NCBI GenBank assembly: GCA_005878385.1
Contig: VBMN01000077.1
Location: 1 to 33,096 of the forward strand
From: Methanobacteriota archaeon
GTDB lineage: Archaea > Thermoplasmatota > Thermoplasmata > RBG-16-68-12
Length of the DNA: 33,096 nucleotides
Direction of reading: 5' to 3'
Shown here: positions 1 through 33,096 of the stretch, one piece after another
Layout: every line of letters begins with the position of its first letter
How positions within the stretch are numbered: the first letter of the stretch is position 1
Made by a program: the position numbers and the translations under genes
Notes under the pieces: model-generated
What the model was told of the DNA's origin: nothing
The model's database searches: none
The model's input: only the letters and a program-made list of their open reading frames with translations

Positions 1-49
1 GCCTCTCTGTCCCTGATCGGAGCCGACGTCTTCGTTGATGAGGGAAACC

Positions 50-985
50 ATGCCAACCAAGAAGATCGAAGAGGCCGAAGAAGTCACTAGATGTCCGGAG
101 TGCAATTCGGGGCACCTCTCGTTCGACTACGAACGCGGAGAGCTGATCTGCGAGGAGTGCGGCCTCGTGCTCACCGACCAGATGATCGATCAAGGCCCGG
201 AATGGAGGGCCTTCGACGTGGAGCAGGGCGAGAAGCGAGCCCGCACCGGTGCTCCGATGACCTACACGATCCACGACAAAGGCCTGTCGACGACGATCGG
301 GTGGAAGAACAAAGATTCCTACGGGAAGTCGATTCCCACTCGAAACCGCGCCCAGCTCTATCGACTTCGAAAGTGGCAACGGCGCATTCGCGTGAGCAAC
401 GCGACGGAGCGGAATCTCGCCTTCGCCCTGAGTGAGCTCGATCGGATGGCCAGTGGGATGGGCCTGCCGCGTAACGTCCGCGAGACCGCCGCGATGGTGT
501 ATCGAAAGGCCGTGAACAAGAACCTGATCCGCGGTCGCTCGATCGAAGGCGTGGTCGCGGCCTCCCTCTATGCGGCGTGCCGCCAGTGCAACGTCCCGCG
601 GACGCTCGACGAGATCGCGAACTCGTCTCGTGTGGGGCGGAAGGAGATCGGCCGGACGTACCGGTTCATGACGAGGGAACTGAAGTTGAAGCTGATGCCG
701 ACGAAACCGCAGGACTACGTGTCCCGCTTCTGCTCGGAGCTCAAGCTGAGCGGCGAGGTCCAGTCCCGCGCGGTCGAGATTCTGAAGGACGCCCAGGACA
801 AAGAACTCACCTCGGGCCGCGGCCCGACGGGTGTGGCGGCTGCCGCGATCTATATCGCGTCGATCCTGTGCAACGAACGACGGACGCAACGGGAAGTCGC
901 GGACGTCGCCGGCGTCACGGAAGTCACGATCCGGAACCGCTACAAGGAACTGACCGAGAAGCTCGGCATCAAAGTGGAACTCTAG
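50..985 (+). CDS. tfb: Transcription initiation factor IIB (TFB)
   Basis: TFB bridges the TATA-bound TBP and RNA polymerase during archaeal promoter opening. The N-terminus carries a zinc ribbon with cysteines spaced C-x2-C-x15-C-x2-C (residues about 15-37), followed by the B-finger/linker region and two cyclin-like repeats (about 105-205 and 210-305). The second repeat ends in a helix-turn-helix ([13 protein letters not shown]) that contacts the BRE. Length (311 aa) is normal for the family. An ATG at 38 is also in frame; I prefer 50 because AGGGA lies just upstream of it. The gene is complete and convergent with the next. Archaea often carry several TFB copies; whether this is the only one cannot be seen here. 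Confidence 0.97.
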
Positions 986-1013
986 TCCACCCAACGCCGA
1001 CGGCCGTTCGCCT

Positions 1014-1667
1014 TCATTCCACTCGGATCACGATGGATGCGCCGACGATCCACCCCGCGAGGCCCGACACCTGATAAACGACTTCGAACGCCGGGAAGGC
1101 ATACGGTGCGACGACCACGAACGCGAGCGCGAACACGGTGGCGGCAATCCAGATTGGCCAAAGCTCCACGGTGAGGCGCGGCCGGAAGCGGAATCCCGTC
1201 CGCGCGATCAACAGGGAGGCGCCGAGGGCCATCGCGAGTTGTTCGCTGAGTCCCGCGACGTCCGAGGGCCGGTTCCCGAGAAGGACGTTGGCCAAGTTGT
1301 AAACGAGGAGGGCGGCGAAGGCCACGAAGGCCCCGGCGACCAGGAGCCGAATTCCCGACCACGCCCGGTTCCCCTCGAACCGATTTCGAATCCCGCGGTA
1401 CAATAACGTGGGCGAAGCGAGTCGGAGCACCGCAGTGACCGCGGCGACTGGGATGAAATCCGCCGGGCTCGACACCGCGTACGTCACCAACAACACCGCG
1501 CCGGCACCCACCGCAAGCAGCCCTCCGATTACGACCGCCAAGACCGCACGGCTTGCCAAATACAGCCGAACGTGCAGGAGAAGCGGGATGAAGAGGAGGA
1601 CCACGGACCCTGCCACGAGGAGCCCGGCAAACGCGTACACAAATGGGGCCTCGGCCGCCGCCGACAT
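1014..1667 (-). CDS. Multi-pass membrane protein, function unknown
   Basis: The 217-aa product is very hydrophobic, with about six to seven predicted membrane helices and short polar loops rich in Arg (for example around residues 85-105). No catalytic or binding motif is visible and I do not recognise a family. The start is the ATG at 1667 (MSAAAEAPF); an upstream TTG at 1733 would add a non-hydrophobic Arg-rich leader and is less likely. It lies downstream of the PhzF-like gene on the same strand with a gap of about 136 bases, so cotranscription is possible. It is convergent with tfb, 28 bases apart. Confidence 0.75.
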   Translation of the reverse strand: MSAAAEAPFVYAFAGLLVAGSVVLLFIPLLLHVRLYLASRAVLAVVIGGLLAVGAGAVLLVTYAVSSPADFIPVAAVTAVLRLASPTLLYRGIRNRFEGNRAWSGIRLLVAGAFVAFAALLVYNLANVLLGNRPSDVAGLSEQLAMALGASLLIARTGFRFRPRLTVELWPIWIAATVFALAFVVVAPYAFPAFEVVYQVSGLAGWIVGASIVIRVE

Positions 1668-1803
1668 CCGAGGGCGAGACGAAGCCCGCAAGGAAAGCCT
1701 TTCGGGACCGTCCTGGACGATGGGGATGATCAACCGATCCCAATCCGCGGCCTATGTCGACTCAGAGGTACTCGCCAAGCGGCAGGTCTCCGGCCCCCCG
1801 GCC

Positions 1804-2715
1804 TTAGGGAAGACGCAGGGTTCCGCGGATGAGCGGCGCAATCTGGCCTCCGACGCGGATGACCTTCGGCTTGCCGCCTTCCATCTCCACGCTGACCTCA
1901 ATCCGGCTCGCATGATGCATCTCCATTCCCTGTTCGACGATGAAGGTCGGGGCCGGCAGTTTTCCATTCGCCGCGAGGTAGGCACCGCAGGCGCCGGCGG
2001 CGCTTCCCGTGGCCGGGTCCTCAATCCCGAGATCGGGCACAAAGCTGCGCGCGTGGACCGCCGCATCCGGCGCGACGGCCTCGAGGGCGAACGTGTAACA
2101 CACGACCTTCTCTCCGAACTTCGACAGGACCTTGCGAAGCGCGCGGAGGTCTGGATCCAAGCCCTTCACGACATCGAGAGACCGCATCGGCACTTGGAGA
2201 GACTGGATCCCGGTCGCCGCGACCTGAGGGACGAGGGCTTTCAAGCCGACGTCCTTCGTGCGGACCCCGAGTGCGCCTGCGAGAGGCTCGACGTTCTTCA
2301 GCTCGGCGCCGAGCGACGGCTCGCCCTGGGTCATGATCACCCTCTTCACTTGCCCGCCCTCACAGATCAGCTCGAGGGGCAAGACACCGATCTCCAATTC
2401 CTGGTAGATCACGGAGGAGCCGTCCGGGTGGGGGACGAGCCCTTCCTGGGCCGCGACGTAGGCGGTCCCGATCGAAGGGTGTCCCGCAAACGGGATCTCT
2501 CCGCCCGGCGTGAAAATCCGGTTCCGATAGTTTGCGGAGGGGTTATTCGCCGGGAAGATGAACGTGGTCTCGGAAATGTTCATCTCGCGCGCGATCCCGA
2601 GCATCTCGGCCGGCGAGAGGCCCGTGGCCCGCGGGAACACGACGAGCGGATTCCCGGTGAGCGGCGTGTCCGTGAACACATCGATTCGCCAGTAATCGAA
2701 GAATCGTTCCGACAT
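1804..2715 (-). CDS. PhzF-family isomerase/epimerase
   Basis: This belongs to the PhzF/diaminopimelate-epimerase-fold family, whose members isomerise small metabolites by proton transfer. The N-terminal signature runs from residue 9 (WRIDVFTDTPLTGNP). The catalytic Glu is in NISETTF (E49). The family motifs FAGHPSIGTA and EDPATGSAAG are present, the latter in the second half domain. Length (303 aa) is standard. The ATG at 2715 is preceded by a good Shine-Dalgarno, GGGAGGT, about eight bases upstream, which is uncommon in this window where most genes look leaderless. It diverges from the aminotransferase. The substrate cannot be told from sequence; phenazine synthesis itself is not implied. 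Confidence 0.93.
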   Translation of the reverse strand: MSERFFDYWRIDVFTDTPLTGNPLVVFPRATGLSPAEMLGIAREMNISETTFIFPANNPSANYRNRIFTPGGEIPFAGHPSIGTAYVAAQEGLVPHPDGSSVIYQELEIGVLPLELICEGGQVKRVIMTQGEPSLGAELKNVEPLAGALGVRTKDVGLKALVPQVAATGIQSLQVPMRSLDVVKGLDPDLRALRKVLSKFGEKVVCYTFALEAVAPDAAVHARSFVPDLGIEDPATGSAAGACGAYLAANGKLPAPTFIVEQGMEMHHASRIEVSVEMEGGKPKVIRVGGQIAPLIRGTLRLP

Positions 2716-2747
2716 GGATGGGACCTCCCCGCGAGGATGGCGATGCC

Positions 2748-2757
2748 CATTCTTAAT
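2748..2757. promoter_or_regulatory. AT-rich TATA-like element between PhzF and aminotransferase genes
   Basis: ATTCTTAATG is the only AT-rich stretch between the divergent genes. Read on the minus strand (CATTAAGAAT) it lies about 37 bases before the PhzF start, which fits a short leader carrying its Shine-Dalgarno. It overlaps the proposed aminotransferase ATG, so it would serve that gene only if the latter starts further downstream. Confidence 0.35.
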
Positions 2758-4021
2758 GGTCGCCCGACAGGTTTTTGCGCGTCTCTTCCTTCCCGCGCCG
2801 AGAGGGAGACGCATCACCGAATCCGGGGGCGGAAGCCGTGACGACCTGGCGATCGACGACCCTCGACTTTCCGACCGCGTACAGAAGTTCCCTGAATCCG
2901 TGATCCGAGAAATGACGCGCATCGCGGCGCTCCACGATGCGATCAATTTGTCCCAAGGGTACCCGGATTTCGATCCCCCGCGGGAACTCACGGAAGCGGC
3001 GAAGCACGCGCTCGACGCGGGGTACAATCAATACGCGATCACGTGGGGGGCTCGAGAGCTCCGGGACGCGATCGCCCGGCGCGCGAAGACGTTCAATGGA
3101 ATCGACGCGGATTCGGAGGCGAACCCCGTCGTCACGTGCGGCGCGACGGAAGCAATGATGGCCGCCATGCTCTCCCTGATCAACCCGGGCGACGAAGCCG
3201 TGATCTTCGAACCGTTCTACGAGAACTACGGGCCCGACGCGATCGTCAGCGGCGCGCGACCGCGATACGTCCGCATGCAGTGGCCGGACTGGTCGGTCGA
3301 CGAGGAGGATCTCAAGTCCGCGTTCACGAACCGCACGAAGGTCCTGATTCTGAACACACCGAACAACCCGACCGGGAAGGTCTTCGACCGCGACGAGCTC
3401 AAGGTGATCGCCGACCTGTGCACCGACCGGGACGTCGTCGCGGTCACGGACGAAATCTACGAGCATATCGTCTTCGACGGGGCGAAGCACATCTCCCTCG
3501 CAACGATCGGCGACATGGCGGACCGGACGATCACGATCAACGGCATCTCGAAGACGTACAGTGCGACGGGCTGGCGCGTCGGCTGGGCGATCGCTCCCAA
3601 GACCCTCGCGAATGCGATGCGGCGGACGCACGACTTCCTTACCGTCGGCGCGCCGCATCCGTTGCAGATCGCGGCGGCCGCGGCACTGGCTCTGCCTGAG
3701 TCGTATTATCAACACCTGGCATCGATGTACCAACAGAAGCGAGATGACTTCGTCCGAGGTCTTCAGAAGGCGGGCCTGGATTGCCGCCCGCCGCGAGGCG
3801 CGTACTACGTGATGGCGAACTTCGGGCGCTTCCCCTTCGACGACGATTGGGCGTTCGCGATGCACCTCGTGGAGCGTCTGCGAGTCGCGGTCGTCCCGGG
3901 CGGCTCTTTCTACGGAGACCCGAAGGACGGACGAAGGTTCGTGCGGTTCATGTTCTCGAAACGGGACGAGACGTTGAAGGAGGCGATTGACCGCCTCCAG
4001 GGATTGCGGGACGTGCCGTGA
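2756..4021 (+). CDS. Class I/II PLP-dependent aminotransferase (aspartate aminotransferase-like)
   Basis: This is a fold-type I aminotransferase that transfers an amino group between an amino acid and a 2-oxo acid using pyridoxal phosphate. It has NLSQGYPDF near the N-terminus, LNTPNNPTGK, TDEIYEH and the PLP-binding lysine in NGISKTYSATGWRVGW (K266 counted from this start). A C-terminal FVRFMFSKRDE carries the carboxylate-binding Arg. The start is uncertain. Family similarity begins only near residue 38 (LSDRV), and the only in-frame starts before it are this ATG and a CTG at 2846; an ATG at 2714 would overlap the PhzF start. The stop TGA overlaps the next gene's GTG, so the two are translationally coupled. 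Substrate is not predictable. Confidence 0.92.
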   Translation: MVARQVFARLFLPAPRGRRITESGGGSRDDLAIDDPRLSDRVQKFPESVIREMTRIAALHDAINLSQGYPDFDPPRELTEAAKHALDAGYNQYAITWGARELRDAIARRAKTFNGIDADSEANPVVTCGATEAMMAAMLSLINPGDEAVIFEPFYENYGPDAIVSGARPRYVRMQWPDWSVDEEDLKSAFTNRTKVLILNTPNNPTGKVFDRDELKVIADLCTDRDVVAVTDEIYEHIVFDGAKHISLATIGDMADRTITINGISKTYSATGWRVGWAIAPKTLANAMRRTHDFLTVGAPHPLQIAAAAALALPESYYQHLASMYQQKRDDFVRGLQKAGLDCRPPRGAYYVMANFGRFPFDDDWAFAMHLVERLRVAVVPGGSFYGDPKDGRRFVRFMFSKRDETLKEAIDRLQGLRDVP

Positions 4022-5580
4022 CCATGGCCCGCGGGGCGGACCTCGTGTTCGTCGGCGGGAAAATCTTCACCGCGGCTCGGGTTCGACCTTGGGCCAAGGC
4101 GATGGCGATCCGCGACGATCGCATCGTCGCCGTCGGAACGGAGGTCGAAGCGGAACGATGGGCGGATCGCCGGACCCGTCGGATCGATTTCCACGGTCGG
4201 GTCGTCGTCCCCGGATTCATCGACGCCCACGCCCACCTGGCCGACAGCGCCGGCGAGCTCGGATGGACTCGCCTCAACGGGACGCATTCCATCGAGGAGG
4301 CGCTTGAACGATTGCGGAAGGTCGCGGCGCAAACGGCCCCGGGACAATGGGTGATCGGCATTGACTGGGACGAGGCGAAGTGGACGGAATCGAGGTACCC
4401 GACCCGGGAAGATCTGGACCGGGTGTCGACGGAGCACCCGGTCGTCGCACGCCGCATCGACTGCCACCTCGGCTCCGTGAACTCCCGGGCTCTGGAAAGC
4501 GCGCGCGATCTCGTCGGACTCCGTGGATTCGAGGTCGACGGCTCGGGGAGGCCGACCGGAATCCTGAAGGAAGACGCTTTCTCAGAACTTCACGACCGAT
4601 TCGCATCGCCGCCTGCCGTCATCGAACGGAACCTCCCGCGGATGGCACGGATGGCTCATCGTCTCGGCATCACTTCGATTCACGATGTCGTCCCCATCTC
4701 CGCATGGCGGGCCTACCAGCGAGCCCACCGGAGGGGGCGGTTCCAACTACGTGTGTATGCGATGGTCCCTGGGGCCGCGACGGCCTCACTAGCGCAAGGG
4801 GGAATCCAGTCTGGACTGGGAGACGAGTGGCTCCGCGTGGGCGCCGTCAAGGTCTTTTCCGATGGATCCCTCGGGGCCCGGACTGCGGCGCTCGCTTCGC
4901 CGTACGAAACGCAGGTCGAGGAACGAGGCATGTGGATCCATCCTCCCTCCGAGCTGTGGGCCATTTTGGAGACCGCCCATCAGGCGGGCCTCCAGACCGC
5001 AACCCATGCGATCGGGGACGCCGCAGTGCGCCTCGTCTCGGAGACACTCGACGGAATCGAAAAGGAAAATCCACGAGAATCGTTGCGGCACCGAATCGAG
5101 CATTACGAGCTACCCGACGACGACGTGCTCCGGCGGACGAAGGAGGCGGGTCTCGTCGCATCGTGCCAACCGAACTTCATCGGACAGTGGAGCGGACCCG
5201 GGGACGTGTACGAGAACCGACTCGGCCCGATTCGGACGGCGCGGAACAATCCGTATCGTCGTATCGCGCGCCTCGGCATCCCACTTTGTTTCGGGTCGGA
5301 TGGAATGCCATACGGGCCGCTGTACGGAATCCACTGGGCGGTGAACGGATACTTCGAAGACCAGCGGCTCTCTCCGGAGGAGGCGTTCCGAGCCTACACC
5401 GCGGGAGGGGCGTACGCTTCCTTCGAGGAACATGAGAAGGGGACGTTGGGGGCTGGGAAGCTCGCGGACTTCGTCATCCTCGATGGAGATCCATTCCGCA
5501 ATCCAACGGCAATCGACCGATGCCGGGTGCGAGAGACATGGATGGGCGGACGTCGCGTCTTCCCTGCGTCGAAATCGTGA
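4018..5580 (+). CDS. YtcJ-like metal-dependent amidohydrolase
   Basis: This is a member of the amidohydrolase superfamily (YtcJ/N-substituted formamide deformylase group), metal-dependent hydrolases acting on C-N bonds. An N-terminal beta-sandwich segment is followed by VPGFIDAHAH (metal ligands H71 and H73), FSDGSLGARTAA, THAIGDAAV (H330), RIEHYE (H362) and GSDGMPYGP (D428). The C-terminus returns to the beta-sandwich (GKLADFVILDGDPF). At 520 aa it has the usual length. The GTG start at 4018 overlaps the aminotransferase stop (GTGA); an ATG at 4024 is a close alternative. The coupling suggests a joint role in degrading an amide or modified amino acid, but this is inference only. Confidence 0.92.
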   Translation: MTMARGADLVFVGGKIFTAARVRPWAKAMAIRDDRIVAVGTEVEAERWADRRTRRIDFHGRVVVPGFIDAHAHLADSAGELGWTRLNGTHSIEEALERLRKVAAQTAPGQWVIGIDWDEAKWTESRYPTREDLDRVSTEHPVVARRIDCHLGSVNSRALESARDLVGLRGFEVDGSGRPTGILKEDAFSELHDRFASPPAVIERNLPRMARMAHRLGITSIHDVVPISAWRAYQRAHRRGRFQLRVYAMVPGAATASLAQGGIQSGLGDEWLRVGAVKVFSDGSLGARTAALASPYETQVEERGMWIHPPSELWAILETAHQAGLQTATHAIGDAAVRLVSETLDGIEKENPRESLRHRIEHYELPDDDVLRRTKEAGLVASCQPNFIGQWSGPGDVYENRLGPIRTARNNPYRRIARLGIPLCFGSDGMPYGPLYGIHWAVNGYFEDQRLSPEEAFRAYTAGGAYASFEEHEKGTLGAGKLADFVILDGDPFRNPTAIDRCRVRETWMGGRRVFPASKS

Positions 5581-5618
5581 TCGAGCCGCGGGCTGTGTGG
5601 CAGGTTCGCTTCTCGTCG

Positions 5619-6506
5619 TCAAGAGTCCTTCGGCGACACCGCGGCACGGAACGCGCGGAAGACGCTTCCCCACACCTTCCCGTCTGTGCGAATCTTGTTC
5701 TCGAAATTGTTCAGCGACGCCCACGCCTCGAACGCCGCCGTCGTCTTTGCATCCAATTTGCCGGAGGCCGAGCCGTGATAGAAGCCGAGGCTGGCGAGTC
5801 CGGCCTGGAGCTCGCGGACCACACTCACGTTCAGAGGGAACACGTCCTTCGGATCCTCGCGGTTCAGCAAGGTCACATCGTAGATGTTGAAGACCCGAAT
5901 CAGTTCCTCGATCGGTTCCCGATGGTCGTCGATTCGGATGTCGATCCAGCGGTCGTTGAAACCACCGTACCCTCCGCGGTCGCGGACGACCAGGAGGGCC
6001 GCGGATTGCTGCCCCCGTTTGTCGCCTCCCGCTCGCTGACCTGCGCTGAGCGCCGCGAGGAGTCGGACCGGAAGATCTCCCTGCGTGGCTTCGAATGCGC
6101 GGCCCATCCCTTTCACCACATCCGCGCCCGCGAGGAGGTTTCCTTGGCATGCGTAATTCCGGCCGACGAGATGGCCGGCCCAGGGGAAGCACTCCTTCCC
6201 GGTGTACGAAGCCGACCGGCCCTTCGCGTCCACGACGCCGGCTTGCCGTTGCGCGCCCTCTTTGTCGGACTTGACGAGACGTTGCAGGACATCCTTTGGC
6301 GCGACGTCCTGCTTCAACATCGTGAGAGCCTTCGGTCCGTAGGTCGTGTTGGCGTAGGACTGAGTCGCGACGGCGCCGACTCCGGCCCGTGCGAAGGGCA
6401 CGACCGCACCCACGGCCACGAACTTCGATTCGACCGCGACGCCGAGGTCCTTCGTCTTTGGATCGAAGCCGACGATGCTGAAGGTCGACGGCCAAGGCGG
6501 CTGCAT
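5619..6506 (-). CDS. DUF1028 (Ntn-hydrolase-like) protein with a peptidoglycan-binding-like C-terminus
   Basis: The N-terminal ~220 residues match DUF1028, a family with an Ntn-hydrolase-like fold whose activity is not established: TFSIVGFDPKTKDLGVAVESK, then VGAVATQSYAN. The C-terminal ~75 residues (VVRELQAGLASLGFY, GKLDAKTTAAFEAW) resemble a PG_binding_1 domain, a fusion known in this family but notable in an archaeon. The ATG at 6506 is chosen because a TATA-like GGGAATAAG on the minus strand is centred about 27 bases upstream; an ATG at 6518 adds four residues. No signal peptide is visible, so a cytoplasmic location is more likely. Confidence 0.9.
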   Translation of the reverse strand: MQPPWPSTFSIVGFDPKTKDLGVAVESKFVAVGAVVPFARAGVGAVATQSYANTTYGPKALTMLKQDVAPKDVLQRLVKSDKEGAQRQAGVVDAKGRSASYTGKECFPWAGHLVGRNYACQGNLLAGADVVKGMGRAFEATQGDLPVRLLAALSAGQRAGGDKRGQQSAALLVVRDRGGYGGFNDRWIDIRIDDHREPIEELIRVFNIYDVTLLNREDPKDVFPLNVSVVRELQAGLASLGFYHGSASGKLDAKTTAAFEAWASLNNFENKIRTDGKVWGSVFRAFRAAVSPKDS

Positions 6507-6548
6507 CGGCCGGGACATCGGAATGCGGCTTATTCCCGCTTCCTCCGC

Positions 6549-6558
6549 AAAACTTAAG
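6549..6558 (+). promoter_or_regulatory. TATA-like box of the HAD gene
   Basis: AAAACTTAAG is centred about 33 bases before the ATG at 6587, consistent with a very short leader. Confidence 0.5.
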
Positions 6559-6586
6559 CGCAATCCCCAACTCCGAAGATGCGGCG

Positions 6587-7327
6587 ATGCACGTCCTGCT
6601 GGACCTCTACGGCGTCCTCCTCGATCACGAGAAGACGTTCCGCGGATACCGGGACCGGCTCGCGGATCTCCTGGCTGCGCGCTTCGGAGGTTTGCCCGAT
6701 GCCTGGCGACAGGCGCACGACGAGGCCTTCGTGACCTACACGCGCCGGGCGAATGAGGCGGACTGGGAAAGCCGCGGTTATGGAGATGTCGTCGATGAGC
6801 TCGACGCGCAGCATCTGCTCGAGATGTTCGAACGCGTGGGCACCGCCGCGAGGCCCGCGGAGCCGCTCGGACTCTCTAGAGAACTGGAACGGGAAGCTTT
6901 GGCCGGCGTGAACGCGAGGTATCCGGACGCGCGATCCTCCATCGAGCGGCTTCGCGCGATGGGACATCGTGTATACGTCGCCACGGGAGGGAGCGAGACG
7001 AACGAAGCGGCCCTTCGGGGCGCCGGCCTCGACGGCCTCATCGACGGGATCTTCAGCGGCCACTCCCAACATTCGCACAAGAGCCGGCCGGCGTATTGGG
7101 CCGACGTTCCGCGGTTCGTCGGAACGACCGCCACAGACTGTGTCTTGGTGGATGACCGCCTCGATTACCTCGAAGCGGCGGCATCCGTGGGCATCGTGGC
7201 CCTCCTCCTGGATCGGAAAAGCGCGCACCGTCCGGACGCGATGCCCTCTTACGTGGCGGCCACGCTCCGCAACCTGGCGGGACTCCCGCAGTGGGTCGAG
7301 ACTTGGACCTCGTCCCATCCATCATGA
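6587..7327 (+). CDS. HAD-superfamily hydrolase
   Basis: This is a haloacid-dehalogenase-fold hydrolase, probably a phosphatase. Motif I is DLYGVLLD with nucleophile D6; the residue two positions on, usually Asp in phosphatases, is Tyr8, as in dehalogenase-like members. A helical cap spans about residues 20-110. Motif II (YVATGG) and motif IV (CVLVDDRLDYLEAAASVGIVALLLDR) are present. Length (246 aa) is typical. The gene is divergent from DUF1028 and convergent with the DUF72 gene, overlapping it by six bases at TCATGA, which holds both stop codons. The substrate is unknown. Confidence 0.88.
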   Translation: MHVLLDLYGVLLDHEKTFRGYRDRLADLLAARFGGLPDAWRQAHDEAFVTYTRRANEADWESRGYGDVVDELDAQHLLEMFERVGTAARPAEPLGLSRELEREALAGVNARYPDARSSIERLRAMGHRVYVATGGSETNEAALRGAGLDGLIDGIFSGHSQHSHKSRPAYWADVPRFVGTTATDCVLVDDRLDYLEAAASVGIVALLLDRKSAHRPDAMPSYVAATLRNLAGLPQWVETWTSSHPS

Positions 7328-8140
7328 ACCGGCGTCACCGAACTCGAGGAGCCGTTTCTGACCGCGCTCCGGTGTGTGAATCGCGGCAAAGTCCACGCCC
7401 GGGAGGCCGAGGATCCGCCGGAACTGGTCGGCGCACGCCGGACCAAAGCCCGCGAAGTGATTGTTGAACAGGACATACGCGCGGGCGACCCGGTCCTCCA
7501 CGGACCGGAGTCGACCGGCCCACTTCTCCATCTCCGCGGTGCGGTCAATCTGGACGCGGCCGAGATCGCTTAGAGAGCGATCGCCGATGAACCGGAGGTA
7601 GACGAAATCCGCCGTGATTTCCGGGGTCGTGTTCAGGTACTGGACCTCGTTCCAGACGAGCGCGACCTCCCGCCGTCGCAATCCCTCGAAGACCTCCGGT
7701 CGCATCCAAGAATTGTGGCGGAACTCGACCGCATACCGATAATCCCGAGGCGCCGCATCGAGGAAGGCAAAGAGGCGATCCCGGCCGTCGTCGTAGTGCA
7801 AGAACGGCGGGAGCTGGACCAAGAGCGTCGCGACCTTCGCGCGGAGTTCTCCGATGGACCGGAAGAAACGATCGAGCGACTCGCGGGTCGGACGGAGCGC
7901 ATTCTCGTGGGTGATGAAGCGGGGGAACTTCGCGGCGAACAGGAACGAATCGGGAACGGAGTCCCGCCACGATCGGATCGTTTCCGGCGACGGGATCGTG
8001 TAGAACGTGGAGTCAATCTCCACAAGGTCGAACACCTTGCTGAAGAGCCGGAGGAAGTCGGTCTGCGGCGTGTGGCGCGGATAAAACGGGCCCACCCAGA
8101 AGTCGTACGAGTAGCCGACACACCCGATGCGCAGCTCCAC
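7322..8140 (-). CDS. DUF72 family protein (YecE-like TIM barrel)
   Basis: This matches DUF72, a widespread TIM-barrel family of unknown activity. Recognisable parts are the N-terminal RIGCVGYSYDFWVGPFYP, the segment FDLVEIDSTFYTIPS, SFLFAAKFPRFITHE, the barrel strand YAVEFRHNSW, and the C-terminal YVLFNNHFAGFGP. Length (272 aa) is normal. The GTG at 8140 places the family N-terminus directly after the start; a GTG at 8188 would add sixteen Phe/Arg-rich residues with no family counterpart. An inverted-repeat element at 8205-8222 lies upstream. It is followed 3' by the convergent HAD gene. Confidence 0.88.
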   Translation of the reverse strand: MELRIGCVGYSYDFWVGPFYPRHTPQTDFLRLFSKVFDLVEIDSTFYTIPSPETIRSWRDSVPDSFLFAAKFPRFITHENALRPTRESLDRFFRSIGELRAKVATLLVQLPPFLHYDDGRDRLFAFLDAAPRDYRYAVEFRHNSWMRPEVFEGLRRREVALVWNEVQYLNTTPEITADFVYLRFIGDRSLSDLGRVQIDRTAEMEKWAGRLRSVEDRVARAYVLFNNHFAGFGPACADQFRRILGLPGVDFAAIHTPERGQKRLLEFGDAGS

Positions 8141-8204
8141 GGGCCGCCCATAGGGGCGGAAGAAGAAGGTTCTTGCGCACTGAGGCACAACGGAAAGGCG
8201 AATC

Positions 8205-8222
8205 TACCGCTAAGTAGAGGTA
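8205..8222. repeat. Imperfect inverted repeat, copy 1 of a two-copy element
   Basis: TACCGC-TAAGTA-GAGGTA upstream of the DUF72 gene. It shares 15 of 18 positions with the perfect inverted repeat at 31261-31278. It may be a promoter part or an operator. Confidence 0.5.
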
Positions 8223-8244
8223 TGGACCGGAGCGACTGCGTTCC

Positions 8245-9297
8245 TCACGGACGGACCCGCTCCAGTTTCACATAGCGAACGGTGTCACCGACCTCGCCGA
8301 ATAGGATCTGCTTCTTCACCCCATGAGCGAGGCGCACGGCGCGGCTAATCTCCGGCCAGGCCCCTCGATGGCCCTTCGGGACCACGTGGACGAGGTACTT
8401 CGCATGGTGCGCCTCCGGATCCCCTTCGTACGCACGGAAGTGGGAACCGTACTTGAAGCCCGTCTTGGAGATCACACCGCGACCCGTCAGGTCCTCGTAT
8501 GCGCGAAGGCGGAGGTCGAAGTCCGGCTGGATCGCCTTCGCTTCCTTCGTGAGACGTGCGAGCCGGATCGGCCGGTCCGTGTCCGAATTGCGGACCTCCG
8601 CGAATCCTCCCTTCAGGAGGTATGCGGTCTCCAAGAGGCTGAGCTGCAGCCGACGTCCGATCATCTTGCCGAAAAACCCGGCCTCATGGAGGGCACGAGC
8701 CTGCGCCTCGTCGATCACGACGGCGCGGTCTCCGAGGAAGTGCACAACGACCCGTTCCTTCGGCGTGCCCATCGGCCGATGGCCGCGGGGGTGGGCCTCC
8801 CGGACGCCATAATAGGTGAGGTCGCTCTCCTCGTCGACGAGGCCCAACAGCAGGGTCTTGCGGACCGCGGCCGCTTCTTCGGCACGCGCCAGGAGCTCCG
8901 CCAAGTCGAACACGGCCCGCTCGCTCAGGGCGCGGACCCAGTACTTGCTCGGCGTCTTTTTCGGGGCGCCTCCCCGGGGATACACCTGGAAGTCGACCGA
9001 GCCATCCCGAGATTCCACGATGTATCCGCGCTGCCGGAGGTCTCGGTAGACAAGGTACCGGATCTCGAACGATGGAACCGCGGCACCCGCGGCCCGAAAC
9101 AGGTCGCGCGCGGAAACGGCCCGGCCTCCGCGTCGCACTTCGAGCCGTTCCGCCTCGACGAGGTAGACCGCCTCCAGCAGGTCTAGTTCGAGACCCCCGC
9201 CGGAGCGCGGGCTCCCGAAGTACCCTCGGTTGTACAGTGTACTCGCTTCCGTGGCGTCGTCGACAATCACGCGGTCCTCGGACAACGCCCCCGGCAT
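8245..9297 (-). CDS. endA: tRNA-splicing endonuclease EndA, long (alpha2) form
   Basis: EndA cuts the bulge-helix-bulge at tRNA intron boundaries. At 350 aa it is the duplicated form that works as a homodimer: an N-terminal degenerate repeat (LYNRGYFGSP onward) and a C-terminal catalytic repeat (HEAGFFGKMIGRRLQLSLLE onward). The catalytic triad is visible: Tyr in SHFRAYEGD (about Y290), His in EAHHAKYLVHV (about H297 or H298) and Lys in AHGVKKQILF (about K328 or K329). The start at 9297 (MPGALSEDRVIV) fits the family N-terminus and lies about 30 bases after a TATA-like CTTTATCG; an ATG at 9315 is upstream. It sits 104 bases behind the DUF72 gene's GTG on the same strand and diverges from the HTH regulator. 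Confidence 0.94.
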   Translation of the reverse strand: MPGALSEDRVIVDDATEASTLYNRGYFGSPRSGGGLELDLLEAVYLVEAERLEVRRGGRAVSARDLFRAAGAAVPSFEIRYLVYRDLRQRGYIVESRDGSVDFQVYPRGGAPKKTPSKYWVRALSERAVFDLAELLARAEEAAAVRKTLLLGLVDEESDLTYYGVREAHPRGHRPMGTPKERVVVHFLGDRAVVIDEAQARALHEAGFFGKMIGRRLQLSLLETAYLLKGGFAEVRNSDTDRPIRLARLTKEAKAIQPDFDLRLRAYEDLTGRGVISKTGFKYGSHFRAYEGDPEAHHAKYLVHVVPKGHRGAWPEISRAVRLAHGVKKQILFGEVGDTVRYVKLERVRP

Positions 9298-9323
9298 GCG
9301 GGACCGGCGAAGCATGGCCCCGC

Positions 9324-9331
9324 GATAAAGG
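9324..9331 (-). promoter_or_regulatory. TATA-like box of endA
   Basis: CTTTATCG on the minus strand, centred about 30 bases before the ATG at 9297. It supports that start over the ATG at 9315, which would be only about 12 bases away. Confidence 0.5.
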
Positions 9332-9380
9332 GTTCGACTGTCGACGTGATCCGCCGGCTCCGAAAACCTCGTTCCATGGC

Positions 9381-9390
9381 GTTTATATAG
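9381..9390 (+). promoter_or_regulatory. Strong TATA box of the HTH regulator gene
   Basis: GTTTATATAG is the best TATA match in this region, centred about 28 bases before the GTG at 9413. A leaderless transcript starting at or beside the GTG is expected. Confidence 0.7.
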
Positions 9391-9412
9391 AAGCTTAAAC
9401 GATGAATGACCC

Positions 9413-10351
9413 GTGAAGCGCGACGCGATTGTGAAGGAGACGCGGGAGGCCCTCGCGAAGACGGGCTTCTTCCTTTCCCGACCTCACGGGGAGCGCGGCC
9501 TCTGCTTCGACATGGTCGCGCGACGCGATGACACCCTGTTGATCGTGAAGGTCTTCCAGAACGTGGACGCGCTGAGCAAGGAGACCGCCCAGGAACTCAA
9601 GGCGATCGCGCGGACGCTCGACGGCTCGCCCCTCGTCGTCGGCGAGCGCAGTGGCACCGGCGCCCTGGAGGACGGAGTGATCTACAGTCGGTTCGGGGTG
9701 CCGATCCTCTGTCGGAGCACGCTCCATGAATTCCTCGAGGAGGGCGTCCCGCCCTTCCTCTTCTCTGCGCCGGGGGGCCTCTACGTCCGGCTCGATGCGA
9801 CGGCGTTGCGTCGGATGCGTGACGAACGAGGCCTGTCTCTCGGAGCGCTCGCGGAGATCGCGGGCGTCTCGCGCCGGACGATCCAAATGTACCTCGAGGG
9901 AATGGCCGCGACGCTCGATGTGGCGATGCGCCTCGAGGACGTGTTGAGCGAGTCCCTGGCCCTCCCGGTGGACCCGTTTGCCTTCGTCGACGATGCGGCG
10001 TCGACCCGAGATCCCGCCCCTCGCCTCGAGGGATTCGAACGAGAGCTCTTCCAGCGTCTTCAACGTCTCGGCTACGACGTTCTGCCCACCATCCGGAGTC
10101 CCTTCGATGCCCTCTCGAAACGAGAGGCGACGACGTTGTTGACCGGCGTCGGTGGAGTCGGTAGCGCACTCGATCGGAAGGCGGACATCGTGTCGAACAT
10201 CAGTCGCGTGGTCGAGAAGGATTCCGTGATGTTCGTCGTTCGCCGTGCTCGCATGAGCATCCGCGGCGTGCCGGTGATCGCGCGCGAGGAGCTGCGCCGC
10301 GCGAAGGACTCCGATGACGTGGAGGAGATGATCTCCGAGAGGAAGGGTTGA
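9413..10351 (+). CDS. Archaeal HTH-type transcriptional regulator (Cro/CI-type HTH in the middle)
   Basis: This matches a conserved archaeal family of putative regulators of about 310 aa. The N-terminal ~110 residues form an alpha/beta domain (LLIVKVFQNVDALS, PLVVGERSGTGALEDGVIYSR) similar to a nuclease-like fold without an obvious active site. A Cro/CI-type HTH follows (about 125-180: LRRMRDERGLSLGALAEIAG, VSRRTIQMYLEG). The C-terminal half again shows an alpha/beta pattern (GYDVLPTIRSPFDAL, VFVVRRARMSIRGVPVI). The GTG start is set by the TATA box 28 bases upstream. The stop TGA shares its last base with the next gene's ATG, indicating coupling. Targets are unknown. Confidence 0.88.
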   Translation: MKRDAIVKETREALAKTGFFLSRPHGERGLCFDMVARRDDTLLIVKVFQNVDALSKETAQELKAIARTLDGSPLVVGERSGTGALEDGVIYSRFGVPILCRSTLHEFLEEGVPPFLFSAPGGLYVRLDATALRRMRDERGLSLGALAEIAGVSRRTIQMYLEGMAATLDVAMRLEDVLSESLALPVDPFAFVDDAASTRDPAPRLEGFERELFQRLQRLGYDVLPTIRSPFDALSKREATTLLTGVGGVGSALDRKADIVSNISRVVEKDSVMFVVRRARMSIRGVPVIAREELRRAKDSDDVEEMISERKG

Positions 10352-10962
10352 TGGACGAGGTCCAATTGGACCGCGCCACCATCCGTTTGCTCCCCGTGGT
10401 GCGAGGGCTCCCTTCCGAAGCTGAAACCGTGCGTCGGGCGATCGAATCGACCCGACCTGCCGCGATCGGCATTTCGATCGGACCCGAGGAACTCATCACC
10501 CTCCGATCGTACGACGGGGGTCCGCTCAGTGCCGAGAATTTCGAGGAGGAAATCTACGTCGCCGGGCTCTCCGCATGGGAGCCGGCGATCAAACCCCCGC
10601 CGTGTTTCTCCGAAGCCATCAAGGCGGCGGACGCGCGCGGCGTGCCCATCGAAGCCGTCGACATGGACGAGGTCACGTACACGGAGAGCTACGTGGACTG
10701 TGTGTCGGGCCTTGAGGTCGTATTCCAGGGGCGGTTGGAGAAACGGCTCACGAAAAAACGATTCCGGGCCACGAACCCGAGAGATTTCGTGCTCGAATGG
10801 GACGCCGAGGTGAACGGGTCACCCGGGTTCGCCCGCCTCCAGAGTCGCCGTGAGACATTCATGGCAGGCCGCTTGCGACAGATTGCGGCATCGCACGACT
10901 CGGTGCTCGCCGTGATCGAGGTGGAGCGCGCCGTGGGAGTGCGGCTCGCGCTCCAAGGCTAG
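10351..10962 (+). CDS. Conserved hypothetical protein, TraB-like
   Basis: The 203-aa product has no clear enzyme motif. The pattern of a first segment AIESTRPAAIGISIGPEEL, a middle segment AADARGVPIEAVDMDE and a final segment with MAGRLRQIA and SVLAVIEVERAVGVR resembles the TraB/PrgY fold (a helix, a Glu/Asp-containing turn, and a closing strand). Similarity is weak and the assignment is inference. No membrane helix is seen, so a cytoplasmic location is likely. It is translationally coupled to the HTH regulator by a TGATG junction, so the two may work together. It is convergent with the pilin-anchored protein, 72 bases away. Confidence 0.7.
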   Translation: MDEVQLDRATIRLLPVVRGLPSEAETVRRAIESTRPAAIGISIGPEELITLRSYDGGPLSAENFEEEIYVAGLSAWEPAIKPPPCFSEAIKAADARGVPIEAVDMDEVTYTESYVDCVSGLEVVFQGRLEKRLTKKRFRATNPRDFVLEWDAEVNGSPGFARLQSRRETFMAGRLRQIAASHDSVLAVIEVERAVGVRLALQG

Positions 10963-11034
10963 CCCGACCGGCGGGACGCTACGCCTGCCTTCCGCCTCAC
11001 CCGCGGTTCCGCGGACCGAAGAGGCCGATCCCGT

Positions 11035-12621
11035 TCAGGTGTAAACGGCGATGCTGGCGTAGTCAATCAGTTGCGAGTACCACAGCGTACGCGTCGTGAG
11101 GTCCGCGTCGTTCAGGTGGTCGTACGGGTTGTAGGTGGCTCCCCACCGGGTGAGGATCGCCCCGTACGTCATGCCCGCGGGGCCTGCAATGCCGGACACA
11201 ATGATCGTCACCTTGTAGGTGCCCGCGTTCGTGAAGGGCTGGGGCCAGTTGATTTGGAACGGGTTCTTCGCTGCGAGGAAGATCTCCGAAGGCAGGCCTC
11301 CCCCGTCCTGGTTCGACGGGTTGATGTCGACCACGGCCGCATAGGCGAAGGTGGTCGGGGTGACCGCGCTCCCCGGGTACACGACGAGCCCGCCAGCGTT
11401 CGCCGCCTTGGTCGGATCGACCGGCTTCACGATGAACGTGGAGCAGGGAGTACCCACCGTGGCGGAGCACAGGGGCGCCGCCCCTCCGCTGGTTCCTTCG
11501 AAGGTGATCGCGGTGAAGCCGTCAAAGAAGATCGTTCGGTTCCCGTGATCCGACATCTTCAGGTGGAACAGCTCTCCGCCCAGATTGTTGAACTGGGCCC
11601 GCGTCGCTCGATAGGGGGAGAACGTGGTGGCCGAGTTGTACGGGTTGTTGAGATTCGTCACCCAGAATCCACTCGGAATCACTTGGACGAAACCGATGTA
11701 CTGCCAAGGGGTCGACGAGGAGCTTCCCCCGCCACCGACCGGTTGCTCCACCGTCAAGACGAGTCGGGAGTTCGCCGCGTTGCCCTTTATATCCGTCGCG
11801 TTCAACAGGATGATGGACCCGTCCCAGTTGAGGTTCGGGAACGGTGGATTTACGCAGACACTCGAGCCAAACGAGAAGATCCCGTCGCCCGCCACTCGGT
11901 CCGGCGCGATCCCGTCGTCCCGCATCTTCTGGGGTTGCTCGCACGCATTGCCGGTCCCGAACCAAATCGAGAGCGTCGCGTACACCGAGTTCGGATTCAG
12001 GTCGCTGTCGGGATCCACGACTTGCGCGTAGATCGCGAAGCCGAGATGTTCGTTCACGGGATCGATCCCGGACGTGGAAGGAATGCCGTCGGCCCACTTC
12101 TCCACGAAGACCGGGGGTCGCGCTCCCGAGGATGCGTTGATCGCGGACCTCCATTCGACCACGCTCTTCGTGAGGTCCGCCACTGTGATCGTGATCGCGT
12201 CGGTCGATCGGAGAGAGAAGCTCTTGTACGCCCATCGCTCGCCGGCATCCCAGACGCTGTCGCTGCCGTCCACGAGCCCGCTCGCGGGCGAGAGAGCGCC
12301 GTTATAGGGATGCAGCGTCACGACGTCGGTCACGAGCGGGTTATTGCCGCGCGCCGACGTCACGTAGATCCGGGTCGCCACGGGATCCAAGCGGTCGCCG
12401 CCCAGATGCCGGACCGTGATATTCACGCCGACCTCGACGCCCCCGACAATGACCGGATTCATCGTGGATTCCATGTCCAAACGTGACTGTGCGGTCGGAG
12501 TGGGGATGTTCGTGACCCAGATGATGATGGTCGAGAACAGGACGACCGTCATTGCCAGGATCAGGATCGTGCCGATGACTTCCGACACACCCGACTCGTC
12601 TTCGCGCAGGATCACTTTCAT
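11035..12621 (-). CDS. Large secreted protein with archaeal type IV pilin N-terminus
   Basis: The N-terminus (SGVSEVIGTILILAMTV, about residues 10-36) is the archaeal type IV pilin motif: a short charged head, then a hydrophobic helix, processed by a prepilin peptidase and used for assembly or membrane anchoring. The 528-aa length is far above that of ordinary pilins (about 120-200 aa). After a pilin-like segment, residues about 190-320 contain an Ig-like module with RDDGIAPDRVAGDGIFSF, like the surface-protein 'choice-of-anchor X' domain. A Ser/Gly-rich linker (GGGGSSSS) leads to a C-terminal beta-rich domain. Two Cys pairs may form disulfides. The ATG at 12621 has GGGAGG eight bases upstream and a TATA box further up. 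Confidence 0.88.
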   Translation of the reverse strand: MKVILREDESGVSEVIGTILILAMTVVLFSTIIIWVTNIPTPTAQSRLDMESTMNPVIVGGVEVGVNITVRHLGGDRLDPVATRIYVTSARGNNPLVTDVVTLHPYNGALSPASGLVDGSDSVWDAGERWAYKSFSLRSTDAITITVADLTKSVVEWRSAINASSGARPPVFVEKWADGIPSTSGIDPVNEHLGFAIYAQVVDPDSDLNPNSVYATLSIWFGTGNACEQPQKMRDDGIAPDRVAGDGIFSFGSSVCVNPPFPNLNWDGSIILLNATDIKGNAANSRLVLTVEQPVGGGGSSSSTPWQYIGFVQVIPSGFWVTNLNNPYNSATTFSPYRATRAQFNNLGGELFHLKMSDHGNRTIFFDGFTAITFEGTSGGAAPLCSATVGTPCSTFIVKPVDPTKAANAGGLVVYPGSAVTPTTFAYAAVVDINPSNQDGGGLPSEIFLAAKNPFQINWPQPFTNAGTYKVTIIVSGIAGPAGMTYGAILTRWGATYNPYDHLNDADLTTRTLWYSQLIDYASIAVYT

Positions 12622-12672
12622 GGATTGGCCTCCCGGTGGGCTTCGGGATGTAGACTTGCACCCGAGCCGACG

Positions 12673-12682
12673 ATATATAAAG
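12673..12682 (-). promoter_or_regulatory. TATA box of the pilin-anchored protein gene
   Basis: TTATATATCG on the minus strand, preceded by ACTT, is a strong archaeal TATA box about 57 bases before the ATG at 12621. It predicts a leader of roughly 30 bases that contains GGGAGG, so this gene, unlike most here, should use a Shine-Dalgarno. Confidence 0.7.
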
Positions 12683-12806
12683 TGTTCGCGGTAGTTACCA
12701 CGACCACAAAGTCTGATTCTCACTCATGGAGGGAATTGAGGCTCGAAATGGGCGGTTTCCGGGGTCTTTAGCCGAACGACCCTATGGCGTGGTGGCCACT
12801 TCAAGA

Positions 12807-12820
12807 AGGGGCCCCTCTTA
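12807..12820 (+). promoter_or_regulatory. Palindrome plus TATA-like box of the SDR gene
   Basis: The perfect palindrome AGGGGCCCCT (12807-12816) abuts a TATA-like CTCTTA (12815-12820), which is about 36 bases before the ATG at 12854. The palindrome sits where a BRE or an operator would lie. Confidence 0.4.
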
Positions 12821-12853
12821 TGGAGGCAATTTCATGCCGGTGGAGATGCCATT

Positions 12854-13726
12854 ATGAAGCAAAGGGAAGAGCACCCGCGGACGACCGGAAAGAAAATTTG
12901 GCTTGTCACCGGCGCCGGCCGTGGCATGGGCGTCGATATCGCGAAGGCGGCTTTGGCCGCGGGCGATGCCGTGGTCGCCACGGGTCGGGACACCAAAGCG
13001 GTCGAGAAGGCCGTGGGCAAGTCGAGTGACTTGCTGGTCGTCAAATTGGACGTCACCCGCCTTGCCGACGCAGAGGCCGCTTCGCGGGCTGCCGTCGACC
13101 GGTTCGGCCGGATCGACATCTTGGTGAACAACGCAGGCAACTTCTTTGCCGGCTTCTTCGAGGAACTGTCGCCCGAAGACATCGAGAAGCAGCTCGCCGC
13201 CAACCTCATCGGCCCGATGAACGTCACCCGCGCCGTGTTGCCCGTCATGCGCAAGCAGGGCTCGGGCCACATCATCACGATATCATCAAGCGCGGGTCTC
13301 GTCGGGTTCGAGTTCTGCTCCGCCTACGCCGCCGCAAAATTCGGCGTCGAAGGCTGGACCGAGTCTCTGCAACCCGAGATTGCGCCGTTCGGCATCAACA
13401 CGACCCTCGTCAACCCGGGCTTCTTCCGAACGCAACTCATCTCAGACAAGTCGATGACTTTCGGGTCGCTCTCTATCCCGGACTACGAAGAACGGAGGAA
13501 GCAGCTGCAAACCTGGTGGACGAGCCAAAGCGGTCAGCAGGTCGGCGACCCCGCCAAGCTCGCCGCGGGCCTTGTGCAGATCGCGCGCCAGTCGCCCCCG
13601 CCGCGACGATGGGTCGCCGGCGCCGACGCCGTGAAAACGGCCGAGCAAAAGGCGAAGGACCTTCTGGCCCAAGCCAGGGCCTTCCGCGAATTGTCGTCCT
13701 CCCTCGCCCACGACGAGCCCGCATGA
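12854..13726 (+). CDS. Short-chain dehydrogenase/reductase (SDR)
   Basis: This is a classical NAD(P)-dependent oxidoreductase with a Rossmann fold: TGAGRGMG for cofactor binding, NNAG in the fourth strand region, catalytic Ser in ITISSSAG, and YAAAK for the Tyr/Lys pair. The PGFFRTQL segment follows. At 290 aa it is a long classical SDR with a C-terminal lid. It resembles bacterial SDRs, and its codons differ from the neighbours: TTG for Leu and GCC for Ala are frequent, while the window prefers CTC and GCG. This suggests acquisition from bacteria, though it has an archaeal-looking promoter. The substrate is not predictable. Confidence 0.93.
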   Translation: MKQREEHPRTTGKKIWLVTGAGRGMGVDIAKAALAAGDAVVATGRDTKAVEKAVGKSSDLLVVKLDVTRLADAEAASRAAVDRFGRIDILVNNAGNFFAGFFEELSPEDIEKQLAANLIGPMNVTRAVLPVMRKQGSGHIITISSSAGLVGFEFCSAYAAAKFGVEGWTESLQPEIAPFGINTTLVNPGFFRTQLISDKSMTFGSLSIPDYEERRKQLQTWWTSQSGQQVGDPAKLAAGLVQIARQSPPPRRWVAGADAVKTAEQKAKDLLAQARAFRELSSSLAHDEPA

Positions 13727-13749
13727 TAGCGTGAGAATCATGGGATGCA

Positions 13750-13759
13750 CGCTTAAGTA
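13750..13759 (+). promoter_or_regulatory. TATA-like box of the STAND ATPase gene
   Basis: CGCTTAAGTA is centred about 27 bases before the GTG at 13782, fixing that GTG as the start of a leaderless message. Confidence 0.55.
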
Positions 13760-13781
13760 AACGGGACCGCATCGGAACCGG

Positions 13782-14873
13782 GTGGAGCTCACCGCGGCCG
13801 AGCGCGTCCTCGTCCATCTCCACGGATTCTGGAACGTCTCGGAACCGGGGCGGGAGTCGACCCAGGCCGGAATCTCGGAAGGGGCTCGGCTCCTCCGCAG
13901 CCATGTTCCTCGGACGCTGAAGGCCCTCCAAGACGAAGGCCTCGCGGATTCGCGGGACACTCGCCTGCGTGGGCAACGGCGAAAAATCCGTGTGTACATC
14001 CTCACCGAGGCCGGCGTGCGGCAAGCGCGGCAAATTCTGGGAGACATCGATCGCACGACGGTCGTGGTCGATGGTCGCACGACCACGATGGGCGAGGCCC
14101 GGAAAGCCCTCGGCCTGACCGGCTTGGCCGCCCTCGCGGCGACGGATCCGGACGGACGGCTCCAGCCCCGGGTGGAGGAACTGGAAAGGCCGACCCTCTT
14201 GCAACGGGATCAAGATCTCGCCGTCCTCCGACGATGGCTCCTCGGCGGCGCGTCGGTCGCGGTCATCTACGGCTCTCGCGGCATGGGAAAGACGGCGCTC
14301 GGATGGGCGTTCGCGAAGATCGTCCCGAAGTCCGTCTGGGTCGACCTTCCGGACGGCTCGGATCTGAAGGGATTCGCCGCGTCCCTCGCGTCCGCGACCG
14401 GAGTTCGACCGACCGCGCCGGGCGAACCCGAGTCCGTCGCTGACGCCATGTCGGTCCCCTACACCCGGGGGACCAAACTCCTTGTGGTCGATGGTTACGG
14501 CGATGTGGAGGAATCGATCGTGGACACGATGCGGGCGTTCCTCCGGAACGCGAAAACGGAGGGGGGCAAGGTCCTCGTCCTCGCACAAGAATCGACCCCC
14601 GCGTACTGTCGCTTTTACTCGAAGAAAGACATTGATGGCGGACGCGTCGTGGAACGCCACCTGCGGGGTCTCGATCTGGAAGGGTGCCGCGCGATGCTGG
14701 CGAACCAAGACATCGACGCCGATGCCCTCCGTCGAATCTACCTTCTGACGAAAGGATGCCCGCGGTATCTGCAGGCGATCCGGGAGGGAGACGAGGCGTC
14801 CCTCCGTGCCCACAGCCGGTTCACCCACGCCGAAATCCGCCTTCTGCTCTACTCCGGCGGATCGACGGCGTGA
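13782..14873 (+). CDS. Winged-helix / STAND-type ATPase
   Basis: The first ~85 residues form a winged helix (RLLRSHVPRTLKALQDEGLA, then a wing RRKIRVYILTEAG), similar to MarR/ArsR-type DNA-binding domains. After a linker comes a P-loop ATPase: Walker A GSRGMGKTAL (residues 164-173), a Walker B-like strand TKLLVVDGYGD, a sensor-like strand KVLVLAQESTP, and a C-terminal helical part with LTKGCPRYLQAI, a STAND/MNS-type feature. A DNA-binding head joined to a STAND motor suggests a signal-gated transcriptional switch, but this is inference. No sensor repeat domain follows, so the input would have to come from a partner. It is convergent with the GAF-PAS gene, overlapping by 25 bases. Confidence 0.82.
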   Translation: MELTAAERVLVHLHGFWNVSEPGRESTQAGISEGARLLRSHVPRTLKALQDEGLADSRDTRLRGQRRKIRVYILTEAGVRQARQILGDIDRTTVVVDGRTTTMGEARKALGLTGLAALAATDPDGRLQPRVEELERPTLLQRDQDLAVLRRWLLGGASVAVIYGSRGMGKTALGWAFAKIVPKSVWVDLPDGSDLKGFAASLASATGVRPTAPGEPESVADAMSVPYTRGTKLLVVDGYGDVEESIVDTMRAFLRNAKTEGGKVLVLAQESTPAYCRFYSKKDIDGGRVVERHLRGLDLEGCRAMLANQDIDADALRRIYLLTKGCPRYLQAIREGDEASLRAHSRFTHAEIRLLLYSGGSTA

Positions 14874-15811
14874 ATTTCAGCGAGCCCATCGATCGAGTCA
14901 ATCAAGCGATCGGCATACCCGCTGGTCCCCGGTTTCTTCCGTAACATGTAGAGAATCTCGACGGTCTCTCCGTCCGTCCCCCGCACCGCGACCGCCTGCG
15001 CGATGCACTCGACCGCGTGTCCGTCCCGTGCTCGGAGCCGGAGCTCCTTCACGGCGGAGGTGAAGCCTCCCTGATCCTTCGTCCAGCCCACGCTCGCCTC
15101 GGCCTCCGAGATATCGAACACTTCTTGCATCCGGTGGCCCCGGACCTCGGACGTCTGCCAACCCACGAGGGACTCGGCGCCCGCGTCGATGCTCACGATG
15201 CGCATTTCCCGATCGGCCACGACGAGGCCGTCCGCGACGACCGCGACGAGGGACTCGATCCGGCGGCGCTCGAGGGTGAGTTGGTCCGCCAGGTTCGCGC
15301 CGTCAAGGGCGATCGCGACCTGAGCTCCGACTCCCTGGACGATATTGATTTCCTCCGAGGTAAAGTAATGCGGATTCCGGGTATCGTCGAGCCAGAGGAG
15401 TCCGAGGAAACGCCCGCGGGCGGAGAGGGGCACGACGAGGGCCGATTTCAGGGAGAGGCGCTGCTGCAGGGCGGGTGACAAGCCGGCCTCGCCCGAGGTC
15501 GCTTTCAGAATCGCGGGAAGTCGAAGTGCAATCAGGCGCTGCGCCAACCACGGGATCTCCGCTTCTTGCACTCGAAGGCCGTCGAACGGCGTTCGCCGCA
15601 AGCCGGGCGCAAACGAGCCGAGCGTGCGGAATTCTCGCGAAGCGTCGTCGTACGCCATGATCGCGCAGCGGTCCACCCGAACGAGGCCAGGTGTGACGCG
15701 CGCAATCAAGGCGACGAGCTCGTCGATGTCGGAGACTCCTCCGACCATCTCAGCGACGCCGAGGAGTGCCGCAAGGATCTGCGTCTCGCCAATTTCCTCT
15801 CGTTCGGCCAC
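14849..15811 (-). CDS. GAF-PAS sensor protein without output domain
   Basis: The 320-aa product has a GAF domain (about residues 15-165: DIDELVALIARVTPGLVRVD, SALVVPLSARGRFLGLLWLD) followed by a short helix and a PAS domain (about 175-295: VVADGLVVADREMRIVSID, ESLVGWQTSEVRGH, DGHAVECIAQAVAVRGTDGE). There is no histidine kinase, cyclase or HTH domain, so it probably signals through a partner protein. The GTG at 15811 is selected because CTTATCGCG on the minus strand is centred 26 bases upstream; longer in-frame extensions are antisense to the small membrane protein gene. It is tail-to-tail with the winged-helix ATPase, which lacks a sensor. Confidence 0.85.
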   Translation of the reverse strand: MAEREEIGETQILAALLGVAEMVGGVSDIDELVALIARVTPGLVRVDRCAIMAYDDASREFRTLGSFAPGLRRTPFDGLRVQEAEIPWLAQRLIALRLPAILKATSGEAGLSPALQQRLSLKSALVVPLSARGRFLGLLWLDDTRNPHYFTSEEINIVQGVGAQVAIALDGANLADQLTLERRRIESLVAVVADGLVVADREMRIVSIDAGAESLVGWQTSEVRGHRMQEVFDISEAEASVGWTKDQGGFTSAVKELRLRARDGHAVECIAQAVAVRGTDGETVEILYMLRKKPGTSGYADRLIDSIDGLAEIHAVDPPE

Positions 15812-15834
15812 GCCTCGACGATGCGGGCGGACGC

Positions 15835-15843
15835 GATAAGAAC
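15835..15843 (-). promoter_or_regulatory. TATA-like box of the GAF-PAS gene
   Basis: GTTCTTATC on the minus strand, about 27 bases before the GTG at 15811. Confidence 0.5.
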
Positions 15844-15913
15844 GTTTCCGGCCGGTTATCACGGGAGCGGCGGGCCCCGAAACCCCTTTAGCGCTCCGAG
15901 GACTGTTTGCGTC

Positions 15914-16078
15914 GTGGCCTCCGCGCGGATCCTCCTCGGGGTCCTCGGCTTCGTGATCGCGCTCGTGGGCATCGCCGTCGCTTGGAGCGGCGCCGACCGA
16001 TTCATCGCGCTCGCGATCCTGATCGTCGGCGGGTTCCTCCTCATGCTGCCCTTCACGCGGCCCCATGAGGACGAATGA
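15914..16078 (+). CDS. Small membrane protein (54 aa)
   Basis: A short GTG-initiated gene encodes two hydrophobic helices (ARILLGVLGFVIALVGIAVA and ALAILIVGGFLLMLPF) joined by a short polar loop with Trp-Ser-Gly, ending in a charged tail RPHEDE. A TATA-like CCTTTAGCG at about 15886-15894 is about 24 bases upstream of the GTG, supporting this short form over longer in-frame readings that overlap the GAF-PAS gene. No family is recognised. Two-helix hairpin proteins of this size are common in archaea. Its 3' end lies next to the following small gene, so the two may be cotranscribed. Confidence 0.6.
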   Translation: MASARILLGVLGFVIALVGIAVAWSGADRFIALAILIVGGFLLMLPFTRPHEDE

Positions 16079-16080
16079 AC

Positions 16081-16090
16081 CCTTTATTAC
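16081..16090 (+). promoter_or_regulatory. TATA-like box upstream of the small conserved gene
   Basis: CCTTTATTAC is centred about 27 bases before the GTG at 16113, matching the spacing seen at other genes in this window. Confidence 0.45.
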
Positions 16091-16112
16091 GGACGCTGCC
16101 GTGCGGCCGGGC

Positions 16113-16406
16113 GTGTACCGTATCTTCCGCCTGGCACCGGCCCAGGCCGACCTGGTGAATCTCCTGACGGCCGACGACCTCGTGAGCCGCCAGAGCCTGA
16201 CCGTCCGGGACGCGAAGAGCCTCGGCCTCAAGGGCGACGATCGATACATCCTGGTCGAGGGAAGCGATGCGGCCCTCGCCCGCGCGGTCGAGCTGCTCAA
16301 GGGGACGCTGCCGCTCAAAGGAGCCGAGGCGGACGACGTGTACCGCCGATTCCAATCTCAGGACGAGCAGGCGGCCTCGGGGATGGGCCTGATTTTCGGA
16401 CCCTAG
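16113..16406 (+). CDS. Small conserved hypothetical protein
   Basis: The product is about 97 aa from this GTG (MYRIFRLAPAQADLVNLL when initiated), mixed alpha/beta, with DDRYILVEGSDAALARAVEL and a Gly-rich end. No known domain is evident. Start choice is open: ATG 16065 (113 aa, overlapping the preceding gene by 14 bases), GTG 16101 and GTG 16113 are all in frame. The TATA-like element at 16081-16090 favours 16113. No membrane segment is seen. It ends two bases before the convergent DUF835 gene's stop. Confidence 0.65.
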   Translation: MYRIFRLAPAQADLVNLLTADDLVSRQSLTVRDAKSLGLKGDDRYILVEGSDAALARAVELLKGTLPLKGAEADDVYRRFQSQDEQAASGMGLIFGP

Positions 16407-16408
16407 GA

Positions 16409-16948
16409 TCACACGACGAGGTGATCCTCGACGCCTGCCGGCTCGGCGTCTCGCGGGAGCGCGTCCAACTCCCGTTCGAGCCAGGCAATCATCCGCCGGT
16501 TCATCCCGCGCGGATCGGCGAAGACGACAAGGAACGCGTTTCGCATCGCCGTCTCCTCGTGGAGATCGTCGACGAACCGGAGGACGCGCTCCACCCCGGA
16601 ATGGAGGATGAGGGGCTCGAGGCAATCGAGCACGAGGGCGCCGGGCCCCCGCTCATCGAAGAACGTGGTCGCGGCAGCGCGGATGTCCTGCAGCCGTCGC
16701 GGGTCCGCGTTGCCAATCCCTCGGATCGTGGTCACCCGGAGGATGTCTCCGCCGTCCGGTGAGGCGGGCGGTTGGTCGGACGTGATCCAGAGGAATGGGG
16801 TCCGGGCTTTGGCTAGAAACCGGACGAAGGAGAGAACGGTGCCGTCGGGGTCGAGCGCGAGATAGCCCAAGCCCCGCTTCAGCGATGGGGCGATTGATAC
16901 TCCCCCCTTTTGCAAGTGCAGAAGGGCCCCCTCCAATGGCCCCTTCAC
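16409..16948 (-). CDS. DUF835-like protein
   Basis: The second half (GALVLDCLEPLILHSGVERV, LRFVDDLHEETAMRNAFLVV, LERELD) matches DUF835, an archaeal domain resembling a nucleotide-free RecA/KaiC-like core and often attached to sensor modules. The first half (TPFLWITSDQPP, RVTTIRG) fits the same fold. No P-loop is present, so ATP binding is unlikely. The 179-aa length from the GTG at 16948 may be slightly long: a TATA-like CTTTAAGG lies only about seven bases upstream, so the true start could be the TTG at 16915. It lies downstream of the 86-aa gene on the same strand, 42 bases away. Confidence 0.75.
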   Translation of the reverse strand: MKGPLEGALLHLQKGGVSIAPSLKRGLGYLALDPDGTVLSFVRFLAKARTPFLWITSDQPPASPDGGDILRVTTIRGIGNADPRRLQDIRAAATTFFDERGPGALVLDCLEPLILHSGVERVLRFVDDLHEETAMRNAFLVVFADPRGMNRRMIAWLERELDALPRDAEPAGVEDHLVV

Positions 16949-16990
16949 GCCTTAAAGCCCGCGCTCTCCAATCCGCTGGACGCTTGTGGC

Positions 16991-17251
16991 TCATAACGTG
17001 CGAATCTTGTCCGCGACGAAGGCGCGGATTTCGGCGTCGTCCGGAATCGTCAGGGAGCGCTTGAACCGCTCGGTCTTGTCGGGCAGGTAGTAGCCTCGGG
17101 AGACGGAGATGAATTCGTTCGTGCCGTCCGAAGTCTTGGCCCGTTTCCGCGCCACCTCCAGGAAGTTGTTCCGCCCGAAGTTCACCTTCTCGGATTTGAT
17201 CGTCTCGAACTGCACGTCCACGTTGCGCCGGCCTCTCTCCTCGTTTTCCAT
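16991..17251 (-). CDS. Conserved archaeal small protein (86 aa)
   Basis: A compact basic protein: NVDVQFETIKSEKVNFGRNN, FLEVARKRAKTSDG, FISVSRGYYLPDKTERFKRS, then an acidic helix to the C-terminus. The Lys/Arg-rich, beta-strand-like pattern would suit a nucleic-acid-associated protein, but no family name can be given with certainty. The start ATG at 17251 has GGAGG about nine bases upstream and a TATA-like GGTTAATATC at 17323-17332 on the minus strand, giving a leader of roughly 50 bases. It is divergent from the CPBP protease gene. Confidence 0.75.
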   Translation of the reverse strand: MENEERGRRNVDVQFETIKSEKVNFGRNNFLEVARKRAKTSDGTNEFISVSRGYYLPDKTERFKRSLTIPDDAEIRAFVADKIRTL

Positions 17252-17322
17252 TCCGTCAGTCCTCCGTAACTCCTGGAGCCGATCCGCCGTTTCGGTCGGA
17301 GGGCCGCGCAACCGACGTGCCC

Positions 17323-17332
17323 GATATTAACC
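17323..17332 (-). promoter_or_regulatory. TATA-like box of the 86-aa gene
   Basis: GGTTAATATC on the minus strand, 72-81 bases before the ATG at 17251. The predicted leader contains the GGAGG ribosome-binding site. Confidence 0.5.
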
Positions 17333-17387
17333 TTCTTGACGCGGCGAAACGGGATGAACCGCACGCGCCGAACCATGTGACCGCAGC

Positions 17388-17396
17388 GTTAAATAG
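17388..17396 (+). promoter_or_regulatory. TATA-like box of the CPBP protease gene
   Basis: GTTAAATAG is centred about 28 bases before the ATG at 17420. GGAGG also sits almost against that ATG, too close for a normal Shine-Dalgarno, so leaderless initiation is more likely. Confidence 0.6.
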
Positions 17397-17419
17397 CGCG
17401 TGCTCCTCGTCTGGGAGGA

Positions 17420-19426
17420 ATGCAGTGCGTCCGCTGCGGGGCGTTGTTCGACGGACGCTTTTGTCCCCGATGCGGTACGCCCGCCATGGCGTCCGCCCCA
17501 TCCTTCGCGGCCCCGCCGAGTCCCGCCGGCTGGCCCTGCCCCCGGTGCGGTACCTTGTTCAGCGGGAACTTCTGCCCGCGGTGCGGTCTCCCGATGGGGG
17601 CCTGGGCGGCCCGACCGCCGCCCTCCAGCATGCGACCGGTCCTCTCGGTCCTGTGGACGTTGGCGATCATCGCGTTCATCGTCTTCGCTGTCACGGACTT
17701 CGCGGGACTCGCCGTGAGCCCGACCCTCATCGTACCGGGAATCCAAGGCATCCAATCGGGACAAACGGTGAACAGCGGGATGGACTTCAACGGGAACTGG
17801 ACCTTCGATTCCTGGGGCACGGCGTCGACGCCGTCGTACCAGGCCACGGGCGGAAACCAGGGCGGCTTCCTTGATATGACGTTGTTCGGAACCGGTGCGC
17901 GTGGGTTCTGGATGCAACCGTTCCGGGTCGACGGTTCTCTCCCCTACACCGCAAGCGTCCGCCTGGACCTGGAGATCGTGGGGGGACTGACGTCCGGCCG
18001 GCTCCTCGTCTCGGTCGACAGCTCGAGCTCCGTCCCCGACCCGGCGACTGCGATCACTGTGCTGACCTTTTCCGGGCCGACCGCGTGGACTTCGACCGGG
18101 CGCCTCAGCGCGGACGCGCGGCTCGCGAGCCCGGGTCTGTACTACCTCAAGATCGCCTTCCTCGTCGACAGCGCCTCGGGTCCGGTCGACGTGGGATTCG
18201 ATAATGTGCGCCTCGCGTGGACCACGGATGCGGCGGTCGTCCTCTACGTGCCGATCCCGCTGCCGTATCCTGTCATCATAACGCAGGACAAGTCCCTCTT
18301 CCTTTCCTACTATGGTCTCATCACCGCGGCAATCTTTCTCATCGGTGGGTACTACGTCGTCCGAGAGCGGAAAGAAATCTGGCGTGCATTCAAGGCGCCA
18401 ATCGAATCGATCGGCACCCGACTCCGGAGTCGGAGCGCCTGGATCGCCGTCGGCCAGGTATGGATGGCGGTCACGTTCTTCCAGGTCGCCCTGATTTCCC
18501 TGCTGACTCTGGCCGGTATCGAGCCGACGTCACCCATCAACCTCACACCTCAGAACGCGTGGGTCCTCCTGTTCGAGCTCGCGAACGCCGGAGTCTACGA
18601 GGAAATCATCTTCCGACTCGTCCTGATCGGGGTCCCGATGGCCCTCGGATCGGTCGTCCTGCGGATCATGGACGTGAACCGCGGTGCGACCGGCAACGGC
18701 TCCGGATCGGCGGGACGTTACATCGCCGGGGCATGGCGATACCTGATCGGCGGCGTCCTGCGGCGTGATTCGCCGAAAGAAGCCCTCGTCGCCGCGTGGG
18801 CTTTCCTGTTCGCCAGCTCCGCGATCTTCGGGCTCGCGCACGCGCCCGGCTGGGGCTGGTGGAAGGTCGTCCCGAGCATGGTCGCAGGCCTCGGCTTCGG
18901 CTATCTCTTCCTGCGCCATGGAGTGGGAGCGGCCATCCTCGCCCATTTCGTCAATGACTATGCCCTGTCCCTTACCTATGAAGGAATTGGCGGCGCGGGG
19001 CTCGAGGCCCTGATCAGCCTTGTTTTCATCGGACTGGCAATCGCGGGTGCGGGGTTCCTCATCTGGTACGCGATCGACGCGTGGCGCCACTTGACGGGGC
19101 TCGCGGCCCGGTTCCGACCTCCGACCCGTGTCCCCACGCTACCGCCTCCCACCCCGTATGTGGCTCCGACCCCGCCGTCCTTCGCGATCCCCCCCACTCC
19201 GTTCCCGAGCCCTCCCACAGCCGCATGGTCACCGAGTCCACCCGCCGCGTCGCCGGGCGTCGCATTCCGCGATCCAGGACGGATACCCCGAGAGTACACG
19301 CCCTCCTACGCGCCTCCACCCTACGGATATCCGCCGGTCCGGTTCCAATGCCCCTATTGCGGATGGGTCGAGGCCCGGTACGAGGCAGGCCGGTTCACGT
19401 GCACTCGGTGCGGTCGTGCGGCCTAG
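17420..19426 (+). CDS. CPBP-family intramembrane metalloprotease with zinc ribbons at both ends
   Basis: The 668-aa protein has an unusual order. Two short zinc ribbons open it (C3/C6/C15/C18 and C40/C43/C52/C55), then a membrane helix (about 71-95), an external beta-rich domain of about 190 residues (resembling a jelly-roll carbohydrate-binding fold; inference), a second helix, and a CPBP/Abi protease core with all three motifs: EEIIFR (394-399), FGLAHAPG (H474) and HFVND (H509, N512, D513). A Pro-rich linker leads to a third zinc ribbon at the C-terminus (C-x2-C-x14-C-x2-C). CPBP enzymes cleave within membranes, as in CAAX processing. The stop overlaps the UPF0201 gene's stop at CTAG. Confidence 0.9.
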   Translation: MQCVRCGALFDGRFCPRCGTPAMASAPSFAAPPSPAGWPCPRCGTLFSGNFCPRCGLPMGAWAARPPPSSMRPVLSVLWTLAIIAFIVFAVTDFAGLAVSPTLIVPGIQGIQSGQTVNSGMDFNGNWTFDSWGTASTPSYQATGGNQGGFLDMTLFGTGARGFWMQPFRVDGSLPYTASVRLDLEIVGGLTSGRLLVSVDSSSSVPDPATAITVLTFSGPTAWTSTGRLSADARLASPGLYYLKIAFLVDSASGPVDVGFDNVRLAWTTDAAVVLYVPIPLPYPVIITQDKSLFLSYYGLITAAIFLIGGYYVVRERKEIWRAFKAPIESIGTRLRSRSAWIAVGQVWMAVTFFQVALISLLTLAGIEPTSPINLTPQNAWVLLFELANAGVYEEIIFRLVLIGVPMALGSVVLRIMDVNRGATGNGSGSAGRYIAGAWRYLIGGVLRRDSPKEALVAAWAFLFASSAIFGLAHAPGWGWWKVVPSMVAGLGFGYLFLRHGVGAAILAHFVNDYALSLTYEGIGGAGLEALISLVFIGLAIAGAGFLIWYAIDAWRHLTGLAARFRPPTRVPTLPPPTPYVAPTPPSFAIPPTPFPSPPTAAWSPSPPAASPGVAFRDPGRIPREYTPSYAPPPYGYPPVRFQCPYCGWVEARYEAGRFTCTRCGRAA

Positions 19427-19800
19427 GCCTTGCGATCGACCGTGCTCTCCGCGACGTGGTCGATCACCGCGGCCAGGTCGTCCGATTCGATCTCCACCAC
19501 GATGTCCCCGAGTGGGGACCCCGCGGCGAAGTTCACCACCCCGACAAACGCGGCCTGCTTGTTCAAGCTCACGACGGTGCGGTCTCCCCGGCGACCCGCG
19601 AGAAATTGCCGTCGCGCCGTATCGCGGATCCGTTGATCCCGAATCCGCTCCCGGAGGCGTTCGAGACTCTCCGTCGTCCCGGTCAATCGGTCCTCCTGGG
19701 ACTCGATTCGCAAATCCGGAAAGAGATTTCGAAGTGCCGTGGACACAGCGTCGAGCGTCTCCGTCGGGCGACATGCCGTTTCGATCCGAACCCGGAGCAC
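19423..19800 (-). CDS. UPF0201 family protein
   Basis: This matches the archaeal UPF0201 family: an N-terminal strand VLRVRIETACRPTETLDAVS and ALRNLFPDLRI, then a central charged helix SLERLRERIRDQRIRDTARR, and a C-terminal strand DIVVEIESDDLAAVIDHVA. Members are small (about 130-150 aa) and of unknown function, sometimes placed near RNA-processing genes. The GTG at 19800 gives the family N-terminus and lies about 29 bases after the shared TATA element; a GTG at 19818 would add six residues. It diverges from the polymerase D small-subunit gene. The tail overlaps the CPBP gene at CTAG, with both stop codons inside that tetramer. Confidence 0.82.
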   Translation of the reverse strand: MLRVRIETACRPTETLDAVSTALRNLFPDLRIESQEDRLTGTTESLERLRERIRDQRIRDTARRQFLAGRRGDRTVVSLNKQAAFVGVVNFAAGSPLGDIVVEIESDDLAAVIDHVAESTVDRKA

Positions 19801-19823
19801 ATCAGCCCGATTCGCCACACCGC

Positions 19824-19834
19824 CTTTAATTTTC
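19824..19834. promoter_or_regulatory. Shared bidirectional TATA element of UPF0201 and polymerase D small-subunit genes
   Basis: CTTTAATTTTC reads as a TATA box on both strands. It is centred about 29 bases before the UPF0201 GTG (19800) and about 40 bases before the PolD GTG (19869). The two divergent starts are only 68 bases apart, leaving no room for a separate promoter pair. Confidence 0.55.
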
Positions 19835-19868
19835 TCGACCTTGCGCCTGAAGGCGGCGAAGGTTTTTT

Positions 19869-21374
19869 GTGGACCTCGCCGCCATGGGGCCCCGGATGCG
19901 CGAGGAGCTTTTGGCATTCGTAAGCGAGCGCGGCACGCTGCTCGAACCGGACGCCGTTGACTTCCTCCTGGTCCAGCGGGATCCGATCGCCGAACTCGAC
20001 GGATTCCTCCGCTCCTGTCCCGAGACGCCCTTCGTCGTCACCCTTGAGGACATCCGTCATTCGGGCGAGATCGCCCGACAGGCGCTCCGGTCCCGGTCGC
20101 CCGTCGACCCGCGACCGGTCGCCGTCGTCGCATCGGTCGCCGCATCGTTCCGGCACCTGGGGGACAAAGCCGTCGACGGACAACCCGACGTGCGGATCCT
20201 CCGAGACATCACGGGTCACTCGACCTGCGAGGGGACCCTCGAAGACTTCACCCGGTACTTTCGTCATCGGTTCCAGGTCCTCCGAGGCATGTTGCGGCAT
20301 CGCCGCGAGCTCGCGGGCGCCCAGGACATCGGGAAGGCCCGGCGTTCGACGCGAGAGGTGCGCCTGATCGGGATCGTCGCCGACATCCGGACCACGAAGA
20401 ACGGCCACCGGATCCTCGAGCTCGAGGACGAGACGGAGCGCATCCCGGTCCTCCTGCCCTCGAACTCCGCGGTCGCCCAAGAACCGGTCGTGTCGGATGA
20501 GGTCCTCGGCGTCGTGGGGACCGTGAACGGCAAGGGCCTCCTGATCGCGGCGTCCCTCGTACGGCCCGACCTGCCGACGACGAAGCCGTTCCCCGGGGTC
20601 CCGGGCCACGCCCGCGTCGCGTTCATGTCCGATATCCACGTCGGGAGTCGGACGTTCCTCACGGAGAAATGGTCGAAGGTCTCCGATTGGCTCGGCAGCG
20701 CCGACGAGGTCGCCCGATCGATCCGCTACCTGGTCGTCAGCGGCGATGTCGTCGATGGCATTGGGGTCTACCCGCGCCAGGACGAGGAACTCACGATCGA
20801 TGACATCTACGGTCAGTACGAGGCCCTCGCGCGCATGATCGGGGCACTTCCCGACCGCCTGGCGGTCGTCATGCTCCCTGGAAACCACGACGCGGTGCGC
20901 CCCGCGGAGCCGCAACCTGCGTTCCCACTTTCGATTCAGAAACTCTTCGATTCGAACGTAATCTTCGCGGGGAATCCGAGCCTCATCAGTTTGGAAGGGA
21001 TCCGGGTACTGGCTTACCACGGGCGGAGCATGGACGACCTCGTGTCTTCGATCCCTGGACTGAGCTACCAGCGACCCATCGAGGGCATGAAGGCGATGCT
21101 CCGCATGCGCCACCTCGCGCCGATCTACGGCGGCAAGACGCCGATCGCCCCGGAGGCCGAGGACCACCTGATCATCGACGAGATCCCCGACATCTTCGCC
21201 ACGGGGCACGTGCACGCGGTCGGCGTGGACCAATATCGGGGCGTCGTCCTCGTGAACTCGTCGACCTGGCAGGCCCAGACCCCGTACCAGAAGATGCGGA
21301 ACATCGATCCGACGCCCGCCCGACTTCCGATCGTCGACCTGGGGACCGGTCAGGCAATCATCCGCGAGTTCTGA
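19869..21374 (+). CDS. polB: DNA polymerase D small subunit (DP1)
   Basis: DP1 is the exonuclease/accessory subunit of the euryarchaeal replicative polymerase D and pairs with the large subunit DP2, which is not in this window. An OB-fold (about residues 165-235, VRLIGIVADIRTTKNGHRIL) precedes a calcineurin-like phosphoesterase core with SDIHVGS (D255, H257), GDVVDG (D293), GNHD (339-341) and GHVHAVG (H447, H449). The full set of metal ligands suggests an active 3'-5' exonuclease. At 501 aa it is at the low end of the family; the N-terminal domain is short. The GTG at 19869 is used; an ATG at 19884 is five codons later. The HAMAP name polB for this subunit is used; dp1 is a synonym. Confidence 0.96.
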   Translation: MDLAAMGPRMREELLAFVSERGTLLEPDAVDFLLVQRDPIAELDGFLRSCPETPFVVTLEDIRHSGEIARQALRSRSPVDPRPVAVVASVAASFRHLGDKAVDGQPDVRILRDITGHSTCEGTLEDFTRYFRHRFQVLRGMLRHRRELAGAQDIGKARRSTREVRLIGIVADIRTTKNGHRILELEDETERIPVLLPSNSAVAQEPVVSDEVLGVVGTVNGKGLLIAASLVRPDLPTTKPFPGVPGHARVAFMSDIHVGSRTFLTEKWSKVSDWLGSADEVARSIRYLVVSGDVVDGIGVYPRQDEELTIDDIYGQYEALARMIGALPDRLAVVMLPGNHDAVRPAEPQPAFPLSIQKLFDSNVIFAGNPSLISLEGIRVLAYHGRSMDDLVSSIPGLSYQRPIEGMKAMLRMRHLAPIYGGKTPIAPEAEDHLIIDEIPDIFATGHVHAVGVDQYRGVVLVNSSTWQAQTPYQKMRNIDPTPARLPIVDLGTGQAIIREF

Positions 21375-21416
21375 CCGCCGGAAAGGTTCATCGACGCGCC
21401 ATGCGTTCGACGGCCG

Positions 21417-22133
21417 ATGCGCCTCGCGGCCGTGGGGGACATTCATGGGCACGAGAACCTCGCGGCCGTCGCCGCGGACCTGGACCGCCTCGGACCTGTG
21501 GACTTGTTTCTGCTCGCGGGCGACACGACGAACCGGAATGACCTTGAGGCCTTCGGGAAGGTCCTTGAGACCATCCGAAGTCGGATTCCCGCGCCGATCG
21601 CGGCCGTGTTCGGGAACAACGAATACGCGAATGATCATCCCACCTATGTGGCCCGGTTCGCGGCGACACATCGGGTCCGGTTCTTGCAAGACGAGGCCGA
21701 GCGCTGGACGGTCGGAGGAACGACGGTCCGCGTGATCGGCAGCCTCGGATGCCTGGACCGCCCGACCTGGTGGCAACGAAAGAATCTCCCCCACCTCGCC
21801 GAGGAATACCGCCGCCGGATCGGGGTGCTGGACGAGCTGCTCGCGGGGGACGACCCGCGCATCCTCCTGACACACTATCCGCCGACGTATGTCACGATGG
21901 GGGCCGAAAAGGAAGAGTGGAGACCGGAACTCGGGTGCAAGGCGTTGGAACCGGTCCTCCTTCGACGGAGACCCGTGCTCGTGATCCACGGTCACATCCA
22001 CAAAGGGATTCCGAACGGGGAGTTGCGACCGTCGTTCAGCCGGCTCGACGATTTCGCGGAAGCGATGACGCCCCTGCCGATCCACAACGTCGCGTATCCC
22101 GTTCGTCATGCGGTTGCGACGTTCGACCTGTGA
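21417..22133 (+). CDS. Calcineurin-like metallophosphoesterase
   Basis: This is a small metal-dependent phosphoesterase, 238 aa, with GDIHGHEN (D8, H10), LLAGDTTNRND, FGNNE in place of the usual GNHE/D, LTHYPP and HGHIHKG. The missing third-motif His (Asn-Asn instead) is a known variation in this group. It resembles the uncharacterised archaeal phosphodiesterase family related to YfcE. It lies 42 bases after the polymerase D small-subunit gene on the same strand and could be read through from it, since no clear TATA element separates them. Its own substrate is unknown. Confidence 0.9.
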   Translation: MRLAAVGDIHGHENLAAVAADLDRLGPVDLFLLAGDTTNRNDLEAFGKVLETIRSRIPAPIAAVFGNNEYANDHPTYVARFAATHRVRFLQDEAERWTVGGTTVRVIGSLGCLDRPTWWQRKNLPHLAEEYRRRIGVLDELLAGDDPRILLTHYPPTYVTMGAEKEEWRPELGCKALEPVLLRRRPVLVIHGHIHKGIPNGELRPSFSRLDDFAEAMTPLPIHNVAYPVRHAVATFDL

Positions 22134-22148
22134 ATCGTGGCCGCCGCG

Positions 22149-22157
22149 GGTTTATAG
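22149..22157 (+). promoter_or_regulatory. TATA box of the signal peptidase gene
   Basis: GGTTTATAG is centred about 30 bases before the ATG at 22183, predicting a leaderless message. Confidence 0.6.
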
Positions 22158-22182
22158 TTGGTCGGCCCTTGGCACTGACGTC

Positions 22183-23178
22183 ATGGCCAAAAAACCCCGG
22201 CGGGAGCGAGACGACGAGGATCGGCCCGAGAGTTTCTGGAAGGGGCTCGCGCGGGACGCCCTCGTCGCCGGCCTGATCGTCACGGTGTTCTTGGGTGCGC
22301 TGTACCTCTACGCGGGGGTATGGCCGCCGCTCGTCGTCGTGGAGAGCTCATCGATGCAGCACGGCAGTGAGGCCTCGAGCCTCGGCGTGATCGATACCGG
22401 CGACATGGTGTTCCAGCAGGCCGCATCCACCCGCAGTTCCATCATCACGTATATCGAGGGGCGAGCGACCGGCTACGCGACCTACGGAGACTATGGGGAT
22501 GTCATCATCTTCCGCCGCGCCGGAACGCCGACGCCCATCATCCACCGGGCGATCATGTACATCACGCTCCACGCGAACGGGACGGCGGACGTGCCGGACA
22601 TCCTTCTGTTGCCCAGGGCGGAGTGGGTGGCGCAGAACGCGACCGGGACGACCCAGGTCCCGATGTACCTGAAGTCTCTCACGATCCGGCACATGGGATT
22701 CGAGCACAACATCAACATGACCTTCGCCTTCGGCGCGTACCCTGTGGGACCGCGGACCGGCTTCGTGACGATGGGAGACAACAACTCGTTCCGTCAGTGC
22801 CGCACTCAACGGGACGATTGTCGAGATGGCTACGACCCGATCTCTACCATGCCCCGCCTGGAGGACGTCCAAGGACGGGCGCGCGGCGAGATCCCGTGGC
22901 TCGGGCTCGTCAAGCTCACCCTCCAGCCGACCGACACCTGCTGTGCGAAGGGCTGGGGGGATCCCGAAGCCCCGAAGAACAGCTGGGACAGCCTCCTCAT
23001 CACGCTGATTTTCCTCGTCGCCCTCCCGTTCATCCTCGAATTCGCGGCCCGCGGGTGGACAAAGTTCGTGTCGCCACACCTACCGGAGATTCACTGGCCC
23101 TGGAGGAAATCGAAGGCCCCTCTGGACGATCAGGCGGATCCCGAGGGACCTCCCGACTGGGAAGATCAGGAACCCTAG
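22183..23178 (+). CDS. Archaeal signal peptidase I (S26B family)
   Basis: The enzyme removes signal peptides from exported proteins at the membrane. A basic N-terminus is followed by a membrane helix (about 29-49), then SSSMQHG with the catalytic Ser57, DTGDMV, the PIIHRA segment with His121 in place of the bacterial Lys, and MGDNNSF with Asp199. This Ser/His/Asp set is the archaeal/ER type. The 331-aa length exceeds many archaeal homologues: an insertion of about 60 residues lies between His121 and the GDN motif, and a second membrane helix with a basic, Pro-rich tail closes the protein. Its last codon overlaps the cdc6 stop at CTAG. Confidence 0.93.
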   Translation: MAKKPRRERDDEDRPESFWKGLARDALVAGLIVTVFLGALYLYAGVWPPLVVVESSSMQHGSEASSLGVIDTGDMVFQQAASTRSSIITYIEGRATGYATYGDYGDVIIFRRAGTPTPIIHRAIMYITLHANGTADVPDILLLPRAEWVAQNATGTTQVPMYLKSLTIRHMGFEHNINMTFAFGAYPVGPRTGFVTMGDNNSFRQCRTQRDDCRDGYDPISTMPRLEDVQGRARGEIPWLGLVKLTLQPTDTCCAKGWGDPEAPKNSWDSLLITLIFLVALPFILEFAARGWTKFVSPHLPEIHWPWRKSKAPLDDQADPEGPPDWEDQEP

Positions 23179-24407
23179 AGGAGGGTCGTCTGCACCTTGA
23201 GCCGATAGCCGCGGGCCTCGGCCAGAATCTCGTCCTTCTCGAGGACCTTCTTCACGTCGAGCGGAGGCACGGAACCCTGAATCTCCTTCGTGCGGCCGCC
23301 GCGACCAAAGGAGCGAACGCGGGCGTGCACGAGGCCGAGCATGTCCAACTCGGAGATGAGGTCGGTGACCCGACGCTGGGTCAGGGGCACGATTCCCGTT
23401 TTCCGACACAGCTCCCGGTAGGTCGTGTACACCTCGCCCGTCGTGAGCTTCGGGTTCCCGATCTCCTCGTTCAACAGGATTCCGAGGAGGATCACCTTCG
23501 ACTGGGTCGGGAGGCTCTTCACGGCCTCGATCACCGTGTCGAGCTCGATCTTGTTCTTCGCCCGTTGGACGTGTTCTTCCGTGATGTGCTCGTCCCCCTG
23601 GCGTTCCGCCAGCTCCGCGCTCACGCGAAGGAGGTCGAGGGCCCGGCGGGCGTCGCCGTGCTCCTGGGCCGCCAAGGCCGCGATCAGGTGGAGCACCCCA
23701 TCCTCCGCCGTCCCGTTTTCGAAGGCGAGGCGGGACCGCTCCGACAGGATGTCGAACAACTCGTCCGCGTTGTAGGGCGGGAAGACCATCTTCTCGTCCG
23801 CGAGGCGGGACCGCACCCGAGGATCGAGGTATTCCGTGAACTTGAGATCGTTCGAGATCCCGATGATGGAGACCCGCGCCTTCGAGAGGTCGTCGTTGAT
23901 CTTCAGGAGCTGGTAGAGGATGTCATCCCCGTTCTTCTGGACGATCTTGTCGATCTCGTCGAGGGCGACGATCACGACGCGCTTCTCTTCATCGAGCTTC
24001 TCCCGGAGGAGATTGTAGACCCGGTCCGTCGAAAGTCCCGTGAACGGGATTCGCTGATGGAAGTTCTCGATCAGCCTGTTCCCGATCGATTGGAGCACCC
24101 CATAGGGTGTGTCGACGATCTCGCAATTCAGGTAGAAGTACTGGACCATCCGCGCGCCGTCCGCCTTGCGGAACTCGTTCTCGATGTACTTCACGACCGC
24201 CGTCTTCCCGCTTCCGGTCTTCCCGAAGATGAGGACGTTGCTCGGCCGTTCTCCCTTCAGGGCCGTCACAAGGATCTGCGCGAGTTGATCGATGTGGCTC
24301 TCCCGGTGCGGCAGTCGTTCCGGAATGTACGAGGGACGCAGGATTTCCCGGTCCATCTTGAAGATTGTCCGAGTGCCCAGATACGGTTGGAAGATGCTTT
24401 CTTCCAT
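23175..24407 (-). CDS. cdc6: Cdc6/Orc1 replication initiator
   Basis: Cdc6/Orc1 binds origin sequences and loads the MCM helicase. The AAA+ core carries Walker A FGKTGSGKTAV (62-69), Walker B VVIVALDEIDK, sensor 1 SIIGISND, the arginine-finger region LDPRVRSRL and sensor 2 GDARRALDLL. The C-terminal winged helix (about 310-400: TTGEVYTTYRELCRKTG, TQRRVTDLISELDMLGLV) binds DNA. The 410-aa length and ATG start (MEESIFQPYLG) fit the family. An inverted repeat lies just upstream. The gene is convergent with the signal peptidase, sharing CTAG with both stop codons, and its neighbour on the other side is the polymerase D small subunit region about 2 kb away. Confidence 0.96.
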   Translation of the reverse strand: MEESIFQPYLGTRTIFKMDREILRPSYIPERLPHRESHIDQLAQILVTALKGERPSNVLIFGKTGSGKTAVVKYIENEFRKADGARMVQYFYLNCEIVDTPYGVLQSIGNRLIENFHQRIPFTGLSTDRVYNLLREKLDEEKRVVIVALDEIDKIVQKNGDDILYQLLKINDDLSKARVSIIGISNDLKFTEYLDPRVRSRLADEKMVFPPYNADELFDILSERSRLAFENGTAEDGVLHLIAALAAQEHGDARRALDLLRVSAELAERQGDEHITEEHVQRAKNKIELDTVIEAVKSLPTQSKVILLGILLNEEIGNPKLTTGEVYTTYRELCRKTGIVPLTQRRVTDLISELDMLGLVHARVRSFGRGGRTKEIQGSVPPLDVKKVLEKDEILAEARGYRLKVQTTLL

Positions 24408-24428
24408 GTGATCCCGCTCCCCCTAAAA

Positions 24429-24448
24429 GCGAGAAGGTTCGTTCTCGC
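24429..24448. repeat. Perfect 7-bp inverted repeat before cdc6
   Basis: GCGAGAA-GGTTCG-TTCTCGC. It starts 22 bases upstream of the cdc6 ATG and touches the TATA-like GCTTTTAG on the minus strand, a position suited to an operator or an autoregulatory binding site. Confidence 0.6.
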
Positions 24449-24610
24449 CGCGTTTTCCCGGAGGAAATTCGCGGACGAGGGGGCCCGTATCAGGGGAACC
24501 CCACAAAAAGGTTTGCGAAATCTCGGAGCGACAATCGATGCGTGTCGATGGCTCGATTTTTATTCGGGTCCGTTTATGATAGCAGCGGTCGAGACCGGAT
24601 AAAATGTTCA

Positions 24611-24664
24611 CGCTTGGAGCGACACGGCCTCGGTCGTCCGCAACGACCCTGTTCCCTCCAAGTG
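24611..24664. other. Extended stem-loop, possible structured RNA
   Basis: An outer stem CTTGGAG/CTCCAAG (7 bp, extendable by a G-U and a C-G pair), an inner ACA/TGT segment, and a terminal hairpin GGTCGT-CCGCA-ACGACC (6 bp, 5-base loop) are nested. The strand is undetermined. Confidence 0.4.
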
Positions 24665-24722
24665 CGCGGAGGATCAGAGCCCGATCGAGTCTGTTTTCAA
24701 GCTCGGATTCCCACGACCGCAT

Positions 24723-24732
24723 CCTTATCAAA
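24723..24732 (+). promoter_or_regulatory. TATA-like box of the PH-like membrane protein gene
   Basis: CCTTATCAAA is centred about 27 bases before the ATG at 24754. Confidence 0.5.
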
Positions 24733-24753
24733 TGGAACCTTTGTTCCCGGCCT

Positions 24754-25305
24754 ATGCCGAAGCGGCTCACCTTCGCGTATGGCCGCACCCAGGTCATCAG
24801 TCGCACCCTTTTTCTCCTGGGGCTGATCGCCCTCCTCGTGATCGCCGTCGCCCTCACCCCCTCGTTCCCCGCCCTCACGATCGCCATCCTTGGAGTGGTC
24901 CTCGCGGCCTACTTCGTCCTGTTCACGGTCTCTCCCTTGATGACGCAACATTGGGTCACCCGGTCGCGCCTCATCCTCCGCCAGGGTTGGTACTTCCGGG
25001 CCGTGATTCCCTTTTCCGACATCGACTCAATCGCCGAAGCGGACGATGCGGCCCGCACGCGGGTGCCGCTCGGCATCCACCGTCCCCTCGGGCAACCTGC
25101 GCTCTTCGTGACCGGGGGCCGGACGGGTCTCGTGTCCGTTCGGCTGCGCCGCCCACGCAGGTTCTGGCAGGCCTTCGGACTGTCCGCGACGGAAATCATC
25201 TTCGACGTGATCGACCGAGACGGCTTCCTCGCAGCCTTCGAAGAGCGCCGGGCCTCACTCTCGCCAGTCCAACCCGACCGTGCGCACGCCGAGCTTCGGG
25301 ATTAG
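24754..25305 (+). CDS. Membrane protein with a PH-like domain
   Basis: The 183-aa product has two adjacent membrane helices (about residues 17-64: LFLLGLIALLVIAVAL and ILGVVLAAYFVLFTV) and a cytoplasmic-looking domain. That domain starts WVTRSRLILRQGWYFRAVIPFSDIDS, a pattern typical of bacterial PH-like (bPH2/YdbS-type) membrane-associated domains. No catalytic motif is seen. The ATG at 24754 is supported by the TATA box 27 bases upstream; a longer in-frame reading begins far upstream in non-coding sequence. Its 3' end overlaps the NAD synthetase gene by 51 bases, the longest convergent overlap in the window. Confidence 0.78.
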   Translation: MPKRLTFAYGRTQVISRTLFLLGLIALLVIAVALTPSFPALTIAILGVVLAAYFVLFTVSPLMTQHWVTRSRLILRQGWYFRAVIPFSDIDSIAEADDAARTRVPLGIHRPLGQPALFVTGGRTGLVSVRLRRPRRFWQAFGLSATEIIFDVIDRDGFLAAFEERRASLSPVQPDRAHAELRD

Positions 25306-26091
25306 CGGCGGCTTGCGTTTGTGGACGCTCGCCGAGACCAGGGCTTCCACGTGACGAACGCGTTCGAGAGGCACTTGCGCCTTTTCCGCAATCGCCTCCG
25401 GCTCCATTTGCAGCTCGATCCCCAAGAGGACCCTATCCAGATCGGCGTACGTGATGCCAAGCTCGCCCTCGTCCGTCTGTCCTGGCCACAACCCCGCGGT
25501 GGGGGTCTTCTCTACAATTTCGTTCGGGAGGCCGAGGTGCACGGCCATCTCCTGCACCTGGGTCTTGTAGAGATCTCCGATCGGCATGAAGTCCGCACCC
25601 GTGTCGCCGAACTTGGTATCGTACCCAATTAGGATCTCGCTCTTGTTGCCGGTCCCCATCACCACGCGGTTCTCCGTGTTCGCTCCGTAGTACAAGACCG
25701 TCATCCGCGCCCGCGCACGAAGATTGCCCCGCGCGACAATGTTCGCCTCCGCCGCCTTGACCCGTTTCTCCAAGGCCGATGCGATCGGGCCGATGTTCAC
25801 AATCCGGAACTCGATCCCGATTGCCTTCGCGAACCTTCGCGCGTCCTTGAGGTCCCGGCCCCCTTTCCCGTCAGGCAAGGCGAGCGCGAGGACACGCTCG
25901 GGGCCAATGGAGTCCGCACACAGCTTCGCCACCAAGGCCGAATCGATGCCGCCACTGAGTCCGAGGATCACGCCGTTCCGGCCGCTCTCCTGGACGGAAT
26001 GGACGATGAAGGCTTCGATGATGAAGACTTGTTCCTCCCTGTAACGAGGGACGAGTTCCATTGCGGGCATCCCAACCTGACCATCCGACAT
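25255..26091 (-). CDS. nadE: NAD+ synthetase (ammonia-dependent)
   Basis: NadE makes NAD from deamido-NAD, ATP and ammonia, the last step of NAD synthesis. The PP-loop motif LSGGIDSALVAKL (residues 45-57) binds ATP, and GTGNKSEILIGYDTKFGDTGADFMPIGDLYK is the family's long catalytic segment (given here in parts: GTGNKSEILIGY, TKFGDTGADF). It lacks a glutaminase domain, so it uses free ammonia. The 278-aa length is normal. The ATG at 26091 is about 24 bases from the shared TATA element; ATGs at 26070 and 26061 are alternatives. The 3' end overlaps the PH-like gene. Confidence 0.96.
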   Translation of the reverse strand: MSDGQVGMPAMELVPRYREEQVFIIEAFIVHSVQESGRNGVILGLSGGIDSALVAKLCADSIGPERVLALALPDGKGGRDLKDARRFAKAIGIEFRIVNIGPIASALEKRVKAAEANIVARGNLRARARMTVLYYGANTENRVVMGTGNKSEILIGYDTKFGDTGADFMPIGDLYKTQVQEMAVHLGLPNEIVEKTPTAGLWPGQTDEGELGITYADLDRVLLGIELQMEPEAIAEKAQVPLERVRHVEALVSASVHKRKPPLIPKLGVRTVGLDWRE

Positions 26092-26111
26092 AAACCCTTC
26101 CGGCCGCGATG

Positions 26112-26119
26112 CCTTTATG
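26112..26119. promoter_or_regulatory. Shared bidirectional TATA element of nadE and the methyltransferase gene
   Basis: CCTTTATG on the plus strand is CATAAAGG on the minus strand. It is centred about 24 bases before the nadE ATG and about 33 bases before the methyltransferase ATG (26148). The two starts are 56 bases apart. Confidence 0.55.
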
Positions 26120-26147
26120 CGCGACAGTTCGGTTCATCGCAGGCTGA

Positions 26148-27008
26148 ATGAACGCGAACGAAGCCACCCTCGTCTGGGTCGATGAATACAGTCGGATGGC
26201 GGAAGCCTACGACAAGAACGTCGCACCCCGGTTCGAGCCGATCGCCCAGGAGGTCGTCCGGCTCGCCGCCCCGAAGCCGAACGAGCTATTCCTGGATGTG
26301 GGGACCGGGACCGGGCTGCTTGCCTGCCTCCTCGCTCCGCACGTCGTGCCGCAAGGCATCGTCGCGATCGACCTCGCGGACAACGCAATCTCGGTCGCCT
26401 CGTACCGCGCCGGGAACGCGGGGATTCGCAACATCCGATTCGAGATGCTCGATTCCCGGAATATCGTCTACCGCGGGAAGCTCTTCGACGGCGTGACGAG
26501 CAACCTCGGGGTCCCCGCCCTCGGATACGACCGGGTCTTCCAAGAAGTCCATCGTGTCCTCAAGCCCGGAGGCCGGTTCGTGTTCAGCGAGTGGCCGACC
26601 GAACCCAATCCCACCTTCGCAGCCGTTCGCGAGCTGCTCGGAGCCCACGGAACAATCACACCCTCGAAGGATCTTGCCCAGGTGCGGGAGGCGGTGCGCC
26701 TCGTGCGAACCGATCCGGAGGCGAAGGCCCTCGGCGACCCGGATGCGGTCTTCAAGGCGCTCGATGTGGCGGACTTCGACCATCGCGAGGTCGTGAAGAA
26801 AGAATTCCCGGTCCAGTTCACCGGTCTTGAGGAACTCGTCCGGTTCGCGGCGTCGTACGGTTGGTACGAACGGGAGCTGAGAGAAATGAAACCGGATAGG
26901 CGGGCGGCGTTTGATCAGGAACTGGCCGACCGACTCCGGCCACACACGCGATCCGACGGGGTGCACGACACGTGGAAGGTTCACTTCTTCGTGGCCCGAC
27001 GGACCTAG
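26148..27008 (+). CDS. Class I SAM-dependent methyltransferase
   Basis: The 286-aa product has a Rossmann methyltransferase core: motif I LFLDVGTGTGLLAC (47-60), the acidic ribose-binding position in IVAIDLADNAI, a DSRNI turn, and HRVLKPGGRFVFSEWPT. The C-terminal ~110 residues form a helical region with EELVRFAASYGWYERELRE that likely helps in substrate binding. This layout resembles UbiE/COQ5-like or small-molecule methyltransferases; the acceptor is not predictable. The start ATG follows the shared TATA element. The gene is divergent from nadE and is followed by the ABC transporter's own promoter. Confidence 0.9.
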   Translation: MNANEATLVWVDEYSRMAEAYDKNVAPRFEPIAQEVVRLAAPKPNELFLDVGTGTGLLACLLAPHVVPQGIVAIDLADNAISVASYRAGNAGIRNIRFEMLDSRNIVYRGKLFDGVTSNLGVPALGYDRVFQEVHRVLKPGGRFVFSEWPTEPNPTFAAVRELLGAHGTITPSKDLAQVREAVRLVRTDPEAKALGDPDAVFKALDVADFDHREVVKKEFPVQFTGLEELVRFAASYGWYERELREMKPDRRAAFDQELADRLRPHTRSDGVHDTWKVHFFVARRT

Positions 27009-27028
27009 GGAGGAACAGGGGCCGAAAC

Positions 27029-27037
27029 CCTATATAC
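27029..27037 (+). promoter_or_regulatory. TATA box of the ABC transporter operon
   Basis: CCTATATAC is a strong TATA match centred about 30 bases before the ATG at 27063, predicting a leaderless two-gene message. Confidence 0.7.
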
Positions 27038-27062
27038 GCGTCGCCTCAATGAAACGTCGCGC

Positions 27063-27758
27063 ATGGCCGATGAGCCGATCATCCGCGGGATTGATGCCCA
27101 CAAGACCTACAACTCCGGCCCTGTGACCGTCCACGCCCTTCGCGGCGTGAACCTCGAGATCCCGCGCGGCGAGATGGTCGCGATCATGGGTCCGTCCGGT
27201 TGCGGCAAGACGACGCTTCTGAACTGTTTCTCCGGCCTCGATGACCTCACGTCCGGGGACGTCCGGATCGAGGGTGTCTCCTTATCCGGGATGGATGACG
27301 ACGCGAAGAGTCGATACCGCTCCCGCCGGATGGGCTTCGTGTTTCAGTCGTACAACTTGCTGCCCGTCCTCACCGCGGCGGAGAACGTCGAGCTGCCCCT
27401 CCTCGTCGCGAGGGTCCCTGCCAAGGAGGCCCGCCGGAAGGCGCTCGCGATCATCGAACAGGTCGAGCTCAACGGATGGGCGCAACACAAGCCCGCCCAA
27501 CTCAGTGCGGGTCAGCAGCAACGCGTTGCGATTGCGCGGGCTCTCGTGAACGATCCCGCGATTGTATGGGCGGATGAACCGACCGGCAACCTCGATTCGG
27601 AAACGTCTGGACAGATCATGGATCTCCTGGTCCGGCTGAACCGCGAGCAGCGGCAGACGCTCGTCCTCGTCACGCACGACGCCATCGTGAGCTCGCGAGC
27701 GCATCGGATCCTCCGGATGCGGAACGGACAAATCGTCGAAGAGACGCGGAGCGCCTAG
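27063..27758 (+). CDS. ABC transporter ATP-binding protein (MacB/LolD type)
   Basis: This is the motor of a MacB-like exporter. It has Walker A GPSGCGKTT (43-51), the Q-loop VFQSYNLLPVLTAAENVELP typical of the LolD/MacB group (VFQSYNLLPVLTA seen here), the signature LSAGQQQRVAIARAL, Walker B IVWADEPTGNLD and the H-loop VLVTHD. Length (231 aa) matches single-domain members. The permease gene starts four bases after its stop, so they form one operon and one transporter. Such systems move lipoproteins, peptides or drugs, or act as mechanical transducers; the cargo is not visible from sequence. Confidence 0.96.
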   Translation: MADEPIIRGIDAHKTYNSGPVTVHALRGVNLEIPRGEMVAIMGPSGCGKTTLLNCFSGLDDLTSGDVRIEGVSLSGMDDDAKSRYRSRRMGFVFQSYNLLPVLTAAENVELPLLVARVPAKEARRKALAIIEQVELNGWAQHKPAQLSAGQQQRVAIARALVNDPAIVWADEPTGNLDSETSGQIMDLLVRLNREQRQTLVLVTHDAIVSSRAHRILRMRNGQIVEETRSA

Positions 27759-27762
27759 CCGC

Positions 27763-30705
27763 ATGGCCCTCCCGGAGATTGCCGCATCGGCGGTCGTCGT
27801 CGGGATTGTCCTTGTCAGCATTCTGATTGCGGCTCGGCCGTTGCTCGCACGGCTCGCGGCGCGTAACATCCGGCGCCGAACGACCCGCGTCGTCATCGTC
27901 CTCCTCGGTCTCTTGGTCGGGACCGCTGTCATCTCCTCGAGCCTCGTCGTCGGCGACACGCTGAGCTACATCTTCCTCGAGGACGTCTACGTCCGGCTCG
28001 GCGCCGTCGACGAAATCGTGTCGAACGAGTTCGGTGGCCAACTCTTCTCGTTCGCGGAGACGAACCTCACCCTGATTCGCGCCGACCTGGCGCTCGCGAA
28101 CAGTCCGATCGACGGTGCTGCGCCGACGTTGCTGAAAGTGATGCCGGTCCGCAACGTCGCGGGCAACAAAGGGAACCAGCAGATCACCGTGATCGGGCTG
28201 AATGCTTCCTACGAAGGGGCGTTCGGTCCGCTAACGACGCGCGACGGACGGTCAGTCGACACGGACTCCCTCCGGCCCGGCGAGGTCTTCGCGAACGCTC
28301 GGGCCGCAGCCGATCTGAACGCGACCCCTGGTCAAGATCTCACCCTGTTCTACGGGACGACGAACCAGACGCTCGTCCACCGCACTGTAGCGGATATCAT
28401 CCGCGATGAAGGCACCGCTTCGTACGAGCGACGCGCCATCCTCTTCATGGATCTCCGGAGGGCCCAATCCTCGTTCCGCGAGAACGGTTCCATCAACCTG
28501 ATCCGAGTCTCGAATGTTGGCGGGGTCGTCGAAGGCGCCGCCCTCTCGGACCGTGTCACGCAAGACCTCCGTCTGAGCATCGCGGGACGACATCTGGCAC
28601 TCCGCGTCCAAGACTCCAAGGCGAGTGGAATTGCACAGGCAGTCCAAATCGGTCGAGACGCAACGGATCTGTTCCTCGTCATGGGCGCGTTCGGGATCCT
28701 CGCGGGCATCCTTCTGATCGTGAACATCTTCGTCATGTTGGCCGAGGAGCGGAAGCCGGAACTCGGGATTGCGCGCGCGGTCGGCTTCCTCCGCCGAGAC
28801 CTTCTCACCGCGTTCGCCCTCGAGGGGACCTTCTACGCGATCGTCGCGGCGGCGCTCGGCGCGCTCGCGGGATTAGGACTCGGATACGTGATGATCTACT
28901 TCTTCGACAAACTGGTGCCTCACGGTGAGGTCGTCGTCACGTTCCACTTCGACCCCGCTTCCGTCGTCACGGCCTTCGTCGCGGGAACCGCCCTCACGTG
29001 GGTCACAATCCTCCTCGCCTCGTGGCGCGTGAGCCGCCTGAACATCGTCCGCGCCATTCGAGACCTCCCGGAACCCGCGACGGGGGAGCGGTCGCGCGCC
29101 ATCTTGACCGCCGGACTCCTCACGACCTTCGCGGGTCTCGCGCTCACGGCCTGGGGCTTCGCAACGGAAACCGGGATCGGGAAAATCCCAGGACCGCCCG
29201 TGGTCGCGATCGGTCTCGGGATCGCGGCAGCCTCGCGCGGACGGGCGCGGATCGCGCTCACGCTTGCGTCCGTCTTCAACCTCGCCTGGATCCTCGCACC
29301 GGTCGCCCTGTTGAACCAGAGGACGGACAACGTGTCCGTCGCCTTCGTGATGACGGGGATCATTCTCGTCGGTTCGAGCATCCTGATCGCGGTGTTCAAC
29401 GTGAGCGAGGTACTCCGGATCTTCCTCCGACGGGCGAGCCGGGGCGCGGGCCGGCCCGTCCTGATGACTGCTATCTCGTACCCGGCGGAGAAACGCTTTC
29501 GGACCGGGATGACGGTGGCGATGTTCGCCCTCATCCTGTTCATGGTCACGTTAATCTCGATGGTCCAGGGCCTCCAGGCCTCCAGCCTCGACACGTTCGT
29601 GCGGCAGCAATCCGGCGGGTACGACGTAATCGCGTACACGACATCGTACGGAGAGATCCCGAACTTCCGCCAAATCCTGCAGCAGAATTTCACCGACCTG
29701 AACCGGACGCTGGCCGGCGGGTTGAATGGGGTCTCCAGCGCGAGCGTCCTGCCCGCGAAGGTCCAGGCCGTCGGCGGGAATCGATCCTACGACTACACGC
29801 TTTGGGGCGTCGACAATTTCCTGCTCCGAAGCAACGGGTATGGGTTCACGAGCTTCCTTTCTTCCTTTGTGAATGAGTCGAGCGGGACGCGCGAGGCCCT
29901 GACGGATAGGACGTCCGTGTGGCTCTCCCTCCGATACAATCATACCCTGGCCATCGTGGACCGCAGTGCCGCAGGACCGAACCAATTCGTGCCGGACGAG
30001 AGCCGCCTGCGGGTCGTGCCCGGCGACCGAATTCGCGCGTTTGATGCGGCGGGACGCGCCGTGGACCTGACGATTGTCGGTGTCTTGGAGCAAGCGCTCC
30101 AGTTCACGTCGGGCGTTTTCGTGGACCAGGATGTCGTACGGGCGGTCTTTCCCGCGCAAGAGCGGTACACCGCGTACTTCTTCCAGATGGCCCCGTCCGC
30201 CGACGTTGGCGCGTTCCGGGCGGACCTCGAACGTGTCTTCTTCCCGTACGGGTTGCAGACGATCGACATCCGAGAGGAGATCGGTCGCGCCTTCGACGCA
30301 TCCCAGCAAGTTCTCACGTTGATGGAGGCGTACCTCGGCATCGGACTTCTCGTCGGGATCGCGGGGCTCGCGGTGATCACGCTCCGGGCGGTCGTCGAGC
30401 GTCGCACGCAGATCGGTGCGCTCCGCGCGATCGGTTTCACCCGTCGCATGGTCCTCTCGGTGTTCTTGCTCGAAATCGCGCTGATCGCCGTCTTGGGCGT
30501 CGGAATCGGAGTCGCCCTGGGAATCGTCTTCGCGTACAAGGTCTACCTGGTGTACTTCGCGGACATCATCGTGTTCAGCATCCCCTGGGACCGCCTCCTT
30601 CTCATCGTCGGCATCGCGTCGATCGCCGCGGTCGCGAGCACCGCGCAACCGGCCATCCGTGCTTCGCGCATTCCGCCGGCGGAAGCCCTGCGATACATCG
30701 AGTGA
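27763..30705 (+). CDS. Large MacB/FtsX-type ABC permease
   Basis: The 980-aa protein has an N-terminal helix, the segment RNIRRRTTRVVIVLLGLLVG typical of FtsX permeases (seen from residue about 35), a large external domain (about 75-290), a first FtsX block with three helices and the coupling motif EERKPELGIARAVGF, a middle helical section, a second external domain (about 600-850), and a final FtsX block with VERRTQIGALRAIGF and three helices. This two-block form is twice the size of MacB-type permeases, so a single polypeptide may serve as the whole membrane channel. The middle section's several extra helices are unusual. It is operonic with the ATPase before it. Confidence 0.93.
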   Translation: MALPEIAASAVVVGIVLVSILIAARPLLARLAARNIRRRTTRVVIVLLGLLVGTAVISSSLVVGDTLSYIFLEDVYVRLGAVDEIVSNEFGGQLFSFAETNLTLIRADLALANSPIDGAAPTLLKVMPVRNVAGNKGNQQITVIGLNASYEGAFGPLTTRDGRSVDTDSLRPGEVFANARAAADLNATPGQDLTLFYGTTNQTLVHRTVADIIRDEGTASYERRAILFMDLRRAQSSFRENGSINLIRVSNVGGVVEGAALSDRVTQDLRLSIAGRHLALRVQDSKASGIAQAVQIGRDATDLFLVMGAFGILAGILLIVNIFVMLAEERKPELGIARAVGFLRRDLLTAFALEGTFYAIVAAALGALAGLGLGYVMIYFFDKLVPHGEVVVTFHFDPASVVTAFVAGTALTWVTILLASWRVSRLNIVRAIRDLPEPATGERSRAILTAGLLTTFAGLALTAWGFATETGIGKIPGPPVVAIGLGIAAASRGRARIALTLASVFNLAWILAPVALLNQRTDNVSVAFVMTGIILVGSSILIAVFNVSEVLRIFLRRASRGAGRPVLMTAISYPAEKRFRTGMTVAMFALILFMVTLISMVQGLQASSLDTFVRQQSGGYDVIAYTTSYGEIPNFRQILQQNFTDLNRTLAGGLNGVSSASVLPAKVQAVGGNRSYDYTLWGVDNFLLRSNGYGFTSFLSSFVNESSGTREALTDRTSVWLSLRYNHTLAIVDRSAAGPNQFVPDESRLRVVPGDRIRAFDAAGRAVDLTIVGVLEQALQFTSGVFVDQDVVRAVFPAQERYTAYFFQMAPSADVGAFRADLERVFFPYGLQTIDIREEIGRAFDASQQVLTLMEAYLGIGLLVGIAGLAVITLRAVVERRTQIGALRAIGFTRRMVLSVFLLEIALIAVLGVGIGVALGIVFAYKVYLVYFADIIVFSIPWDRLLLIVGIASIAAVASTAQPAIRASRIPPAEALRYIE

Positions 30706-30746
30706 CAGGCCCACTGGCGCCGCATCCGGGCAGTCCGCGTCCAACC

Positions 30747-31250
30747 TCAGGGTGCCCTTTCTTTGCCGCCCCCCAATTCCAGAATGACTTCCTCAATATC
30801 CTTGCCGCGAGCGTTCGCGAATCCTCTGTCCAGGCCCGTCACCCGGAACCCGCACTTTTCCATGACGCGAACGGAACCGATGTTGTCCCTCGCGGCGCGA
30901 CCATAGATCGGCCTCTTCGTGAACTCGGTCAGAAATCGGGAGAGCGCCTTCGTGGCAATGCCTTGCCCCCAGAATTCCTTCCCAATCCAGTATGTCACCT
31001 CCTGCTTTCCGAACTGTTCATCGACGAACGTCGCGACATGACCGACCACACGGCCCTCGACCAGGATCGTTCGAATCGTGACTCGCGGATCAGCTCGTAT
31101 CCTTGTCCAATGCGCATCGAAGGCGTTTCGATCCGCGGGGTCCTTATGCGTGAATGCGGCCATGTAGATGGCGTCCGTGTCCAGTTGCTGCTCAAAGAAG
31201 ATCGGGAGGTCCCGCTCCTCCACCGGCCGCAATCGAACATCACTCGTCAT
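30747..31250 (-). CDS. GNAT-family N-acetyltransferase (RimJ/RimL-like)
   Basis: This transfers an acetyl group from acetyl-CoA to an amine. It has the N-terminal RLRPVEERDLPIFFEQQLD, the strand VTYWIGKEFWGQGIATKALS that includes the acetyl-CoA motif WGQGIATKA, and the C-terminal ARDNIGSVRVMEKCGFRVTG typical of RimJ/RimL and related protein or small-molecule acetyltransferases. The 167-aa length is normal. The start ATG at 31250 lies 11 bases from an inverted repeat (31261-31278) that resembles one upstream of the DUF72 gene. The substrate is not predictable. It is convergent with the ABC permease and divergent from valS. Confidence 0.9.
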   Translation of the reverse strand: MTSDVRLRPVEERDLPIFFEQQLDTDAIYMAAFTHKDPADRNAFDAHWTRIRADPRVTIRTILVEGRVVGHVATFVDEQFGKQEVTYWIGKEFWGQGIATKALSRFLTEFTKRPIYGRAARDNIGSVRVMEKCGFRVTGLDRGFANARGKDIEEVILELGGGKERAP

Positions 31251-31260
31251 TGGATCTCTA

Positions 31261-31278
31261 TACCTCTAAGTGGAGGTA
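31261..31278. repeat. Perfect inverted repeat, copy 2 of a two-copy element
   Basis: TACCTC-TAAGTG-GAGGTA, arms of 6 bp, just upstream of the GNAT gene. Its partner near the DUF72 gene (8205-8222) is imperfect. Confidence 0.55.
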
Positions 31279-31346
31279 TGCCGCGAAGCGTCTTCGACCT
31301 TGCGACGGGGGATCCGCGAAACAACGCGAGCTCGCGCGGAACAAGT

Positions 31347-31355
31347 CTTTTATGG
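31347..31355 (+). promoter_or_regulatory. TATA-like box of valS
   Basis: CTTTTATGG is centred about 31 bases before the ATG at 31382. Confidence 0.55.
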
Positions 31356-31381
31356 CCCCCTTGACTCTCGACGGCGCATCC

Positions 31382-33096
31382 ATGGGAGAGCCGACGCTGA
31401 AGGAGAAAGCATGGGAGCCTTCCCTCGAGGAAGGGGTCCTCGCGGCGTGGAAGGTAGACCCCGATCTGTACCGATTCGCTCCCGAGCGCGGACAGGCCGT
31501 CTACGTGATCGACACGCCTCCGCCGTATCCGAGCGGTTCGTGGCACGTCGGGGCGGTCATGGCCTATTCGATGATCGACATGATCGCACGGTCGCAGCGC
31601 ATGCTTGGTCGCGCGGTGCTCTTCCCATTCGGACTCGACCGGAATGGGATCAACCTCGAGCGGACGGTCGAGAAGAGGACCGGGAAACCGCTCCACCGCT
31701 GGGACCGGGAAGCGTTCATCGCGGAGTGCCGGAAGGAGATCGAGGCGATCGGGAACGGTCTCCTCGAGCTCGCAATCCGGGTCGGGATGTCCGCGGACTT
31801 CGCACGCACGTACTACACGGACTCCGACGAATACCGCGCCTTTAGTCAAGCGATCTTCCTCGAGCTGTGGCCCAAGGGTCTGTTCTACCGCGGGGAACGC
31901 CCGACCTTCTGGTGTCCCGTGTGCGAGACGCCCCTTGCGGAGGCCGACATCGAATACGAGGAGCGGGCCTCGAGCCTCGTGTGGATGAAGTTTCCCCTTC
32001 CCACGGGAGGCGAGATCAAGATCGCAACGACGCGGCCCGAGCTGCTCGCGGCCTGCCGCGCGGTGATGGTCCATCCGGACGATGAGCGGTACCGCAATCT
32101 GCACGGGAAAAAGGCCCGTGTGCCTCTGTACGGCCACGACGTGCCGATCGTCCCGCATCCAAGCGCAAAGCCGGAGTTCGGGAGTGGGGCCGCGATGGTC
32201 TGCTCCTACGGAGACATGGTCGACCTCGCGATGTTCCGCGAGCTGCGTCTGGAGCCGCTCAAGGCGATCGACGAAACGGGACGGATGACGGAAGCGGCCG
32301 GCTTCCTAAAGGGCCTGAAAGTCGACGCCGCACGCGAGAAGGCGATCGACGAGCTCCGGGTTCGCGGTGCCCTCGACAAGGTCGAGCCGATCCAGCACCA
32401 GACCCCGATCTGTTCGCGGTCCCTGAATCCGATCGAGTTCATCTCCTCGGACGCATGGTACCTGAAGCAGCTCGACTTCCGAGAGGATCTGAAACGGCTC
32501 GCGCACGAAATGGACTTCCGGCCCACCCGGCATCGGCAGTTACTCCTCGACTGGATGGAGAGCCTGACGATCGACTGGCCGATCTCCCGGCGTCGGTTCT
32601 ATCACACTGAGATCCCGCTCTGGTATTGCAAGAAGTGCGGCGAGGCGCTCGCGCCGCCTCCCGGAAAATACTACCGGCCCTGGAAGGACCCGGCGCCGTT
32701 TTCGAAGTGTCCGAAGTGTAGCTCGAAGGAGTTCGTCGGCGAGGACCGCGTCTTCGATACCTGGATGGACTCGAGCGTGTCGAATCTGTTCCTCACCCGC
32801 TATCGGTCGGACCCGACATTCTTCAAAGCGAACTTTCCGGTGTCCCTCCGTTGCCAAGGACGCGAGATCGTCCGCACTTGGCTCTACTATACGACACTGA
32901 AGTCTTGGTTGGTGAAGCAATCGAAGCCGTTCCACCGCGTTTTCATCCACGGCCTCGGCCTCGACGCTCGGGGTCGCGCGATGCACCGTACCCTCGGGAA
33001 TGTCATCGATCCCTGGCCTTTGATCAAGAAGCACGGCGCGGACGCGATGCGCATCTTCGTCGCGAGTGAGACGAACCCGGGGGACGACTTCCGGAT
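31382..33096 (+). CDS. valS: Valyl-tRNA synthetase, N-terminal part (runs off the window)
   Basis: ValRS charges tRNA-Val and edits misactivated threonine. The first 571 codons are visible. The HIGH-type motif is PSGSWHVG (H55, G57). The editing domain (ATTRPELLAACRAVMVHPDDERY) follows, and two Cys-pair modules appear: a lone CPVC before it (in TFWCPVCETPLAEADIEYEE, shown in part) and a CKKC...CPKC zinc knuckle later. FDTWMDSSVS is a class-I core feature. The KMSKS position reads AMHRTLGN (533-540), lacking both Lys residues. The sequence resembles archaeal-type ValRS; the ATG at 31382 is about 31 bases after a TATA-like element. The anticodon-binding domain lies beyond the right edge. Confidence 0.92.
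   Translation, partial: MGEPTLKEKAWEPSLEEGVLAAWKVDPDLYRFAPERGQAVYVIDTPPPYPSGSWHVGAVMAYSMIDMIARSQRMLGRAVLFPFGLDRNGINLERTVEKRTGKPLHRWDREAFIAECRKEIEAIGNGLLELAIRVGMSADFARTYYTDSDEYRAFSQAIFLELWPKGLFYRGERPTFWCPVCETPLAEADIEYEERASSLVWMKFPLPTGGEIKIATTRPELLAACRAVMVHPDDERYRNLHGKKARVPLYGHDVPIVPHPSAKPEFGSGAAMVCSYGDMVDLAMFRELRLEPLKAIDETGRMTEAAGFLKGLKVDAAREKAIDELRVRGALDKVEPIQHQTPICSRSLNPIEFISSDAWYLKQLDFREDLKRLAHEMDFRPTRHRQLLLDWMESLTIDWPISRRRFYHTEIPLWYCKKCGEALAPPPGKYYRPWKDPAPFSKCPKCSSKEFVGEDRVFDTWMDSSVSNLFLTRYRSDPTFFKANFPVSLRCQGREIVRTWLYYTTLKSWLVKQSKPFHRVFIHGLGLDARGRAMHRTLGNVIDPWPLIKKHGADAMRIFVASETNPGDDFR

Follow-up and report, generated by a model that had tools for sequence, protein, structure and literature searches.

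A probable CPBP-type intramembrane protease of Thermoplasmatota that carries tethered zinc-ribbon-like modules on both termini

The locus and its neighbourhood

The window (the whole stretch of DNA that was analysed, 33,096 nucleotides) contains a gene whose product combines cysteine ribbons, transmembrane helices and a beta domain in one chain (Table 1). A sequence-only reading had proposed an intramembrane protease here. The coordinates and the frame that it gave are correct, the gene being a single open reading frame of 668 aa, and the Pro-rich linker that it described ahead of the third ribbon was found as well. Eight helices are compatible with hydropathy and with a predicted structure of the full-length protein, which is a weak model (pLDDT 48.8 overall and mostly below 50 in the core) that was used for the beta domain only. 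A further weakly hydrophobic stretch at residues 269-287 in the hydropathy profile was taken as not membrane-spanning.

Table 1. Positions of the protease gene, its parts and selected neighbours in the window. Counts out of 40 loci score loci truncated by contig ends as misses.
Feature	Position	Strand	Evidence or remark
Pilin-like neighbour, 562-aa short form	11035-12723	-	Pilin_N PF07790; without the beta domain
86-aa protein, divergent neighbour upstream of the protease	16991-17251	-	Present in 21/40 loci
Ribbon-ribbon-TM-beta domain-CPBP-ribbon protein, 668 aa	17420..19426	+	Translation without internal stop
Zinc ribbon 1 (C3, C6, C15, C18)	17426..17485	+	Each Cys in 23/23 non-gap rows, 25-row alignment
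Zinc ribbon 2 (C40, C43, C52, C55)	17537..17593	+	Cys in 23/23 or 23/24 non-gap rows; Zn_ribbon_3 stretch 39-58, below cut-off
First transmembrane helix TM1, about residues 74-92	17639..17695	+	Hydropathy; helix 72-98 in the low-confidence model
Predicted extracytoplasmic beta domain, residues 108-270, TM1-TM2 loop, MAM/CBM-like jelly roll	17741..18229	+	Structure model and structural alignment
CPBP transmembrane core TM2-TM8, about residues 292-548	18293..19063	+	PF02517 at 378-514; hydropathy
Motif 1 EExxxR (E394, E395, R399)	18599..18616	+	Invariant in 25/25 and 61/61 rows
Motif 2 histidine H474	18839..18841	+	Invariant in 25/25 and 61/61 rows
Motif 3 HxxxD (H509, D513)	18944..18958	+	H kept in 61/61 rows; residue +4 is D or N in 61/61
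Pro-rich tether, predicted cytosolic, 95 residues, 29% Pro	19064..19348	+	Sequence composition
Zinc ribbon 3 (C644, C647, C661, C664), 4 residues short of the C-terminus	19349..19411	+	Each Cys in 23/23 non-gap rows of 25
Signal-peptidase-like gene	22183-23178	+	No Pfam match at E 0.01; downstream of the protease in 21/40 loci

In 30 of 40 loci, with loci truncated by contig ends scored as misses in this and the following counts, a gene for an RNA-binding-domain protein (PF01877) lies convergent to and directly downstream of the protease gene. It is followed further downstream by the genes for the DNA polymerase small subunit (PF04042; 25/40) and Cdc6/Orc1 (PF09079; 20/40). Another downstream gene is presumably signal-peptidase-like, to judge from its motif. 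For the 86-aa protein encoded upstream, 14 of the 21 genomes searched have a match, own genome included; identity in the 13 others is 68-94%, and Pfam gives no match at E 0.01. The protease gene is thus syntenic across loci, which points to a stable place and mostly vertical inheritance but does not single out a partner. Because the 86-aa gene is divergent and the RNA-binding gene convergent, neither can share a transcript with the protease gene in the window. A regulator in the protease operon is thereby ruled out for the window, and no candidate regulator or operon partner was found in it.

Conservation and distribution of the core and the ribbons

PF02517 (Rce1-like) was found by a Pfam scan at residues 378-514, its score of 40.9 bits (E 2.6e-10) lying above the cut-off of 22.4. 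Residues E394, E395, R399, H474 and H509 are invariant in an alignment of 25 rows with identities down to 30%; position 513 is D in 21 of them and N in 4. The conservation was followed in a wider set of 61 rows, composed of 40 fetched neighbourhoods and the best loci of a search of the phylum. Its rows were chosen by the core profile at E 1e-3, so that plain CPBP proteins such as the own-genome paralogue L042 are not included. The five catalytic residues are present in 61/61 rows, and N or D is found four residues past H509 in all of these. The CPBP active-site motifs that had been claimed are thus all present and invariant in both sets, and loss of the catalytic Glu and His residues, which would have spoken against the claim, was seen in none of the 61 rows. 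Placement by hydropathy puts the glutamates in TM4 and the histidines in TM5 and TM7. No PDB sequence matched the protease core, whether the query was the family profile (E 1) or the own-genome paralogue (E 10). The motifs (EExxxR, His and HxxxN/D) are those of the CPBP/Rce1-like proteases (PF02517; MmRce1, PDB 4cad), and hydropathy is compatible with their eight helices. The residues needed for glutamyl proteolysis by MmRce1, according to a review (PMC12067869), are conserved in 61/61 rows here. By its sequence the window protein is probably a glutamic intramembrane protease of the CPBP/Rce1 type.

The two four-cysteine ribbons claimed for the N-terminus and the one claimed for the C-terminus were found with conserved spacing. 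Each of the 12 cysteines is conserved in 23 of the 23-24 rows that have a residue at its position (25-row alignment, down to 30% identity), close homologues included. Pfam zinc-ribbon models stayed below their cut-offs for the window protein: Zn_ribbon_3 (PF13248) gave 22.2 bits against 27, Zn_Ribbon_TF (PF08271) 18.3 against 29 and DZR (PF12773) 15.1 against 27.3. Zn_Ribbon_1 (PF13240) is above its cut-off of 25 at the N-terminus of two relatives (L072 and L092). Because the Pfam models were only grazed, the identification of the ribbons rests on cysteine spacing and conservation, and judged by these the ribbon cysteines are more than a chance pattern. In the C-terminal ribbon an aromatic residue occupies one fixed position in 36/36 distinct versions and Ala another in 32/36. 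Such conservation beyond the cysteines suggests a putative binding surface. The C-terminal ribbon matched Zn_Ribbon_TF (TFIIB) with E 0.0017 in the window protein and with E 0.0065-0.028 in 3 of the 9 relatives scanned. Among sequences of solved structures, the family alignment came nearest to eS27 at the C-terminal ribbon (E 0.0072); at the N-terminal ribbons the nearest were eL43 and Nop10 (E 0.06-0.2). An S27e model was matched by 1 of 25 members (E 8e-5). These resemblances are taken as leads only. The N-terminal ribbons of the window protein and its relatives also resemble double-zinc-ribbon models weakly. The tether between TM8 and the C-terminal ribbon varies from 30 to 141 residues (40 rows). 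When nine genomes including the own were searched with the C-terminal ribbon, the six matches at E <=7e-6 were all this protease, the others having E >=0.03. A search of plasmids for ribboned CPBP proteins with the single query L064 gave no match, a result of little weight.

Full-length relatives with 49-84% identity occur in the same genus. In the set of relatives 53 of 61 genomes match, own genome included, one of them (G005) through the beta domain of a neighbouring gene only and another (G060) through a ribbon only. The search of the Thermoplasmatota gave matches in 61 of 146 genomes (49 of the 106 best assemblies), some of them consisting of ribbons alone or short pieces of the core; the loci taken from it (L085-L103) are the best-scoring ones only. 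No match was obtained in 85/146 genomes, so that in many lineages the enzyme would be either expendable or highly diverged. The group was assigned to the Thermoplasmatota from record titles and tree labels. The own genome, which is 77% complete, encodes one further PF02517 protein, the ribbonless L042 of 286 aa.

For the tallies of ribbons and topology two repeats (L043 of L084 and L099 of L076) were dropped, which left 59 distinct rows. A ribbon at one or both ends is present in 51 of these: 33 rows from 12 families have N- and C-terminal ribbons, 11 the N-terminal and 7 the C-terminal ones only, and 8 have neither. The sequence-only reading had called for a search for the same domain order, and the ribbon-CPBP-ribbon part of it recurs in these 33 rows, all from the one phylum. 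N-terminal ribbons were tallied in stop-to-stop frames, with ATG, GTG, TTG or a contig end upstream of each; if ATG starts alone are allowed, the numbers become 30 rows with both, 9 with the N-terminal and 10 with the C-terminal ribbons only, and 10 with neither. On the tree the ribbon states require 14 changes, against a mean of 24.1 for shuffled states and a possible minimum of 3. So the states are clustered by lineage, yet ribbons were gained or lost repeatedly, because 14 changes are far above the minimum. In one genome of family f1 (L030/L053) the C-terminal ribbon is missing from all three forward frames around and behind the stop, and a contig end is not responsible. The row L055 is truncated by a contig end, so that its absent C-terminal ribbon is not evidence of loss. 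As judged from these searches, the ribboned CPBP protease is a recurrent family of the Thermoplasmatota, though far from universal. In a relative from outside the class (L089:1462-3801, minus strand) a long N-terminal part that precedes the CPBP core matches DUF7743 (29.5 bits against 27) and weakly the Ig-like Big_13.

The beta domain, the pilin-like neighbour and the membrane topology

Modelled in isolation, the beta domain reached a pLDDT of 83.1 and a pTM of 0.80. It was aligned by VIA-align with meprin beta (4gwm; Z 14.3, rmsd 4.0, 150 aligned), in a region which we take to be MAM, and with CBM4, CBM16 and CBM27 (Z about 11). The jelly rolls of Eph receptor and gingipain scored similarly, and the top match in Foldseek was CBM11 (E 9.6e-7). 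Among the 50 matches listed, MAM and CBM4, 11, 16, 27 and 61 gave Z 10.9-14.3 over 132-156 residues. The identity to these structures is only 6-15%. The domain remained without a Pfam match at E 1, and no PDB sequence came below E 0.3. According to the model it is a jelly-roll beta sandwich of the common MAM/CBM type. The domain was seen only in family f1. The domain order described by the sequence-only reading therefore holds for the window protein but is not general as regards the beta domain, a short loop being present instead in the 9 aligned rows outside f1. Two f9 relatives (L066:8883-10679 and L067:7703-9976) carry a different long insert, likewise predicted to be extracytoplasmic, in the TM1-TM2 loop; in L066 it matches Big_5 weakly (E 0.041). 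These sequences make the loop appear to be a site of insertion.

When the open reading frames of 42 loci were searched with a profile of the beta domain, a pilin-like FG-GAP protein was the sole match other than the f1 proteases. It is encoded about 5-8 kb upstream of the protease in f1 and carries the domain in nine f1 loci (L044 and L046-L053), within residues of about 660-1340 and with single-domain E values of 1e-17 to 4e-37. For the L044 protein Pfam finds FG-GAP repeats and Pilin_N. The counterpart in the window is a short form, as is that of the sister genome G008 (538 aa), whereas in several other f1 genomes the protein reaches about 1370-1480 aa and includes the beta domain; no window reading frame other than the protease carries it. 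By this comparison the second half of the pilin-like gene was lost or replaced in the window lineage. A tight pairing of the beta domains of the two proteins is weakened as an idea, the window and G008 keeping the domain in the protease only. In a midpoint-rooted tree of 13 protease and 9 neighbour beta domains each kind forms one side of a branch (support 98/99), a pattern that fits one old duplication. The last 60 residues of the pilin-like orthologues show no obvious membrane anchor, some of these reading frames being truncated by locus or contig ends.

Under a model with both termini inside, the loops placed inside are richer in Lys and Arg in 59/59 rows. The raw medians are 17 inside and 1 outside, counts that favour the longer inside loops; per residue and with the tails excluded, the medians are 0.193 and 0.027. 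Both tails with all ribbons are therefore predicted to be cytosolic and the beta domain to be outside. The claims of cytoplasmic ribbon-bearing ends and of an external beta-rich domain agree with this prediction, the latter also with the jelly-roll model. The beta domain should be outside as well because it is homologous to a part of the FG-GAP/pilin-like protein and has a CBM-like fold. In the plain paralogue of the own genome the corresponding TM2-TM3 loop is basic too, as judged by eye, and the charge pattern may be a feature of many prokaryotic CPBP proteins. Residue counts from the ends of the loops would place H474 close to the outer face of the membrane and both E394 and H509 roughly in its middle. 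The review PMC12067869 describes both termini of MmRce1 as facing the lumen. Taking this account, the predicted topology of the family would be inverted relative to that of MmRce1, and cleavage of cytosolic CAAX proteins would be unlikely. The predicted site in the middle to outer part of the membrane likewise speaks against an Rce1-type -aaX cleavage of prenylated cytosolic proteins.

A possible function and its alternatives

Compared with MmRce1, the window protein has in addition terminal zinc ribbons, Pro-rich tethers and a beta domain that is predicted to be extracytoplasmic, and its termini are predicted to be cytosolic where PMC12067869 has those of MmRce1 in the lumen. The NCBIfam model matched by most members (15/25 at E <=0.01) is NF041647, an ABC transporter permease/CPBP fusion; the window protein reaches only 17.3 bits against its cut-off of 435 and is without the permease part. 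PMC6588880 names zinc ribbons and CPBP as separate examples. Neither zinc ribbons in CPBP proteases nor CPBP proteins in Thermoplasmatota were met with in the freely accessible literature searched. The catalytic kind is already known; for the ribbon-CPBP-ribbon order no description was met with in this literature, and the genome searches covered one phylum.

The reading that we favour, tentatively and at somewhat less than an even chance, builds on the observed architecture, its conservation, the intact motifs, the synteny and the homology that links the beta domain with a part of the neighbouring protein. It sees the enzyme as an envelope-facing intramembrane protease, with ribbons on tethers for docking to a partner in the cytosol and, in f1, with a jelly roll for surface recognition. 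Eight helices would hold both ends in the cytosol, and E394 and H474, helped by H509 and D513, would hydrolyse a membrane-anchored substrate within the bilayer. Because the predicted site lies in the middle-to-outer half of the membrane, the likely substrates would be the anchors of exported or surface proteins and not cytosolic CAAX proteins; the myxosortase MrtX, a CPBP enzyme acting on anchors of surface proteins, sets a precedent for this. Through the ribbons on their Pro-rich arms the enzyme would engage its partner in the cytosol, by which the substrate would be delivered, received or licensed, and in f1 the jelly roll in the TM1-TM2 loop would add recognition of a surface glycan or a surface protein. 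The coupling of a partner to proteolysis through the ribbons, as the sequence-only reading had it, is reasonable since the core is intact, the ribbons are conserved and the tails are predicted to be cytosolic; a candidate for such a partner was not found among the neighbouring genes of the window. Against the favoured reading stand the CPBP relatives with other chemistries, the 8 of 59 rows without ribbons, the missing C-terminal ribbon of L030 and the 85 of 146 genomes without a match. The mismatch of the beta domains in the window and G008, the lack of an operon partner in the window, the opposite topology described for MmRce1 and the poor quality of the full-length model also count against it.

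The cytosolic partner could be replaced by the transcription apparatus if the enzyme released a membrane-held transcription regulator by regulated intramembrane proteolysis, its ribbons binding DNA, RNA polymerase or the regulator; release of a membrane-held regulator was the example given by the sequence-only reading. The predicted cytosolic position of the ribbons would suit this, as would the grazing match of the C-terminal ribbon to Zn_Ribbon_TF (TFIIB; 18.3 bits, and also in 3/9 relatives), but the ribbon scores are under the Pfam cut-offs, ribbons this small resemble many others (eS27, Nop10, eL43) and the window has no regulator in the protease operon, which leaves this explanation unlikely. 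Instead of docking a partner, the N- and C-terminal ribbons might be structural and keep the assembly together by pairing among themselves or with another subunit. That they occur at both ends in 33/59 rows and that the N-terminal ones are weakly like double-zinc-ribbon models would agree with such pairing. The 11 rows with N-terminal ribbons only (one of them, L055, truncated by a contig) and the 7 with C-terminal ribbons only do not, and the long Pro-rich tethers of many rows favour reach over rigid packing; we regard structural pairing as improbable too.

Sorting or shedding of surface proteins, for instance of the FG-GAP/pilin-like neighbour, by cleavage at their C-terminus in the manner of myxosortases is another alternative. 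Myxosortases (MrtX, MrtJ, MrtS and MrtC) are all CPBP enzymes; MrtX, of 239 aa, cleaves the C-terminal anchors of exported surface proteins according to PMC11980579. An active site in the outer half of the membrane under the N-in model, the beta domain common to the protease and the pilin-like protein some 5-8 kb away in f1, and weak matches to MrtS, MrtJ, MrtC and Mrt_core (1-3 of 25 members each, best E 0.00067-0.0027) all point this way. The window protein, however, reaches only 13.9 bits with the MrtJ model against a cut-off of 75, the remaining Mrt models giving no match at E 1, and no sorting tag was identified. The N-terminus of the neighbour is that of a type IV pilin, and the C-terminal ends of its orthologues, some of them truncated, show no obvious anchor. 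Mrt enzymes are also not known to carry zinc ribbons. A myxosortase-type role is thus rather doubtful. The protein might also have a CPBP fold without proteolytic activity and serve, for instance, as a scaffold or as an esterase, or transfer lipid or acyl groups; other chemistries have precedents among the relatives. One of them in S. aureus is reportedly involved in lipoprotein N-acylation, and DidK is an esterase. The MmRce1-type residues for glutamyl proteolysis, as far as the review describes them, are nevertheless retained in 61/61 rows, and we consider a non-proteolytic function the least probable of all.

If the favoured reading of an envelope-facing protease with docking ribbons is followed, the ribbons could be used as baits for partners and the external domain as a bait for ligands, which bare enzymes without such handles do not offer, and the predicted topology would tell which side of the membrane is cut. 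The family that offers these handles is stable in its genomic position, invariant in its catalytic residues and equipped with docking-like appendages that are conserved. In PMC9263693 a review table lists five CPBP-type enzymes for Haloferax volcanii, with a null mutant without growth defect. A bolder version, which we hold to be very unlikely, is that of an outward-facing enzyme whose ribosome-like ribbons would attach to the machinery of translation or export. Anchors of surface proteins would then be clipped during synthesis, with the TM1-TM2 loop as a socket for lineage-specific sensors.
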